From: Akkermansiaceae bacterium
GTDB lineage: Bacteria > Verrucomicrobiota > Verrucomicrobiia > Verrucomicrobiales > Akkermansiaceae
Direction of reading: 5' to 3'
Length of the DNA: 64,000 nucleotides
Assembly: GCA_013041925.1 (NCBI GenBank)
Contig: JABDRB010000012.1
Coordinates: 124,001 to 188,000, forward strand
In this document: positions 1 through 64,000 of the stretch, piece by piece
Position numbering within the stretch: the first letter of the stretch is position 1
How the letters are laid out: each line of letters starts with the position of its first letter
Made by a program: the position numbers and the translations under genes
The notes under the pieces: model-generated
What the model was told of the DNA's origin: nothing
What the model saw: the letters and a program-made list of their open reading frames with translations, nothing else
The model's database searches: none

Positions 1-114
1 GCGCCTCCCCATCCTTACCCGTGAGCGAACAGGGTGCATGAAGTAATCGGCTAAACCGCCGATAAATAAGGGGGATCGGGCTGATCACGGTGTGCAAGGG
101 GGATCAAACATCCA

Positions 115-546
115 TTAATCATCCTCATATTTCTTGTGGCCTTCTTTTTTGCCCGCCTTGACCTTCTTCATCGCAGCATCGACTTTGGCCTGATCTTCAT
201 CAAGATAAGCCAATTCTAGCTCACAGAGGGCGGCATAAGAAAGCCCCATCATCCGGCGGTAATCAGCGATGGCTTGGGTCTTCTCCTTGCCGTCTTTCAT
301 TTCCTCAACGAGGATAGGAATGAACGCCATCCCCTTACGACAACCATCGGCCGCTGTCCGGGCCGCCTTAGCCGCACCCGCCCAGTCGCTTTTGTCCATC
401 TTGCGCAGGCTTTTTAAAGCGTCACTCATTTGTTCCATCGTCTTGGCTAAGGGGGTGTCGTCATCCGCCATCGTGGGCTGAGCCAAAACAAGGCTCACGG
501 TCATTACGGGTAATACGATTCGGTTAAAAATTGTGTTCATTTTCAT
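115..546 (-). CDS. Periplasmic cytochrome b562-like four-helix protein
   Basis: A 143-residue exported protein with an N-terminal signal peptide (hydrophobic stretch about 10-22, likely cut after A-Q-P-T-M-A). The mature part is helical and charged. It matches the cytochrome b562 pattern: an early Met in MEQMSDALK (M37), in the place of E. coli Met7 in METLNDNLK, and a His in GHKKY (H137) near the C-terminus, in the place of His102 in YHQKY. These would be the two axial haem b ligands. No CXXCH motif is present, so covalent c-type haem is not expected. The start is uncertain: in-frame Met codons lie at 582, 564, 546 and 540, and I chose the one giving a normal signal peptide. It is transcribed away from mutS. 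The function of cytochrome b562 is poorly known; periplasmic electron transfer is an inference. Confidence 0.65.
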   Translation of the reverse strand: MKMNTIFNRIVLPVMTVSLVLAQPTMADDDTPLAKTMEQMSDALKSLRKMDKSDWAGAAKAARTAADGCRKGMAFIPILVEEMKDGKEKTQAIADYRRMMGLSYAALCELELAYLDEDQAKVDAAMKKVKAGKKEGHKKYEDD

Positions 547-656
547 CAGAACCAATACAGTCATAGGTTGAGAACCTGTCAATCCCTCTTCACATAAAAC
601 AGCATGATAGCAATGCTCGACAAGTTACCCTGCGCCTCGCTACAACAGTCTTCGAC

Positions 657-3161
657 ATGGCAGACAAGCAAGAAAAGAAGCTTACACCGATGATGGCACA
701 GTATCAGGCAATGCGCCGATCCCTGCCTGATGACATCCTCCTCTTCTACCGTCTTGGTGATTTCTATGAAATGTTTTTTGAAGATGCCAAGAGGGCGTCG
801 AGTATCCTCAATGTCGCGCTCACCAAACGTAACAATATCCCGATGTGTGGCGTCCCGCATCATGCCGCGCAGGGGTATATCGCGAAGTTAATCCAAGGTG
901 GTATGCGCGTCGCCATCGCCGAGCAAACCAGCGACCCACAACCTGGTAAAATCGTCGAGCGCGAAATCGCCCAGATCATTTCAGCGGGAACCGTCAGCGA
1001 CATCACGCTGCTTGATGATACCCGCCACAATTATGTGGCTGCCGTTTATCAAGTAGGGAAATCCATCGGTCTCGCATGCGCCGACCACTCCACCGGCGAG
1101 TTTACCGTAGCTGAGTTTGCAAATGCAGACGCCCTGCAAGATGCCCTGCAGCGACTCGCCCCCAAGGAACTCATCATTGCCGACGATCAAATCAGCCGCT
1201 TCGGACACCTCCGTGGATGCCTCCCCTACGACGGTTACGCCTTCCTCACCGACCAGGCCAGATTCGCGCTCTGCGACCATTTTAAAGTCCAGTCGCTTCG
1301 CGGCTTCGGGTGTGATGATATGGCGGCTGCCATTTCTGCCGCCGGAGCGATCCTCCATTACCTCTCGTTCCAGCTCCGCCGGTCCTGTGACCACCTCAGG
1401 CATATCGCAGTCCGCGCCGAAGGTGAACATGTCATCATCGACGCCTCATCACAGCGGAATCTCGATCTCGTCGACTCCCCGACTGGGCGTCAGCATTCGT
1501 TGCTCGGCGCGCTCGATCGCACCGCCACTCCGATGGGTGCAAGGAAGTTGCGCGATTGGATCCTGCATCCACTCCGTGACCTTACTCTCTTGATTGCACG
1601 GCAGGAAATGATCGCATCTTTTCTCGCCGAACCCTTCCTCTTAGGACAATGTCGCGAGCAGCTCAAGGGGATCCGTGACATTGAACGCACCACCTCCCGA
1701 CTGTCACAAAACTCCGGCAATGCAAGGGACCTGCTTTCCCTGTTAACCTCGCTGCAGAAAATCCCAGACCTCAAAAGCCATTTGGAGGCACTTAGCGAGC
1801 AAGCGCCTGATTCCGGATTTCAAGCCGACCTCATCCACAACCTGCACCTTTTCCCCGGGCTGACGGGTAAGCTCGAACATGCCCTCACCGATGAACCACC
1901 GGCAGGAACCAAGGACGGCGGGATCATCCGCGATGGATGCCACCCCGAACTCGATGAACTTCGCGCCGCATCCAGTAGCGGCAAACAATGGCTCGCCGAG
2001 CTCCAGGAAAGCGAACGTAAACGCACAGGGATCGACACCCTCAAAATCAAGTTCAACAACGTCTTTGGCTATTTCCTCGAGGTCACCAAAGCCAAGGCAC
2101 ACCTCGTCCCCGACGACTATCAACGCAAGCAGACGATGACCAATGCCGAGCGCTACATCACGCCCGAGCTCAAGGAGATGGAAAATAAAATCCTCGGCGC
2201 CGATGAACGTGCCAAACAGCTTGAATACGACGAGTTTGTCAAACTCCGCCAAGCCGTCGCCGATGAGCTCGACGAGCTCCAGCAGTGCGCCGATGCCCTA
2301 GCCACGCTTGATGTTCTGCTCGGGCTCGCCGAGCTAGCGCAGCTCCATCAATATTCCAGACCCGTCCTTGATGACTCCTGTGACCTCCACATCACCAACG
2401 GTAGACACCCTGTGTTAGAACAAACATTGATCGACGAAAAATTCATCCCCAACGACACCCTGATGGAGTTTGACTCCTCCCGCCTCATCCTGCTCACTGG
2501 ACCGAATATGGCAGGAAAATCCACCTACATCCGCCAGGTCGCCCTGATCACCCTGATGGCACAAATAGGAGCCTACGTCCCAGCCGAAAACGCACGCATC
2601 GGAGTGGTCGACCGCATTTTCTGCCGCGTCGGGGCCTCAGACGACCTCACCAGTGGCCAGTCAACATTTATGGTCGAGATGAACGAAACCTCCCTCATCA
2701 TCAACAATGCCACCGAGAACTCACTGGTTATCCTCGATGAAATTGGTCGAGGCACCGCGACTTTTGACGGTCTCTCCATCGCATGGTCCGTCGCCGAACA
2801 CATCCACGATATCATCAAGGCCCGCACGCTGTTTGCCACTCACTACCACGAACTCACCGACCTTTCCCGAAGCCGTGATGCGGTGGAAAACTATAACATC
2901 GCCGTGCGTGAGTGGAACGACGATATCATTTTCCTGCGCAAAATCGTCCCCGGCACCGCCGATAAATCCTACGGCATCCAAGTCGCCCGCCTCGCCGGAC
3001 TCCCGCCTGCGATCATCGATCGCGCCAAGGACATCCTTTCCCACCTCGAACTCAACTCGACCCGCCCCGAAGCCCAGGGCAAACCGAAAGCAAAAAACAC
3101 CCGGACCAAGTCGAAAGGCATGCCCGATGCTGACTCGCCGCAGATGGATCTCTTTTCTTAA
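657..3161 (+). CDS. mutS: DNA mismatch repair protein MutS
   Basis: 834 residues, normal for bacterial MutS1. It recognises base mismatches and small loops and starts methyl- or nick-directed repair together with MutL. The N-terminal mismatch-binding domain carries the diagnostic Phe-X-Glu (F36-Y37-E38 in DFYEMFFED). The connector, core and clamp follow. The C-terminal ABC-type ATPase has Walker A GPNMAGKST from about residue 615 and Walker B LVILDEIGRGT near 690. The C-terminal tail after about 800 is short, Lys-rich and ends MDLFS. It stands alone, divergent from the cytochrome gene and 59 bp before murI. mutL is not in the window. Confidence 0.98.
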   Translation: MADKQEKKLTPMMAQYQAMRRSLPDDILLFYRLGDFYEMFFEDAKRASSILNVALTKRNNIPMCGVPHHAAQGYIAKLIQGGMRVAIAEQTSDPQPGKIVEREIAQIISAGTVSDITLLDDTRHNYVAAVYQVGKSIGLACADHSTGEFTVAEFANADALQDALQRLAPKELIIADDQISRFGHLRGCLPYDGYAFLTDQARFALCDHFKVQSLRGFGCDDMAAAISAAGAILHYLSFQLRRSCDHLRHIAVRAEGEHVIIDASSQRNLDLVDSPTGRQHSLLGALDRTATPMGARKLRDWILHPLRDLTLLIARQEMIASFLAEPFLLGQCREQLKGIRDIERTTSRLSQNSGNARDLLSLLTSLQKIPDLKSHLEALSEQAPDSGFQADLIHNLHLFPGLTGKLEHALTDEPPAGTKDGGIIRDGCHPELDELRAASSSGKQWLAELQESERKRTGIDTLKIKFNNVFGYFLEVTKAKAHLVPDDYQRKQTMTNAERYITPELKEMENKILGADERAKQLEYDEFVKLRQAVADELDELQQCADALATLDVLLGLAELAQLHQYSRPVLDDSCDLHITNGRHPVLEQTLIDEKFIPNDTLMEFDSSRLILLTGPNMAGKSTYIRQVALITLMAQIGAYVPAENARIGVVDRIFCRVGASDDLTSGQSTFMVEMNETSLIINNATENSLVILDEIGRGTATFDGLSIAWSVAEHIHDIIKARTLFATHYHELTDLSRSRDAVENYNIAVREWNDDIIFLRKIVPGTADKSYGIQVARLAGLPPAIIDRAKDILSHLELNSTRPEAQGKPKAKNTRTKSKGMPDADSPQMDLFS

Positions 3162-3220
3162 ATCTTAATCATCTCAAAGACCGCCCACGTTTTTTCACCC
3201 CTTTTGATTCACTCCACACC

Positions 3221-4003
3221 ATGACTTCTCCCATCGGCATTCTCGACTCCGGCCTTGGTGGGCTTTCTGTGCTCAATGAAATTCACAAGGTGCTTCCGAA
3301 TGAAAACATCGTGTATTTCGGCGACAGCGCATGGTGCCCGTATGGATCTAGGCATGGCGATGAGATTCAAGATCGCGTCTTCAAGGTCACCGATTTTCTC
3401 ATGGAACATGGCTGTAAGATGATTGTGGTCGCCTGCAACTCGGCAACCATTGCCGCGGTCGAAGCTCTCCGCGCAACTTACCCCCTTCCCTTTGTCGGTA
3501 TGGAACCAGCTGTCAAACCTGCAACCATGATCACCCAGTCGGGAACCGTCGGCGTGCTGGCAACCGAAGCCTCTTTGGCAGGAGAAAAATTCCACCGTCT
3601 CGTCTCGGACCACGCATCAGAAATCAAGGTGATCACCCGACCCTGCCCGCGATTTGTCGATCTCGTCGAAGCAGGCGACCTCACAAGCGATCGGGCGCGC
3701 ACCATCGTCGAGGAAGAAACCCTGCCATTGATCGAGGCTGGGGCTGACGTCTTGGTTTTGGGCTGCACCCACTACCCGTTTCTCAGGCCTCTCATCGAGC
3801 AAGTCGCTGGCCCTGACATCGGCATCATCGACACTGGAGAAGCCGTGGCTCAACGCGTCGCAAGCCAACTCCCCACCCATAGCGGCTGCGCCTCACCTCA
3901 ATACAAGATCTTCACCAGCGGCAATCTGAGTCATTTGAAAAATAATATTCCCTTGCTCTGCCCCCATATCACCCCCGAACTCGCCCATCTTGATCTTGCA
4001 TGA
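3221..4003 (+). CDS. murI: Glutamate racemase
   Basis: 260 residues. Interconverts L- and D-glutamate to supply D-Glu for peptidoglycan. The N-terminal GILDSGLGGL motif holds the catalytic-site Asp/Ser (D9, S10). The two catalytic cysteines are C72 in VVACNSAT and C182 in LGCTHYPFL. The fold is the cofactor-independent Asp/Glu racemase type. Its last 14 bp overlap the start of the next gene, which suggests translational coupling. Length and motifs are complete, with nothing odd. Confidence 0.97.
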   Translation: MTSPIGILDSGLGGLSVLNEIHKVLPNENIVYFGDSAWCPYGSRHGDEIQDRVFKVTDFLMEHGCKMIVVACNSATIAAVEALRATYPLPFVGMEPAVKPATMITQSGTVGVLATEASLAGEKFHRLVSDHASEIKVITRPCPRFVDLVEAGDLTSDRARTIVEEETLPLIEAGADVLVLGCTHYPFLRPLIEQVAGPDIGIIDTGEAVAQRVASQLPTHSGCASPQYKIFTSGNLSHLKNNIPLLCPHITPELAHLDLA

Positions 4004-4877
4004 CTCCTATCTAACTGCGGTCGACTGGTTGACACGTGCCGACCGGCACCAACAAACAGCGCGTCACTGGACGGTTCCTTTTCGTGAGCGGCGAGCGTCA
4101 CGTCAGAAGCATCCGGTGTATGATTTCCTGTTCACCTACTACCCGTTTTCGCTGGGTCGACTCGAGCAATGGCATCCTGGATATGGCATAACCCTTGAAA
4201 AAGTAGACCCTCTTCCAGAGGTTTATCAGGGGAAACACTACACCACGGGTCGGGACGCCGTGATGCTCGATGCGACCACGTTGACTGAGAAAAATCGCCA
4301 TCGCATCACCTGGATTCACAACCTCTTAGCCTTAACCCAAAGTCGAACCGCCAATTTCTCCTGCTTCGGCATGCATGAGTGGGCGATGGTTTACAGCGGT
4401 GCTGACATCCGTCATCGAGAGTCGATTCCGCTCCGTTTTTCCCAAGACGAGACCGATCACATCGTCGAATCCCAAGCCATTGCCTGCAGCCACTTCGATG
4501 CCTTTCGTTTTTTCGCCCCCGCAGCCCTGCCATTCAACAAGCTTCAACCGACCTTGGAAAGCCGTCAGGACTTTGAGCAGCCGGGTTGCCTGCATGCCAA
4601 CATGGACCTCTACAAATGGGCATCGAAGTGTATGCCGTGGGTGGGCAGCGACTTGCTCTGGCAGTGTTTTCAGCTCGCCCTCGCCGCACGTGAGCTGGAT
4701 ATGCAAGCCAGTCCCTACGACCTCACCGACTACGGATATCGGCCGATCAAAATTGAAACGGCTGACGGGCGATCCGAATACGAACAACAACAACGAGGGA
4801 TCAACGCGCAGGCGAAACCGCTACGTCAGAAACTGATCGATACCCTAGCGCGTTGTTTGCACCCATCAAGAACATGA
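3990..4877 (+). CDS. Conserved protein, often labelled 3-methyladenine DNA glycosylase
   Basis: 295 residues if translation begins at the TTG at 3990; no better ATG lies near, and another TTG is at 3996. The N-terminal HPVYDFLFTYYPF and RLEQWHPGYG segments belong to a family found in actinobacteria and verrucomicrobia. As I recall, it is carried in databases as 3-methyladenine DNA glycosylase with little direct support. The protein is rich in Trp, His and Tyr, has no signal peptide and no membrane segment. I see no helix-hairpin-helix glycosylase signature and do not endorse the enzymatic name. It starts inside murI, so the two are probably co-transcribed. Its 3' end overlaps the convergent lnt remnant by 12 bp. 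Confidence 0.75.
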   Translation: MILHDSYLTAVDWLTRADRHQQTARHWTVPFRERRASRQKHPVYDFLFTYYPFSLGRLEQWHPGYGITLEKVDPLPEVYQGKHYTTGRDAVMLDATTLTEKNRHRITWIHNLLALTQSRTANFSCFGMHEWAMVYSGADIRHRESIPLRFSQDETDHIVESQAIACSHFDAFRFFAPAALPFNKLQPTLESRQDFEQPGCLHANMDLYKWASKCMPWVGSDLLWQCFQLALAARELDMQASPYDLTDYGYRPIKIETADGRSEYEQQQRGINAQAKPLRQKLIDTLARCLHPSRT

Positions 4878-5366
4878 ATCGGGTTTGGCCACCTGGGTCA
4901 TTTTTCTATGCCGCAACCCTTGGCCAAAAAGAACCAGCACCCAGAAAACTCCGGCGCACATCACGATCCACGGAAACAACCAGCCTGCTCGCGTGTAGAA
5001 GGTGAGCTCGCGACGTCCTCACCCGATGTGCCGTCGTCAAAAAAGTGCACCGTGTGGTTTTTGTAATGTTCCCCGACAGCCCCCTGTCCGTCCAAGGTCA
5101 GTGCGGTATTATACCAACTTTCATCGTCGCGACGTGTTTGCGTTCCGAGCACAAGCACAGCATCTTGATCCGTCGCCAGCTGAAGCAATTGTGGCCAATA
5201 GCGGTCATGACGCCTTCACTCCACGCACGGCGAGCAACAAGGGAACCCACGCCACAACGGCCATCCACCACCAACCTACTGGAGGAAAAACGAGGACACC
5301 TAAACACGCACTAAGAAGAACCCATGCGATACGAACCACTTGATGCATGAACACGTCATACACCAT
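4866..5366 (-). pseudogene. lnt: Decayed apolipoprotein N-acyltransferase gene (lnt remnant)
   Basis: Three collinear minus-strand pieces in shifted frames resemble Lnt, the membrane enzyme that N-acylates lipoproteins. Piece 1 (5366-5205) starts at ATG 5366 or 5348 and encodes the N-terminal membrane segments, including VFPPVGWWWMAVVAWVPLLL, then hits TGA. Piece 2 (about 5206-4990) encodes part of the nitrilase-like domain: AVLVLGTQTRR, YNTALTLDGQGAV and HYKNHTVHFFDDG, whose Lys fits the catalytic Lys. Piece 3 (5000-4866), in another frame, encodes the C-terminal FYTRAGWLFPWIV transmembrane end and closes with TGA. The remnant is about 165 codons against about 500 in intact Lnt. The catalytic Cys and Glu regions are gone, so two internal deletions plus frame loss best explain it. 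The enzyme would be inactive. Confidence 0.75.
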
Positions 5367-5395
5367 GCCCAGAGGTGAACAACGCGTAAGTCGGA

Positions 5396-6892
5396 CTAAT
5401 GCATCCCTAACGTCTCGAGCACCGCTACTTTAATAGGGTCGAGAAGTACCGATGGAAGCAGTCCGAGAAGCACCAGCGCGGCGGCGGGGATGACAACGGC
5501 AAGAACATACCCCAACGACAACGACTCTTTTCCAGCACTCCCATCGCCATCTTTGACAAAGGCTTGTTTGAGCACCGACAAGTAATAGTAGAACGAGACG
5601 GCACTCATCACGACCGCGAGACCAACCAGCCAGGCGAGCCCGGAATTCTCCGCCTGAATCGAATCGGTCATGGCCGCCCCAAACAGAATGAACTTACCCG
5701 CAAAACCCGCCAATGGCGGGATACCAGCCAGCGATGTCATGAAAATCAACAAACACACAGCGAGCAATGGCGAGCGGTGAATCAATCCAGCAAAGGCAGC
5801 CTGTGAATCGCTCCCTTGGTCACGCTCGACCGCAGCAGTCACCACGAGCGCACCGAGTGTGGCTAATCCGTAAACCACCACATAAAAGAGCGCCGCGGCA
5901 GAGGACTCACCACCAGCTGCACACATGCCAACCATGAGATATCCACTATTGGCCACGGCAGAGTAGGCAAGTAATCGTCGAACGCTTTTTTGGGCCAGTG
6001 CCAGCAGGTTGCCAAAGACCATCGAGACCGCTGCGATAATGGCTAGCCAGATCGACCACCCTGCGGTTATCCCACCCCATGCGGCCGATCCGGCGGCGTC
6101 GGGAAAGCCGATCATCAGGAAGCGCACCAGCAGCACTACCCCCACAATCTTGGACGCGCCCGCCACGAGAGTAACCGTCGTTACCGGAGCTCCTTGATAG
6201 ACATCGGGCGCCCAGTAGTGGAATGGTGCAGCAGCCATTTTAAAGCCGAGCCCCACGACCACCATCAATAAACCAACCATCCCAATCACCGATGTGGGAT
6301 CAGCGGCGACTGCCTTGGCGACGCCTTGCAGTGTGTCCGATTGAGAAAAACCATAAAGAAAACTCAATCCAAACAACATAAAGGCAGCAGAAACTGCCCC
6401 AAACAGGAAATACTTCAACGAGGCCTCAGACGATTGTGGGGTGCGCGAAAATCCTGCCAGCAAATACAACGAAAGACTAGCGAGCTCGAGAGCCACGAAG
6501 ATGAACAGCAAATGGTTACTACCCACAGCGAGGGTCAAACCTGTGAGCGCAAACAGCATCAAGGCAAAATACTCCCCTGGGTGCTCTATTTCCTTTTTTG
6601 CAGGTGGAACCAGCACCGCTAAAAAACCAAGCCCCAACACGCCGCCTTTAAATATCAACGCTATCGCATCCATGGCGATCAGATGACTGCCTGATGCAAG
6701 ACACTTGGGGGTGAAAACAAGGGCGACTCCCGCCGCCAACACCCCCAATGCTGCAATCCGAGAAGCTAAGCCACAGGTGATGGTTTTTTTGGTTTTTGAT
6801 TCAGTGCTTACGGCTACACCGAGAAGCGCCAGTGCGGTTATCACCAGCACGGCTTCGGGTAACAATTGATAGAAGAGGTGGATGTAGTTCAC
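5396..6892 (-). CDS. nuoN: NADH-quinone oxidoreductase subunit N
   Basis: 498 residues, about 14 transmembrane helices; one of the antiporter-like proton-pumping subunits of complex I, in the cytoplasmic membrane. Conserved charges of the family are visible: Glu in FVALELASLSLY (TM5), Lys in GFKMAAAPFHYW (TM7), Lys in AGASKIVG (TM8) and Lys in GFAGKFILF (TM12). Translation starts with GTG at 6892, overlapping the stop of the upstream nuoM by 4 bp (GTGA). It is the last gene of the operon. The lnt wreck lies just beyond it. Confidence 0.96.
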   Translation of the reverse strand: MNYIHLFYQLLPEAVLVITALALLGVAVSTESKTKKTITCGLASRIAALGVLAAGVALVFTPKCLASGSHLIAMDAIALIFKGGVLGLGFLAVLVPPAKKEIEHPGEYFALMLFALTGLTLAVGSNHLLFIFVALELASLSLYLLAGFSRTPQSSEASLKYFLFGAVSAAFMLFGLSFLYGFSQSDTLQGVAKAVAADPTSVIGMVGLLMVVVGLGFKMAAAPFHYWAPDVYQGAPVTTVTLVAGASKIVGVVLLVRFLMIGFPDAAGSAAWGGITAGWSIWLAIIAAVSMVFGNLLALAQKSVRRLLAYSAVANSGYLMVGMCAAGGESSAAALFYVVVYGLATLGALVVTAAVERDQGSDSQAAFAGLIHRSPLLAVCLLIFMTSLAGIPPLAGFAGKFILFGAAMTDSIQAENSGLAWLVGLAVVMSAVSFYYYLSVLKQAFVKDGDGSAGKESLSLGYVLAVVIPAAALVLLGLLPSVLLDPIKVAVLETLGMH

Positions 6893-8391
6893 GGCTGGAA
6901 AAGGATCGATTGGAACAAGGGAGAACGAAGACCATCGTCAATCAAAGTCACCCATGGTTTCGGGTAAATTCCGATGGAGAGAGAGACAATAAGCAATAAT
7001 GCCATGGCGGATATTTCCGGCCAAGTCAGTGGGTCCAATGGAGGGGTCGACGATCCAGCCCCCATCGTCTCGGCAGATGATGCTTTGCTGTCGGGGAAAA
7101 ACGCGCGATACATCGCACGCAGCGAAAATGCCCCAGTGATGATGATGCCTAATGCCACCCATGGCAGGAGCCACGGGTAGGACTCCCACACTCCGATCAC
7201 GACAGAGATTTCCGCGACAAATCCACTGAATCCAGGAAGACCCATCGAGGCCGCTGTGGCGAGGGTAAAGGCGATGGCCGCCCCAGGCAGTGACTTCCAC
7301 AAATTAAATCCCCCCAACTCTGTAAGGTCGCGTGTATGCGTGCGCTCATAAACCACCCGACCCGCAATACCAAAGAGAAGCCCGGCAATCACACCGTGGG
7401 AAATCATTTGCAAGGCCGCCCCCCGAAACCCCCAGTGTGTGGCAGTCGCTAAACCTAACATCACAAATCCCATGTGACTCACGCTCGAGTAGCCAATCAC
7501 AAATTTGAGGTCCTTTTGTTGCAGTGCGGTGAATGCACCGTAAAGAATTCCAACCACCGCCAATCCCGCTATAAAGGGTTGCCACACGGCAAAGCCATCA
7601 GGGAAAAGTGGGATTGCAATACACAGAGCACCAAAGGCGCCTAGCTTCATCACCACGCCTGCGAGCAACATCGAGGCCGCCGTGGGTGCTGCGACGTGAC
7701 CCGTAGGTGCCCAGGTGTGAAATGGCCACATGCCCGCTAACACGGCAAAACCAAGGAAAAGGATAGGGAATGCCCAATTCTGAAGTTCCGTCGAATACTC
7801 AGCCGCAGCCAGATGCGCGATATCGAAACTTGTGCCACCTGCCGCCGCATACGCGACAACCAGTCCTAGCAGGATCAAGGCGCTGGAACCAATCGAATAC
7901 ATCGTCAGTTTCATCGCTCCATACTCGCGGTTGGTTGACCCCCAGATCGCAATCAACATGTATTTCGGAAGGATCACAATTTCATAACAAACAAAGAGAA
8001 GAAACGCATCCTGACTCAGAAACACCCCATACACCCCACCGATGATGGTCAGAAAGTAGGCGAAAAAGGCACGCGGACGCTTCGTGACATTCCAGGAAAA
8101 TAACACACCCGCAATGGCAACCACCCCAGTGAGCATGAGAAGCGTGAGCGCCAGACCGTCAGCGGCCAAATGAAATTGAATACCAAAACTGGGAATCCAG
8201 TCGCTTTTAAATGACCACACGTCCGACTCCATCCCATTGAGTCGGGTTAAACATGACACGGCGGCAGCCGCCGCTCCCACAAGTGAGGCAATCAGGGCGA
8301 TGATTCGCGACTGTCCGGCCATGCGGGCAGGCAGCAGCAGCACCAGCAGGGCACCGGCGAATGCAGATATAATGGTCCAGGCGGGATTCAT
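6889..8391 (-). CDS. nuoM: NADH-quinone oxidoreductase subunit M, divergent second copy
   Basis: 500 residues, about 14 transmembrane helices, antiporter-like subunit of complex I. TM5 Glu is present (E137 in CYEIVILPK), as are the TM8 Lys (K249 in GVVMKLGAFG) and TM12 Glu (FVAEISVV). At the TM7 site, where NuoM normally has Lys in a V-K-hydrophobic-P context, this protein reads GFAVLAGMWPFHTW, so Leu218 (codon TTA at 7740-7738) replaces the pump lysine. A Lys also sits six residues after the TM5 Glu (K143), where E. coli NuoM has Met. It follows a canonical nuoM with a 4-bp ATGA overlap. It is probably an extra pumping module or a structural spacer; which one cannot be read from sequence alone. 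Confidence 0.95.
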   Translation of the reverse strand: MNPAWTIISAFAGALLVLLLPARMAGQSRIIALIASLVGAAAAAVSCLTRLNGMESDVWSFKSDWIPSFGIQFHLAADGLALTLLMLTGVVAIAGVLFSWNVTKRPRAFFAYFLTIIGGVYGVFLSQDAFLLFVCYEIVILPKYMLIAIWGSTNREYGAMKLTMYSIGSSALILLGLVVAYAAAGGTSFDIAHLAAAEYSTELQNWAFPILFLGFAVLAGMWPFHTWAPTGHVAAPTAASMLLAGVVMKLGAFGALCIAIPLFPDGFAVWQPFIAGLAVVGILYGAFTALQQKDLKFVIGYSSVSHMGFVMLGLATATHWGFRGAALQMISHGVIAGLLFGIAGRVVYERTHTRDLTELGGFNLWKSLPGAAIAFTLATAASMGLPGFSGFVAEISVVIGVWESYPWLLPWVALGIIITGAFSLRAMYRAFFPDSKASSAETMGAGSSTPPLDPLTWPEISAMALLLIVSLSIGIYPKPWVTLIDDGLRSPLFQSILFQP

Positions 8392-9941
8392 GATGACGGG
8401 AGAAGATGGTTGAGCATGCGAAGAATGTCGTCGTTAATGCAGTGAAGGATCGCTTGCGGCCAGACACCCAACCCCACAATGAGGGCGATCACGGGAACAA
8501 ACAGCAGCCGTTCACGGGTTGTCAGGTCGGTCCAGGATTCCAATGCGCTTGGCAAGGGGCCATGAAATACCTTGCGGAGAAGTCGGAGCAGGAACACGGC
8601 CGTCAGCAGAAGACCAATCAGTGAAACAGCCGCCGCCCATGGCACGAGACCGAAAACACCATTGAAAATGAGAAATTCACCAACAAAGCCACTCAGCCCG
8701 GGAAGCCCAAGCGAGGCGAACAAGGCCAGCCCCATCAGACCACAGAAAACAGGCATCTTGGCACGCAGGCCACCAAAGTCATCGATACTGCGTAGTCCCC
8801 CACTCCGTTGCTCGAAAATACCCACACTGAAGAACAAGGCCGAAGCAATAATCCCATGGTTGAAGGCTTGCAGGATCACGCCTGAGATCGACGACGATAC
8901 CGCCGTGCGATCGGCCTGTGACGCCGCCACCGCCGCCACCGCCAACACGCAGTAGCCGAGGTGGTTGATCGATGAATAAGCGAGGATGCGTTTCATGTCG
9001 GTTTGCGCCAGCGCCGCCACCGCTCCAAGCACTACCGTGATCACCGCCAAGGCTGTCAGCCACGGAGCAAACCCCGGAAGCACCTCGGGGAAGATCATCA
9101 TAAAAATACGTAGCAACCCGTAGACACCCATTTTTGATAACAATCCGGTAAGCAATAAGGTCACCGGTGTCGGAGCCTCGGCATAGGCGTCCGGAAGCCA
9201 AGCGTGGAATGGGAAGACGGGGATTTTGACAGCCAGACCAAAGAAAACACAGATGGCAATGATCGTAAGTAGATAATGGCCACCGTAACCGGTCGATTTC
9301 AAAGCCTCGCCGACACCGGAAGCCAGCTCCTTGTTGGCCGCCAACTCATGAAGCATCGCAAAATCCATCGTGCCCACCGAGACTTGCAGGGCAAGGAATC
9401 CAAGCAGCATACAGACGCCGCCAAAGAGCGTCACGATAAAGAACCGCATCGCCGCCCGTGGTGCCCCATCGCCACCCCAAAGCCGGATCAGCAGGTAAGA
9501 TGGAATCAAGGTCATTTCCCAGCAGAGGAAAAACGGAATGAAATGGCCTGCGGTGAATACACCAAAGAGCATCGACTGCATCACCAGAATCAAGGCGCAG
9601 TAACCACGACTATTCAGCCCGAAACGTGACGAGATCGCCAGCGCAAACAAGGTGACCAAGGAGGTCAGTAAAAGAAACACCCACGAGATCCCATCGACAC
9701 TGAACGAGAGGCTGATGTTCGCGCTGGGGATCCAATCAAGCGACCAGGAGGCTAGGATACCCCCCTCTGGCGTCGGACGAGTCCCCCTCATCATCACCAC
9801 GAATGCCAAAGGAATAACAGCCCATGCGATGGCAAATCTGCCCGCTCCCTGACGCTTTGAGTTTGGTAATGCAGTGAGGATCACGGCACCCAACAAGGGA
9901 AGAAGTAATATTGAAAGTAACAACATATCGTAACTAGGCAC
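8388..9941 (-). CDS. nuoM: NADH-quinone oxidoreductase subunit M, canonical copy
   Basis: 517 residues, about 14 transmembrane helices. This copy keeps every expected pump residue: TM5 Glu (E142 in CWEMTLIPSY), TM7 Lys (K239 in LAVKIPVFPFHAW), TM8 Lys in GLLSKMGVYG and TM12 Glu in GFVGEFLIF. The longest frame begins with GTG at 9941, overlapping the end of nuoL by 8 bp. An ATG five codons later (9926) is an alternative. It lies between nuoL and the divergent nuoM, so the membrane arm may read L-M-M-N. Confidence 0.96.
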   Translation of the reverse strand: MPSYDMLLLSILLLPLLGAVILTALPNSKRQGAGRFAIAWAVIPLAFVVMMRGTRPTPEGGILASWSLDWIPSANISLSFSVDGISWVFLLLTSLVTLFALAISSRFGLNSRGYCALILVMQSMLFGVFTAGHFIPFFLCWEMTLIPSYLLIRLWGGDGAPRAAMRFFIVTLFGGVCMLLGFLALQVSVGTMDFAMLHELAANKELASGVGEALKSTGYGGHYLLTIIAICVFFGLAVKIPVFPFHAWLPDAYAEAPTPVTLLLTGLLSKMGVYGLLRIFMMIFPEVLPGFAPWLTALAVITVVLGAVAALAQTDMKRILAYSSINHLGYCVLAVAAVAASQADRTAVSSSISGVILQAFNHGIIASALFFSVGIFEQRSGGLRSIDDFGGLRAKMPVFCGLMGLALFASLGLPGLSGFVGEFLIFNGVFGLVPWAAAVSLIGLLLTAVFLLRLLRKVFHGPLPSALESWTDLTTRERLLFVPVIALIVGLGVWPQAILHCINDDILRMLNHLLPSS

Positions 9942-11979
9942 TCAGCCAGAAATAGAGAATAAGAAGAACGGACATGCCGAGACCAATCGCGCGCAAGTAT
10001 CCCTGCGGACGCCCAACTTGTGCGTCAGAGGCTGAGGATGCTCGGTTTTTCATTCCCGAACAAACCCCATCAAACCCACGGTTCAGTCCCTTTTCATCAG
10101 TCGATCCTGTGAGTCGACCAAACAGCTTAAATCCACCTTCAAGGGCTGCCATCAGCGGCACAAAAATATTCCGTTCGATCGAGTTGATCACACAGGCTAA
10201 CGACGCGAGCGGTTTAATGATCGCCTTTTCATAAAGCGTATCAAAGCCCATGGCTGCGACGAGAAAACCCCAGACGCCACCGAGTTTTTCTTCGAGAGGA
10301 TCGGGCGCATTGCTGTCGGCGGATAGGTTGCGATAAATCTTCCAAGACGCCCCGACACCTACAGTCACGATCGCAAGTGAAACCCCTAGCAAACCAAGAG
10401 CATGACCATGAAACAGTGCTCCACCATCGAACTCGGCAGCCTCACCACCCATCCATTTTTCAAACCACTGCCACATCGGCGTTCCTATCACCGACAGCAG
10501 GACAGCTCCCGCAGCGAGAACATAAAGTGGCACGAGCATCACCTTCGGGCTTTCATGGGGATGATCCACACCTGGCTTACGGGGCGAACCAAAGAACACC
10601 ATCAATGCCTGACGGGTCATGTAAAATGCCGTTAGTAAGGCCGCAGCAACCGCCAGCAGGAATGGCCCTATACCACCCTGCCATACCTGCGCACTGTGGA
10701 GAACCGCCTCCTTACTCCAGAACCCGGAAAAAAAGAACGGGAACCCAGAAAGCGCCATCATACCAATCGCGTAGACAAGGAAGGTTTTCGGCATCGTCTT
10801 TCTCAAGCCACCCATCTTGCGAATATCTTGCTCGTCGTGGCAGCCATGGATCACGGAGCCAGCGGAGAGGAAAAGCAGGGCTTTAAAGAAGGCGTGGCAG
10901 ATCAGGTGAAGCATCGCAGCCGCCACCCCGCCTGTGCCAAGCGCAATCATCATGAAACCGAGCTGTGATACCGTCGAGTAGGCGAGGATCCGTTTGATAT
11001 CCGTCTGAGCCATCGCGACCAAGGCCGCATACAGCGCCGTCACTCCACCAATCCACGCCGCGGCGGAAAGTGCAATACTCGCTCCATCGACATCGACAGC
11101 AGCTTGGAAAATAGGATGTGTCCTCGCGACGAGAAATACACCCGCGGCTACCATGGTGGCAGCGTGAATGAGAGCGGACACCGGAGTTGGACCTTCCATG
11201 GCATCAGGAAGCCACGTGTGCAGGGGAACTTGGCCGGATTTACCCATGGCACCAACGAGTAGCAGCAGAGATGCCCCAGCCGACACGGCCAGACCTCCGC
11301 ATGTGGTTGCCGCCGCCAGAGATTCGAGGGCATTCGTTTCTAATAAACCAGTGCCGCCATCGTAGAACATGAGCGTGCCCGATTCACGGTAGAGCCAGAT
11401 CATGCCGATCAGAAATGCCATATCCCCCACCCGTGTGGTGATGAATGCCTTTTGAGCCGCAGCCGCAGCCGCAGGTTTTTTAAAGTAAAATCCAATCAGT
11501 AAATATGATGCCAGACCAACCAGCTCCCATGCCATAAAGAGCAACAATAAGCTATTCGCCAGCACCAGCATCAGCATCGCACCACAAAACAAGGAAAGGA
11601 ACCCGAAGAATCGACCAAACCGTTGCTCCGTTTCCATATAGCCCGTGCTGTAAACGAAGATACAGAAAGCAACAAAGGTCACCATCGCAGCCATCGAGGC
11701 ACTCATGGGGTCGAGTAAAACGCCGACCTTGACCGCTTCATCGCCGTAGCAAAACCAATGGTGCGCTGTTGCGATCGTGGGGGCGGATGAGGGTGCCAAG
11801 GTGCAGACCAGTGCGATCAAAGCAATCAAGCAGGATCCAAACAATGCGCCGAGAGCGACCTTAGAGGCTAATTTCCCACAGCCATTCGGCAGCATAGCGA
11901 TGACGCCAGCCGCGATCATGGGAAGGAGTGGAACCAACCAGAGTAGCTGGGGTAAATGAGGTGTAAGTGCTTCAGCCAT
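9934..11979 (-). CDS. nuoL: NADH-quinone oxidoreductase subunit L with enlarged lateral helix
   Basis: 681 residues, longer than E. coli NuoL (613). Distal proton pump of complex I. Conserved residues include TM5 Glu in MAWELVGLASY, TM7 Lys in GAMGKSGQVPLHTW and TM12 Lys in SGFWSKEAVL. The C-terminal part holds the lateral helix that runs along the membrane arm. From FDTLYEK (residue 579) to the final transmembrane segment (GYLR, about 660) I count about 80 residues, against roughly 47 in E. coli, so about 30 extra residues. That fits a membrane arm lengthened by a second NuoM. It overlaps nuoK by 8 bp. Confidence 0.96.
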   Translation of the reverse strand: MAEALTPHLPQLLWLVPLLPMIAAGVIAMLPNGCGKLASKVALGALFGSCLIALIALVCTLAPSSAPTIATAHHWFCYGDEAVKVGVLLDPMSASMAAMVTFVAFCIFVYSTGYMETEQRFGRFFGFLSLFCGAMLMLVLANSLLLLFMAWELVGLASYLLIGFYFKKPAAAAAAQKAFITTRVGDMAFLIGMIWLYRESGTLMFYDGGTGLLETNALESLAAATTCGGLAVSAGASLLLLVGAMGKSGQVPLHTWLPDAMEGPTPVSALIHAATMVAAGVFLVARTHPIFQAAVDVDGASIALSAAAWIGGVTALYAALVAMAQTDIKRILAYSTVSQLGFMMIALGTGGVAAAMLHLICHAFFKALLFLSAGSVIHGCHDEQDIRKMGGLRKTMPKTFLVYAIGMMALSGFPFFFSGFWSKEAVLHSAQVWQGGIGPFLLAVAAALLTAFYMTRQALMVFFGSPRKPGVDHPHESPKVMLVPLYVLAAGAVLLSVIGTPMWQWFEKWMGGEAAEFDGGALFHGHALGLLGVSLAIVTVGVGASWKIYRNLSADSNAPDPLEEKLGGVWGFLVAAMGFDTLYEKAIIKPLASLACVINSIERNIFVPLMAALEGGFKLFGRLTGSTDEKGLNRGFDGVCSGMKNRASSASDAQVGRPQGYLRAIGLGMSVLLILYFWLSA

Positions 11980-12292
11980 GGAGTGAGTCGAGGCGGTTAA
12001 GATCGGTGGAACGAGTGTGACGGAATACCATCAGAATAATAGCCAGTCCTACAGCAGCTTCGGCAGCCGCAATGGCAATAGAAAATAAAACAAACATCGG
12101 CCCGATCATGTTCGGATCCTCCACGCCTGCCTGGCCGTATCGCCAAAAGGCAATGAAGTTGATATTCGCCGCATTGAGCATGAGCTCCACCCCCACCAGT
12201 ATCAGAATGGCATTGCGGCGTGTCAGCACGGCAAATAACCCAAGCGTGAAGAGCACGCAGGAAAGTGTAAGTAATAAGGCGAGCGGGGTCAT
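11972..12292 (-). CDS. nuoK: NADH-quinone oxidoreductase subunit K
   Basis: 106 residues from ATG 12292, starting MTPLALLLT; the open frame runs further up inside nuoJ, but this start lies one base after the nuoJ stop and gives the usual length of about 100. Three transmembrane helices. The two membrane glutamates needed for proton transfer are present: one in LVGVELMLNA (TM2) and one in AAAEAAVGLA (TM3). It is part of the proton path between NuoH/J and the antiporter-like subunits. Its stop overlaps the nuoL start. Confidence 0.95.
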   Translation of the reverse strand: MTPLALLLTLSCVLFTLGLFAVLTRRNAILILVGVELMLNAANINFIAFWRYGQAGVEDPNMIGPMFVLFSIAIAAAEAAVGLAIILMVFRHTRSTDLNRLDSLHG

Positions 12293-12293
12293 G

Positions 12294-12797
12294 TTAGGAT
12301 TCTCTTTGGTTGAAATCGCGGGCGAACAATGCGGCACCAATCATCACCGCGGTGAGCATCACAGCCACCGCCATCACAGCGGGTGCATAGGTCGTAAACA
12401 GAGATTTTCCAAGTTCCGCCAATTCGAATTGAGAGGGACTCGATTCAGAAACTTCGTCCGAACCAATGGAATACGAAACGGAATAAACAAGCACAGCTAA
12501 GACAGGGACGGCACAGATCAACCCAGCCAGGATCGATTGCGGGCGCCGTGCAATTTCCTTTGTTTCGTCACTCGGACGGGTGATTAGCAGTGAAAATACA
12601 ATCAATACGGCCACCGCACCCACGTAAACGGAGAACTGGATCAGCCCCAGAAAATCAGCACCCAGCAGGAGGTAAAGCACCGCAACCAATGAAAGCGAGA
12701 GTGCGAGCAAGAGTGCCGCATGGACGGGTCGGGCCTTCCAAATGGCACCCAGTGCAGCGAGGACAATCAATGGTATGAGGATAAACAGAGCAATCAT
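12294..12797 (-). CDS. nuoJ: NADH-quinone oxidoreductase subunit J
   Basis: 167 residues with about five hydrophobic helices. It contains the family core LGLIQFSVYVGAVAVLIVFSLL, with the Tyr-Val-Gly-Ala segment where TM3 forms the pi-bulge and rotates in the catalytic cycle. It follows nuoH with a 4-bp ATGA overlap and precedes nuoK by a single base. The C-terminal tail ends in basic and acidic residues (ARDFNQRES). It is complete for the family. Confidence 0.94.
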   Translation of the reverse strand: MIALFILIPLIVLAALGAIWKARPVHAALLLALSLSLVAVLYLLLGADFLGLIQFSVYVGAVAVLIVFSLLITRPSDETKEIARRPQSILAGLICAVPVLAVLVYSVSYSIGSDEVSESSPSQFELAELGKSLFTTYAPAVMAVAVMLTAVMIGAALFARDFNQRES

Positions 12798-14053
12798 TCG
12801 GCAAAGTGGTATTGGCGTGTTGCGGGGGCAAGACGGCGGTTAAGAATCACCGTGATGATGATGTAAGGGATAATCAGAAACGGAATGGTTACGCCCCACC
12901 CCAGAAGTCCGGCAAGGAACCCATCCCCGCAGAATCTCCAGATGCCGGCGGCTGGGATCGTCAGCAATGAAAGAGGAATAAGAAATAGCCAGCAGAAGCG
13001 CATCAGTTGATCCATCCGCACACGCATCCAGGTTCCTCGAATCCAAAGCATGGTCATAATCACACACACCAGCTTCCCAAAGAACCAGAGCCAGCTAGGG
13101 ACGAACTCAAGCCCGGCAAACGGAGCGCTCCAACCACCGAGGAACAAGGTGATAAACAATCCGCTGATGGCAAAAAGTCCAAGGTATTCACCCATAAAGA
13201 AAAGAGCATATTTAAATCCTGAGTATTCCGTCATGTGACCTGCCACAATTTCTGATTCCCCTTCCGGAAGGTCAAACGGGCAGCGGTTCGCTTCCGCGAT
13301 ACAGGCGATGAAAAAGACAATACCACCCACCAAACCCCACGGCGTGAAAATGTTCCAGTTGGAAATGAATCCAAAGTTATACTGACTTTGATGTTCGACA
13401 ATCGACGGGAGCGACATGGATCCCGTCATCATAATCACGCCGATGGCAGAAATAAGGAGTGGCAGCTCGTAGCTGACCATTTGTGAGATCGCGCGGAGGG
13501 ACCCGAGCATAGGGAATTTGGATCCGCTCGCCCACCCTGCAATAAAGACAGAGAGCTCCGTCATGGCACCCACGGCAAAGAAAAAAAGCAATCCCAGCTC
13601 AAGGTTTACAGGAACCCACTCTTTTCCGTAAGGTAACACACCGAGCGCGAGGACGGCTGGGATTACGATCATGATCGGTGCAATCAAATGAAGCAGCTTT
13701 TCCGCCTTATCAGGAACAATATCCTCCTTGGTTAACATTTTAATCCCATCAGCCACCGGCTGAAAGAGCCCCCACGGCCCAACTCTGTTAGGCCCGTATC
13801 GATTCTGGATTCGAGCGAGCGTTTTACGTTCGACGAGTGACACAAGGGCAAAGCAAGTGAGGAACACCCCAACCACTACTGCCGCGGATACAAGCATGCC
13901 CAGTAGCGTAGCTAACCACGCAGGAGCATTCATTTGGAACCCTACCCACTCGACCAGACGGTTCGGAAGTTGTGGCAGAGCTTCCAGTGTCGTCCAGATG
14001 GCAGGCGCATCCACCGCATTGCTCAGATCAACTTGATTCGCTAAAAAATTCAT
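12794..14053 (-). CDS. nuoH: NADH-quinone oxidoreductase subunit H
   Basis: 419 residues with about eight membrane helices; it forms much of the quinone-binding chamber and joins the peripheral arm to the membrane arm. Family signatures include LVSLVERKTLARIQNRYGPN, GLFQPVADGIKMLTKED and the acidic loop EANRCPFDLPEGESEIVAGH. The N-terminus carries about 45 extra residues before the first helix compared with short homologues. It overlaps nuoI by 4 bp (ATGA). Confidence 0.96.
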   Translation of the reverse strand: MNFLANQVDLSNAVDAPAIWTTLEALPQLPNRLVEWVGFQMNAPAWLATLLGMLVSAAVVVGVFLTCFALVSLVERKTLARIQNRYGPNRVGPWGLFQPVADGIKMLTKEDIVPDKAEKLLHLIAPIMIVIPAVLALGVLPYGKEWVPVNLELGLLFFFAVGAMTELSVFIAGWASGSKFPMLGSLRAISQMVSYELPLLISAIGVIMMTGSMSLPSIVEHQSQYNFGFISNWNIFTPWGLVGGIVFFIACIAEANRCPFDLPEGESEIVAGHMTEYSGFKYALFFMGEYLGLFAISGLFITLFLGGWSAPFAGLEFVPSWLWFFGKLVCVIMTMLWIRGTWMRVRMDQLMRFCWLFLIPLSLLTIPAAGIWRFCGDGFLAGLLGWGVTIPFLIIPYIIITVILNRRLAPATRQYHFAE

Positions 14054-14778
14054 TTTGTGTCTCCTTTCTCAGAGGGAGGCGTGGGCGTCCCGTCCGCATC
14101 ATCCTGTGCGTCACCCCCTTTTTCCTCCTGCTCTTTTTTCAGCTTCGCCTCTTCGGCTTTTTTCTTAAGGCGTTCGGCCTTCGCCTTGGCGGCGGCTTCC
14201 TTTTTCTCAGCGGCCGCTTTTCGGCTCGCGGCCACTGCGGCCGCTTGTTCAGGGCGAATCTTTGCGTGGTAATCTGTCGATTTCACGAGTCGATCGAGTC
14301 CGTAGAGCATATCGCCAAAGCGATCATCTTTGCTCAGTTCAAACTCATTATCCATGTAGATGGAGTCGAAGGGGCAAACTTCCGCACAGATGCCGCAGTT
14401 CATACAAACCGAGAGGTCAATCTCAAATACTTTCGGACGCTTCTTCGACTTCCCATTTTCGTCACGATCGAGAACAATATAGATGCACTGCGGTGGACAG
14501 GACTTTTCACAAATCGAACAAGCGGTGCAGCGCAGGCCGGCATCGGCGTCATCACCATCATGCACCAGGAAGGGGAAATTCCTGAAATTCGGGCTAATCG
14601 GGGCTCGTTCCTCAGGATACTGCACGGTGGTCAACCGATCCTTTTTGTAGTAACTCTGAATGAAGTTTTTTGCCGTAACGACCAGTCCCTGATACAACCC
14701 CCAACCAGGCAAAATCCACTTCTGCTCGGCAGGTGGCTTGCTGGCTGTCGCGTTTTCTGTGTTGGCAGATGATTCCAT
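14050..14778 (-). CDS. nuoI: NADH-quinone oxidoreductase subunit I with long charged tail
   Basis: 242 residues against about 180 in E. coli. It carries two 4Fe-4S clusters (N6a/N6b) that pass electrons towards the N2 cluster in NuoB. Cluster motifs: C84, C87, C90, C94 (CTACSICEKSCP) and C125, C128, C131, C135 (CMNCGICAEVCP). After about residue 175 comes a low-complexity tail rich in Ala, Lys and Glu, predicted to be a long helix, followed by an acidic and Pro-rich end. This tail is not part of the core fold and its role is unknown. The gene is 36 bp after nuoD and overlaps nuoH. Confidence 0.96.
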   Translation of the reverse strand: MESSANTENATASKPPAEQKWILPGWGLYQGLVVTAKNFIQSYYKKDRLTTVQYPEERAPISPNFRNFPFLVHDGDDADAGLRCTACSICEKSCPPQCIYIVLDRDENGKSKKRPKVFEIDLSVCMNCGICAEVCPFDSIYMDNEFELSKDDRFGDMLYGLDRLVKSTDYHAKIRPEQAAAVAASRKAAAEKKEAAAKAKAERLKKKAEEAKLKKEQEEKGGDAQDDADGTPTPPSEKGDTK

Positions 14779-14814
14779 GAATTGCGGGTAAATTAGGTTA
14801 GCGTGAACGACTCA

Positions 14815-15969
14815 TTAACGATCCACTTCTCCGAGCACGATATCGACCGATCCGAGGATCACAACCACATCGGCGAGGTCGAGCCCGAGACACATATCTT
14901 CGATCAGGGTTAAATTAACAAAACTGGGCGGGCGGACATGATATCGGTAGGGATTAACACCGCCGTCACTGATGAGATGAAATCCCAACTCCCCCTTCGG
15001 CCCTTCAATGCGTCCATAGGCCTCACCGGGCTTGGCTTTGAACTTGGCACTCTTGACTTTCGGGTTCACAAAGTCGCCTTCGGGGATATCCGCAATCGCT
15101 TGCTTCAGGATTTTCAACGACTCACGCATTTCTAGAAAACGGATCATCATACGATCATAACAATCCCCATTTTCGCCGTAGGGAATCTTAAAATCAAAGC
15201 GGTCATAGATACCGTAGGCGTCGACTTTACGGATATCGTAGGGCACGCCCGCTGCACGGAGCATGGGACCTGTGATACCTGCATTGATCATCCGCTCCTT
15301 GCTGATCTGACCAATATTCTGAGTCCGGGCGAGAAGGATTTCATTGCCTACGATCAGGGATTCCATTTCATCGAGAAAGGCATCGTAGCCGTCGACAAAT
15401 GTTCGGGCTTTTTTAATCCATCCGGCAGGTAGATCGTTCCGGCAACCACCAAATCGCATGTAGTTGGTCATCATCCGAGCGCCTGTAAGCTCTTCAAATA
15501 AATCAAAAAGTTTTTCTCTTTCACGGAAGGCATACATCAAGGCTGACCCCCAAGCACCTAGATCTCCTAGAAAGAATCCCATAAACACGGTGTGGTTCAT
15601 TACCCGTGTCAACTCAGAGGTGATGATCCGGATATACTCGGCACGCTCGGGAACCTCAATCCCACCTAGCTTCTCAACCGCTAATGCATAGGCGTGGTTG
15701 TTGGTGAGTGGGCAGAGGTAATCGAGACGATCCGTATACGGCATCGAGCCCAAGTAAGGGATGTTTTCGGCAATTTTCTCGTGGTTGCGGTGAAGGTAGC
15801 CAAAGACCGGCTTGAGGCTGACGACCGTCTCGCCATCGAGCGCGACATTCATCCGGAACACACCATGGGTGGACGGATGCTGTGGCCCGAGAGAAACCCG
15901 CAGCAACTGATCTTCATCAGCTCCGGTTTCGAGCGTAGGCTTCGACAAGATGTTTTCTTTGCGGCTCAT
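14815..15969 (-). CDS. nuoD: NADH-quinone oxidoreductase subunit D
   Basis: 384 residues; the 49-kDa subunit that forms the quinone site with NuoB. The family motifs are clear: GPQHPSTHGVFRM at the quinone pocket (His pair), EKIAENIPYLG, MPYTDRLDYLCP, and the C-terminal DVVVILGSVDIVLGEVDR. NiFe-hydrogenase Cys ligands are absent, as expected for NuoD. It is separate from nuoC, not fused as in E. coli. The ATG shares one base with the nuoC stop (TAATG). Confidence 0.96.
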   Translation of the reverse strand: MSRKENILSKPTLETGADEDQLLRVSLGPQHPSTHGVFRMNVALDGETVVSLKPVFGYLHRNHEKIAENIPYLGSMPYTDRLDYLCPLTNNHAYALAVEKLGGIEVPERAEYIRIITSELTRVMNHTVFMGFFLGDLGAWGSALMYAFREREKLFDLFEELTGARMMTNYMRFGGCRNDLPAGWIKKARTFVDGYDAFLDEMESLIVGNEILLARTQNIGQISKERMINAGITGPMLRAAGVPYDIRKVDAYGIYDRFDFKIPYGENGDCYDRMMIRFLEMRESLKILKQAIADIPEGDFVNPKVKSAKFKAKPGEAYGRIEGPKGELGFHLISDGGVNPYRYHVRPPSFVNLTLIEDMCLGLDLADVVVILGSVDIVLGEVDR

Positions 15970-16622
15970 TATCTTTTGTCTTTGGATTCAACCGGCTCCG
16001 GTTCTTCTTGTGGATAATGCACTTCGGCACGTTTCAGTGTGTCGGCGTGAGGCGTGGGTTCATACTCGTAGTCGTCTGGGTTGACGTAGTCTTTACGCAT
16101 CGGGAAATCTTCATACTCGTCCCACATCAAGATCCGGCGGAGGTCGGGGTGACCAGTGAAATCGATCCCAAAAAGATCAAAAGCTTCACGCTCTTGAAAC
16201 TCAGCACTGCGGTAGACTGGGGTCACCGAGGCAATGCTATTGTTTTCTCCCCGATCCTGCGTGCGAGCACGGAGAACAAGTGGCCCCTCCTTGCGCGCCA
16301 TCGAGTAGAGGTGGTAAACCACTTCGAGAAACCCGTCGGTCGATTGACTTTCTGTCCCCTCTTCAGATTCCGCTTCGGATTTTTCAATGGCAACCTTTTG
16401 CGCCACATCAGCATTGGGCCAGTCAACCCCCGAAAGGTTGGACAGGTAGTCAAATTCAAGCCCAGAGCTGTCACGTAAGTAAGTCATGACTTCCACGAGA
16501 TCGTCAGACTCGACCAGAATTGAGTGCTGCTCAGAGGGTGACGGATTTTCAAGATACATCACCTCCACGTTGGGAAGATCTTTGCTCAGTTGACAAACGA
16601 TTTCTTCAACGATGATGCTCAT
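15969..16622 (-). CDS. nuoC: NADH-quinone oxidoreductase subunit C
   Basis: 217 residues; the 30-kDa peripheral-arm subunit. The C-terminal half carries the family signature [20 protein letters not shown], then [12 protein letters not shown]. An acidic insert (about residues 75-92, many Glu and Ser) separates the N-terminal half from the region that reads EVVYHLYSM. It overlaps nuoB by 4 bp (ATGA) and nuoD by one base. No cofactor ligands are expected. Confidence 0.95.
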
Positions 16623-17248
16623 GCTCCGTCTCCTTTCGGCTGGGATTCAGGTGCATTCCAAACATCTGCGTTCATGGGCGGTTCGAGATCGTGTGCTCCG
16701 TATTCGGGAACGGGAAGCGCGGCGTAACCCTCGGGATCGGCGTGGCGGGCACGGTCTTTACCGAGGAGTTTTTCCTTTTTAATGATATCCTGAAGTGTCA
16801 TCAACCCTTCCAGCAAGGCCTCGGGTCGTGGTGGGCATCCAGGGATGAAAACGTCTACGGGGATATAGCGGTCGATCCCTTTAAGCACGTTATAACCATC
16901 TTTAAAGGGACCTCCGGAAATTGCACAAGCACCCATGGCGATGACATATTTCGGTTCGGCCATCTGGTTGTAGAGTCGCACGACTTGCGGTGCCATCTTC
17001 TTGGTCACCGTGCCCGCAATGAGCATCAGATCAGCTTGTCGGGGCGACGGACGAAACACCTCAGCTCCAAATCGCGCCATGTCATACTTCGCCATCGTTG
17101 CCGCAATCATCTCGATTGCACAGCAGGCCAATCCAAACTGGAGTGGCCAGAGTGAGTTGGATCGGCCCCAGTTGATTAAAGATTCAAAGGATGTGACGTG
17201 CACACCCTGCGTCTTTAGATCCTCTGCCAATTTTTTATCGATCGCCAT
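16619..17248 (-). CDS. nuoB: NADH-quinone oxidoreductase subunit B
   Basis: 209 residues from the ATG at 17248 ([10 protein letters not shown]); the frame is open further upstream inside nuoA, but that part has no family similarity. It holds the terminal N2 4Fe-4S cluster that reduces quinone. The ligands are the tandem cysteines C42-C43 in LACCAIEM, plus C108 in GACAISGG and C138 in PGCPPRPE. The chosen start overlaps nuoA by 14 bp. The C-terminal 40 residues are Pro-rich and variable. Confidence 0.95.
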
Positions 17249-17642
17249 AAACTTTGTAGTTGGGTTGCGAGTTGGTTCTCCAGTTGAGTAAACCTTTGCT
17301 CCATGCCCATACCAGGCCTTCCGCAAGCAGAAGAATAAAAAGCATCGCGACGAGGAATGCCCCTACGGACATCTCCAGAAATGCCACCGCAAAGGGAAGC
17401 AGAAATACCGTCTCCACATCAAAAAGAAGAAACAGCAGACCAAACATGTAATACTGGGAGTGAAAACGGGTCTGCCTCTCCGAGAGGGGTTTCACACCAC
17501 ATTCATACAGTGCATTTTTTTCCTCACTTCGCTTGATCGGTGTGAAAAAACGCATCCAAACACGCGCAAGGACAAGCGCACCAATCGGCACTGCCAATGC
17601 CACACCCAGAAAAATAAGAACGGGAAGGTAAGGATGATTCAT
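17235..17642 (-). CDS. nuoA: NADH-quinone oxidoreductase subunit A
   Basis: 135 residues from ATG 17642 ([11 protein letters not shown]), the start that gives the usual N-terminal helix; the frame continues upstream to 17741. Three transmembrane helices. The conserved inter-helix loop with the Cys involved in the active/deactive change is seen in [10 protein letters not shown], followed by [19 protein letters not shown]. It is the first gene of the operon, so the promoter should lie in 17643-17976. Confidence 0.94.
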
Positions 17643-17853
17643 AGATGAGAAATTCGTGAATGGCGCCACATGGGCATGGGTCTGTGGATTTACGTCTGTG
17701 GATTTAATCAGCACCGCTACGGCACGACAATCATGATCCACTAAAAAATTTGCATGGTGACATGTCGCAAGTCGTTACTTGTGGCATGGCTCAATCCTTT
17801 TTTCAGTGATCACGCCCCCTTCTAAACACTCACGCGTGCTTCAAGTCGACCTC

Positions 17854-17882
17854 TTGATACAATACGACTGTTTATTAGTAAT
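17854..17882 (+). promoter_or_regulatory. Candidate sigma-70 promoter for the Fic gene
   Basis: TTGATA at 17854-17859 and AGTAAT at 17877-17882 are separated by 17 bp on the plus strand. They lie about 95 bp before the preferred Fic start. The match is 5/6 and 4/6 to consensus by eye. The opposite strand here must carry the nuo operon promoter, which I could not pin down. Confidence 0.3.
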
Positions 17883-17976
17883 TCTCGCATAGGCATGCTT
17901 ATTCATAGAGTATCTCAATTTTAGACAAGATCCATGGATGCCATCGTTAATCGTGTGTCGTCGTCGACAATTCATC

Positions 17977-18792
17977 ATGAGCTACGTTGTTTTAACATCA
18001 AGGGAGAGGCAGGATTTGGTTGATACTTTTTTCAATTTAAAGAGCCTGGGGGATCGTCACCCGACCGCTAAAAAGGAGGCGATGACGGCACTCCGTTGCC
18101 TCAAGGCCGTGCACTCCAATGCCATCGAAGATAAAAGCGTGGATCGCATTTTCCTTCAGGTCCTGCTTCATGACGTGGGCGGTCCTGATAAGTCGTTGAT
18201 TTCAAATCACTACCTGAATGCTGCCAATGAACTGAGAGGTCAGGAAAAAATGCTGCGTGAGCTTGAGCAACTCGCCGCTGACGGTGAAAAGTTCTCGATT
18301 TCTTTGTTGCTGAATATGCACCAAATGGTCTTCGAGAAGAGCTGCCCAGGCAGCGCCGGTAAATTCCGTAAAGATGAAGTGCGCATCAAGGGCATGCAAC
18401 ATCGCCCGCCACACCACAGCCAAATCTCCGAGTTGCTTTATCAGAATTTTCAAAACATCGACGCCCAACTCTCCCAAATCAAGGAGGTCAACCCGTCAAA
18501 TTTTTTCGATATTTTGAGGATCTCTGCTGAAATTCACTACATCATCGCCAGCGTGCACCCGTTTGAAGATGGCAATGGACGGATTGCAAGAGCTGCCGGC
18601 GATTATGTGATGCTGATGTATGGCTGTTATTATGATGTCATCATGACGGACTACAGAGACATCTACCTCGATGCGCTGGAGGAATGTAGCACGGTCGATG
18701 TTTCGGCACTGACCAGCTTTCTCGAATACAGCTACCTTGAGACGCTGAAACGAATTTCAGGCTTCTTCAAGTTGGTAACGAACACCCCATAA
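17977..18792 (+). CDS. Fic-domain protein (AMP transferase or related), class II
   Basis: 271 residues from the ATG at 17977 (MSYVVLTSRE); an in-frame ATG 13 codons earlier is less likely. Fic enzymes transfer AMP, or less often other phosphate-containing groups, to target-protein hydroxyls. The full catalytic motif is present: HPFEDGNGRIAR, with H194, D198, N200, R202 and R205. A likely autoinhibitory motif lies at S47-N-A-I-E51-D, matching S/T-x-x-x-E-G/N except that Asp replaces Gly/Asn. This puts it in the class with the inhibitory helix before the Fic core. No antitoxin gene and no C-terminal DNA-binding domain are evident. The target is unknown. It stands alone between nuoA and purB. 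Confidence 0.9.
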   Translation: MSYVVLTSRERQDLVDTFFNLKSLGDRHPTAKKEAMTALRCLKAVHSNAIEDKSVDRIFLQVLLHDVGGPDKSLISNHYLNAANELRGQEKMLRELEQLAADGEKFSISLLLNMHQMVFEKSCPGSAGKFRKDEVRIKGMQHRPPHHSQISELLYQNFQNIDAQLSQIKEVNPSNFFDILRISAEIHYIIASVHPFEDGNGRIARAAGDYVMLMYGCYYDVIMTDYRDIYLDALEECSTVDVSALTSFLEYSYLETLKRISGFFKLVTNTP

Positions 18793-18817
18793 GGCCATCC
18801 TTAGCCCGTCACGCGTT

Positions 18818-18829
18818 GCCAGATCTGGC
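18818..18829. promoter_or_regulatory. 12-bp perfect palindrome before purB
   Basis: GCCAGATCTGGC at 18818-18829 is a perfect palindrome, and TTG/CAA flanks extend it imperfectly. It lies between the fic stop and the purB start, about 140 bp upstream of purB. It could be an operator, but it may be chance; no second copy was noticed nearby. Confidence 0.2.
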
Positions 18830-18968
18830 CAAGACATTTTCAAAATGCGTGTTATGTTAATCCTTCCACATGCGCACCTTTTACGGTTGTCAGAACATCT
18901 ATTTCCGTATTGATTCCCCCCGCATTCCTTCCATTGTTCATTCTTCATTTCTCCATCTATTCATTCCC

Positions 18969-20387
18969 ATGATTCCCAACGTCCTCGCCGAACGCTACGC
19001 CTCTTCCGCCATCTCTGAAATCTGGTCCGCCGAGGGCCGTATCGTCCTCGAACGCGAGTTCTGGATCGCGGTGATGAAAGCCCAGAAAGATCTCGGACTC
19101 GATATCCCGCAAGACGCGATCGACGCCTACGAATCGGTCAAAGACCAGGTCAACCTCGATGCCATCATGGAGCGTGAACGTATCACCCGCCACGACGTCA
19201 AGGCACGCATCGAGGAGTTCTGCGACCTCGCCGGTCACCAGCACATCCATAAGGGGATGACATCGCGTGACCTTACCGAAAACGTCGAGCAACTCCAAGT
19301 CTACCGGTCCCTTCTCGTGATCCGCGACAAGTCGATCGCCACGCTCGCCCAGATGAAACAACGGTCGGTACAGTGGCGCGACCTCGTCATCACCGCCCGC
19401 ACCCACAACGTGGCCGCCCAACCCACCACCTTTGGAAAACGTATCTCCATGATCGGCGAGGAACTTCTCGGCGCCGTCGGTATGCTCAACCAACTGATCA
19501 ATACCTACCCAGTGCGTGGACTCAAAGGAGCCGTCGGCACCCAGATGGACCAACTTTCATTGTTCGATGGAGATGCTGAAAAAGCCCTCCAGCTGGAACA
19601 AAAAGTCTGCACCCATCTCGGCATCCCCGAGGTGTTTACCAACGTTGGCCAAGTCTACCCGCGCTCGCTTGATATGCGCACCGTTTCCATCCTCACCGAC
19701 ATCGCATCAGGTCCCTCGTCGCTGTGTAAAACACTGCGCCTCATGGCGGGCCACGAAACCGCAAGCGAAGGCTTCGCCAAAGGCCAGACCGGCTCAAGCG
19801 CCATGCCTCATAAAATGAACTCGCGCTCATGCGAACGCGTCAACGGCTTCCACGTTATCCTTAAAGGCCACCTCACCATGGCAGGCGGACTCGCGGGCGA
19901 CCAATGGAACGAAGGCGATGTCTCCTGCTCCGTCGTCCGCCGACTGATGCTTCCCGATGCCTTCTACGCCCTCGACGGTCTCTTTGAAACATTCCTCACC
20001 ATCCTCGGACAGATGGACGCCTACCCTGCCGTCATCGAGGCCGAAAACAACCACTACCTCCCCTTCCTTATGACCACCACCATCATGATGGAAGCAGTCA
20101 AGGCAGGTGTCGGCCGCGAGGCCGCACACAGTGCCATCAAGGAACACGCCGTGGCCACAGTCAACGACCTCCGCGCAGGCATCATCCAATCCAATAACCT
20201 GCTGCAACGCCTCGCCGAAGACGACCGCGTCCCGCTCACCCAGGACCAACTCGATGCCCTGCTCAGCGAGGGACGGGAAAATAGTGGCACCGCTCGCAGC
20301 CAAGTCGATTTCTTCGCCGCCGAGGTGGAAAAACTCGAAGCTCTGCACCCAGACGCTACCAACTACCAACCGGCTGCGATTTTATAG
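18969..20387 (+). CDS. purB: Adenylosuccinate lyase
   Basis: 472 residues from ATG 18969 (MIPNVLAERY). The frame is open for 33 more codons upstream, but that part looks like leader sequence. It catalyses two steps of purine synthesis: SAICAR to AICAR plus fumarate, and adenylosuccinate to AMP plus fumarate. The fumarase/aspartase superfamily signature GSSAMPHKMNSRSCERV lies near residues 275-291. The catalytic His-containing GMTSRDLTENVEQ region lies near residue 97. The version resembles the longer ADSL type with the N-terminal RYASSAISEIWS motif. Other pur genes are not adjacent, apart from purU 20 kb away. Confidence 0.96.
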   Translation: MIPNVLAERYASSAISEIWSAEGRIVLEREFWIAVMKAQKDLGLDIPQDAIDAYESVKDQVNLDAIMERERITRHDVKARIEEFCDLAGHQHIHKGMTSRDLTENVEQLQVYRSLLVIRDKSIATLAQMKQRSVQWRDLVITARTHNVAAQPTTFGKRISMIGEELLGAVGMLNQLINTYPVRGLKGAVGTQMDQLSLFDGDAEKALQLEQKVCTHLGIPEVFTNVGQVYPRSLDMRTVSILTDIASGPSSLCKTLRLMAGHETASEGFAKGQTGSSAMPHKMNSRSCERVNGFHVILKGHLTMAGGLAGDQWNEGDVSCSVVRRLMLPDAFYALDGLFETFLTILGQMDAYPAVIEAENNHYLPFLMTTTIMMEAVKAGVGREAAHSAIKEHAVATVNDLRAGIIQSNNLLQRLAEDDRVPLTQDQLDALLSEGRENSGTARSQVDFFAAEVEKLEALHPDATNYQPAAIL

Positions 20388-20457
20388 TCATCGACCGCTC
20401 TCCCCGCTCCCCTCACCATCATCGATCCACACCTTTAGCCACGACCTCATCAGCGCC

Positions 20458-21678
20458 ATGAAATACCACATCCTCTGCTCACTCACCATCGTCAGCCTCT
20501 GCTCGCATCTCCACGCGCGTGATGCCACCGCACCAGATACGGAGGTCACAATGGCTCCAATGGCTGAAAAATCTGAGAAAACCATCCTTGCCGAGGAAAA
20601 TGAACTCCGTGCCGAGAAGCTAAAAAAAGATCTCGCCGAACTCAGCGCCCAAGTCCAAAAGCTCAAGTTGGAAAAAGAACTCGTCAGCGAGCAATTTGCC
20701 ATCGCCGAGCTCAAGAACAAACAGACATCCCAAAAAGCCGATGCCCAGTTTGAGGCAGAATTCAAGCAACTCAGTCGCGCCGCCGAGGTTGCTAAAATTA
20801 AGGCAAGCCAGACGGCCAGTGAGTTGAAAATCAAACAGTCCGAATGGGGCATGCAAACCGCCAAGCTCACGGCCGAAATCAGCGCGCTTGAAACCCAACA
20901 AAAACGCGACGCCTACGCCAACGCCAAGCCCATTTACCTTGAAAATCCGCTCAAGGCCGATGGCACTCTGGTTATTTCCGACCGCCGCATCGCCATGAAC
21001 GGCCCCGTCACTTACCGCACAGCCGAACACATCACCACACGCATTAACTACTTCAATAACAAGGATAGCCAAAAACCCATCTTCATCGTCATCGATACCT
21101 CGCCCGGCGGCTCCGTCATGGCTGGTTATCGCATCCTTAAATCGATGGAAGGCAGCACCGCCCCAGTCTATGTGGTCGTCAAATCCTTTGCCGCATCCAT
21201 GGCGGCATCCATCTGCACCCTAGCGGAAAAGTCCTACGCCTACCCGAATGCCGTGATCCTTCACCATCAGATCAGCTCAACTTATATGTTCACCCGGATG
21301 AACCTCACCGAGCAAAAAGAATCCTATGAAGAATCCCAGCAATGGTGGAAACGACTGGCCGGCCCGATCGCTAAAAAAATGGGCATCAGCACCGAGGAGT
21401 TTATTCAAAAAATGTATGCCAAAACAAGTTCCGGCGACTGGACGGAATTTGGCACCGAGGCGCAAAAGTTGAAATGGGTCGACCACATCGTCGAACGCAT
21501 CCATGAGACGTCACTGCTCAAAAACCCAGATGTCAAAAAGGTCGCTACCACCAAGGCGCACCATGGACTCACTGAGGGCCGCGATGAAAAAGGCAAACCC
21601 TGCATGTATCTCCCACGACTCACTCCCAAAGACTGCTACTTCCTCTACAATACGGATGGATATTACAGGATGAAGTAA
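20458..21678 (+). CDS. Exported ClpP-like serine protease with coiled-coil N-terminus
   Basis: 406 residues from ATG 20458; the frame is open further up inside purB, but only this start gives a signal peptide (MKYHILCSLTIVSLCSHLHA). Residues about 40-155 are a long charged Lys/Glu/Ala coiled coil. The C-terminal domain is of the ClpP/SppA superfamily: oxyanion-loop motif TSPGGSVMAGYRI (about 214-226), nucleophile S247 in SFAASMAAS, and likely His H270 in LHHQI. ClpP is normally cytosolic and works with AAA+ partners; no unfoldase is nearby and the signal peptide sends this one out of the cytoplasm. The C-terminal tail holds two Cys. The substrate is unknown. It follows purB by 70 bp. Confidence 0.8.
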   Translation: MKYHILCSLTIVSLCSHLHARDATAPDTEVTMAPMAEKSEKTILAEENELRAEKLKKDLAELSAQVQKLKLEKELVSEQFAIAELKNKQTSQKADAQFEAEFKQLSRAAEVAKIKASQTASELKIKQSEWGMQTAKLTAEISALETQQKRDAYANAKPIYLENPLKADGTLVISDRRIAMNGPVTYRTAEHITTRINYFNNKDSQKPIFIVIDTSPGGSVMAGYRILKSMEGSTAPVYVVVKSFAASMAASICTLAEKSYAYPNAVILHHQISSTYMFTRMNLTEQKESYEESQQWWKRLAGPIAKKMGISTEEFIQKMYAKTSSGDWTEFGTEAQKLKWVDHIVERIHETSLLKNPDVKKVATTKAHHGLTEGRDEKGKPCMYLPRLTPKDCYFLYNTDGYYRMK

Positions 21679-21721
21679 ACTCGATCAACTGGCGGGAAAC
21701 AATGACGGTCACTCGCGGGGT

Positions 21722-22048
21722 CTACTCTCCAAAATCCACTGAGTCCCCGCGTTTGTTTTTTCGTTTCCGGACACTTCTCCGGCCACCTCGCGCCTGACGC
21801 ATACCATCAAAGATGCTGTCCATACCGACTTCTTTGATCTCACAGACCACCGCCATCAACTCCCCTAGTCGCCCTTGCGGGAAACCGCGCTCAGCAAACC
21901 ACGCAAGATACTCGGGTGGCAGGTCAAAGAGAGGAACACCGTGAGGCGGAAAATCCTTCGGACCAAATCGCCCGAATGGCATAAAGGCATTACCAATTTC
22001 CTCGAGTAAATGGCGAAAGTCTTCGCGGTCGATTTCGGTGAAGTCCAT
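21722..22048 (-). CDS. DUF3820-family small protein
   Basis: 108 residues from ATG 22048 (MDFTEIDRED); six more in-frame codons lie upstream. It has the DUF3820 pattern MPFGRFG...PLFDLPPEYLAWFAERGFPQGRLGE followed by a helix (LMAVVCEIKE). Family members are short soluble proteins, some described as quorum-sensing-regulated virulence factors; others are N- or C-terminal parts of exonuclease-like proteins. The C-terminal 30 residues here are very basic (GGRRSVRKRKNKRG), suggesting nucleic-acid contact, which is inference. It is convergent with the ClpP-like gene. Confidence 0.75.
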   Translation of the reverse strand: MDFTEIDREDFRHLLEEIGNAFMPFGRFGPKDFPPHGVPLFDLPPEYLAWFAERGFPQGRLGELMAVVCEIKEVGMDSIFDGMRQARGGRRSVRKRKNKRGDSVDFGE

Positions 22049-22301
22049 ACCAGAGACTAACCTCACAGGCAGCCGACAAAAGCTCGAATGTAAGCGGATT
22101 TATCGTAGCGAAGCTCCATCCGCCGATGATCCGTCCAAACCGATTCCACAAACTTTTACTGAATAATCCTTGAGCCGACGCGTCTATAGGATACGATGGA
22201 ATGAATGGGTGTCCATGGATGCCATCACGCTACGTTTTGCCCCCATGGAGTCATCCCGTTCAATGAAACACAAACCTACCCAAATAACCCCAAACGAAAC
22301 C

Positions 22302-22547
22302 ATGAAAAACAAACTCATCACACTTACTCTCGCCACAGCATCCGCACTGACGCTTTCCCACTGTGGTCCTGGCACCCGCCCCGCTCATCGTGACGCCGCT
22401 GTCGGCGCTGGCCTAGGAGCTGCCGCCGGTGCCATCATCGGCAACCAGTCTGGCAACGCCACTCAAGGTGCCCTGATCGGAGCGGCTGCCGGAGGAGGCA
22501 CAGGATACGCCGTGGGTCGCTCCAAGGAGCGGAAAGCAGGTTACTAA
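22302..22547 (+). CDS. Small glycine-zipper lipoprotein
   Basis: 81 residues from ATG 22302 (MKNKLITLTL). The signal peptide ends in a lipobox-like L-S-H-C with C21 as the lipidation site. The mature part has a glycine zipper: AVGAGLGAAAGAIIG, then GALIGAAAGGGTGYAVG. Such segments insert into or span membranes and occur in Gly-zipper and YMGG outer-membrane lipoproteins. A basic tail (RSKERKAGY) ends the protein. A strong terminator follows 70 bp downstream. It is probably an envelope stress or structural lipoprotein, which is inference. Confidence 0.75.
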   Translation: MKNKLITLTLATASALTLSHCGPGTRPAHRDAAVGAGLGAAAGAIIGNQSGNATQGALIGAAAGGGTGYAVGRSKERKAGY

Positions 22548-22617
22548 ACCATTCTCAGAATAAATTGAACCAATCTGCGCAGTTCTTTCCGCTCTGCCTG
22601 GATTAAATTTCCATCCC

Positions 22618-22658
22618 TATCCATGGGTGCACCCAGTTGTGCCCATGGATATTTTTTT
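22618..22658 (+). terminator. Rho-independent terminator
   Basis: A 14-bp stem (left arm 22618-22631, right arm 22638-22651) with two G-T wobbles closes a 6-nt loop. It is followed directly by seven T residues (22652-22658). It lies downstream of the glycine-zipper lipoprotein gene on the plus strand. There is no T run on the other strand, so it is unlikely to serve the convergent plsC. Confidence 0.85.
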
Positions 22659-22724
22659 GACCTTCACGATCGGCTTAGCGAGAATGGGCTGCTCGCTCAG
22701 ATTCGCGCACGGGTTGTGCCGATT

Positions 22725-23336
22725 TTAATCCAAGGTGAGCTTTCCGATTTCCTCCATAATACGGTTGGAAATCTTTTGGTAATCATCACGCCCCCTTGCC
22801 TTAAGCTCTTCAGGGGTAAAAACAATCGGATCACCCACAACAACCGTAATCGGGCAGAAATTCATTTTCCCTGACCCACGTGGGAGTGCCTTGCGGGCAC
22901 CAAAGATTCGGACTGGCTGCACGACCGCTTTACTCTTGGCGACCATGAGTCCAGTTCCGGCCTCGGCAGGCTGAAGTTCCCCGTCGAGCGTGCGAGCACC
23001 CTCCGGAAAAACAATCACCTGATTCCCCTTTTTGAGAAGCTTAATAATGGTTTTCAGACTCGTCATATCAGGTCGATCCTGATCGATGGGAATCGAGTTT
23101 AATCGTGGGTAAAGCCATGCCCCCAAGCCACGAAAAAGCGTTTTTCGAGCCAGAAAATAAACCTCTTTCGAGTAGGCAATCCCTACCAATGGCGGGTCGA
23201 GGAAACTCTCATGATTGGATGCAATCAAAACTGGCCCATCAGTAACCAATTTCTCTTTGCCAATAATTCGGTATGAAAAGAAGCAAACGAAACACATCTT
23301 CCATAATGTGTAGCAGAACCAGTAAATTGTTTTCAT
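22725..23336 (-). CDS. plsC: 1-acyl-sn-glycerol-3-phosphate acyltransferase
   Basis: 203 residues. It acylates lysophosphatidic acid to phosphatidic acid at the inner membrane. The acyltransferase motifs are NHESFLD (NHX4D, catalytic His/Asp) and FPEGARTLDG (glycerophosphate binding). One N-terminal hydrophobic segment (FCYTLWKMCFVCFFSY) anchors it. It ends the minus-strand run tyrA-aroA-cmk-plsC, 29 bp after cmk. The substrate is assigned by family; related lysophospholipid acyltransferases share these motifs. Confidence 0.9.
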   Translation of the reverse strand: MKTIYWFCYTLWKMCFVCFFSYRIIGKEKLVTDGPVLIASNHESFLDPPLVGIAYSKEVYFLARKTLFRGLGAWLYPRLNSIPIDQDRPDMTSLKTIIKLLKKGNQVIVFPEGARTLDGELQPAEAGTGLMVAKSKAVVQPVRIFGARKALPRGSGKMNFCPITVVVGDPIVFTPEELKARGRDDYQKISNRIMEEIGKLTLD

Positions 23337-23365
23337 AGGTCGATTCGTTTATGATTTTTAAGTTG

Positions 23366-24028
23366 TTAGATCTTCAGCCCTTGCGATTGAAGTGTGTCCA
23401 GTGCGACCTCGACCACTTGGTCAATATCCATATCTGAGCTATCAATCACCGTGGCGCCATCGGCAACAATCAAGGGAGAGGTTTTACGTTTACTGTCTTC
23501 GGCGTCACGCTGGCTAACGACATCAGCTAAACCCTCGGCAGAACGCCGGGCAAGGCGGACTTCTTCCGACGCATCAATGTAGATTTTATAGGGTGTATCA
23601 GGGAAAACGACCGATCCAATATCCCGCCCTTCCATGACAAGGCTCCCTAAGGCAAGGTAATCACGCTGCTTGGCAACGAGGAGATCACGGACTTCAGGGA
23701 TGGCGGCAACCTTGGAAACACGGGCATTCACTGGGTCCTCCCTCAGGGCATCACCTGGGTCAACACCATCAATCAAAATAGTAGATCCCCCGTCGTTCAC
23801 ACCGCAAGTGATCTCGACCCCGCCTAACATCGCAATAACCGCTCGCGCATCGGCAGCATCAACATGCTTCTGGATCGTTGTCCAGGCAATGGCGCGATAC
23901 ATCGCTCCGGTATTAATCATGATCAGGCCGAGACGCTGGGCGAGTCGACGTGCGACCGTGCTTTTTCCCGATGCCGCAGGCCCATCAATCGCGATGGCAA
24001 CATGGCTGGTGTGCTTATTTTCAGACAT
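23366..24028 (-). CDS. cmk: Cytidylate kinase
   Basis: 220 residues; phosphorylates CMP and dCMP to the diphosphates. The P-loop is IDGPAASGKSTVARRLA near residue 14, the NMP-binding region has INTGAMYRAIAW, and the LID region has YIDASEEVRLARR and SQRDAEDSKRKTSPL. It lies 10 bp after aroA; the aroA-cmk pairing is common in bacteria. It is complete for the short Cmk type. Confidence 0.96.
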   Translation of the reverse strand: MSENKHTSHVAIAIDGPAASGKSTVARRLAQRLGLIMINTGAMYRAIAWTTIQKHVDAADARAVIAMLGGVEITCGVNDGGSTILIDGVDPGDALREDPVNARVSKVAAIPEVRDLLVAKQRDYLALGSLVMEGRDIGSVVFPDTPYKIYIDASEEVRLARRSAEGLADVVSQRDAEDSKRKTSPLIVADGATVIDSSDMDIDQVVEVALDTLQSQGLKI

Positions 24029-24038
24029 AAAAAATCAA

Positions 24039-25361
24039 TTATTTCGGTGAGTGACCTAGGCAGATGGCGGAAAGATGGTCCGCAAATCCTGGATAGGAGG
24101 TATCGATGCAGGCGGTGTTGTTAATGATCGTTTCGCCTTGGGCAAAGAGCCCGGCAATGGCAAATGCCATGGCAATGCGGTGGTCGCCAAAGCTCTCGAG
24201 TTCGGCCCCCTTGAGTGCGGCACCACCGGTAATTTCCATGCCATCTTCAAACTCGTCGAGTTCAGCCCCCATGGCACGCAGGTTTTGAGCCACCGTCGCA
24301 ATCCGGTCGCTTTCCTTCACCCGTAGTTCCTTGGCATTCCTGATCACCATGCGGCCATCTGCCAGTGCTCCGGCGACAGCAAGTATGGGGACTTCATCAA
24401 TCAGGTTGGGAACCTCATCACGTAGAATTTCCGTCCCGTGCAATGTTTGTCCAGTAATCTCGACACTCCCGCAGGGTTCGCCCTGATCCTCTGAAGTAAC
24501 CACCACGTTAATCTTGGCTCCCATCCGGATAAGCACGTCGATCAATGCCGTGCGCGTCGGGTTGAGCCCGACATTTTGAATCATCAGATGCGACCCCGGA
24601 TGGGCCGCTGCAGCTACCATCCAAAATGCCGCCGAAGAAATGTCGCCAGGAACTCGGAAATCACGAGACTCGGGTATTGGCCCGCCACAAACAGAAATCT
24701 CATCGCCTACTCGCACCGAGGGAATACGGAAATAGTCGAGCATGCGCTCCGTGTGATCACGCGTCTCGGCAGGTTGAATCACCGTCGTTTTTCCCTCGGT
24801 AAACAAACCCGCAAGAAGGATCGCACTTTTAACCTGCGCACTGGCTACCGGCATTTCATAGGTAAGGGGTTTTAGTTTGCCGCCGGTGATGCGAAGTGGC
24901 GCACAGCCGGCCACATCACCACAGGCGTGAATCGTCGCACCCATCTGCTCAAGTGGCTTGATGATACGCCCCATCGGGCGGGAACAAAGTGAGGCATCCC
25001 CAGAGAGCACCGAGTCGAAGGGTTGCGCTGACAGCAAACCCGCCAATAGTCGCATGCCTGTGCCAGAATTTCCGCAATCGACCACGTCAGCTGGTGCGCT
25101 GAGTTGCATGCTCATGCCTTGAATGTTGAGTGACGTCGGCCCGTAGCCTGCCTGAGTTTCTAGCACGTCGTGTTTCGCCCCGAGCTGGTTCATCGCATGA
25201 AGTGTGCACAGGCAGTCTTCGCTGGGCAGGAAGTTGTCGATACGGCACACGCCATCGGATAAACCCGCCATGATCGCGGCTCGATGGGAAATACTCTTGT
25301 CACCAGGAACCTCGAACTCGGCCCGTAGATGCTTGATTGGCTTAACCTTGATAATGGACAT
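24039..25361 (-). CDS. aroA: 3-phosphoshikimate 1-carboxyvinyltransferase (EPSP synthase)
   Basis: 440 residues. It joins shikimate-3-phosphate and PEP in the shikimate pathway. Substrate-binding motifs are visible: PGDKSISHRAAIMAGLSDG near the N-terminus, NSGTGMRLLAGLL around residue 98, and the C-terminal LRVKESDRIA and SFGDHRIAMA. It lies 45 bp after tyrA and 10 bp before cmk, an arrangement shared with many bacterial aromatic amino-acid operons. Confidence 0.97.
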   Translation of the reverse strand: MSIIKVKPIKHLRAEFEVPGDKSISHRAAIMAGLSDGVCRIDNFLPSEDCLCTLHAMNQLGAKHDVLETQAGYGPTSLNIQGMSMQLSAPADVVDCGNSGTGMRLLAGLLSAQPFDSVLSGDASLCSRPMGRIIKPLEQMGATIHACGDVAGCAPLRITGGKLKPLTYEMPVASAQVKSAILLAGLFTEGKTTVIQPAETRDHTERMLDYFRIPSVRVGDEISVCGGPIPESRDFRVPGDISSAAFWMVAAAAHPGSHLMIQNVGLNPTRTALIDVLIRMGAKINVVVTSEDQGEPCGSVEITGQTLHGTEILRDEVPNLIDEVPILAVAGALADGRMVIRNAKELRVKESDRIATVAQNLRAMGAELDEFEDGMEITGGAALKGAELESFGDHRIAMAFAIAGLFAQGETIINNTACIDTSYPGFADHLSAICLGHSPK

Positions 25362-25406
25362 GTCAAAAATGGGTGTGTTCAGTCGAATCGGTTGGAGTGA
25401 CTCCCC

Positions 25407-26252
25407 TTACGTATTAAGGGCGTCCCTGAGCTGCTTAGCGTCGCCCAGCAGGCGGGTTATGTCTTCTTCGCTTGAATCCTGAAGCAAAGCAAGCATTTCA
25501 CGTAGATGCGCGATAGACTCCTCAATAGGCTCCTTAAGCGCCTCCCGATTGCGCAGTAAAATTTCGGCCCACATCTCTGGGTGCCCTGATGCCACGCGCG
25601 TGGTATCACGCATGCCATTACCCGCAAACTTTCCATCTTCGTGGTGTTTTAAGCCGACCAATGCGCCGATGGATGCCAAAAGGTGTGGCAGGTGACTGAT
25701 TCTCGCCATGACTTGGTCATGCTCTTCGGATGTAGTATAATAACACCGGCATCCGAGGGTCTCCCAAAGATGGCGCAAGATAGTCACATCCTCTTCTGGA
25801 TGACCAAAATCATTGGTAATCACACAAGCAGCACCATCAAATAAGTCAACTTTCGCAGCATTGATCCCTGCCTGCTCAGAACCCGCCATCGGGTGACTCC
25901 CGATATAACGAGCACCCGCAGCATTCACAGTATCCCCAAGCAACTCTCGCGGGGTCAATTTTACACTGCCGACATCGGTGATGATCACACCACGCAATGA
26001 GCAAACCGCCGCCGACGCTTTTAAAATCTCCAACATGGCACCCACAGGTGACGCCAAAATGATAACATCCACACCCTCTAAAGCCTCAGCAAGATCCGTC
26101 GTAGCGCCGCGAATCCCCTGATGCCTCGCATCGGCAGCACTCTGCTCGCGTCTCCCCCAGAGGGAAACACCCACATCCGGCAAGCGCGACTGAACGGCCA
26201 GCGCAATCGAGCCGCCCAGCAGTCCGCTTCCTAGAATAGCAATACGTTTCAT
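25407..26252 (-). CDS. tyrA: Prephenate dehydrogenase
   Basis: 281 residues from ATG 26252 (MKRIAILGSG); three extra codons lie upstream. It oxidatively decarboxylates prephenate (or arogenate) towards tyrosine. The NAD-binding site is LGSGLLGGSIALAVQ. The active-site segments are GSHPMAGSEQAG (His and Ser) and ISHLPHLLA (His). No chorismate mutase or ACT domain is fused. It is first of a likely operon with aroA, cmk and plsC. NAD versus NADP preference cannot be told from this reading. Confidence 0.93.
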   Translation of the reverse strand: MKRIAILGSGLLGGSIALAVQSRLPDVGVSLWGRREQSAADARHQGIRGATTDLAEALEGVDVIILASPVGAMLEILKASAAVCSLRGVIITDVGSVKLTPRELLGDTVNAAGARYIGSHPMAGSEQAGINAAKVDLFDGAACVITNDFGHPEEDVTILRHLWETLGCRCYYTTSEEHDQVMARISHLPHLLASIGALVGLKHHEDGKFAGNGMRDTTRVASGHPEMWAEILLRNREALKEPIEESIAHLREMLALLQDSSEEDITRLLGDAKQLRDALNT

Positions 26253-26382
26253 GCGCGGCAATCACTGGCATGCCATCGTATAAATGCAAGAACCGAGGCG
26301 CTAAAAATGCGGCTTCGGCTCTTGGGACGAGGGCGACAGCAGCGCATTGAGGATCAAGGCGCTGCATTAAGGGAATCTCAGC

Positions 26383-26793
26383 TTAAGGAACTCGGAACTT
26401 ATGAGTCGAATCGCTGTCTTCTGGGTCACGGCAAAGTTTACCTGAGGCAATGCCCCTCACATCAACAATGTTGTGCGTGTAGGGATTAAAAACAAATCCA
26501 GCTTTACCGGGGACCGCTGCAGCCGTCGGGTATTGGGGTTTATTGGGTGTCGGAGCCACAGGCAGGTTTTCCTGGTTCTGGGCGGCTTCTTGCTGGAGCC
26601 TAAGACGCTCACGACTTTCATCGAGTTGTCGCTGCTGTTCATCCGTCAGGCTTTGCTGGCCATCAGGGTCAGCCGGCAAGGTTTGTGGCGGATGGGGGGG
26701 GTAAGGCTGAGGGGGATACGGTGCACAGGCACCTACCAAGGCAATAACCCCGAGTGGAAGGAGCATTTTTTTTGATAAATCCATTGTTTTCAT
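26383..26793 (-). CDS. Proline-rich small lipoprotein
   Basis: 136 residues. The signal peptide ends in lipobox V-G-A-C with C23 as the lipid anchor. It is followed by a Pro/Tyr-rich stretch (APYPPQPYPPHPPQ), then a Gln/Glu/Arg helix (about 50-75) and a C-terminal domain with FVFNPYTHNIVDVRGI. That last motif recurs in small verrucomicrobial lipoproteins as I recall, but I know no function. The Pro-rich part contains a run of eight C (G on the plus strand, 26694-26701) that could slip and shift frame. It lies upstream of tyrA by 130 bp and may be transcribed with it. Confidence 0.7.
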   Translation of the reverse strand: MKTMDLSKKMLLPLGVIALVGACAPYPPQPYPPHPPQTLPADPDGQQSLTDEQQRQLDESRERLRLQQEAAQNQENLPVAPTPNKPQYPTAAAVPGKAGFVFNPYTHNIVDVRGIASGKLCRDPEDSDSTHKFRVP

Positions 26794-27109
26794 AGGGTTC
26801 GTTGATTTTTTCTCGATGGGAGTGGGTGAAATAAAGCTGACGGCGACGATGGGTCGACTGAATGATCTGCATTAGAAATGCACAAGAGGAAGCATCCACC
26901 TGTTACCCCTTCAAGTCAAGCCCTAGCGGAGATTTGTCAGAAAATGCCATGGCGTGTTTGGGTTGATGCTCGTGGCCCGTGGAGACATCCCCCATTTGTC
27001 TAGCTCGTCACCCATGTTCACCCCGACGAGGTCGATAAATTTTCTGAACGTAAATCGGCTCTTGATTGTCACCCCCATTTTCAGATCATCGCCTGCCCCG
27101 TCACCTACC
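26794..27109. other. 316-bp divergent intergenic region, lipoprotein/luxE-like
   Basis: It separates the minus-strand lipoprotein from the plus-strand LuxE-like gene and must hold both promoters. On the minus strand TTGACT (revcomp near 26913-26918) is a possible -35 for the lipoprotein, but no good -10 follows. The LuxE-like frame stays open back to 26954 without family similarity. I see no RNA gene or convincing hairpin. Confidence 0.4.
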
Positions 27110-28210
27110 ATGCTTCATCCTCATCCATGCGAAGACCATCTCATCGCCGCCATCCGCGATCGATTAGACGGGGGCGAATCCTTCAACACGCTGGCGATGC
27201 GTGTGTTTCGACATCAATTTCAACAAAATAGGCCTTACCAAAACTACTGCAAGGCATTGAGAAAATCCCCTGATAAGATCAACCACTGGCACGAGGTCCC
27301 CGCGGTATCCACCGACGTCTTTAAGCTTCATGACATTCCCGTCCGGTCATTCCCCGCAGAAATGACCCGCCATACGTTCACCACATCAGGCACAACCAAC
27401 GAGGTCAAAGGCGAACACCATTTCCCGTCACTCGCCCTCTACGAGCAATCGATCACATCCGCATGGGATCAACTGGAGCTACCCCGACCCCAGCATGCGG
27501 TCATCCTCACCGCCAATCCCAGACACGCTCCGCAGTCGTCGCTCTCTCACATGATGGGCACACTCTCGCAAACCTTCGCCTCATCATCCACCTGGGCCAT
27601 GGACACCGATGGTCAACTCGATCTTGCTGCGATCCACCATGCGGTCGAAATCGCTACCGCCTCCGGTGAGCCCGTTGCCCTTCTCGGCACGGCCATCTCC
27701 TTCCTTCATCTCTTTGAACAACTAGAGCGGCCACTCACCTTACCTACTGGGAGCTGGGCGATGGAAACAGGCGGCTACAAAGGCACCCGACGCCAGATGC
27801 AAAAAACTGAGCTCTACGCGCTTTTTAAAGAAAAGCTCGGCCTCCCTTCCAATGCCGTGATCAATGAATACTCGATGACCGAGCTCAGTAGCCAGTTTTA
27901 CACACGCGGCATCGGCCACTCACACGTCGGCCCAAGCTGGACCCGAACCCGGGTGATCAATCCCATCACAGATGCAGACGCCCTGCCCGGAGAACCTGGC
28001 CACCTCGTCATCTATGACCTCGCCAACCTCCACTCCGTGATGGCGATCAGAACTCAGGATATCGCCATCGCTGGATCACCCGAAGATGCCCCATCTACTG
28101 GATTCACAGGATCTAGAGAAGGTGGTGAGACCTTTACCCTCATCGGCCGCGACCCCTCCGCCCTGCCACGCGGATGTTCGAGGGCTGCCGACGACACCCT
28201 CCAATCATGA
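27110..28210 (+). CDS. LuxE-like acyl-protein synthetase
   Basis: 366 residues from ATG 27110 (MLHPHPCEDH); the upstream in-frame extension is not family-like. LuxE enzymes belong to the adenylate-forming superfamily and activate a fatty acid as acyl-AMP, then hold it as a thioester for LuxC. Seen here are the P-loop-like TFTTSGTTNEVKG (about 110-120), WAMETGGYKGTRR, and NEYSMTELSSQFY, which corresponds to the ANL Y-x-x-T-E motif. The stop overlaps the LuxC-like start by 4 bp (ATGA), so the two are translationally coupled. No luxAB luciferase genes are nearby, so light emission is not implied. Likely role: supply of an acyl group for reduction to an aldehyde. Confidence 0.8.
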   Translation: MLHPHPCEDHLIAAIRDRLDGGESFNTLAMRVFRHQFQQNRPYQNYCKALRKSPDKINHWHEVPAVSTDVFKLHDIPVRSFPAEMTRHTFTTSGTTNEVKGEHHFPSLALYEQSITSAWDQLELPRPQHAVILTANPRHAPQSSLSHMMGTLSQTFASSSTWAMDTDGQLDLAAIHHAVEIATASGEPVALLGTAISFLHLFEQLERPLTLPTGSWAMETGGYKGTRRQMQKTELYALFKEKLGLPSNAVINEYSMTELSSQFYTRGIGHSHVGPSWTRTRVINPITDADALPGEPGHLVIYDLANLHSVMAIRTQDIAIAGSPEDAPSTGFTGSREGGETFTLIGRDPSALPRGCSRAADDTLQS

Positions 28211-29304
28211 CCCCGACTCACGACAGAATTCAACTCCTCGCCAAGGCGTGCCAAGATCCTTCCTTGATTCGGTTCATGGGGAACATCAGTGCCTCTGACC
28301 TCAGCGCGTGGCTCGATACAGAACTCGGACACCCAGATGCTCTGGATCAATTTAGCCCACATGGCCCGCTGTTAAGCAAGGCCACAGCCCCCAATACCCT
28401 TCTGCATATCGTAAGCGGAAACACCCCGCATGCAGCATTCCAAAGTTTACTCAGAGGTATCTTATTAGGATCTCATAATCTGATCAAATTGCCCTCGGTC
28501 GGGTTGCCTGATTTGACGGATTGGATAGCTCGCCTCCCAGAGACACTGCAAAAAATGGTCGAGACCTGCGAGACCCTCACGCCTGATCAGCAAAGGAAGG
28601 CCGATGCCGTCATCGCGATTGGATCGGACGACACCATCGCCGCCATTCAACAACAAATTCTTCCGCACCAGGTCTTTATCCCGCACGGACACAAAATTTC
28701 CATCGGTATCATTGACGGCGATCTTCAAAATGCAGCACCACTCGCGGCACGCGACGCCTCCCTCTACAATCAACGTGGTTGCCTCTCACCCCATGCCTAT
28801 TACGTGGATGAATCCGACCCCAGTCACCGTGGGGATGCGCTTAAGTTTGCCGAATCTCTGGCTACAGAAATGGAAAATTTCTCACAAACCAACGCGCCCG
28901 AACCACTGAACATCTCCGAGGCCGGTGCCGTCAGGAATTTACGCGAAACAACCCGCTTCGCCGCCACGAACTCAGACAGCACCCGACTCTGGGAAAGCAC
29001 TGACAACCTCGACTGGACCGTCATTTATCAAGCCTCCCCCACCCTCAACCTCTCCTGCCTCAACCGCTGCATCTACGTTAAACCCAAACCCACTGAACTC
29101 AACCACCACACCTTGGGTAACGAAGTCCAGCACCTCTCAACCATCGCCATCCACCCATTCAGCACTGCAACGGCCCAACAACTCAGCTCCCTGCCTGCTC
29201 ACCGTATTTGCCCGCTTGGGCAAAGCCAAAACCCAAGCATCTTCTGGCACCAAGATGGATTCGCTCCACTCGCCTCCCTTGTCAAATGGCAAGACCTCGG
29301 GTAA
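28207..29304 (+). CDS. LuxC-like acyl-CoA/acyl-protein reductase
   Basis: 365 residues from ATG 28207, overlapping the LuxE-like gene by 4 bp. LuxC reduces acyl-CoA or acyl-enzyme to a fatty aldehyde with NADPH and belongs to the aldehyde dehydrogenase superfamily. The nucleophile is C192 in NQRGCLSPHAYYV. Other family marks are the HIVSGNTPHAAFQSLLRG segment (about 67-84), IKLPS (94-98) and the GSDDTI strand (139-144). Shorter than Vibrio LuxC (about 480), it appears to be the compact version found in non-luminous bacteria. With its partner it should make aldehyde; the end product, such as a fatty alcohol or modified lipid, is unknown. Confidence 0.8.
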   Translation: MTPTHDRIQLLAKACQDPSLIRFMGNISASDLSAWLDTELGHPDALDQFSPHGPLLSKATAPNTLLHIVSGNTPHAAFQSLLRGILLGSHNLIKLPSVGLPDLTDWIARLPETLQKMVETCETLTPDQQRKADAVIAIGSDDTIAAIQQQILPHQVFIPHGHKISIGIIDGDLQNAAPLAARDASLYNQRGCLSPHAYYVDESDPSHRGDALKFAESLATEMENFSQTNAPEPLNISEAGAVRNLRETTRFAATNSDSTRLWESTDNLDWTVIYQASPTLNLSCLNRCIYVKPKPTELNHHTLGNEVQHLSTIAIHPFSTATAQQLSSLPAHRICPLGQSQNPSIFWHQDGFAPLASLVKWQDLG

Positions 29305-29335
29305 GAACAACCAGACACCTTCCACGTCCCCTCCC

Positions 29336-29554
29336 ATGTTCGATCCTCCCATCACCACCATCGGCACCGTCATCGATTCGCCGAAACCTAAGATCTACCA
29401 CGTTTCCCTGCCCAATGGCAAAGTCCTCATCGGACATATTCCCAAGGCATTGATCCACCTCCACGAACGCATCCAACCGAACACCCAGGTGAACCTCGAA
29501 CTTACCCCATTCGATTTTGAAAAGGGTCGGATCGTTGGTGTTGTCGAGCCGTAG
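29336..29554 (+). CDS. Divergent IF-1-like S1-fold protein
   Basis: 72 residues from ATG 29336 (MFDPPITTIG). It matches translation initiation factor IF-1 in length and order of strands: GTVIDSPKPKIYHVSLPNGKV, LIGHIPKALI, and LELTPFDFEKGRIVGVVE, compared with the IF-1 signature VELSPYDLTRGRI. It lacks the usual basic helix K-M-R between strands 3 and 4 and reads KALIHLHERIQPN instead. It lies 31 bp after the LuxC-like gene on the same strand and ends 4 bp from the convergent cysE stop. It could be the genome's IF-1 or an accessory paralogue; the divergence makes the latter more likely. Confidence 0.75.
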   Translation: MFDPPITTIGTVIDSPKPKIYHVSLPNGKVLIGHIPKALIHLHERIQPNTQVNLELTPFDFEKGRIVGVVEP

Positions 29555-29558
29555 AAAA

Positions 29559-30422
29559 TTAAATGACGTCCCCTTGGCAGAGGTTCTGGTTCATATCGAG
29601 TGCTGGATTTGCCTCGCTGCTTTCCCCCATAATCACCGCGGGCACACCGGCCACCGTCGTGTGGGCGGGCACGTCATCGAGAACCACGCTGCCAGCACCA
29701 ATCTTGGCACGCTCGCCAATTTCTACACGCCCGAGGATTTTTGAACCGGCGCCGATCAAGACACCTGATCGCACGATCGGGTGACGGTCTCCCGTCTCCT
29801 TACCTGTTCCTCCCAATGTCACTTCATGCAAGATGGAGACATTATCCTCAATGATCGAAGTCTCTCCCACCACCACGCTCGTGGCATGGTCCAAGAGGAT
29901 ACCAGAGCCAATCCGTGCCGCAGGATGAATATCCACGGCAAAGATCTCACTCACAATACTCTGAAAATACAAGGCGAGCGGCTTGCGCCCAACACCCCAA
30001 AGACAATGCGCCACTCGGTAAGCACTGATCGCCAGAAAACCTTTGTAAAACAACAGCGGCTCCAGCGCCGACTGACACGCTGGGTCACGGTCAACGATGG
30101 CTGTCATGTCACGAGAAACACTCAACATCACCGCGTCATGCTCCATCAGCAGACCACATAACAAAGGCTCAAGCTCATCTCGCCGCATATCCTCACGCGA
30201 CAACCTTCGCGATAAGCGCGCCGCCAAGCTCTCCGCCAAGCTATCTCGGCTAATCACCACATCTTCCAGCATGTGTCTAAGATGTGATTCTTCAGCCGCC
30301 ATGGCAACAGCGGCCTCGCGAATACCCTCCCAAATTTGATCGAGCTTAACAGGATGAGGTTCCTTACGGTGACAAAGGTTGTCACCCTTAGTGCTCGCGT
30401 TCGTTAGTTTTTTATGTTCCAT
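29559..30422 (-). CDS. cysE: Serine O-acetyltransferase
   Basis: 287 residues from ATG 30422 (MEHKKLTNAS); a 23-codon in-frame extension runs into the rrf2 gene. It makes O-acetylserine from serine and acetyl-CoA, the committed step of cysteine synthesis. The N-terminal helical domain starts at LDQIWEGIREAA, like the E. coli trimerisation region. The left-handed beta-helix has hexapeptide repeats and the active-site segments VDIHPAARIGSGILLDHA, EVTLGGTG, and GDRHP. The C-terminal tail is long (about 35 residues after AGVPA). It is head-to-head with an Rrf2 regulator; cysK is 13 kb away. Confidence 0.94.
   Translation of the reverse strand: MEHKKLTNASTKGDNLCHRKEPHPVKLDQIWEGIREAAVAMAAEESHLRHMLEDVVISRDSLAESLAARLSRRLSREDMRRDELEPLLCGLLMEHDAVMLSVSRDMTAIVDRDPACQSALEPLLFYKGFLAISAYRVAHCLWGVGRKPLALYFQSIVSEIFAVDIHPAARIGSGILLDHATSVVVGETSIIEDNVSILHEVTLGGTGKETGDRHPIVRSGVLIGAGSKILGRVEIGERAKIGAGSVVLDDVPAHTTVAGVPAVIMGESSEANPALDMNQNLCQGDVI
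30369..30387. promoter_or_regulatory. Perfect inverted repeat at the cysE/rrf2 junction, candidate operator
   Basis: Arms GGTGACAA (30369-30376) and TTGTCACC (30380-30387) are perfect 8-bp inverted repeats around AGG. It lies 42 bp before the preferred rrf2 start and within cysE codons about 12-18. The right arm contains TTGTCA, usable as a -35 for rrf2 with a weak GTTAGT at 30404-30409. Rrf2 regulators bind dyads of about this size, so autoregulation and control of cysE are plausible. Confidence 0.45.
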
Positions 30423-30428
30423 TTTTTT

Positions 30429-30836
30429 ATGAGGATTTCCCAGAAACTTGAATATGCATGTAGAGCCATGGTTCAGCTCTGTCGACACCATGACGGGCAG
30501 ACTCTTACACGACTCGACGACCTAGCGCAACGCGAAGCCGTGTCTTCCAACTTTTTAGTGCAAATTCTCAATGACCTCAAGCGTAGCGACCTGATCATCA
30601 GCAAACGAGGAAAATCTGGGGGATACCTCCTTGCTCGTGACCCCAGAGAGATTAACTTGCTCGATATCACCCGTGCAGTTGAACCCGGTATGCTGACAGC
30701 CAATATCTCCAACGATGGAGAATCAGGATACGCCATCCAACAAGCATGGGAACAAGCATCCATCGCACTGGAAAAAGAACTGGCAGCCATCACCATGGAT
30801 ACACTTTGCTCCCAATCGCCGATGTTTTACATATAG
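30429..30836 (+). CDS. Rrf2-family transcriptional regulator, CymR-like
   Basis: 135 residues from ATG 30429 (MRISQKLEYA); an ATG five codons earlier (30414) would overlap cysE. The winged helix is typical: ISQKLEYACRAMVQL, LDDLAQREAVSSNFLVQIL (recognition region) and the wing KRGKSGGYLLARDP. It lacks the three clustered cysteines that hold the Fe-S cluster in IscR and NsrR; the only Cys are at about 19 and near the C-terminus. This resembles CymR, which represses cysteine genes and senses through the CysE/CysK system. Its position opposite cysE supports a cysteine role. The direct target is inferred. Confidence 0.88.
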   Translation: MRISQKLEYACRAMVQLCRHHDGQTLTRLDDLAQREAVSSNFLVQILNDLKRSDLIISKRGKSGGYLLARDPREINLLDITRAVEPGMLTANISNDGESGYAIQQAWEQASIALEKELAAITMDTLCSQSPMFYI

Positions 30837-30871
30837 TTTGCCAGTTCCTTATTTTCAGCCTTCAGTAGGGT

Positions 30872-31666
30872 ATGCGGATTTTCTTAGCCCCGTCCATTGT
30901 GTGTATCTTCTTGTCGACGTGCCTTCTTTCGGCCCAGGACTTACTTCAAGCACCCAATGGTGACGCATCACCCATCAATCAACGCCGAGCCTACGGAAAT
31001 GCCTGCGGGCCAGCATCCCTGCTCAATGCATTTCAATACGGGAATGAAAAATGGCAAAAGGTATTCCATGCCGTGCCTGGAAACAACAGCCGCACCCGTA
31101 TCCGATATGTCGTAGGAACTTGGGGGAACCGCCCGTCGAATCACCTTAAAGGTCACAACCGATGGAATGCCAAACAGGGGGTCAACCTGCTCGACCTCAC
31201 CGACATGGCCAACGAAATGCGCACCTCGCATTTCCTGCCCAAAATTAAACACGAGGTGCTCGTTGCTCAGTCACGTGAATCCCACACAGCGCACCTCCGC
31301 CGCAGCCACGCCCGCCTCGCAAAATCCCTCCGTCGAGGCCTGCCTCCCATCATCAGCATTCGCCGCTACGCCTACCGGTTTAACAAAGAAGTCGGCCAAA
31401 AATCCTGGTGGCCTATCCGCGCCCACTTCGTCGTCATCACCGAAATCCCCAAAAAAATCGCGCGCGACGCCACCTCATTCAAGATCCGCTACATCGACCC
31501 CTACGGCGGATTCACCCGTGCCGGCACCATCCACACCGACACTGGCAACTTTAAAAATTGCCCCTTCTTAGCGGCATCCATGCCCGACACCGCCGTGGGC
31601 AAATCCTTCGTTCAACCCGGAGAGTCATCCCTGCTCACCCTCACCGCCATCATCGGCAGTTGGTGA
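30872..31666 (+). CDS. Secreted papain-fold (C39-like) cysteine peptidase
   Basis: 264 residues with signal peptide (MRIFLAPSIVCIFLSTCLLSA). The mature protein has a cysteine-protease triad in normal order: C45 in NACGPASLLNAF, H185 in RAHFVVITE and D209 in RYIDPYGG. The pattern is that of peptidase C39 and related bacteriocin-processing folds, but here free and exported, not fused to an ABC transporter. The middle region is very basic (HLRRSHARLAKSLRRG). It starts 35 bp after the Rrf2 gene and could share its transcript. The substrate is unknown. Confidence 0.72.
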   Translation: MRIFLAPSIVCIFLSTCLLSAQDLLQAPNGDASPINQRRAYGNACGPASLLNAFQYGNEKWQKVFHAVPGNNSRTRIRYVVGTWGNRPSNHLKGHNRWNAKQGVNLLDLTDMANEMRTSHFLPKIKHEVLVAQSRESHTAHLRRSHARLAKSLRRGLPPIISIRRYAYRFNKEVGQKSWWPIRAHFVVITEIPKKIARDATSFKIRYIDPYGGFTRAGTIHTDTGNFKNCPFLAASMPDTAVGKSFVQPGESSLLTLTAIIGSW

Positions 31667-31676
31667 TCAATACCAG

Positions 31677-33143
31677 CTAAACCTCCATGTCCAACCAGTC
31701 GCCCTTGAAGTGAAGGTAAACAAAGATGGCGGCTTGGACTAGCACGTCGAGCAACATCACCTTCCACAGGCCCAAAAGTCCAACATCCAACCAGTGCATC
31801 GCAGCCCATAGACCACCGACGCGGACCACCCCCATCGAAAGAAACGAGTAAATCGTCACCATCCGTGTTGCCCCCGCACCACGCATCGACATCTTCATCA
31901 CCATCATCGTGGCTGTCAGCGCTTGAAAAAGACCAACAAAACGTATCACGGGAGCCGCCGTTTCATATTGCTCCGTCCCAGGGCTTCCAAAAAGCGATAG
32001 AAACTCGGTATTGAAATAGGAAATCAAGCACCCCGTGCCGCCCATCGCGATCACGGCCACCACCCAGCAAAAACGCACCGCCTTCTTCGCCATGACTTTG
32101 TCACGTGCCCCAAGATACTGCCCCGTTAACGTGCTGGCTGCCATGCCAATGGCAAATCCAGGCATAAAGCTGATGGACTCGAGCCGGACCACCATCGCAT
32201 GCGCTCCCATGGTGCCCGCTTTCAAGGTCCCAACAAAGTAGACGCCCACGGCATGCACCGACCACATCCCCATGATTTCAATCATCGACGGCCAGCTCAC
32301 CCTCCAGATCCTCCGCAGCATCGGCATATCATAACGCAAATTTTGCATCCGCAGCACCAGAGGTTCCCCCGCATCTCCCGCTTCGCGTCGAGTTTTGCCT
32401 GTTGGCCTCAAAAACCATAGAATAAACGCAGCACCCGCAGCCCAACCAATCACCGTTCCCGCAGCCAGCCCTTTCACCCCCCAGCCCAAGTGGTAAACAA
32501 ACCACAAACTCAAGCCAACGTTGACCACGTTCACAATCAACATCGCCATAAACGGCTTCATCGTGTCGCCATACCCACGCAAACAGCTGCTGGCCACAAA
32601 CAAAATCCCACTAAAAGGCGCAAGCACCGCCGCCACGCACATGTAGTCCATCACATATTGCGTCGCAAGCTCGCTCAGACCAAAAAATCGCGCCATCACG
32701 GGGGTCACCAACCCAATCATCACCCCACTCACCACCCCAGTGGCCATCCCTAGTATCAACGACTGCCCGAGCGCCAAATTCGCCGATTTCATATCCCGTG
32801 CACCCGTCGACCTCGATACCATCGCCATCGCCCCCGTGCCCATCGCTCCCTGTAAGATCATCAGCAGCCACATTAAATACATCGAGGCTCCCATCATATC
32901 CATCACCGCCTCAGCTGACTCACCCCGTTCCATCCGCCCCGCGATCATCATATCCGCAAAACCAACCCCCACACCCATCAGGTTCTGTAAAAACGGCCAC
33001 AGCGCCAGTGCCAGCACCTGCCTAGGCAGGGATAGGCCAGCCAGCTTCCCGCCCAGAGCCATGGGCCCACTCACCCCGACAGGCTCACCATCAGATCGAG
33101 CTCCATCAGAATCTTCTCCAGCTTGTTTGAGATCTCGGCTCAT
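31677..33143 (-). CDS. MATE-family multidrug/sodium efflux transporter
   Basis: 488 residues from ATG 33143 (MSRDLKQAGE). The first 35 residues are polar. About 12 transmembrane helices follow in two repeated bundles (LALWPFLQNLMGVGVGFADM in the first; WRVSWPSMIEIMGMW in the second). The fold and length fit the MATE family of Na+- or H+-coupled drug exporters. It is convergent with the C39-like gene (10 bp apart) and divergent from the next gene. The substrate cannot be inferred. Confidence 0.9.
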   Translation of the reverse strand: MSRDLKQAGEDSDGARSDGEPVGVSGPMALGGKLAGLSLPRQVLALALWPFLQNLMGVGVGFADMMIAGRMERGESAEAVMDMMGASMYLMWLLMILQGAMGTGAMAMVSRSTGARDMKSANLALGQSLILGMATGVVSGVMIGLVTPVMARFFGLSELATQYVMDYMCVAAVLAPFSGILFVASSCLRGYGDTMKPFMAMLIVNVVNVGLSLWFVYHLGWGVKGLAAGTVIGWAAGAAFILWFLRPTGKTRREAGDAGEPLVLRMQNLRYDMPMLRRIWRVSWPSMIEIMGMWSVHAVGVYFVGTLKAGTMGAHAMVVRLESISFMPGFAIGMAASTLTGQYLGARDKVMAKKAVRFCWVVAVIAMGGTGCLISYFNTEFLSLFGSPGTEQYETAAPVIRFVGLFQALTATMMVMKMSMRGAGATRMVTIYSFLSMGVVRVGGLWAAMHWLDVGLLGLWKVMLLDVLVQAAIFVYLHFKGDWLDMEV

Positions 33144-33297
33144 TGCGTTCGTTGTCCCCCGTAAAACGCTCACACTGTATTCACATGCATCACGTGGGAC
33201 TCCTTGACCAACTAACGTCAAATCCCATCCGATGAAAATGTCAAAATACGTCGATTTTACTTCAAACTCACACGATCAACGGGATAGTGACTCCGTC

Positions 33298-33756
33298 ATG
33301 TCCAGCGATCCTTATCAACCTCCAAGCGCCAACCCTGATCTCGACTGCACGGACAACAACCCCGTCCCCGCCGTCGTCGTCGAACATCTTCGCTGTACCC
33401 GACCGTGGGTCAAATTTTGCAGTCTCGCTGGCTACATCACCTCCGGCTTCCTCATCCTCATTGCTTTGATCACCCTGCGCGCCATGTCAGGAAGGTTCCC
33501 ACCCCACTACCTCCTGTTTCTCGGACTCTTTTTCCTCATCCTCGCCGTCCTCTTCCTCATTCCATCACTCTGGCTGTCACGCTATGAAAAATCCATCATC
33601 CGCCTATCCGTTACCAACCGCATTGAGGATCTCGAGCAATCCATCGCACACCAGCGTGCTTTTTGGAAACAAATGGCGATCATGATCCTCTTTGTGCTCT
33701 TAATGTATCTGATCACCATCGCCTTTTCAGCCATCAAACTGCTCTCCTTATACTAA
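33298..33756 (+). CDS. Small two-to-three-helix membrane protein, DUF5362-like
   Basis: 152 residues from ATG 33298 (MSSDPYQPPS); in-frame codons run up to 33232. After a polar start, VEHLRCTRPWVKFCSLAGYITSG resembles the DUF5362 entry sequence TRPWVRFLSI. Hydrophobic segments lie at roughly 60-80, 88-112 and 130-150, with a short amphipathic stretch NRIEDLEQSIAHQRAFWKQM before the last. No catalytic motif is visible. Function unknown. Confidence 0.65.
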   Translation: MSSDPYQPPSANPDLDCTDNNPVPAVVVEHLRCTRPWVKFCSLAGYITSGFLILIALITLRAMSGRFPPHYLLFLGLFFLILAVLFLIPSLWLSRYEKSIIRLSVTNRIEDLEQSIAHQRAFWKQMAIMILFVLLMYLITIAFSAIKLLSLY

Positions 33757-33810
33757 ATTCTCCTGTCATAGCCATATTTGCCCTATACTATCTGTTCAAT
33801 TTGCGTAAAG

Positions 33811-33850
33811 TCACCCGCTCTTGCAAGAAATCACTTGCGAAAACGGGTGA
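33811..33850 (+). ncRNA. Structured leader element upstream of gltB
   Basis: TCACCCG (33811-33817) pairs with CGGGTGA (33844-33850). Inside lies a second 5-bp stem, GCAAG with CTTGC, separated from the first by a purine/pyrimidine internal loop. Further hairpins follow: ACGG/CCGT around 33865 and CACACGA/TCGTGTG around 33907-33922. The leader between 33757 and gltB is about 220 nt. I do not recognise a known riboswitch class; the fold was found by eye and may be chance. Confidence 0.3.
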
Positions 33851-33976
33851 AAATAGCCCACAAGACGGTCAGCCGTGCGCAGGCGGTTCCAAAAATACCC
33901 CAAGCGACACACGATCTCGTGTGGCGATCACACCCAATCAACCATTTATCTATTTATGTCGGAGAAGAATACTACC

Positions 33977-36900
33977 ATGAAACAGCCACTCGGATTACCC
34001 CCAGCTCAGGGACTCTACGACCCCGAAAATGAACACGACTCCTGTGGAGTTGGATTCCTCTGCCACCTCAAGGGAAAAAAATCACACCAAATCATCTCGG
34101 GAGCACTCGAAATGAACGTCTGCATGGAACACCGCGGTGGTTGCGGCTGTGATGAAGCTACCGGCGATGGCGCTGGACTCTTTATCCAATTACCCCACGC
34201 GTTTTTTAAATCCGTAACTCCAGAGCTCGGCTTCACCCTGCCCGATGAAGGCCAGTATGCTGTCGGATTTGTCCACCTCTCCCCAGACCCCGAGGACGCC
34301 GCCACAGCCATGGCCGCCTACGAGAAATCCGTAAAAAAAGAAGGTCAGACGGTTCTCGGCTGGCGCGATGTCCCCGTCAAAAGCGACATCCTCGGCAAGG
34401 CGGCTCGCGAATGCGAACCCCAGATGAAACAAATCTTCGTCGCTCGCTCGCCTGAAATCACCGATGACGAAGACTTCGAGCGTAAACTCTACGTCATCCG
34501 TCGCCGTGCCTCTCAGGCAGTCCGCTACTGCTCGGCAGACGGCGGCGAATACTTTTATACCGTCTCACTCTCCGCACGCACTATCATCTATAAGGGAATG
34601 CTGACGACTTGGCAGCTGAAAGACTATTTCCCCGATCTCCAGAACGAGACGATGAAGTCTGCCATGGCACTGGTTCACTCACGTTTCAGCACCAATACCT
34701 TCCCCAGCTGGCCTCGTGCCCAACCATTCCGCTACATGTCCCACAACGGTGAGATCAACACCATGCGCGGCAATGCCAACTGGATGCAAGCACGCCAAAA
34801 ACTGCTCGCCAGTGGCGTCCTTGGAAAAGACCTCGATAAACTCCTCCCCATCATCCGCGATGACGGGTCCGACTCCGCCATGTTCGATAACTGCTTGGAA
34901 TTCCTCGTCCTCTCAGGCCGACCCCTGCCCCAAGCCATCATGATGATGATTCCCGAACCATGGGAAAACCACCAACACATGAGCGATACCAAAAAGGCAT
35001 TTTACGAATACAATGCCACCCTCATGGAACCATGGGACGGCCCAGCATCCATTGCCTTCTGCGACGGCGTCTCCATCGGTGCAATCCTCGACCGCAACGG
35101 CCTGCGCCCATCACGCTACTACGTCACCAACGACGACATGGTCATCATGGCTTCCGAAGTGGGGGTACTTAAAGTAGACCCCGCCACCGTGATCAAAAAA
35201 GGCCGACTCGAACCAGGCCGCATGTTCCTCGTGGATACCGAAAAAGGCCGCATCATCGATGATTCCGAAATTAAAGAAGAAATCGCCCAAGAAAAACCCT
35301 ATGGCGAATGGCTTGAAAAAAATCGCCTATTCTTTGCCGACCTCGCTCAAGGGGAGTCATCCCCCGCCATCACGGGGCACGATCTCATCCAGCGCAACCG
35401 TGCCTTTGGTTACACCTTTGAGGACAAGCGATTGATCCTCGCCCCCTCAGCCACAACCGGCAACCAACCACTCGGAGCCATGGGGAACGACACCCCGATC
35501 GCGGTCCTCTCCGATCGCCCTCAACTCCTCTATAATTACTTCCGCCAGCTCTTCGCTCAGGTGACCAACCCCGCGATCGATCCCATCCGCGAGGAACTCA
35601 TCACATCAAGCGTCACCTTTGTCGGGTCCGAAAGCGATATCCTCCACCCCGGACCAGAAAACTGCCGCATGATCCGCCTCGAAAGCCCGCTCGTCAACAA
35701 TGACGAACTGGCCCGACTGCGTGATGTCGACCTCGATGGCTTCCAGTCAGAGACGCTTCCTATTCTCTATCGCCCAGAAAAACTCGACGCCGGACTGGCT
35801 GTCGGACAGCTCCCCGGCCAAGCGAATAACCCACATGTCTCAGACGACGCCAAGGAACTTGGCCAAGTCTCTGGCGACGCCCTCAAGGGGGCCCTTGAAA
35901 AGCTGTTCAAAGCCGCTGACACCGCCATCCTTCAGGGAAGCAATGTGCTTATTCTTTCCGATCGAGGTATGAATCACACCAAGTCTGCCATCCCAGCCCT
36001 GCTCGCCGTAGCCGGTCTTCACCACCACCTGATCCGCAGCGGAACCCGCACCAAGGTCTCCATCGTGCTCGAATCAGGTGAACCGCGCGAAGTGCACCAC
36101 TTCGCCGTCCTGTTGGGATATGGCGTCGATGTCATCAACCCCTACCTCGCCATCGACACCCTCGCCCAAATGACCGAGGACGGCGAGCTCGATATGGACC
36201 ACGGCATCGCCGTTGCCAAGTATCTCAAGGCGTCAATCAAGGGTGTCATCAAGACCATGTCCAAAATGGGAATCTCCACCGTAGCCAGCTATCGAGGTGC
36301 CCAGATCTTCGAATGCATCGGCCTCAACCGCGAGGTCATCGACCAATATTTCACACGCACAACGTCACGGATCAAAGGTATCGGGCTCGATACCATCTCC
36401 TGCGAGGTAAAAATCCGCCACGACGACGCCTACAAAGAACGGGAAACCGAAAATGACGCCCTCGATTCCGGTGGTGTCTATCAGTGGCGCGCCGATGGCG
36501 AACGCCACCTCTTCAGCCCCCAAGCCATTCATCTGCTTCAGAAATCGACCAAACTCGGCGACCTCGCCGTTTTCCGTGAATATTCTAAGCTGATCGACGA
36601 ACAATCCAAAGGCCTTTGCACGCTGCGTGGTTTGATGGATTTCAAATTCGATCCCGCCAAGGAAATCCCACTCGAAGAAGTCGAATCCGTCAGCGAAATC
36701 GTCAAACGATTCAAAACCGGAGCCATGTCCTACGGGTCCATCTCGAAGGAAGCCCACGAAGCCCTCGCTGTCGCCATGAACCGACTCGGTGGTAAATCCA
36801 ATACGGGCGAAGGTGGCGAGGACCCCGAACGCTTCACTTGGACCAACGACAAAGGTGACTCGAAAAAGAGTGCCATCAAACAGGTCGCCAGCGGACGCTT

Positions 36901-38665
36901 TGGCGTGACCAGCAACTACCTCGTCAATGCCCGCGAAATCCAAATCAAGATTTCACAGGGAGCCAAGCCAGGCGAAGGAGGTGAACTCCCCGGTCACAAG
37001 GTGCTTCCTCAGATTGCCAAGTGCCGTGGAACTACCCCCGGCGTCGGACTGATCTCCCCTCCTCCTCACCACGATATTTACTCGATCGAGGACATGGCGG
37101 AACTCATCCACGACCTGAAAAATGCCAACACGGACGCCCGCATCAATGTCAAACTCGTCTCAGAGGTCGGCGTCGGAACCGTCGCCGCAGGCGTCGCCAA
37201 AGCGAAAGCCGATGTCATCCTCATTGCCGGTCACGATGGCGGCACTGGTGCCAGCCCACGCTCATCGATCCAACACGCCGGGTCCCCATGGGAACTTGGC
37301 CTAGCCGAAACCAACCAAACACTGCTACTCAATAACCTTCGTAGCCGCGTGATCCTCGAAACCGACGGCCAATTAAAAACAGGCCGTGACGTCGTCATCG
37401 GCGCACTGCTCGGTGCTGAGGAGTTTGGCTTTGCCACCGCACCGCTGATCACACTGGGATGTATCATGATGCGCGTCTGCCACAAGAATACCTGTCCAGT
37501 CGGTATCGCCACCCAAAACCTCGACCTCCGGAAAAAGTTCGATGGCGCCGTGGAAAATGTCGTCAACTACATGAATTTCGTCGCTGTGGAAATCCGCGAA
37601 CTCATGGCCAAACTCGGATACCGCACGATCAACGAAATGGTGGGTCACTGCGACCGACTCGAAATGCGTGACGCCGTAAACCATTGGAAAGCCAAGGGAC
37701 TGGATTACTCCAAAATCCTCTATCGGCCGAAGGTTGGCCCCGAGGTCGGAACCTACGCCCAACAAAAACAGGACCACCTGCTCGACGAAGCTCTGGATAA
37801 CACCGACATCCTCGAACTCAGTCGCCCCGCCATTGAAAACTACGATAAAGTTTATGCGGAGCTTCCGATCAAAAACATCAACCGCGTCGTCGGCACCATC
37901 ACCGGTGCTGAGATCAGCCGACACCACGGTGCCGCCGGACTTCCACCGAACACGATTCACCTCAAATTCGACGGAAGCGCTGGACAAAGCCTCGGCGCAT
38001 TCTGCCCGAAAGGCATGACGTTCGAACTCGAAGGTGATGCCAACGACTACATCGGTAAAGGCGTCTGCGGTGCCAAAATCATCGTCTACCCACCCAAAGT
38101 CTCACCACCCGAACTCGTCGCCGACCAGAATATCATCGTCGGTAACGTCGCGTTCTACGGTGCTACCTCAGGTGAGGCCTACATGGCCGGTGTTGCCGGA
38201 GAACGTTTCTGCGTCCGCAACAGCGGCGTGCACGCTGTCATCGAGGGCGTTGGCGACCATGCCTGCGAATACATGACCGGCGGGTCCGTCATCTGCCTCG
38301 GCGGCACAGGCCGAAACTTTGGTGCCGGCATGAGCGGTGGCGTCGCTTACATCTATGATGAACATGGCGACTTCGAAACCCGACTCAACGGATCTATGGC
38401 TAATCTCTACCCACTCATCGAATGTGAGGACAGCGAGATCTCAGAGGTTAAAGCACGTATCCAAAAACACATCGACTACACAGGAAGTGTCAAAGGCAGC
38501 AGCATTCTCGATCACTGGGATGATGCCGCACCGAAGTTCCTCAAGGTCATGCCCGCCGACTACGAACGCGTCCTCAATGCCGTCAAAAAAGCCGAGGAAA
38601 GCGGTCTCGAAGGAGATGCTGCCATCCTCGCCGCCTTTGAAGAAAATGCCAAAGTAGGCAACTAA
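33977..38665 (+). CDS. gltB: Glutamate synthase, large (alpha) subunit
   Basis: 1562 residues from ATG 33977 ([10 protein letters not shown]), preceded by GGAG 12 bp upstream; another ATG is at 33956. With GltD it makes two glutamates from glutamine and 2-oxoglutarate. The N-terminal class II amidotransferase has its nucleophile Cys in EHDSCGVGF, so a short propeptide must be removed. The FMN-binding synthase domain has the 3Fe-4S motif [12 protein letters not shown] near residue 1170. The C-terminal beta-helix is GXG-rich ([17 protein letters not shown]). It forms an operon with gltD, 45 bp downstream. Confidence 0.97.
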
Positions 38666-38710
38666 ATGACCCATTAATCCGTCAATCAATTAACCAATCA
38701 ACCAACTATC

Positions 38711-40207
38711 ATGGGAAAACCATCAGGATTTTTAGAATTTGAACGTTCCACCATCCCAAACCGCCCACCATTGGAGCGGATCAAGGACTGGAAGGAAATT
38801 CATACCCTCAGCGACGAGGGCATCCTCAAGACACAAGCATCACGCTGTATGGACTGCGGCGTCCCCTATTGCCATACCGGCGCCAATATTGGTGGCATGG
38901 CCAGCGGCTGCCCAATCAATAACCTCATCCCAGAATTCAACGACCTCGTTTACCGTGGCCGATGGGACGAGGCACTCGATCGCCTCCGCAAGACCAACAA
39001 CTTCCCTGAATTCACCGGACGCGTCTGCCCCGCTCCCTGTGAGGGGTCCTGCGTTCTCGGTATCATTGAACCCGCCGTCACCATTAAAAATATCGAGTGC
39101 ACGATCATTGATCGCGGCTGGCAAGATGGACTCATGACACCTAACCCACCGGCCGAGCGCACGGGTAAAACCGTCGCCGTCGTCGGATCAGGCCCCGCGG
39201 GTCTCTCCGCTGCCGACCAGCTCAATCAAGCCGGTCACACCGTCACGGTGTTCGAGCGCGCCGACCGCCCTGGGGGGCTTCTCATGTATGGCATCCCCAA
39301 CATGAAACTCGACAAGGAGGAAATTGTCGAACGTCGGGTCAACCTCATGAAGGAAGAAGGTGTCCAGTTTGAGATGAATGTCTTCATCGCTGAAAACAGT
39401 GAGTGGACGCCTAACCGACTGCGCAAGGAATTCGATGCCGTCATCCTCTGCTGTGGAGCGACAGAGCCCCGCGATCTTCCCATCGACGGCCGCGACGCCA
39501 AAGGCGTGCATCAGGCGATGGAGTTTCTCACTGAGAATACCCAGCACCAGCTCGATCAAGATTTCGATGGGACCAACCCCACACTCAACGCCACAGGCAA
39601 GGATGTGGTTGTCATCGGTGGCGGTGACACCGGCACCGATTGCGTGGGCACCAGTATCCGTCAAGGATGCAACAATGTGATCCAACTCGAGATCATGCCT
39701 CAGCCGCCGATGGATCGCGCAGCCAACAACCCATGGCCCGAGTGGCCCAAGGTTTATAAAATGGACTACGGCCAACAGGAAGCCGAGGCAACTCAAGGCT
39801 CCGATCCGCGCAGCTACTTGGTCATGACCAAGGCGATCCTCAAGGACGACGACGGCAATGTCACCGGACTGCAGGTCGTCGACATCACCTGGGGGAAAAA
39901 CGATCAAGGTCAGTTTGTACCTCAGGAAACGGACGGCACCCTGCGCACGATCAACGCAAACCTCATCCTCCTCGCTCTCGGATTCCTCGGCCCCGAACAA
40001 AAAATCATCGATCAGTTCAGCCTCGATACCGATGCGCGCAGCAACGTCAAAGCCGATCACGAGGTCTACACGACCAACGTCGAGGGTGTCTTTGCCGCGG
40101 GTGACATGCGCCGTGGCCAGAGCCTTGTCGTTTGGGCCATCAATGAGGGCCGCGGAGCCGCCCGCGAATGTGATCGGTTCCTCATGGGTTCCACCCAACT
40201 CCCCTAG
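38711..40207 (+). CDS. gltD: Glutamate synthase, small (beta) subunit
   Basis: 498 residues. It feeds electrons from NADPH to GltB through FAD and two 4Fe-4S clusters. The N-terminal cluster region has [16 protein letters not shown] and CPAPCEGSC. The FAD site is [17 protein letters not shown] and the NADPH site is [15 protein letters not shown]. The C-terminal [17 protein letters not shown] completes the flavin fold. The order gltB-gltD and the short gap are standard. A terminator-like hairpin follows. Confidence 0.97.
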
Positions 40208-40236
40208 TAACGAACACCAGAGATACCTCCCAAAAA

Positions 40237-40263
40237 CAACCAGAGCCGCATCGGCCTTGGTTG
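40237..40263 (+). terminator. Probable terminator of gltBD
   Basis: A stem of 12 pairs with one G-T and one mismatch (left arm 40237-40248, loop CAT, right arm 40252-40263) is followed by a moderately T-rich stretch (AGTTTGGGATTTTC). It starts 29 bp after the gltD stop. Confidence 0.55.
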
Positions 40264-40348
40264 AGTTTGGGATTTTCTAGGCCCGCCACTCTGCTAACTT
40301 GCGCCCTATCACTTGCTTGTTCGTAGCTGCGCCCCCTCACCTTCTATC

Positions 40349-41203
40349 ATGCAAGGCCTCATACTCAAAGTCGACTGTCCCGATCAACACGGCATCGTAG
40401 CCAAGATCGCATCCTATGTTGCCGATTATTCAGGAAATCTAGTCGAGTTATCCCAATTCACCGACGATCAACACGCAAAATTCTTTGCCCGCGTGGAAAT
40501 TGACACGACCCACCTAAAGGTTGATATCGACGATTTCATCACAGGCTTCACCACACTAGGTAAGTCACTGGCTGCCACATGGCATTTTCGCAAACTTCCC
40601 TACAAGATGCGTGCCGCGGTGCTGGTGACAAAAACCGACCACTGTCTTAACGAGGTGCTGTGGCGCACTAGACTCGGTGAAATGCCTATTGAGATCACCT
40701 CCATCATCGGCAATCGTGACACATGCCAATCCATCGCGGATCAAGCCAAAGTCCCTTTCCACCTGATTGATATGGACGGAGAAAAAAAAGAGGACGGCTT
40801 TCAGCGCATTAAAAAAATAATCACCGAGGAACAGGTTGAGCTCACCGTGCTTGCCCGTTTTATGCAAATCCTCCCCGATTGGTTTTGCCAGGAATTTAGT
40901 GGGAAAATCATCAATATCCATCACTCCTTTCTGCCCGCCTTCATCGGGGCCAATCCATACCGCCAAGCCTACGAGCGCGGAGTCAAGCTCATCGGTGCTA
41001 CCTGTCACTACGTCACCAGCGATCTTGATGCGGGCCCTATTATTGAACAGGAAGTCAAACGGGTACAGCACTTTCACACCCCACAAGATCTGATGCGATT
41101 GGGACGTGACTGCGAACGCACCGCTCTAGCAAGAGGGATTCGCCACCACGTGCATGATCGAACAATCATTCACCAGAACCGAGCTATCGTGTTCCCAGAT
41201 TAG
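40349..41203 (+). CDS. purU: Formyltetrahydrofolate deformylase
   Basis: 284 residues from ATG 40349 (MQGLILKVDC); 12 in-frame codons precede it. It hydrolyses 10-formyl-THF to formate and THF, balancing one-carbon pools and feeding purine synthesis. An ACT domain fills the first 80 residues (DCPDQHGIVAKIASYVADYSGN). The formyltransferase-like domain has the catalytic Asn/His/Asp set: IINIHHSFLPAFIGANPY and HYVTSDLDAGPII. It is convergent with proA. Confidence 0.95.
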   Translation: MQGLILKVDCPDQHGIVAKIASYVADYSGNLVELSQFTDDQHAKFFARVEIDTTHLKVDIDDFITGFTTLGKSLAATWHFRKLPYKMRAAVLVTKTDHCLNEVLWRTRLGEMPIEITSIIGNRDTCQSIADQAKVPFHLIDMDGEKKEDGFQRIKKIITEEQVELTVLARFMQILPDWFCQEFSGKIINIHHSFLPAFIGANPYRQAYERGVKLIGATCHYVTSDLDAGPIIEQEVKRVQHFHTPQDLMRLGRDCERTALARGIRHHVHDRTIIHQNRAIVFPD

Positions 41204-41239
41204 GATTAGCTAGCGTAGATTCTTCGCTAACCGATCCCT

Positions 41240-42523
41240 CTAGGTTGTGGCGCACTTCGTTCTTGTCTGACCGTCACCGCGGATGCGGTATTGATACGAT
41301 GTGAGTTCTCGCAATGCCATCGGGCCACGCGCGTGAAGTTTGTCGGTTGAAATCCCAATTTCCGCACCAAATCCAAACTCGCCACCGTCGCTAAAACGCG
41401 TGGAGACGTTGTGGAAGAGACACGCACTATCCACTCGGCGCATAAAACGTTCTGCACGTCCATTGTCGGCGGTCACAATGCAGTCGCTATGACGCGAGCT
41501 ATACGTGTTGATATGATCAATGGCATCTGCCATGCGATCCATCACCTTGATCGCGATCACCAGATCGAGGTATTCCGTTTTCCAGTCGTCGTCGGTGGCC
41601 GGGATCGCAGCCTCGCCGAGTATCTCCAACGTGTGTGGATCACCTTTCATCACCACACCTTTGTCAGCAAAAACGGCCGCGATTTTCGGTAAAAATCCGG
41701 CAGCGACATCACGATGCACCAGCAACGTTTCCAGCGCATTACAGACACCTGGTTTGTGGGTTTTGGCGTCATCCACAATGGCCACAGCCATACCCAGGTC
41801 GGCCGCCTTGTCCACGTAGGTGTGACAAATACCATCGTAGTGCTTGATGACGGGCATACGGGCGAGCGAAACCACGGTTTCAATCAAACCCTTGCCGCCA
41901 CGTGGAATGATGACATCAAGCCACTGGTCCATGCCTGCCATGACGCTGACGCTCTCGCGATCAGTAAATGGTATCAGCTGAATGGCATGGGCGGGTAACC
42001 CAGCAGGTTCACCCGCTGCCTGTAGCGCCGTGGCGATCGCCCGGTTCGAATGAATCGCTTCGGATCCACCCCGCAAAATTGTTGCATTCCCCGATTTCAG
42101 ACAGAGCACGGCGGCATCACTCGTGACATTGGGACGACTCTCGTAAATGATGCCAATCACTCCAATGGGGACACGGATTTGCTCAAAGTGGATGTCGTTC
42201 GGCCGTGTCCAATCGGCAAGCACTTCGCCGACGGGATCGGGTAGCCCAGCCACTTGCTCCACACCGGCGGCAATCGCCTCTAGCCGCGTGGTATCAAGAC
42301 GTAAGCGATCGAGCATCGCAGCGCTCAGGCCGCGATCCTGACCCGCGGCAAGATCCAGCGCGTTGGCCTCAAGGATATCCGGCGCATACCTACGTAGGCC
42401 TGCCGCCATGGCGTGAAGGATGGCATTTTTCTGATCGGTATCCAGCACCGCCAAGGCATGAGCCGCCGCGCGGGCATGAGCTCCCATGCCAAGGATGGTT
42501 TCCTTGATCTGCGCCTTCTCCAT
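41240..42523 (-). CDS. proA: Glutamate-5-semialdehyde dehydrogenase
   Basis: 427 residues. It reduces glutamyl-5-phosphate to the semialdehyde in proline synthesis. The aldehyde-dehydrogenase fold carries the catalytic Cys in HKPGVCNALETLLVH. Other marks are GVIGIIYESRPNVTSDAA, CLKSGNATILRGGSEA and VIIPRGGKGLI. proB is not adjacent; the next gene on the strand upstream is cysK. The C-terminus has a short extra tail after the usual LTSYQYRIRGDG. Confidence 0.96.
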   Translation of the reverse strand: MEKAQIKETILGMGAHARAAAHALAVLDTDQKNAILHAMAAGLRRYAPDILEANALDLAAGQDRGLSAAMLDRLRLDTTRLEAIAAGVEQVAGLPDPVGEVLADWTRPNDIHFEQIRVPIGVIGIIYESRPNVTSDAAVLCLKSGNATILRGGSEAIHSNRAIATALQAAGEPAGLPAHAIQLIPFTDRESVSVMAGMDQWLDVIIPRGGKGLIETVVSLARMPVIKHYDGICHTYVDKAADLGMAVAIVDDAKTHKPGVCNALETLLVHRDVAAGFLPKIAAVFADKGVVMKGDPHTLEILGEAAIPATDDDWKTEYLDLVIAIKVMDRMADAIDHINTYSSRHSDCIVTADNGRAERFMRRVDSACLFHNVSTRFSDGGEFGFGAEIGISTDKLHARGPMALRELTSYQYRIRGDGQTRTKCATT

Positions 42524-42547
42524 GACGTTCGTGACAGGGTAGTGGTT

Positions 42548-43513
42548 TTAGATTTCAGAGACCGTAAGTTGACTCACTTCGTCTTTGACCTGCTGAGCCA
42601 ATGGCGTGCTGAGATATCGCTCGGTCGAGCTGGCGGCAATGGTAACGATGCGCTTACCTTTAAATTCAGGTCGCTTGGCCAACTGGATGGCGGCCCAAAT
42701 GTTGGCACCACTTGAGATACCCACGGGTAACCCTTCGTTCTGTGCCACCTCCTGCGCCATCGCAAAGGCGTCGTCATTGGTCACCTGGATCGTTTCATCG
42801 AGAATATCGACGTTCAGGTTGCCTGGGATAAAGCCGGCACCAATGCCTTGAATCTTATGGGGCCCTGGGTTGCCACCTGAGATCACGGGGCTGTCTGCAG
42901 GTTCCACCGCTACGGCAAGCATGTCACATCGGGATTTGAGCACCTCGGACACACCCGTAATGGTTCCCCCCGTCCCGACACCCGCAACAAAGGCATCAAT
43001 CTTTCCGTCTGTGCATTCCCAGATTTCCTCAGCGGTCGTCTGCCGGTGTGCCTCTGGGTTCGCTGGGTTATCAAACTGACCGGGGCCAAATGCGTCATCA
43101 CCAGCCTCTTCGACCAGTTGTTTTGCCTTGGCGATCGCGCCGCCCATGCCTTTCGCTCCTGGTGTGAGCACGATTTCGGCACCAAGCATACGAAGCAGGA
43201 TTCGGCGTTCCATAGACATCGTCTCGGGCATCGTCAGGATGCATCGATAGCCTTTAGATCGGGCCACGAAGGCCAGTGCAATCCCGGTGTTTCCCGAGGT
43301 GGGTTCGATAATGGTGCCTCCTGGCTTGAGCTTTCCATCTCTCTCAGCCGCCTCAACCATGGAACGACCAATCCGATCCTTCACACTGAAAAGCGGGTTG
43401 AAAAACTCACATTTGACCAGAACCTCGGCTTCGAGCCCCTGGGTGACGTGGTTCAGTTTGACAAGTGGCGTATTTCCGACGGTTTCAACTAGATTGTTGG
43501 CTATATTGCTCAT
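42548..43513 (-). CDS. cysK: Cysteine synthase (O-acetylserine sulfhydrylase)
   Basis: 321 residues from ATG 43513 ([10 protein letters not shown]); 12 in-frame codons precede it. It is a PLP enzyme that makes cysteine from O-acetylserine and sulfide. The PLP Lys is in [11 protein letters not shown], the substrate loop is [12 protein letters not shown], and the phosphate-binding loop is [11 protein letters not shown]. The C-terminus ends TVSEI, like CysK proteins that bind CysE through a C-terminal Ile, though here it is the CysE tail that would bind. It lies 24 bp before proA. Confidence 0.95.
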
Positions 43514-43564
43514 GGTAGTATGATTAGTGATTTGGCTACTGCGCACCATTACTTAATTTCGTGA

Positions 43565-43582
43565 GCAATCAAGCATGATTGC
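43565..43582. promoter_or_regulatory. Inverted repeat upstream of cysK
   Basis: GCAATCA (43565-43571) and TGATTGC (43576-43582) form a perfect 7-bp dyad around AGCA, 52 bp before the cysK start. The sequence differs from the cysE/rrf2 dyad, so the same regulator cannot be assumed. It lies in the shared region with the divergent rlmN. Confidence 0.3.
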
Positions 43583-43662
43583 GAGAGAATTTGTCATTTT
43601 TAACTCGGGACCCGATGACTAATAATCCGTGCCATTTGCAGGATTCATGATAAAAGCCCACC

Positions 43663-44781
43663 GTGTCCGCCACAGATAATACAGACAGCCCCATCACGCA
43701 ATCCCTTCTCAACCTGAGTAAGGACGACCTCGAGCAGTATTTTGTGGCTGCCGGTGGAAAATCTTACCGCGCAAAACAAGTGCTCGAATGGATTTATCAG
43801 CAACGGGTCGATGGCATCGATGAAATGAGCAATCTGCCCAGCTCCATGCGGGAACACATGGAGAAGGAGTTCCATATGAACGACCTGCAACACGTCGAAA
43901 CCAAGGGGGCCGACGACACCACGCGCAAGTTCCTCTTTCGTCTCAACGATGGTCGCTACGTCGAAACCGTTTTTATCCCCGCGTCCAAAGGGCTCAACGG
44001 GAAGCAATCCTCCCGAAAAACCATCTGCGTCTCCTCACAGGTCGGTTGCGCCTTCGGGTGTAAATTCTGCGCGTCCGGGCTGGCTGGCTTTACCCGTAAT
44101 CTGACGGCCGCCGAAATCGTAGGCCAAATGCTCGCCGTCGAAAAACAAACTGGCGAATCCATCAACAACATCGTCTTTATGGGAATGGGCGAACCCTTGG
44201 CCAATATCAAGAATCTCATTAAAGCTCTCGAAATCATCACCAGCCACTGGGGGCTCAATATCGGAGCTCGCAGCGTCACCGTCTCGACCTCCGGTCTGGC
44301 ACCTCAAATCAAGGAGCTCGCCGAGTTCCCGGTGCCGATCCGACTCGCCATCTCGCTGCATGGTGCCACCGACGATGTCCGTGATCTGATCATGCCCGTC
44401 AACAAGAAGTGGCCGATCAAGGAGTTGTTCGACTCTCTGCACCAGTGGCGATTACACAAAAAGCAGAAGATTTCCCTCGAATACATTCTTATAGAAGGAG
44501 TTAACGACGATTTAAATCAGGCCGCCATCCTCGCAAAACGGGCCAAAGGTATCAACGCCAAAGTTAACCTAATCCCGTATAATACCGTGGATGGGCTCGA
44601 CTGGAAACGCCCCTCCTCGGATGTCTGCTATGCCTTCCGTGACGTCATCGCCGATGCGGGTATCAACACCACACTCCGACTTGAAAAAGGTCACGACATC
44701 AATGCGGCCTGCGGTCAATTGAGACTGAAAAAGGAAACGGCCGAGGGGATTATCGAGGCCCCCGCAAAGGCGCGTCAGTAA
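43663..44781 (+). CDS. rlmN: 23S rRNA (A2503-C2)/tRNA (A37-C2) methyltransferase RlmN
   Basis: 372 residues from a GTG start at 43663. It is a radical-SAM enzyme that methylates C2 of A2503 in 23S rRNA and of A37 in some tRNAs. The cluster motif C129-x3-C133-x2-C136 is in GCAFGCKFC. The methyl-carrying Cys is near residue 350 in NAACGQL. The N-terminal RAKQVLEWIYQQ region and the GMGEPLAN motif are typical. It distinguishes itself from Cfr by ordinary context; no resistance genes are near. Confidence 0.96.
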   Translation: MSATDNTDSPITQSLLNLSKDDLEQYFVAAGGKSYRAKQVLEWIYQQRVDGIDEMSNLPSSMREHMEKEFHMNDLQHVETKGADDTTRKFLFRLNDGRYVETVFIPASKGLNGKQSSRKTICVSSQVGCAFGCKFCASGLAGFTRNLTAAEIVGQMLAVEKQTGESINNIVFMGMGEPLANIKNLIKALEIITSHWGLNIGARSVTVSTSGLAPQIKELAEFPVPIRLAISLHGATDDVRDLIMPVNKKWPIKELFDSLHQWRLHKKQKISLEYILIEGVNDDLNQAAILAKRAKGINAKVNLIPYNTVDGLDWKRPSSDVCYAFRDVIADAGINTTLRLEKGHDINAACGQLRLKKETAEGIIEAPAKARQ

Positions 44782-44809
44782 GACCGATCATGCGGTTGAA
44801 ACCTTCACA

Positions 44810-45121
44810 TCAGTGATCTGAACAGCTTCGATCAGTCGGAGCATCCGCTTCAACATCACGGGCTGAAACCAGATTGTTTTCGATCAGATACTGTTCGACT
44901 TCGTCGCCAGAGACATCGGCAAGCATCTGCCCGCTGATGCTGACACATGGGCTTAATGGTTGACCACTTTTCTGCTCCATTTCCCACCGAAAGGCTGGGT
45001 TTTTGATGATATCCTTTTCCTCAAAGGCGAGATCATACTTACGCATGATCGCACGCACTCCTTCGCTCCAGCCGCAGAAGGTTTTTAAATAGCAGACAAT
45101 ATCCAAATTGGGGTGATTCAT
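44810..45121 (-). CDS. Glutaredoxin-like protein with CGWS site
   Basis: 103 residues from ATG 45121 (MNHPNLDIVC). Thioredoxin-fold redox protein: strand DIVCYLKTFC followed by the active site C16-G-W-S19, a monothiol form. The cis-Pro region reads QPLSPCVSISG, where a Cys follows the Pro, and the C-terminal helix region has SGDEVEQYLIEN. It might reduce or glutathionylate proteins or bind Fe-S clusters like CGFS glutaredoxins; Trp in place of Phe makes this unclear. It is divergent from the next gene. Confidence 0.82.
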   Translation of the reverse strand: MNHPNLDIVCYLKTFCGWSEGVRAIMRKYDLAFEEKDIIKNPAFRWEMEQKSGQPLSPCVSISGQMLADVSGDEVEQYLIENNLVSARDVEADAPTDRSCSDH

Positions 45122-45173
45122 AGTGTGTTCTTGTTCTTCGACGAGAACAGACCATAATATCATCGCTTTGCAA

Positions 45174-45470
45174 ATGGAATCTCAGTCATCATCACCCGTT
45201 ACCATCAGCGCCGATGGTAAATGCGAATCCGCCTCGGATCAGCTACGTCAGCTGGCCGACGAGGATCGTCTTGATGTCATTGAAATCATCATCGATGGAC
45301 GACGATTGATCGGAGGTGCCGATTCCCCCACCCTGATGGGTCAACCAGGCGCCTTCCTCCCAGCGTCCCGCCATTTCATCTTGAGCCAATTCGAACCGCT
45401 CCATGACGGTCGATGCCTCGCACGCTATGTCAGGCGCAACTCAAGCGATGACAAGCCAAGGGCTCATTGA
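45174..45470 (+). CDS. Small hypothetical protein
   Basis: 98 residues from ATG 45174 (MESQSSSPVT). Soluble and acidic, with no signal peptide. A short beta/alpha pattern is suggested (LDVIEIIIDGRRLIGG, FILSQFEPL, CLARYVRR). I recognise no family. It is divergent from the glutaredoxin by about 50 bp and convergent with the TPR-like gene. The frame is clean and codon use resembles the neighbours, so it is probably real. Confidence 0.5.
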   Translation: MESQSSSPVTISADGKCESASDQLRQLADEDRLDVIEIIIDGRRLIGGADSPTLMGQPGAFLPASRHFILSQFEPLHDGRCLARYVRRNSSDDKPRAH

Positions 45471-45500
45471 CCCCGCGTCCGCAGCCCTCCCCTAAGACGA

Positions 45501-46658
45501 TTAGGAGCTGTATAAACTGCTGAGGATATCACGACATTCTTTCACACTGTATTTGGACACAACGGTCGCCAGAACCGCATCACCAAACCCTTTGCAAAGG
45601 AGGTTCATATCATCAACCCACTCCCTGCAGTCGGCTCGGTTCATCACGCGGTGTAGCCCAAGCAACTTTGAAAAAGCATCCAGATCCTTTTGGCAGGCCT
45701 TGTTGATCAGATCGATGTAGTCGACATCCACCATATCACGCGCGATCACCACAGGTTTGGGGAGTTCGGCTCCTTCCTGATGATTATATTTCTGCTGTAG
45801 TTCACTAAAAAATGAACTACTATCTTGGGGTGTCAGTGACACCAACTGAGTTCGGCCATCCAGCTCCTTGGGCACACTTAGCCCAGATTCATTGAGCTCC
45901 GATGTGTCTTCATCAGCGGGATCCCCGAAGACATCATCCTCAGAGGTAGGTCCCCATTCAATCACCTCAGGAGGTGAACTTTCAGATTGGCTGCCCATAT
46001 CATAGCCGGTCGAAGAAAAACTCTCAGTCTCTGCCTTTTGCCTGTTCAACAAATGCGCGGTCCGCTCATCACCCACAGGCGCCTTCATCGGCACCGGCTG
46101 AGTGGCGCCACTCAACATATCTATATCGGCACCTGAATCCTCAAGCTGAACCGACGGCATAGGTTCAGGCCCATCCCATGGAAATGCTTCACCTCTGACA
46201 ATCTCACTCCAATTACCTAGATCATTATCCGCCTCGACAAGACTGAACTCAAAATCCTCATCCACCAGCGTAGGATCCAGTGCCGTGGCAGCTCCATAAA
46301 AGCGAATCGCCTGGTATGGCATACCCGCTTTGACCAATAACTTCGCCAGCGCCAGATTCTGATCAGGGTGTTTGATGTTTTTTTCGACCACCTTATCAAA
46401 AAGTCGCACCGCACGCGCAGGCTGACCTTTAGAGACAACACGGGCGGCAAAAACAACCTCATCACCAACGGGCGGAATCTCAGGGGCACTCCACACCATC
46501 TTCGAAGCATCACGATAGCACTCAGAATTATATAAGACTTGCACGACCTGCTTTCGCGTTTCCCAGTCGTCAGGATTTTGTTCGACATGCTTAACAAGTA
46601 ACTCAAGGGCACTGCCAAGACCGCCGATGGGTTGATTAGGATGAGAGGAATGAGCCAT
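45501..46658 (-). CDS. TPR-like repeat protein with acidic linker
   Basis: 385 residues from ATG 46658 (MAHSSHPNQP); the frame is open for another 67 codons into hemY but without likely coding value. Residues about 20-140 form helix pairs like tetratricopeptides (LELLVKHVEQNPDDWETRKQ, PARAVRLFDKVV, ALAKLLVKAGMPYQAIRFYG). A Ser/Glu/Asp-rich linker of about 130 residues follows, then a helical C-terminal domain (LINKACQKDLDAFSKLLG ... VSKYSVKECRDIL). No signal peptide. Likely a scaffold; the partner is unknown. It is divergent from hemY. Confidence 0.72.
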   Translation of the reverse strand: MAHSSHPNQPIGGLGSALELLVKHVEQNPDDWETRKQVVQVLYNSECYRDASKMVWSAPEIPPVGDEVVFAARVVSKGQPARAVRLFDKVVEKNIKHPDQNLALAKLLVKAGMPYQAIRFYGAATALDPTLVDEDFEFSLVEADNDLGNWSEIVRGEAFPWDGPEPMPSVQLEDSGADIDMLSGATQPVPMKAPVGDERTAHLLNRQKAETESFSSTGYDMGSQSESSPPEVIEWGPTSEDDVFGDPADEDTSELNESGLSVPKELDGRTQLVSLTPQDSSSFFSELQQKYNHQEGAELPKPVVIARDMVDVDYIDLINKACQKDLDAFSKLLGLHRVMNRADCREWVDDMNLLCKGFGDAVLATVVSKYSVKECRDILSSLYSS

Positions 46659-46785
46659 AGACCGGAAGGGTATTATCAAACAAAGTTGCAAGGATTCGGC
46701 ATCGAAGTCAACCCGTAACCTTTCACCATGCGAAAAATTTATTAAAAGATGGTCAATACATCGCACTTTATGGTTTTCTACGGCC

Positions 46786-48225
46786 GTGGAAAAAACGGCA
46801 CACACCGCCATCCTCGGGGCAGGCATCACGGGTCTCTGCGTGGCGCATTCACTGCGCACCGCATCACTAGATGCCCCAGCATCCTACCACCTCATTGAGT
46901 CCAGCGATCAGGTTGGCGGAGCCCTGCAAAGCACGCAGGACATGGGATACCTCGCCGAGCACGGTCCCAATAGTATTTTAATCAAGGATCAACGGGTCGC
47001 CCAGATGCTTGATGACATCGGCTTGGGAGACGACCCCTCTCGGAACCAACTTCATGAGAGCCTTGACGCGCGCGAGGAAGCCAAAAAACGCTACATTGTC
47101 CAGGACGGCCAACCGCACGCCATGCCATCATCCCTCATCGGCATGCTGCGCACCCCCCTGTTTTCGACCCGCGGCAAGCTGCGCTTCGGCCTCGAACCCT
47201 TCATCGGCAAGTATAAGGGACGTGAACAAGGGAAAGGCGAGGAAAGCTTTGCCGACTTCGTGCGCCGCCGACTTGGCCCTGACATGCTTGCCAGCGCGGC
47301 CGGACCTTTTGTCAGCGGGATCTATGCGGGCAATCCGGAAAACCTCTCGGTGCGCCATGCCTTCCCCCGATTATGGAATCTGGAGCACCACTACGGCTCG
47401 TTTATCCTAGGCGCCTTAGCACTTCAATGGGGTGGTGGTAAAAACCCACACCGACTCGCGCCCTCTCGCATGCTCTCGTTCCGCTCCGGCATGCACGCCA
47501 TGCCATCGGCCATCGCCAAGCACTTACCTAAGGATTCACTCAAGCTACAATGCCAGGTGTCCTCGATCGAACCCATCCATAAAAACGGCAAAACCGGCTG
47601 GTCGTTGAGCTGGACCGATGCCTCGGGCAACCTACAAACTGGCCATTACCGCCAGCTGGTGATCGCGGTTCCGCACCACCAGCTTCCCTCATTACCCCTG
47701 CCAACGTCCGTCCTTAACGCTCTCGACCCAATCACGCAACTCCATGCGCCTCCCGTCACCAGCATGGTGCTTGGTTTTAAACGCGATGACATCACCCACC
47801 CACTCGATGGGTTTGGTATGCTCATCAAGCAGACCGAAAACAGCCCGCTGCTCGGCGTTCTTTTTTCGTCCAGCATGTTCGACGGCCGGGCACCAGACGG
47901 ACACGTCACCCTGACCTGCATGATGGGTGGCTCAATCCACCCTGAATATGCCAAAAACGACGAGCAGGTTGTCCTCGACGAACTCAATCGACTGCTCGGT
48001 GTGACCGGCTCCCCCACTTTCCGCCATCGCACCACCTGGAACCATGCCATTCCCCAGTATGGTCTCGACTACCAAAACGTGCTCGACGCACTGGAATCGT
48101 GCGAATCCCATCACCCTGGGCTGCACTTCGCTGGCAACTACCGTGGCGGAATTTCCGTGGGCGACTGCATCGTCAATGGGCTTGAATTAGGCCGATCACT
48201 CACATCCACAGAAAACGGTGCGTGA
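46786..48225 (+). CDS. hemY: Protoporphyrinogen oxidase (HemY type)
   Basis: 479 residues from a GTG at 46786. FAD-dependent, oxygen-using enzyme of late haem synthesis (protoporphyrinogen IX, or coproporphyrinogen III in the coproporphyrin route). The dinucleotide fold is AILGAGITGLCVAHSL, followed by the substrate/FAD region QVGGALQSTQDMGYLAEHGPN. The C-terminal FAD clasp reads GLHFAGNYRGGISVGDCI. Which of the two haem routes it serves cannot be told; other hem genes are not nearby. Confidence 0.9.
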   Translation: MEKTAHTAILGAGITGLCVAHSLRTASLDAPASYHLIESSDQVGGALQSTQDMGYLAEHGPNSILIKDQRVAQMLDDIGLGDDPSRNQLHESLDAREEAKKRYIVQDGQPHAMPSSLIGMLRTPLFSTRGKLRFGLEPFIGKYKGREQGKGEESFADFVRRRLGPDMLASAAGPFVSGIYAGNPENLSVRHAFPRLWNLEHHYGSFILGALALQWGGGKNPHRLAPSRMLSFRSGMHAMPSAIAKHLPKDSLKLQCQVSSIEPIHKNGKTGWSLSWTDASGNLQTGHYRQLVIAVPHHQLPSLPLPTSVLNALDPITQLHAPPVTSMVLGFKRDDITHPLDGFGMLIKQTENSPLLGVLFSSSMFDGRAPDGHVTLTCMMGGSIHPEYAKNDEQVVLDELNRLLGVTGSPTFRHRTTWNHAIPQYGLDYQNVLDALESCESHHPGLHFAGNYRGGISVGDCIVNGLELGRSLTSTENGA

Positions 48226-48352
48226 AATCAGCAACCTTTACCGTTGTCTTACTCGATCGAGCTTACTAGCTTCCGTTCGTCTGGTTCGGGATTGAAGAGG
48301 GTTTGCTCTCATCTCGGCACCCCACAGCGCCACCATCCTGATACTTAAAAAA

Positions 48353-48808
48353 ATGTCATACCGAATTTGCAAAATGATCGAGGTCGAGAACGGCCACCTC
48401 CTCTCCAAGCACCCAGATAAATGCCGGTTCCCACACGGACACACCCGCAAGGTCGAGCTCATCTTTGAAGCGGACACCTTGGACGATCGCGAGATGGTAT
48501 TCGATTTCAAGCTGATTGGCCGGATGATCGGAGATTTCTTGGAAACCTATGACCATGCACTGTGCATGAACACCGAGGACCCAAAATTTGATTTTTTCAA
48601 AGAGGCCTACGGCGATCGGATTATCGGCTTCCAAGGTGAAGACCCGACCACCGAGGTGATGGCGAGAACGATCTACAACCACACCAAAGCCGCCTTGGGA
48701 AAGTTTGTCACCGATTCTGATCCAGAATACCCCGTGCGACCCGATGTGAAGATCTCCACCATCCGTGTCTGGGAAACTACCTCGTCGTGGGCCGAATACT
48801 GTGAGTAG
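48353..48808 (+). CDS. 6-pyruvoyl-tetrahydropterin synthase/QueD-family protein
   Basis: 151 residues. The T-fold enzyme family includes QueD (6-carboxytetrahydropterin synthase, queuosine route) and PTPS. Zinc ligands fit H15 in ENGHLL and H28/H30 in FPHGH. C24 in DKCRFPHGH and the later YDHALCMN and IRVWETTSSWAEY segments match the active site. The spacing between the first zinc His and the Cys is as usual. No queC, queE or folE is adjacent, so the choice between queuosine and another pterin role rests on family only. Confidence 0.85.
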   Translation: MSYRICKMIEVENGHLLSKHPDKCRFPHGHTRKVELIFEADTLDDREMVFDFKLIGRMIGDFLETYDHALCMNTEDPKFDFFKEAYGDRIIGFQGEDPTTEVMARTIYNHTKAALGKFVTDSDPEYPVRPDVKISTIRVWETTSSWAEYCE

Positions 48809-48859
48809 TCGGTAAGCCAATTCCACCTGACGCCTCATAGACGACTCAACTCGGGCTCC

Positions 48860-49369
48860 TTAAAGCCCCGCATGTTTCCATTCCTCCCAGCCGCCCTTAT
48901 AGATCGAGACCGAGTAACCAAGGCGAACGAGTTTTTGGGCAACACGATACGCGTCGGGGCAGTGGGTGTTCTGGCAGTAGAGGACGATCACCTTCTGGGC
49001 TGATCGAGCTTCGTCAAGTCGCTGTCTGCGCTCACCGATCACCGTGTCATACCTTCTAAGAGGAAGACTCATGGCACCCTCCAGATGACCGATGTGAAAA
49101 ATGAGGGAGGGACGACAATCCACTAGCCTCACCCGACCCTCCTGCATCATCGTGAAAAGTTGACCTATATCAACGCTGGTAATCTGTCCCATCGGGACAT
49201 GTTTGGCAACCTGAGCTGGTGGAGTCGTCGGACGGACGGAGGTAATTTGAGCGCCTGCAGCTTTGTGATGCTGTGGCGGGACAGGTTTGGTCGGCGCCGC
49301 CGGATCAGCGCAGGACACCCAAAAAGACGTTGCCATCAGTCCGAGTAGCGAGAGAGTTTCATGTTTCAT
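48860..49369 (-). CDS. Rhodanese-domain lipoprotein or exported protein
   Basis: 169 residues from ATG 49369 (MKHETLSLLG). The hydrophobic signal ends with F-W-V-S-C (C20), an imperfect lipobox because Trp stands at -3. After a Pro-rich linker, the single rhodanese domain starts near ITSVDIGQLF and has the active-loop Cys in VLYCQNTHCPD, with a second Cys five residues on. The end GYSVSIYKGGWEEWKHAG is typical. Sulfur transfer or thiol redox in the envelope is likely. It follows dnaN on the same strand across a strong hairpin. Confidence 0.8.
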   Translation of the reverse strand: MKHETLSLLGLMATSFWVSCADPAAPTKPVPPQHHKAAGAQITSVRPTTPPAQVAKHVPMGQITSVDIGQLFTMMQEGRVRLVDCRPSLIFHIGHLEGAMSLPLRRYDTVIGERRQRLDEARSAQKVIVLYCQNTHCPDAYRVAQKLVRLGYSVSIYKGGWEEWKHAGL

Positions 49370-49402
49370 GAGAAATCGAGTATTACACAGGGCGCGTGCC
49401 AT

Positions 49403-49436
49403 AGAATGCCCGGAGGGATATCCCCCCGGGCATTCT
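49403..49436 (-). terminator. Strong hairpin downstream of dnaN
   Basis: Arms 49403-49413 and 49426-49436 pair over 11 bp, with a further GGGA/TCCC stem inside. It lies about 25 bp past the dnaN stop on the minus strand and just before the rhodanese gene. No T run follows on the minus strand, so it may end transcription poorly or act as a 3' stabiliser. Confidence 0.5.
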
Positions 49437-49458
49437 GACAATCATTGATTTTTATGGC

Positions 49459-50556
49459 CTACGCACTGACGCGCATGGGCATGATCACGTAGAGGAATGA
49501 TCCGTCGATACGCACCACGCCGGGGCTCATACCATCGATCAGGTCGAGGTAGACACTTTCTTCTCCAAGATTCTTCAACGGAGCCATGAGAAACTCTGGG
49601 TTGAAGGCGATGGCAAACTCGTCACCATCGTAATCCGCTACGACAGGCTCCTTGGCTTCACCAATGTCCTTCGAGTTCGCTTGAACGTCGATGTTCCCCT
49701 TGCTAAATGTGAGTTTAACCGAGTTTGAGCTTTCAGAGGTCAGCAGTGATACACGGCGCACCGTGTTGAGGAACTCCTCGCGATTGATGGTAACACGCTC
49801 CTTGCGCTCCCCAGGAATAACCTGCTTGTAGTTCGGGTAGTTACCTTCAATTAGTTTGCTTACTATAATACTGTCACCTACCTCAAAGCTGATTTGGTTG
49901 CCAGTGAGGCGAACCACAGAATCCCCCTCACTACGAAGCATCCGCTGAAGTTCATTCACCGCTTTCGATGGAATAATGATATCCGTCTCGTGACTGGCAG
50001 GAAACTCGAGGTCGTTCTCAACCATGGCCAGACGACGCCCGTCGGTTGCGACAAAGGTCATTTTCCCTTCGCGGAAGGAAACGTAAATGCCATTGAGCAC
50101 GTAGCGTGTTTCATCCGTTGAGATCGCATAGGCGGTCTTTTTGATGGCATCATGCAGAATCTCTTGGGAAATCTTAAACTCAGTCGCGTCTTCGAACTTA
50201 GGTAACGGTGGGAACTCGTCTTCCCCTAAACCAATGATCTTGAAAAAACTCGGACCACACTTAATCGAGGCGTGGTTTTTCGAGTCAACGGATACCTCAA
50301 CCTCACTGGCGGGAAGTTCGCGGATGATACTGACAAGACGTTTGACGGGAAGTGTAGTGGACCCTTCTTTTTCAATGTCTGCCTGTGCGCTACCACTGAC
50401 ACCAACATCGAGGTCCGTTGTCGTCAGCTTGATTTTCCCATCAACCGCTTCAATAAGAACATTGGAAAGAATGGGTAATGTGGCTCGGTTACTGACAACA
50501 TGCTGCACCTGTTGAAGCACATCGAGAAAGGCTTCCTTGCTAATCGAAAATTTCAT
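49459..50556 (-). CDS. dnaN: DNA polymerase III beta sliding clamp
   Basis: 365 residues from ATG 50556 (MKFSISKEAF); the frame continues 29 codons upstream. It forms a ring dimer around DNA that tethers polymerase. Three similar domains are seen, with VVSNRATLPILSNVLIEA early and the C-terminal RIDGSFLYVIMPMRV in the last. On the minus strand a TACAAT -10 (50718-50723, read in reverse) could be its promoter. It lies 279 bp after dnaA, so the two may be separately expressed. Confidence 0.96.
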   Translation of the reverse strand: MKFSISKEAFLDVLQQVQHVVSNRATLPILSNVLIEAVDGKIKLTTTDLDVGVSGSAQADIEKEGSTTLPVKRLVSIIRELPASEVEVSVDSKNHASIKCGPSFFKIIGLGEDEFPPLPKFEDATEFKISQEILHDAIKKTAYAISTDETRYVLNGIYVSFREGKMTFVATDGRRLAMVENDLEFPASHETDIIIPSKAVNELQRMLRSEGDSVVRLTGNQISFEVGDSIIVSKLIEGNYPNYKQVIPGERKERVTINREEFLNTVRRVSLLTSESSNSVKLTFSKGNIDVQANSKDIGEAKEPVVADYDGDEFAIAFNPEFLMAPLKNLGEESVYLDLIDGMSPGVVRIDGSFLYVIMPMRVSA

Positions 50557-50799
50557 TTGAGATAATGTGGGATGACTTGAGATACTTGACGACTCGTTTT
50601 GAGTTGCGCCGACTTTGGAGCAATCTCGCACCAACGCAAGCAATCTTTAGCAAATCCTCAGCATTTTTCACCCCTGTATTCAAGATCGGACACCAAACTC
50701 CATGAAGACCACTACATATTGTATGCTCACACCACGCAAGCGTCACAACGAAGCCTAACAGGATACACCATGCATGGGGGCACACATTGATCTCATCGT

Positions 50800-50811
50800 G
50801 TGACGTGTCAC
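50800..50811. repeat. Short dyad downstream of dnaA
   Basis: GTGAC and GTCAC flank GT at 50800-50811, and the dyad extends by one G-T and one C-G pair. It lies just past the dnaA stop. It could be part of a terminator or a protein site. No T run follows on the minus strand. Confidence 0.25.
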
Positions 50812-50835
50812 GCTAGGCCTAACGATCACGCACGG

Positions 50836-52362
50836 CTACTTCCGCTGGAGTCCGGACATCAAAATATCCACCGCATCGCGAACCTGAGGTTCACAGTCCA
50901 TACGTTGCTCGACCTTACGCACCGCGTAAATCACAGTGCCGTGGTCACGACCACCAAAGGCGTCCCCGATCTCAACGAGGGAACAGGGAGTCATTTTGCG
51001 GCTTAAATACATCGCGACCTGACGGGGAAAGGCGATGTTTGTGGGGCGACGTCGACTGGTCATATCAGCCAGTCGGAGGTCGTAATGATGGGTGACCGCT
51101 TTCTGGATCGAGTCGATATTCACTCTTTTCTGCCCCTCTTCACGCAGAATGTCTTTGAGGAGAAATTCACAGCGCTCCACGGTGATTTGTTCCGTGCCGA
51201 GCGAGGCGTAGGTTGCGATGCGCACCAGACCACCTTCAAGTCGACGCACGTTGCTTTGAATGCGTTCGGCGAGCATGGTGAGGATGTCGTCGCTGAGCTT
51301 CACATCCCAATCTTCCATCTTACGTCTGAGAATCGCAAGGCGTGTCTCGACCCCAGGAGGCTGAAGTTCGACGGTCAGACCACATTCAAATCGTGAAATA
51401 AGGCGCGGCTCGATATTTTTAATCTCCGAGGCAGGCCGGTCAGAGGTCAGAACCACCTGACTTTGCAAATCAAGTAACTCGTTAAAGGTATGGAAGAATT
51501 CTTCCTGTGACCGCTCTTTCCCACCTAGAAACTGAATATCATCAATCAGCAGGATGTCGGCACGTCGGTATTTCCGGCGGAACCGCTCAAGCGACCCCTT
51601 ACGCACGGTATCAATAAACTCGTTGATAAATTTTTCACATGTCAGGTAGACCACCCGGGCGGTTGGGTCTTCCTTCATCAGCCGCTGACCAATCGCCTGC
51701 ATCAGGTGTGTCTTTCCTAATCCAGAGCCACCATGAATAAATAGCGGGTTATAAGTGAGATTCTTCGTTGCTGCTACGGCAATACACGCCGCTTGGGCAA
51801 ACTCGTTGTTCTGCCCAACGACAAAACGAGCAAAGCTAAACTGGGGATTTAAACCCGCCGATTTAAGCTTTTTGCGGATCTGGTCGTCACCACTGAGCTG
51901 GCCGTGCATGGCCCCACCATACGTCGGCTGATCCACAGCCTGTCCCACCTTGCCCACATGATTGGTTTGCGTATCGGTGAGTAACTCGAAGGGGTCGGCT
52001 GACCGATCATCCGCACCCGTGACCGGGTCGTCGGCTGGTGCCTCCTGAACTTCACTCACCACAACCTTTACCTTCAATGGCATCTCCAACGTTTGAGACA
52101 ATGCCGTCTGAACCTCGGGTAAGTGGTTGGTCTCAATCCAAACTTGATGCATGTCACTCTCAACAGCAAGCACGGCTTCCGTCTCCGTGACTTCCATCAA
52201 ACATGCTGACGCAAACCAACGATTGTAAACATCCACACTAACAAGATTCTTTAAGGACGCCGAAACGGATACCCATAATTGCTTGGCCTCATCCTGAGAT
52301 TCCAGATCATGGTCGCTCGTTACGGTCGTTGGGACATCGTGGTCAGTTGCGGTTTTGCTCAT
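50836..52362 (-). CDS. dnaA: Chromosomal replication initiator DnaA
   Basis: 508 residues. It binds DnaA boxes at the origin and opens DNA in its ATP form. Domain I lies at about 28-110, with an acidic linker after it. The AAA+ domain has Walker A GGSGLGKTHL near 210, Walker B ILLIDDIQFLGG, and the initiator-specific region. Domain IV has the DNA-contact motif GGRDHGTVIYAVRKVEQ. The linker is Asp-rich and longer than in many bacteria. Nearby candidate boxes and AT-rich DNA lie immediately upstream. Confidence 0.97.
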   Translation of the reverse strand: MSKTATDHDVPTTVTSDHDLESQDEAKQLWVSVSASLKNLVSVDVYNRWFASACLMEVTETEAVLAVESDMHQVWIETNHLPEVQTALSQTLEMPLKVKVVVSEVQEAPADDPVTGADDRSADPFELLTDTQTNHVGKVGQAVDQPTYGGAMHGQLSGDDQIRKKLKSAGLNPQFSFARFVVGQNNEFAQAACIAVAATKNLTYNPLFIHGGSGLGKTHLMQAIGQRLMKEDPTARVVYLTCEKFINEFIDTVRKGSLERFRRKYRRADILLIDDIQFLGGKERSQEEFFHTFNELLDLQSQVVLTSDRPASEIKNIEPRLISRFECGLTVELQPPGVETRLAILRRKMEDWDVKLSDDILTMLAERIQSNVRRLEGGLVRIATYASLGTEQITVERCEFLLKDILREEGQKRVNIDSIQKAVTHHYDLRLADMTSRRRPTNIAFPRQVAMYLSRKMTPCSLVEIGDAFGGRDHGTVIYAVRKVEQRMDCEPQVRDAVDILMSGLQRK

Positions 52363-52697
52363 CTAAATTTTAAAAAAATAAGTGGTTGTCATCTTCCTTT
52401 ATCGACTGGGCCCATGCACCAGCGATCGCTCTTGTCAGCTTGCCTATGCACAGCAGACGGCGTGCACATGAAACGCTGCCTCAAGCTCACGAGCAAAAGT
52501 TTTTTAATACCTCCCCCCTAAGCCATACCCGAAGTCCCGTTTCCACAAAGGTTCCACAACAAAATTTTTAAAATACTTGACCTCCCAATTAGTAAACATA
52601 GCTAAAATAGTTCGTTCAATGCCTCATCCGAACACGTCGAAATCCGACCAATGACCCATCGGGTCTTCGGGGCCCGAATCATGCTGAAACGTTGATT
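52363..52697. other. 335-bp region upstream of dnaA, candidate replication origin
   Basis: No gene is seen here. Two TTCCACAA words (52541-52548 and 52552-52559) are 11 bp apart. The first is embedded in GTTTCCACA, which matches the consensus TTATCCACA at 7 of 9. AT-rich stretches lie at 52365-52381 and 52558-52620. The neighbourhood dnaA-dnaN is where origins often sit. The box matches are weak and few, so the call is tentative. The region must also hold the dnaA promoter. Confidence 0.35.
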
Positions 52698-54275
52698 CTA
52701 CCGAGGCTTCCGAGAAATAACACCACCTAACACACCGCAAATCAACGTCAGGCTGGCGTTCAACGGGAAAAACCATTCGGACGCTAACCCTGGTCGGGAG
52801 TGCACCACTTGATGTGCCCACCCATCGAGCCCGATGGCACCGAGCAATTGCGGCAACTCCGGCCTAAACCATGAGACCAAAAGAACCGAGAAAATCACAC
52901 CTAACAACAACCCTGAAGTGCTGACACGGATCGGGAAAATAGCCGCCAGCAATACCCCGAGAAGCGGACCATAGGTATAGGCGACCATCCCGAAGGCGAG
53001 GCCGATCAGGTCGGTGTCTTTATTCTCGGTGTAGGCCGCCAATAACCCTAAGCCTGCGAGCGTCAAAATCACCCCCCAGATCACCACGGCGATCCGTGAC
53101 AGACGCACCATCTCCGCTCCCTTTCCGTCGGTTTCAAGTTTTTCGCGCCCATAGATCACGGACAAACTCGTTTGGCTCAAGGCCGCTAAAATCGAGTCGA
53201 GACTCGAAATAGCTGCCGCAAACGCCCCAGCGAGAATGAGTCCACTGACCCCGACAGGCACCTCCATGGTGATCCATGTGGGGAAAACGTAGTTGGGTTC
53301 TTTTTGAAAGTCGGCGGCCATGGCTGCCGACGGGATATGGACTTGATACCAAGCAAACAGCCCGGCACCGACCGCCAGCATCAGCAGTGTGATCAGCAAC
53401 GACACACTACTCCAGCACATGGCCTTCCGAGCGTCCTTGACATTTCCGCAGCAGAACATCCTCTGCGTATTCAGTTGATCCACGCCGAAGGCGGTAAAGT
53501 TCTGAAAGGGCATGGCGAGTAACGCCACCCACATCGTGTATTTTAATTGCGGGTTTTCGAAGGGCGTCGTCAAATCCAACCAACGTAGCTTGTTGACGTT
53601 TTCACCCTCGACGACGATCTGGTTCAGTCCCGCAATCTGGTCCCACCCCAACTGCCCCACCAACAGAGTGAATGCCAAGAGCCCGCCAAAAATAAAGAGA
53701 CAAAACTGCATCACATCCGTCCAAATCACGGTTTGCATCCCCCCCATAAACGTCCAAAGAACGGCCACGGCACCAATCACCACAATACACAGGCTCGCAT
53801 CCATCCCCGTAACCACCTGAAGAATAATCGCCGTCACCAAAACCCGCACACTCTGACCCAGAATCGCTCCCACTGAAAAAAGCCCCGTCACCAATCGACG
53901 CACCCCCTCACCCAGTCGCTCACCCATAAAATCATACGGACTGTAAATTTCCTTCTCATAATAGAGAGGCACCAGCCAGTAGGCCACGGCAAAACGCGCG
54001 ATCATTGAGCCAATCCCCCATTGCAGATAGGTCCAGTCGCCCGACATCGCATACACTCCCCCCGGCACACCAATAAAGGTCAACGCACTGATCTCCGTGG
54101 CAATCATCGAGCCACTCACCGACCACCACGGCAGCGTCTTTCCCCCAAGAAAGAAGTCCTTGATGCTCGACTGCTTCCCAGAAAGCCGATGCCCTATCCA
54201 CGTCGTTAAAATCATATACCCAGCCACAACCGCCCAATCCCAATAGGTGAAATACTCGTAAACCTGCTTCTCCAT
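52698..54275 (-). CDS. Sodium:solute symporter (SSS family)
   Basis: 525 residues from ATG 54275 (MEKQVYEYFT); 20 in-frame codons precede it. About 13 transmembrane helices. The SSS core is clear: FFLGGKTLPWWSVSGSMIATEISALTFIGVPG in the first bundle and LILAGAFAAAISSLDSILAALSQTS in the second, including Na+-site Ser/Asp residues. The substrate, such as a sugar, amino acid or organic acid, cannot be read off. It is divergent from kdsB. Confidence 0.9.
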   Translation of the reverse strand: MEKQVYEYFTYWDWAVVAGYMILTTWIGHRLSGKQSSIKDFFLGGKTLPWWSVSGSMIATEISALTFIGVPGGVYAMSGDWTYLQWGIGSMIARFAVAYWLVPLYYEKEIYSPYDFMGERLGEGVRRLVTGLFSVGAILGQSVRVLVTAIILQVVTGMDASLCIVVIGAVAVLWTFMGGMQTVIWTDVMQFCLFIFGGLLAFTLLVGQLGWDQIAGLNQIVVEGENVNKLRWLDLTTPFENPQLKYTMWVALLAMPFQNFTAFGVDQLNTQRMFCCGNVKDARKAMCWSSVSLLITLLMLAVGAGLFAWYQVHIPSAAMAADFQKEPNYVFPTWITMEVPVGVSGLILAGAFAAAISSLDSILAALSQTSLSVIYGREKLETDGKGAEMVRLSRIAVVIWGVILTLAGLGLLAAYTENKDTDLIGLAFGMVAYTYGPLLGVLLAAIFPIRVSTSGLLLGVIFSVLLVSWFRPELPQLLGAIGLDGWAHQVVHSRPGLASEWFFPLNASLTLICGVLGGVISRKPR

Positions 54276-54421
54276 AGGCACAAACGCTAGCAGAGCGACC
54301 TGTATCTTCAAACTTTTCCGTAGACGCCCGGCCACTTCACGGCCACAAGATTGAAAATATCAAACAAATCAGAAAAGAGGCTTGTCGTTTCCGCTCCGGC
54401 GATCATTACTCCATTCCAGAT

Positions 54422-55186
54422 TTGAGCATCGTGGCTACCTCTGGAAAACATCTTACCCTTGGCATCATCCCAGCACGCTGGGCCTCGTCCCGCTTCCCTG
54501 GTAAGCCGCTTCATCCCATCGCCGGAAAACCCCTCGTGCAACACGTCTGGGAACGCTGCCAGCAATGCACCCAGCTCGATGACGCCGTCATCGCCACCGA
54601 TGACGACCGGATCTACCAAGCCGCAATCGCATTTGGTGCCAAGGCGGTGATGACCTCGACCCACCACCTCACAGGCACCGACCGTATTGCCGAAGCCGCT
54701 GACGCCCTGGCACAGGATGGCCAGGATGCTTCCTACATCATCAATATTCAGGGTGACGAACCCCTCATTGACCCCAGCCTGATCGATCAGCTCGCCTTGG
54801 CCCTCCACGCTGATTCAGGTGTCTCCATGGCCACCGCCGCCAATGCCATCACGGATGAAACGCTGATTTTCGACCCGAATGTCGTCAAGTGTGCGCTCGC
54901 CCTCAATGGTGACGCCCTCTACTTCTCGCGGAGCCCGCTCCCCTACCGGCGTTCCGAGAGCCCCGAGCTCAAGATCTTCCGCCACAAAGGAATCTACGCC
55001 TACCGTCGCGATTTCTTGAAAAAATTCATCACCTGGCCGCCGTCACCGCTCGAGGTGGCCGAGTCGCTCGAGCAGCTCCGCGCCCTCGAAAACAACGCCC
55101 GCATCAAAGTCCTCATCACCGAGGATGAATCTCCTGGCGTCGATACCCTCGAGCAAGCCCAATACATCGAATCTCTCCTCCGGTAA
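54422..55186 (+). CDS. kdsB: 3-deoxy-manno-octulosonate cytidylyltransferase
   Basis: 254 residues from TTG at 54422, or 251 from GTG at 54431; no nearby ATG. It activates KDO with CTP for lipopolysaccharide, so the organism has an LPS-type outer membrane. The nucleotide site is [16 protein letters not shown] and [20 protein letters not shown] and [12 protein letters not shown] are also family marks. It is followed after 32 bp by pyrG, which makes the CTP it uses. Confidence 0.95.
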
Positions 55187-55218
55187 TTCCATACTCAAAA
55201 CGCACCCATCCACATTCC

Positions 55219-56826
55219 ATGCCTCATCCCACTAAATATATCTTTGTCACCGGAGGCGTCGTCTCATCTCTCGGAAAAGGACTCGCCGCCGCCTCGCTAG
55301 GCACGCTCCTCGAGCTCCGCGGCCTCTCGGTGATCCTTCAGAAATTCGACCCCTACCTCAATGTCGACCCCGGCACGATGTCACCCTTCCAGCACGGCGA
55401 GGTGTATGTGCTCGACGACGGGGCAGAAACCGATCTCGACCTCGGCCACTACGAACGTTTCACCAATTGCCGACTCAGCAAGTTTAATAACCTCACCTCA
55501 GGACAGGTCTTTGAAAATGTCATCCGCAAGGAGCGCAAAGGCGATTACTTGGGAAAAACTGTCCAGTTCATCCCGCACTGCACCGATGAAATTAAGGCGC
55601 GGATCAATGATGTCACCCTGCGCTCCGATGCCGATGTCATCATCACCGAGATCGGCGGCACCGTCGGTGACATCGAAGGCCATCTCTTCCTCGAGGCACT
55701 GCGCCAGTTCTCACTCGAAGTCGGACGCGACAACGTCTGCTTTATCCACGTCACCCTGCTCCCCTTGATCAAAGCCGCCGGCGAAATCAAAACAAAACCC
55801 ACCCAGCAGTCCGTCGCCAAACTACGCGAAATCGGCATCCAGCCCGACATCATCGTCTGCCGAACCGAACACGACCTCGATGATGATAATAAAAAGAAAA
55901 TCGCCATGTTCTGTAACGTCGAGGCAAAAAATGTCGTTGCCTTCCGCGATGTCGATCACACCATCTATGAGTGCCCGATCGATCTGCGGCGCGATAAACT
56001 CGACCGCCTTGTCAGCGATTGCTTAGGCCTCGAGTCGAAAACTCCCGACCTCGCCAACTGGCAAACGTTTGTCGATCGGATCATCAACCCGACACATGAA
56101 GTCAAGGTTGCCGTTGTCGGGAAATACATCGAGCTCCAGGACGCCTACAAATCAATCTACGAGTCCCTGACCCACGCAGGGGCAAGCCACGACACCCGGG
56201 TCGTCATCCAACGTGTCGAAGCCGAAGCCATCGAAAAAGACGGCGCGGCGGCACATCTTGATGGCATGAACGCCATCCTCATCCCGGGCGGCTTTGGCGA
56301 TCGTGGCACCGAGGGCAAGATCCTTACCGCCAAATACTCCCGCGAAAACAACATCCCCTTTTTCGGGATCTGCCTGGGCATGCAAATCGCGACCATCGAA
56401 TTCGCCCGCAACGTCTGCGGGTTGGAAAATGCCAACTCCACCGAGTTTGATAAAAATACCCCCCACCCCGTCATCTCCCTCCAGGAAGAACAACAAGGGG
56501 TCGAGGACCTCGGCGCCACCATGCGACTCGGTGCCAGCGACTCCCAAGTCCTCGCCGGCACCAAGGCGGCCGAGCTCTACGGATCCGATTCCATCAGCGA
56601 GCGCCACCGCCACCGCTATGAGTTCAACCCCGCCTACCGTGAGCAAATCGAAAAGGCAGGCCTGAAGATCAGCGCCGTCTCCGACCCCGAGGGGCTGGTG
56701 GAAATTGTCGAGATTGCCGACCACCCGTTCTTTATCGGTGCGCAGTTCCACCCCGAGTTCCAGTCCAAACCCAACGCGCCCCACCCGATCTTCTCCGGCT
56801 TCGTCGCCGCCGCACTCAAATCCTAA
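55219..56826 (+). CDS. pyrG: CTP synthase
   Basis: 535 residues. It converts UTP to CTP with glutamine and ATP. The synthetase domain begins [20 protein letters not shown] and has [15 protein letters not shown]. The C-terminal class I glutaminase has the nucleophile Cys in FFGICLGMQ (near 385) and the His-Glu pair in AQFHPEFQS. The order kdsB-pyrG is common in Gram-negative bacteria. Confidence 0.98.
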
Positions 56827-56842
56827 TAGATCCGTCCCGATC

Positions 56843-57298
56843 ATGACCATCGAAGAAAAAATTGCCGCACTCGGCTACGACCTCCCCGAGGCGCCAGCCC
56901 CCGCCGGGTCCTATGTCAATTGTGTCCGCTCCGGTAACCTCCTGTTTCTCGCCGGCGGTATCCCACCGCTCGATGACGATCAGTATATCGGCAAAGTCCC
57001 GACCGATACATCGGTCGAGTCGGCCCAAGAAGCCGCCCGACTCATCACTCTGAACCGCCTCGCCGTGGTTAAAAACGAAATCGGTCACCTCGATGAAATC
57101 ACCCGCATCGTCAACGTCGGCGGATTTGTAAACTCCGAACCCGATTTCTATCAGCATCCTGCTGTGATCAATGGTTGCTCAGATCTGCTTGTCGAGATTT
57201 TTGGAGACAAGGGCATCCACTCCCGCACCGCCATGGGAGCCGCAGCTCTTCCGCTCAACGTTTCCGTTGAGATTAACATGATCGTGGAAGTCCAATAA
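56843..57298 (+). CDS. RidA/YjgF-family protein
   Basis: 151 residues from ATG 56843 (MTIEEKIAAL); the frame is open upstream inside pyrG. The longer YjgF subtype, as in TdcF-like proteins, has SGNLLFLAGGIPP and the C-terminal SRTAMGAAALPLN with the Arg that binds imine/enamine carboxylates. RidA proteins deaminate reactive 2-aminoacrylate-type intermediates. The spacing to pyrG is 16 bp, so co-transcription is likely. The exact substrate is not known. Confidence 0.88.
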   Translation: MTIEEKIAALGYDLPEAPAPAGSYVNCVRSGNLLFLAGGIPPLDDDQYIGKVPTDTSVESAQEAARLITLNRLAVVKNEIGHLDEITRIVNVGGFVNSEPDFYQHPAVINGCSDLLVEIFGDKGIHSRTAMGAAALPLNVSVEINMIVEVQ

Positions 57299-57317
57299 CC
57301 CCTCACCTCACTGTCTG

Positions 57318-57584
57318 ATGAACGAAGAATCTTTGGTCGATTCCCTGCTCCCCGCCGTCGAGCAACAACTCGAATCACCTCAAACACCCTACGTGCTAGA
57401 AACCTTCACCCGACTCGTCGAGAAGGATCAACTCCCCCCCGATGAAGCCAAACAACTCATCGCCATCTGCCTCGCCGATGAGTCAAACCGCATGTTCATC
57501 GAGAAACGCGACTTCGATGTCGTGCGCTACCAACAACTGCTCGAGAGCCTCCCTGGCGACCCCGACACGTCAGCCAGCACGTAA
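57318..57584 (+). CDS. Small conserved soluble protein
   Basis: 88 residues. Acidic and helical with no signal peptide. The pattern YVLETFTRLV ... DEAKQLIAICLADESN ... FDVVRYQQLLESLP recurs in small hypothetical proteins as I recall, but I can attach no function. It starts 19 bp after the RidA gene and is probably the last gene of the kdsB run. Confidence 0.6.
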   Translation: MNEESLVDSLLPAVEQQLESPQTPYVLETFTRLVEKDQLPPDEAKQLIAICLADESNRMFIEKRDFDVVRYQQLLESLPGDPDTSAST

Positions 57585-57630
57585 AACCATCGCCCCCATC
57601 CATCGGGTCTGACTCATCAGAACCACCACC

Positions 57631-59745
57631 TTACTTGATCGGTCTCCTGCTCTTGGTCGCGAGCGGGAGTTGCTTGCCTTGGTCGTCGGTGATGTCAAAA
57701 GACAGGGCAGCTTGGCCTGCGCCCATACGGACGAGTAATTGCACGGGATGCCAGCCCGCTTTCAGATGGAGCGTTCCGCTTCGGGCATTGCCCGTGGGTT
57801 TCTTATTTTCTTTAAGCAAGCGGATGTCGTGGACAAAAAGCATCGTGTGGCTGTTGCTGGTGACGTTGAAGGTGTAGCTGCCATCGACAGGAAATTGAAC
57901 CAAGGCTTCGAGCATGACCGCAAAGTTTTGTGTGATGCCATCGGGCAAGACAAAGCTGCTGAGCTGATGCGGGTTCGATCGTTTTGCCTGGCGCAGATCG
58001 GGCATCCACGGGAACGCCCCCTGACGGATCACACAATCGACCCCTGCGAGTTGGGGCGCGGGCACGGCACTGGGAACAGCAAGGGCAAGGGTCGGCGGAA
58101 TCGGAGCATGATCATAGGGGCGGGGAGCGCTGGCTAAGGCTCTGCGACATTGCAACGCGCGGGCTTTCATCCTTTTCTGAACATCATCGAAGCCATTTTC
58201 GCCAGCGAGGTTGTGTTTTTCTTGGGGGTCCTTGATGAGGTGGTAGATTTCAAAGTCGTCATCAGCCGATTCAATACCAGTGCGCAGGCCTTTGTAATGA
58301 TCGACAAAGACGACCTGCATTTGACGGCGGATTTTACCGCGATGCGACGGGTGGAAGGCATCGTAACTTGGCGTTTTGCCAGGCACGGAATATTCGCTGT
58401 AGATCGTGCTAGGCTCTTGCTCGCCCTGACCACTGAGAGTGGGCATGAGCGAGACACCATCTGAGCTGGCGGGCGTGGGGACGCCAGCTGCCTCCGCGAA
58501 CGTCGGGAGCCAATCCCAGTGACCACTCGGGCGGGATGCCCTGCGGCCGGCTTTGATCATGGCGGGCCAATGGGCGATGGTAGGCACACGCAGCCCCCCT
58601 TCAAGGGTGTCGCGCTTGATACCATCAAAGGGGCCAAAGCCATGGAAGAAGGTAGGCTGATACGGGGAGCCTTTGATGTATGACTCTTTTGATGGCCCGT
58701 TGTCAGAGCTGAAGATCACCAGTGTGTTCTCAGACAGATTCAGATCCTTGAGCAGAGACATGAGGTCGCCAACGCTGTCATCAATGCGCCGCACGTTGTT
58801 GGCGTAGCGGCGTTGGACGTCAGGCCATGGCTGCTCGGCTGTCTCGGGATTCTTGTCATGGTCCCAAGTAGCCTTGGCGTAATCCGGGTGCATCCAAGCA
58901 TCATACTTCCCCATGGCGGTGTTGATCATCCCCCCTTTTTTACCGATCCACTGGACACCGGCATGAATGCCACCGCCATCGGGGTAGGCGCAGGGCGGGT
59001 TTTGCAGTTTGGCGTGCGGGGTGTCGTAGGCGAGGTAGGCGAAAAATGGTTGCGTCGGGTTGTTCTCCGTGTGCTCGATGATCCATTTTTTGGTGGCGGC
59101 CGTGAACAGGTCGGTGGTGAAGCAGAGTTCCATACCCTCTGAGATCTCCGTCGTGTTTTCCCAGATTTGTTTTTGGTCTTCCACTGGGTAGTGGTAGTGG
59201 CCGTCGCGGTGTCGCACATAGCCGAGAAAATAGTCGAAACCACGATCCATCGGCATGGTCGGCCAGTCCGGAAAGACCTGCCCAGGTGGTGTCGGTTTGC
59301 GGTTCTTGCGATCTTCTTTTTTCCCCTGGAGGCCCCATTTGCCAAATGCTGCCGTGGCATATCCCGCTTCTTTCACGACCGATGCAAGCGTGTGCGTATC
59401 GGGGAATGCTTGGTCGAACTGGTTGTCGCGTCGACCCGAGTGGCCTTGGTGCTGACCGCTGAGGAGAGTGGCGCGTGACGGGGCGCAGACGGGAGCCCCG
59501 CAGTAATGTTGATCGAACTTCATGCCCTCATTCGCTAAGGCATCGATATGAGGCGTGGTAAAAGAGGGAACGTTCCGGTCATGTTGGGCGGATCGTTTGT
59601 TCTGGTGAAAGACACCGAGGTCGCCGTAGCCGAGGTCATCACAAAAAATGAGCAGGATGTTCGGTTGTTTCGCTTCAGCGGCTTGGCATGGCGGGATCCA
59701 TCCAACAGCGAGGGTGGTGGTAATAAGGCAGATGAGATACTTCAT
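57631..59745 (-). CDS. Secreted type I sulfatase
   Basis: 704 residues with signal peptide (about 1-22, CQAAEA cut site). It hydrolyses sulfate esters, probably on sulfated polysaccharides. The metal site is PNILLIFCDDLGYGD (D36, D37). The formylglycine motif C87-A-P-S-R91 in APVCAPSRATLLSG needs a cysteine-oxidising maturase, absent from the window. The sulfatase core runs to about 540. A C-terminal beta-sandwich-like stretch (GSYTFNVTSNSHTMLFV ... LKAGWHPVQLLVRMG, about 630-690) resembles PA14 domains. It follows the SatP gene on the same strand across 188 bp. Confidence 0.92.
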   Translation of the reverse strand: MKYLICLITTTLAVGWIPPCQAAEAKQPNILLIFCDDLGYGDLGVFHQNKRSAQHDRNVPSFTTPHIDALANEGMKFDQHYCGAPVCAPSRATLLSGQHQGHSGRRDNQFDQAFPDTHTLASVVKEAGYATAAFGKWGLQGKKEDRKNRKPTPPGQVFPDWPTMPMDRGFDYFLGYVRHRDGHYHYPVEDQKQIWENTTEISEGMELCFTTDLFTAATKKWIIEHTENNPTQPFFAYLAYDTPHAKLQNPPCAYPDGGGIHAGVQWIGKKGGMINTAMGKYDAWMHPDYAKATWDHDKNPETAEQPWPDVQRRYANNVRRIDDSVGDLMSLLKDLNLSENTLVIFSSDNGPSKESYIKGSPYQPTFFHGFGPFDGIKRDTLEGGLRVPTIAHWPAMIKAGRRASRPSGHWDWLPTFAEAAGVPTPASSDGVSLMPTLSGQGEQEPSTIYSEYSVPGKTPSYDAFHPSHRGKIRRQMQVVFVDHYKGLRTGIESADDDFEIYHLIKDPQEKHNLAGENGFDDVQKRMKARALQCRRALASAPRPYDHAPIPPTLALAVPSAVPAPQLAGVDCVIRQGAFPWMPDLRQAKRSNPHQLSSFVLPDGITQNFAVMLEALVQFPVDGSYTFNVTSNSHTMLFVHDIRLLKENKKPTGNARSGTLHLKAGWHPVQLLVRMGAGQAALSFDITDDQGKQLPLATKSRRPIK

Positions 59746-59851
59746 GTTCTTGAGTGGTCGTCAATGTAGTGACAACCAAGAAACCCGCCAAGCAGGAATG
59801 TGAATCAACTCAACATCCACCTTGCGTTTGTATGAGGATACACAGGCGACG

Positions 59852-59870
59852 GCATCCTGAATGAGGATGC
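59852..59870. repeat. Perfect 7-bp hairpin between satP-like and sulfatase genes
   Basis: GCATCCT (59852-59858) and AGGATGC (59864-59870) flank GAATG. A second short dyad, GCGCTG/CAGCGC around CCCC, is at 59897-59912. Neither has a T run on the minus strand. They may be RNA processing or weak termination signals after the transporter gene. Confidence 0.3.
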
Positions 59871-59933
59871 TTACCCCCGCCCTGCCTTCATGCTAGGCGC
59901 TGCCCCCAGCGCGGCGATTGGTGCCAACCATGA

Positions 59934-60560
59934 TTAAGCGGCTTTAGGGAGTTCACCGCAACCGCTGGGCGCGTTTTGTTTCGGCTGACCGTCTTTGATC
60001 CATGGCGCCCCCAAAGGAAGAACCGTGCGACCAAACACCTGATTGTAGATGGCACTGGCCATCATGTAGAGTGCACAGAGGGCACAGAGCATCAATTCAT
60101 ATCCCGCCACAATGGTGAGCTGAGGGAAACCAAAGTGAGCAAGATCCAACAAAATAAATCCGACCACCAGCAACGTGAAGGTCAGCGCCATCATGCCGTG
60201 AATCCGCATGGCCGGAACCCAGAGGATGAGCGTGAGCACCGTGTAACCGATCAGAAACCACCCAACGTCCGAGTGACTCGATGAATAGATTCCCAGCGAG
60301 TTGCATATAAGGATCGCTCCAAAGGCGAGCCAGAACGCACCGTAACTCACAAAGGCACAGTAGCCGAAGTTGTTCCCACATTTAAACTCCTGAAACCCTG
60401 CAATCAATTGAGCAAGACCACCAAAGACGATAGCAAGCGCAAACACCGGCCCAATACCGCACCAGCCAACGTTGTGAAATTGTAAAAGAAGGGTCGTGAT
60501 TCCAAATCCAGCAAGTCCAACGACGGCCGGGTTTCCTTGTGTATGCGTTGTAGTAGACAT
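59934..60560 (-). CDS. Acetate/succinate transporter (SatP/GPR1-FUN34-YaaH family)
   Basis: 208 residues from ATG 60560 (MSTTTHTQGN). Six transmembrane helices. The family signature NPAVVGLAGFGITTLLL opens the first helix, and GLAQLIAGFQEFKCGNNFGYCAF is the second conserved block. It takes up acetate or related monocarboxylates by proton-coupled transport or as a channel. A promoter-like pair lies 54-84 bp upstream of the ATG. Confidence 0.9.
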   Translation of the reverse strand: MSTTTHTQGNPAVVGLAGFGITTLLLQFHNVGWCGIGPVFALAIVFGGLAQLIAGFQEFKCGNNFGYCAFVSYGAFWLAFGAILICNSLGIYSSSHSDVGWFLIGYTVLTLILWVPAMRIHGMMALTFTLLVVGFILLDLAHFGFPQLTIVAGYELMLCALCALYMMASAIYNQVFGRTVLPLGAPWIKDGQPKQNAPSGCGELPKAA

Positions 60561-60941
60561 GACAATTGATCGTTTTTTAATTGAGCGGGCCATTCCCCGC
60601 AAGAAGCACCTGCGCCATAGGTTCACATGCCGATTCTGTCAACTCGCGCCTTGCATTTATCTCACTCTTTATCAAGAGGTTATAGTCGCAAAAAGCAGGA
60701 TATGCACAGCATTAAAGACATGCCACGTTGACGCCACCTCACTCGACATGGCTTGACGAAATCCACACGCCGGCCACTACGCCGCGACACTGGCAATTGG
60801 CGGAAAAATCCCCCCAGATTTCTTTTTCCTGCTTTGTGCATGTGAGTGATGCCTGTAGAATACAAAACGACTGTGTTGACCGGCATGCGCCGAGTTTCTC
60901 CCAGAATTAGACTTATTCACCTCCTACCTCCCCCCACCCCC
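60561..60941. other. 381-bp divergent intergenic region, SatP-like/repeat protein
   Basis: No gene is seen here. It holds the SatP-like promoter candidate, and on the plus strand TTGTGC (60834-60839) with TAGAAT (60856-60861) spaced by 16 bp, a possible promoter for the repeat-protein gene about 80 bp on. Pyrimidine-rich sequence precedes that gene's ATG, without a Shine-Dalgarno. Confidence 0.4.
60614..60642 (-). promoter_or_regulatory. Candidate promoter of the SatP-like gene
   Basis: Read on the minus strand, a perfect -35 TTGACA (60642-60637) is followed after 17 bp by TATGGC (60619-60614), a weak -10. Confidence 0.4.
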
Positions 60942-61343
60942 ATGCTCCGACTTATCTTTCTCACCTTGTCTCTGCTTTTTGCTGTGATTTGCACCAGTGA
61001 GGCGGACTCCTACCTACTAACGTTGAACCACAAGCGGCTTTACAAGTGGGACGGAAAATACCTGCTGACCACCAACCATCAACGGCTCTACAGGTGGGAT
61101 GGAACCTACATCATCAACACCTCCCACAAACGCCTCTATCAATGGGATGGTACGTATCTCAAGAACATGAATCATCAGCGACTCTACCAATGGGACGGTA
61201 AGTATCTCAAGAACATGAATCATCAGCGACTCTTTAAGATCAAGGACTCATTCATCACGGATATGAACCATCGCCGGCTCTATCGAATCGATGGGCATAT
61301 CCCGATAGCGCTCCTCATCGCGCTCGCCACCGGCACGTTATAA
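60942..61343 (+). CDS. Secreted protein of six 16-residue NHxRLYxWDG repeats
   Basis: 133 residues from ATG 60942 (MLRLIFLTLS), the start that gives a signal peptide (to about residue 22); the frame is open further up. Six tandem 16-residue units run from 24 to 119, with the pattern Y-L-x-x-x-N-H-x-R-L-Y-x-W-D-G-x. Tyr/Phe start, His, Arg-Leu-Tyr and Asp-Gly are conserved; the last two units have Ile in place of Trp. The protein ends in a hydrophobic IPIALLIALATGTL. I do not recognise this repeat; it is not MORN or WD40. A surface or binding role is conceivable, but no function is claimed. Confidence 0.75.
   Translation: MLRLIFLTLSLLFAVICTSEADSYLLTLNHKRLYKWDGKYLLTTNHQRLYRWDGTYIINTSHKRLYQWDGTYLKNMNHQRLYQWDGKYLKNMNHQRLFKIKDSFITDMNHRRLYRIDGHIPIALLIALATGTL
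61011..61298 (+). repeat. Six tandem 48-bp coding repeats
   Basis: Units at 61011, 61059, 61107, 61155, 61203 and 61251, each 48 bp. Units 4 and 5 share 32 identical bases in register (61154-61185 and 61202-61233), so this pair looks recently duplicated. The other units have diverged more in DNA than in protein. Confidence 0.9.
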
Positions 61344-61372
61344 TCGGTGGCAGCATGGTGGCATGGGCGACT

Positions 61373-61756
61373 CTATGCGTTGCCTTCCTCACCCGCATCA
61401 TCCTCCTCCAGCTCTGGGGCTTTCGGGAGTTTTTCGACTTCCTCGAGGATATTAACCATATCAACACCCCGCGCGGCGGAGGTATCGAGTCGGAAATCCA
61501 GAATAGGTGTGCAGCGTAAAACAACACGCTTGGCGACACGACGCTGGATCAGGTGGCGCTTTTGGCCCAGCTGCTCCAGCACCTTGGCTCCATAACCACA
61601 GATGACGCCAATAAATACCTTCGCCTCACGAAGATCCTGTGTGATCTCGACGGCGTTGACCGTGACCAGCGCACCCCCAAATTCAAAATCACGCTGCAGC
61701 ACCGTGCTGATTTCACGGCGAAGCAGTGCGTTGATTCTGTCTAATCGCTGACTCAT
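61373..61756 (-). CDS. rbfA: Ribosome-binding factor A
   Basis: 127 residues. A KH-like factor for late 30S assembly and 16S rRNA 5' processing. The family pattern is MSQRLDRINALLRREISTVL, then VTVNAVEITQDLREAKVFI and VVLRCTPILDFRLDTS. The tail is acidic. It follows infB by 34 bp, the standard order infB-rbfA. Confidence 0.95.
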   Translation of the reverse strand: MSQRLDRINALLRREISTVLQRDFEFGGALVTVNAVEITQDLREAKVFIGVICGYGAKVLEQLGQKRHLIQRRVAKRVVLRCTPILDFRLDTSAARGVDMVNILEEVEKLPKAPELEEDDAGEEGNA

Positions 61757-61790
61757 AGGGGATAAAAATAATGACGTTCAGAGGTCGAAC

Positions 61791-63962
61791 CTAAAGAGTC
61801 TGTTCGACCTTCTCAAGGATGTAACACTCGATGACGTCGTCTTCTTCGTATTCATCAAAGTCACCCAGTCGGATACCACAATCGATCCCCTGCTTCACCT
61901 CGTCCACCTCCTCGGTGTGACGACGCAGCGTGGACATCTTACCATCGTAAACAGGCACGCTCCCACGAAGGACGCGGGCGTGGGCGGTGCGGGTCACCTT
62001 GCCATCCTTGACAATACAACCAGCGGCGCGACCACGACGCACTTTGAAAACCTGCTTCACTTCGGCATGACCAATGATCGTTTCGCGTGTGAGAGGATCG
62101 AGCATACCGAGCATCGACTCCTTCACGGTATCGATCAGCTCATAGACAATGGAGAATAACTTCACCTGCACGCCTTCGCGTTTGGCCGCCTTCACAGCAT
62201 TGCTTTCCAGCTTGGTGTTGAAGCCCAGAATGACGGCATCCGATGAGCTCGCCAGCAGGATGTCATTTTCGGTGATGGCACCCGCTGCGGACTTGATGAA
62301 GCGTGGCTCCACCTTGTCACTCTTGATCTCGTTGATGGCGCCCTCGATGGCTTGCACCGATCCTTGCACGTCACCCTTGAGGATGATCTTGAGCTGCAGT
62401 GTGTTATCACCCTGCACCAAGGACATCAGGTCCTCCATACGACTTTTCTTCGGCCGCTGAAGTCGGCTGTTGCGCTTCTCGGCCTGACGCTCCTCGGAAA
62501 GTTTCTTGGATGCACGATCGTTTTTCATCTGCACCAATTCATCCCCAACATGAGGTAACTCAGCAAATCCGATGATCTCGACGGGAGTGGCTGGACCCGC
62601 TTCCTTCACCACCTCACCGAGGTCGTTGAGCATCGTCTTCACCTTACCCGCAAAGGGGCCACAGATAAAGGGAACACCCACCTTGAGCGTGCCAGCTTGC
62701 ACCATCACGGTGGCCGTTGGCCCTTTTCCTGCTTGGATGCTGGCTTCAATCACAGACCCACGGGCATTGGCGCGTGGATTGGCTTTAAGCTCAAGCACCT
62801 CAGCCTGAAGTGCCATCAGCTCAATCAACTCGTCCATCCCCTGGCCGGTGATCGCGGAAACTTCCACACACTCGGTTTCACCTCCAAAGTCGACCGGCTG
62901 TAAGCCATGTTCCATGAGCTGGGTCTTCACCCGTGTCGGGTCAGCCCCTGGCATGTCACACTTGTTAATGGCAACAATGATCGTTTTTTTGGACTTCTTG
63001 GCGTGTTCGATCGCTTCCTTGGTCTGCGGCATAATGCCGTCATCGGCAGCGACAACCAGCACGACGATGTCCGTGATATCCGCACCACGGGCACGCATTT
63101 CTGTGAAAATCGAGTGACCGGGGGTGTCGATAAAGCTGATCGGCCGACCCTCATGTTCCACACGATAGGCACCAATGTGCTGGGTGATCCCACCGGCCTC
63201 ACCGGAGGTCACCCGACTTTTACGCACGTAGTCGAGCAAGGACGTCTTGCCGTGATCGACGTGGCCCATAAAGGTGATGATCGGTGCGCGATACTCGAGT
63301 TTTTCCTCGGGTTCGTCTTCAAGTTTTTTGGCCTTCGGCTCTTTGATCTTTTTCTTCTCTTTATGCACGCCACCTCCCTTTTCGCGTTTTTCACGCTCGA
63401 AGGTAAACCCGTGCATCTCACAGAGTTTTTCCGCGATATCGGGTTCGATCGCCTGATGCGGTGCCACAAAGACCTCCAGCTTAATCAGGTCAGCCATAAG
63501 CTGAAAGGATTTAAGGTCCATCAGGTCAGCGAGATCACTGACAATGATCGGCGGCTTGATGGTGATGATATTACCTTCTTTCACCACGGCTTTTTCCTCG
63601 CTGGCGTCAGCGTCGGGCGCCTCATCGCCAACTGAAGAAGCTGGGGAATCCGAAGAAGCTGCGTCAGCTGGAGCATCTGCAGCAGGCTTATTGTAGGAGA
63701 ACTCGTCCTCTTTTTTATCAAGCAGCTTGGAAATCGTTGGTAATTCCTTTTTCACCCCACCCTTTTTCTTGATGACGGAGGTTTTTTTCTTTTCCCCCTC
63801 ATCCTCAAAAATATCCAGCGCGGCCTTTTTCTGGTCGTCTACTGTTTTGATCTTGGCGGTTTCTTCACGCTGCCGCTCACGCCGCGATAACTTCTTGGAT
63901 GAGTCGTCGAGGAGATCGAGAACTTCCTTTTCTTTTTTGGGTTTATCGCTGGATTCGGCCAT
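61791..63962 (-). CDS. infB: Translation initiation factor IF-2
   Basis: 723 residues. A GTPase that places initiator tRNA on the 30S subunit and promotes subunit joining. A charged Lys/Glu/Ala N-terminal region of about 130 residues precedes the IF2N-like part. The G domain has GHVDHGKTSLLDYVRKS (near 234), DTPGHSIF and NKCDMPGA. The C-terminal domains include KVFKVRRGRAAGCIV. The upstream gene, often nusA, lies outside the window. Confidence 0.97.
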   Translation of the reverse strand: MAESSDKPKKEKEVLDLLDDSSKKLSRRERQREETAKIKTVDDQKKAALDIFEDEGEKKKTSVIKKKGGVKKELPTISKLLDKKEDEFSYNKPAADAPADAASSDSPASSVGDEAPDADASEEKAVVKEGNIITIKPPIIVSDLADLMDLKSFQLMADLIKLEVFVAPHQAIEPDIAEKLCEMHGFTFEREKREKGGGVHKEKKKIKEPKAKKLEDEPEEKLEYRAPIITFMGHVDHGKTSLLDYVRKSRVTSGEAGGITQHIGAYRVEHEGRPISFIDTPGHSIFTEMRARGADITDIVVLVVAADDGIMPQTKEAIEHAKKSKKTIIVAINKCDMPGADPTRVKTQLMEHGLQPVDFGGETECVEVSAITGQGMDELIELMALQAEVLELKANPRANARGSVIEASIQAGKGPTATVMVQAGTLKVGVPFICGPFAGKVKTMLNDLGEVVKEAGPATPVEIIGFAELPHVGDELVQMKNDRASKKLSEERQAEKRNSRLQRPKKSRMEDLMSLVQGDNTLQLKIILKGDVQGSVQAIEGAINEIKSDKVEPRFIKSAAGAITENDILLASSSDAVILGFNTKLESNAVKAAKREGVQVKLFSIVYELIDTVKESMLGMLDPLTRETIIGHAEVKQVFKVRRGRAAGCIVKDGKVTRTAHARVLRGSVPVYDGKMSTLRRHTEEVDEVKQGIDCGIRLGDFDEYEEDDVIECYILEKVEQTL

Positions 63963-64000
63963 GCTGGTTATAAAGTGGGATCGGGTTGGATTCTGAGATG

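Follow-up and report, generated by a model that had tools for sequence, protein, structure and literature searches.

The gene at positions 60942-61343 (+ strand) of the window, i.e., the whole 64,000-nucleotide stretch of Akkermansiaceae DNA analyzed here, very likely encodes a translated, new, and compact exported member of the already described six-fold kind of beta-flower, a fold and family assignment to which we give a probability of roughly 0.8. This assignment is based on three lines that agree, namely a sequence match obtained independently, the predicted topology, and the solved structure 1zxu as structural neighbor, since structural Z-values alone would be insufficient. Beta-flowers were discovered in 2023, from predicted structures only, and include proteins with 8, 10, or 12 strands and four-, five-, or six-fold symmetry (Durairaj et al. 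2023, PMC10584680).

Gene architecture and family assignment

The gene, delineated from its open reading frame, the family alignment, and a match to PF21786, codes for 133 amino acids followed by a stop codon. Residues 1-21 form a predicted Sec signal peptide, MLRLIFLTLSLLFAVICTSEA (60942-61004, +), identified from the sequence and the alignment, with cleavage expected before DSY. An A-D/E-S motif at the cleavage site is common to seven aligned sequences, and the predicted peptide aligns across homologues, which supports the secretion proposed in the initial annotation. DSY is followed by six 16-residue units, encoded by six 48-nt repeats on the + strand that together occupy 61011-61298: YLLTLNHKRLYKWDGK (unit 1, 61011-61058), YLLTTNHQRLYRWDGT (unit 2, 61059-61106), YIINTSHKRLYQWDGT (unit 3, 61107-61154), YLKNMNHQRLYQWDGK (unit 4, 61155-61202), YLKNMNHQRLFKIKDS (unit 5, 61203-61250), and FITDMNHRRLYRIDGH (unit 6, 61251-61298). 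The protein ends with a conserved hydrophobic C-terminus, HIPIALLIALATGTL (61296-61340, +), in which a helix is predicted at residues 122-130.

The six repeats described initially are real: across residues 23-118, lag-16 identity reached 48/80, whereas 100,000 shuffles averaged 5.7 and never exceeded 17, and the unit array was also detected by TRF. Units 4 and 5 are identical over 32 bases, exactly as reported. Among the residues originally listed as fixed within this protein, the His at position 7 of the unit is indeed present in 6/6 units, as are the Arg and Leu of Arg-Leu-Tyr, while the Tyr is found in 5/6 (Phe in unit 5) and Trp-Asp-Gly is limited to units 1-4 (4/6), with units 5 and 6 carrying IKD and IDG, respectively.

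The repeat had first been considered as belonging to an unknown family, a view overturned by its matches to the beta-flower families PF21786 (Bflower_3) and PF21784 (Bflower). The window protein matched PF21786 over residues 29-125 with 27.1 bits (E 4e-6), a score below the curated Pfam cut-off of 34 bits and, like all HMM scores here, possibly inflated by the repeats. When PF21786 was searched against the genome of origin, this gene was the sole match (26.7 bits, E 1.3e-5). A protein from a Verrucomicrobiales metagenome-assembled genome (L003/L044), 48% identical to the window protein, passed the same cut-off with 38.5 bits, and its match spanned the full length, C-terminus included. For PF21784, for which the cut-off is 25 bits, three homologues (L058, L060, and L064) scored above the cut-off, and the window protein reached only 15.1 bits. 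By eye, the semiconserved [DNEQ]xxG hairpin-tip motif can be recognized as QWDG in window units 3 and 4 only, and as EWDG in several units of L058-L060. When this family was compared by hhalign to a set of seven canonical Bflower_3 proteins, the signal peptide alone was aligned. Searches with the window protein yielded no match in the PDB sequences at E 10 and no credible match in NCBIfam. Weak Pfam matches to Tail_spike_N, DUF2850, RcnB, and PI4KB were rejected as repeat-driven noise because they covered short stretches only and differed from member to member.

Other proteins of interest were encountered in these searches. Canonical Bflower_3 proteins from the same phylum (L025-L031) carry near-perfect 20-residue repeats in which Ser-Asp-Cys recurs, so that each petal has one Cys. 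Four proteins of about 200-240 aa (L033-L035 and L038), in which other sequence interrupts the beta-flower units, are possible divergent flowers.

Predicted fold and unit number

Two AlphaFold2 runs on the window sequence, based on alignments of 4 and 12 members, gave mean pLDDT values of 87.8 and 89.6, with low confidence at the signal peptide only. Both models displayed the same twelve short strands and C-terminal helix, consistent with the initial suggestion of a beta-hairpin unit assembled into a small propeller-like object. For both, the top solved structure in VIA-align was 1zxu (Arabidopsis At5g01750, Tubby-like fold), with Z 7.9 over 102 residues (rmsd 4.6) and Z 7.5 over 103 residues (rmsd 5.0), i.e., values below 8 and within a range that, according to VIA-align, models lacking a clear match often reach; the runners-up reached Z 4.2 and 4.5. 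Foldseek returned nothing significant for either model against the PDB, with 1zxu outside the top 50, and nothing significant against viral models. 1zxu is also a structure named for structural comparison in the beta-flower paper (PMC10584680).

We read the predicted C-terminal helix as a putative plug of the barrel. Alternatively, the protein could be membrane-inserted, with this segment anchored in the membrane rather than in its own barrel: conservation extends to the C-terminus IPIALLIALATG, which is strongly hydrophobic, and Tubby-like relatives act at membranes (PMC10584680). However, the predicted helix of 8-9 residues is too short for a bilayer span, and a C-terminal hydrophobic helix is described as enclosed in many, but not all, beta-flowers (PMC10584680), which makes a membrane anchor improbable.

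In the barrel model, the protein would be exported through the Sec pathway and the signal peptide then presumably removed, after which each 16-residue unit would fold into a single hairpin of two strands that turns tightly at W-D-G and at the N-H/G-K/Q position. Joined in a ring, the predicted strands of the six hairpins would make up a shallow antiparallel barrel of 12 strands, and the predicted hydrophobic helix IPIALLIAL would fold back and plug its channel, as suggested by the fold family. The six-unit count would then be fixed because it sets ring closure.

Across the family, exactly six units were found in 12/12 complete members, whether these units comprise 16 residues (window protein, L003, L058-L060, and L064) or 17 residues (L022, L023, L048-L050, and L056), and the hydrophobic C-terminus with its helix was conserved in the 12 members. 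Such a constant number is expected for a closed ring and is not explained by an open solenoid. This argues against two earlier proposals, namely that the repeat might form a solenoid and that its copy number may vary, which together would correspond to an open beta-solenoid or surface adhesin with a repeat number drifting between strains. The DNA identity of units 4 and 5 and the near-identical units of L003 do show unit exchange or duplication, but the six-unit count holds across the 16- and 17-residue versions, the C-terminus is conserved, and 1zxu is the best solved match of the AlphaFold2 models, so that we consider an open array quite unlikely. One near relative of L003 (L046:3953-4240) displays four units and is cut by a contig end; a second fragment (L051:3-188) lies on another contig of the same genome, and L057/L065 show a similar pattern. 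This four-unit copy is probably an assembly collapse in the repeat, and was on this ground left out as repeat-number variation.

In several proteins, units 1-4 were more similar to each other than to the units at the same position in other proteins (1.00 vs 0.70 for L003), indicating that units are homogenized within lineages, yet their number stays six. At the position of the window units' His (position 7), every relative has Gly in almost all of its units, so that this His marks a turn position rather than a conserved functional residue; judging from this sequence comparison, the invariant His is peculiar to the window's species. One could also envision a minimal beta-flower subfamily of its own, nearly devoid of petals, whose six tips in this species switched together from Gly to His, so that a six-fold His ring on one face would bind either a metal or a pH-dependent ligand, although we regard this scenario as very improbable.

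Translation, genomic setting, and possible function

Next, we considered whether the frame is translated. For the mature part of the Roseibacillus/Akkermansiaceae orthologues (L048-L050), dN/dS ranged from 0.09 to 0.16, which indicates that the frame is translated in these relatives and, by inference, that the window gene is expressed as a protein. The converse, an open reading frame without protein product arising as a repeat-DNA artefact, might be suggested by two observations: around the gene, no promoter or terminator scored above chance, and 13 congeners lack the gene. Besides the low dN/dS of the relatives, however, the window units have diverged almost to saturation at synonymous sites without loss of the encoded protein, and homologues from other families of this phylum share an aligned start codon and signal peptide, so that an untranslated frame seems hardly credible.

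The family is patchily distributed, with 13/387 genomes of the order encoding it. It was absent from the 13 congeners searched, and from the phage collections, plasmid collections, and viral contigs searched, giving no indication that phages or plasmids carry it. One genome (G462) encodes two paralogous genes of this beta-flower family (L059 and L064), while a short frame in a genome from the same family (L062:1468-1698), which has four units of the SGKT-YKF type and lacks a signal peptide, represents a possible cytosolic relative. Two weak genome matches (L006 and L024) were unrelated on reading, and the rest of the weak matches among L004-L021 were considered noise on score alone.

In the window, the gene lies in a 3.8 kb block (57585-61372) along with a sulfatase (PA14-like end) and a GPR1/FUN34/YaaH transporter. 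An 88-aa gene is directly tail to tail with rbfA in 6/8 congeners inspected, and the two are 3.8 kb apart in the window, which makes the block accessory, whether through gain here or through loss elsewhere. The block has an ordinary GC content (0.54), that of the beta-flower gene being lower (0.49). No junction repeat of at least 9 bases was found at the block edges, and no tRNA or Rfam match at the locus. The 88-aa protein (57318-57584, MNEESLVDSLLPAVEQQLES...), conserved beside rbfA in congeners, had no Pfam match. Conserved gene neighbors were sought across the homologues' lineages and not found; since these neighbors differ between lineages, no partner protein can be named.

The protein may form a rigid basic disc that attaches to an anionic component of the envelope, for instance lipopolysaccharide, the head groups of phospholipids, or an acidic polysaccharide. 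We infer this binding role, as a weak and tentative guess, from the export, small size, and basic charge of the protein (pI about 9.9, and 9.1-10.1 for all members), from the lack of an obvious catalytic residue set or other sign of catalysis, and from the putative self-plugged hydrophobic channel. In the literature, we found no experiment on the function of any beta-flower. What is left to explain thereby concerns the fold family at large rather than this locus. This short, near-symmetric, natural set of 12 six-unit members, in which units are homogenized while their count stays six, lends itself to solving a first structure and to probing the requirements of ring closure and of an enclosed helix.

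Compared to known systems, the window protein resembles PF21786 Bflower_3 in its six hairpin repeats, 12 predicted strands, export, and C-terminal hydrophobic helix. However, units in the window family comprise 16-17 residues instead of about 20, and the long petal loop of canonical Bflower_3 proteins of the phylum (YKGNSTYSSDC) is shortened to W-D-G. The four-fold PF21784 Bflower proteins share a similar short hairpin unit, and three homologues exceed the PF21784 cut-off, but the window protein has six units rather than four, and its own score is low. Finally, Tubby-like/LURP-one 1zxu (clan CL0395), the best solved match of both models, consists of a 12-stranded barrel around a hydrophobic helix, as proposed for the window protein. 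It is only 7% identical to the window protein, its strands and loops are longer, and, according to the beta-flower paper (PMC10584680), its helix entry differs from that of beta-flowers.
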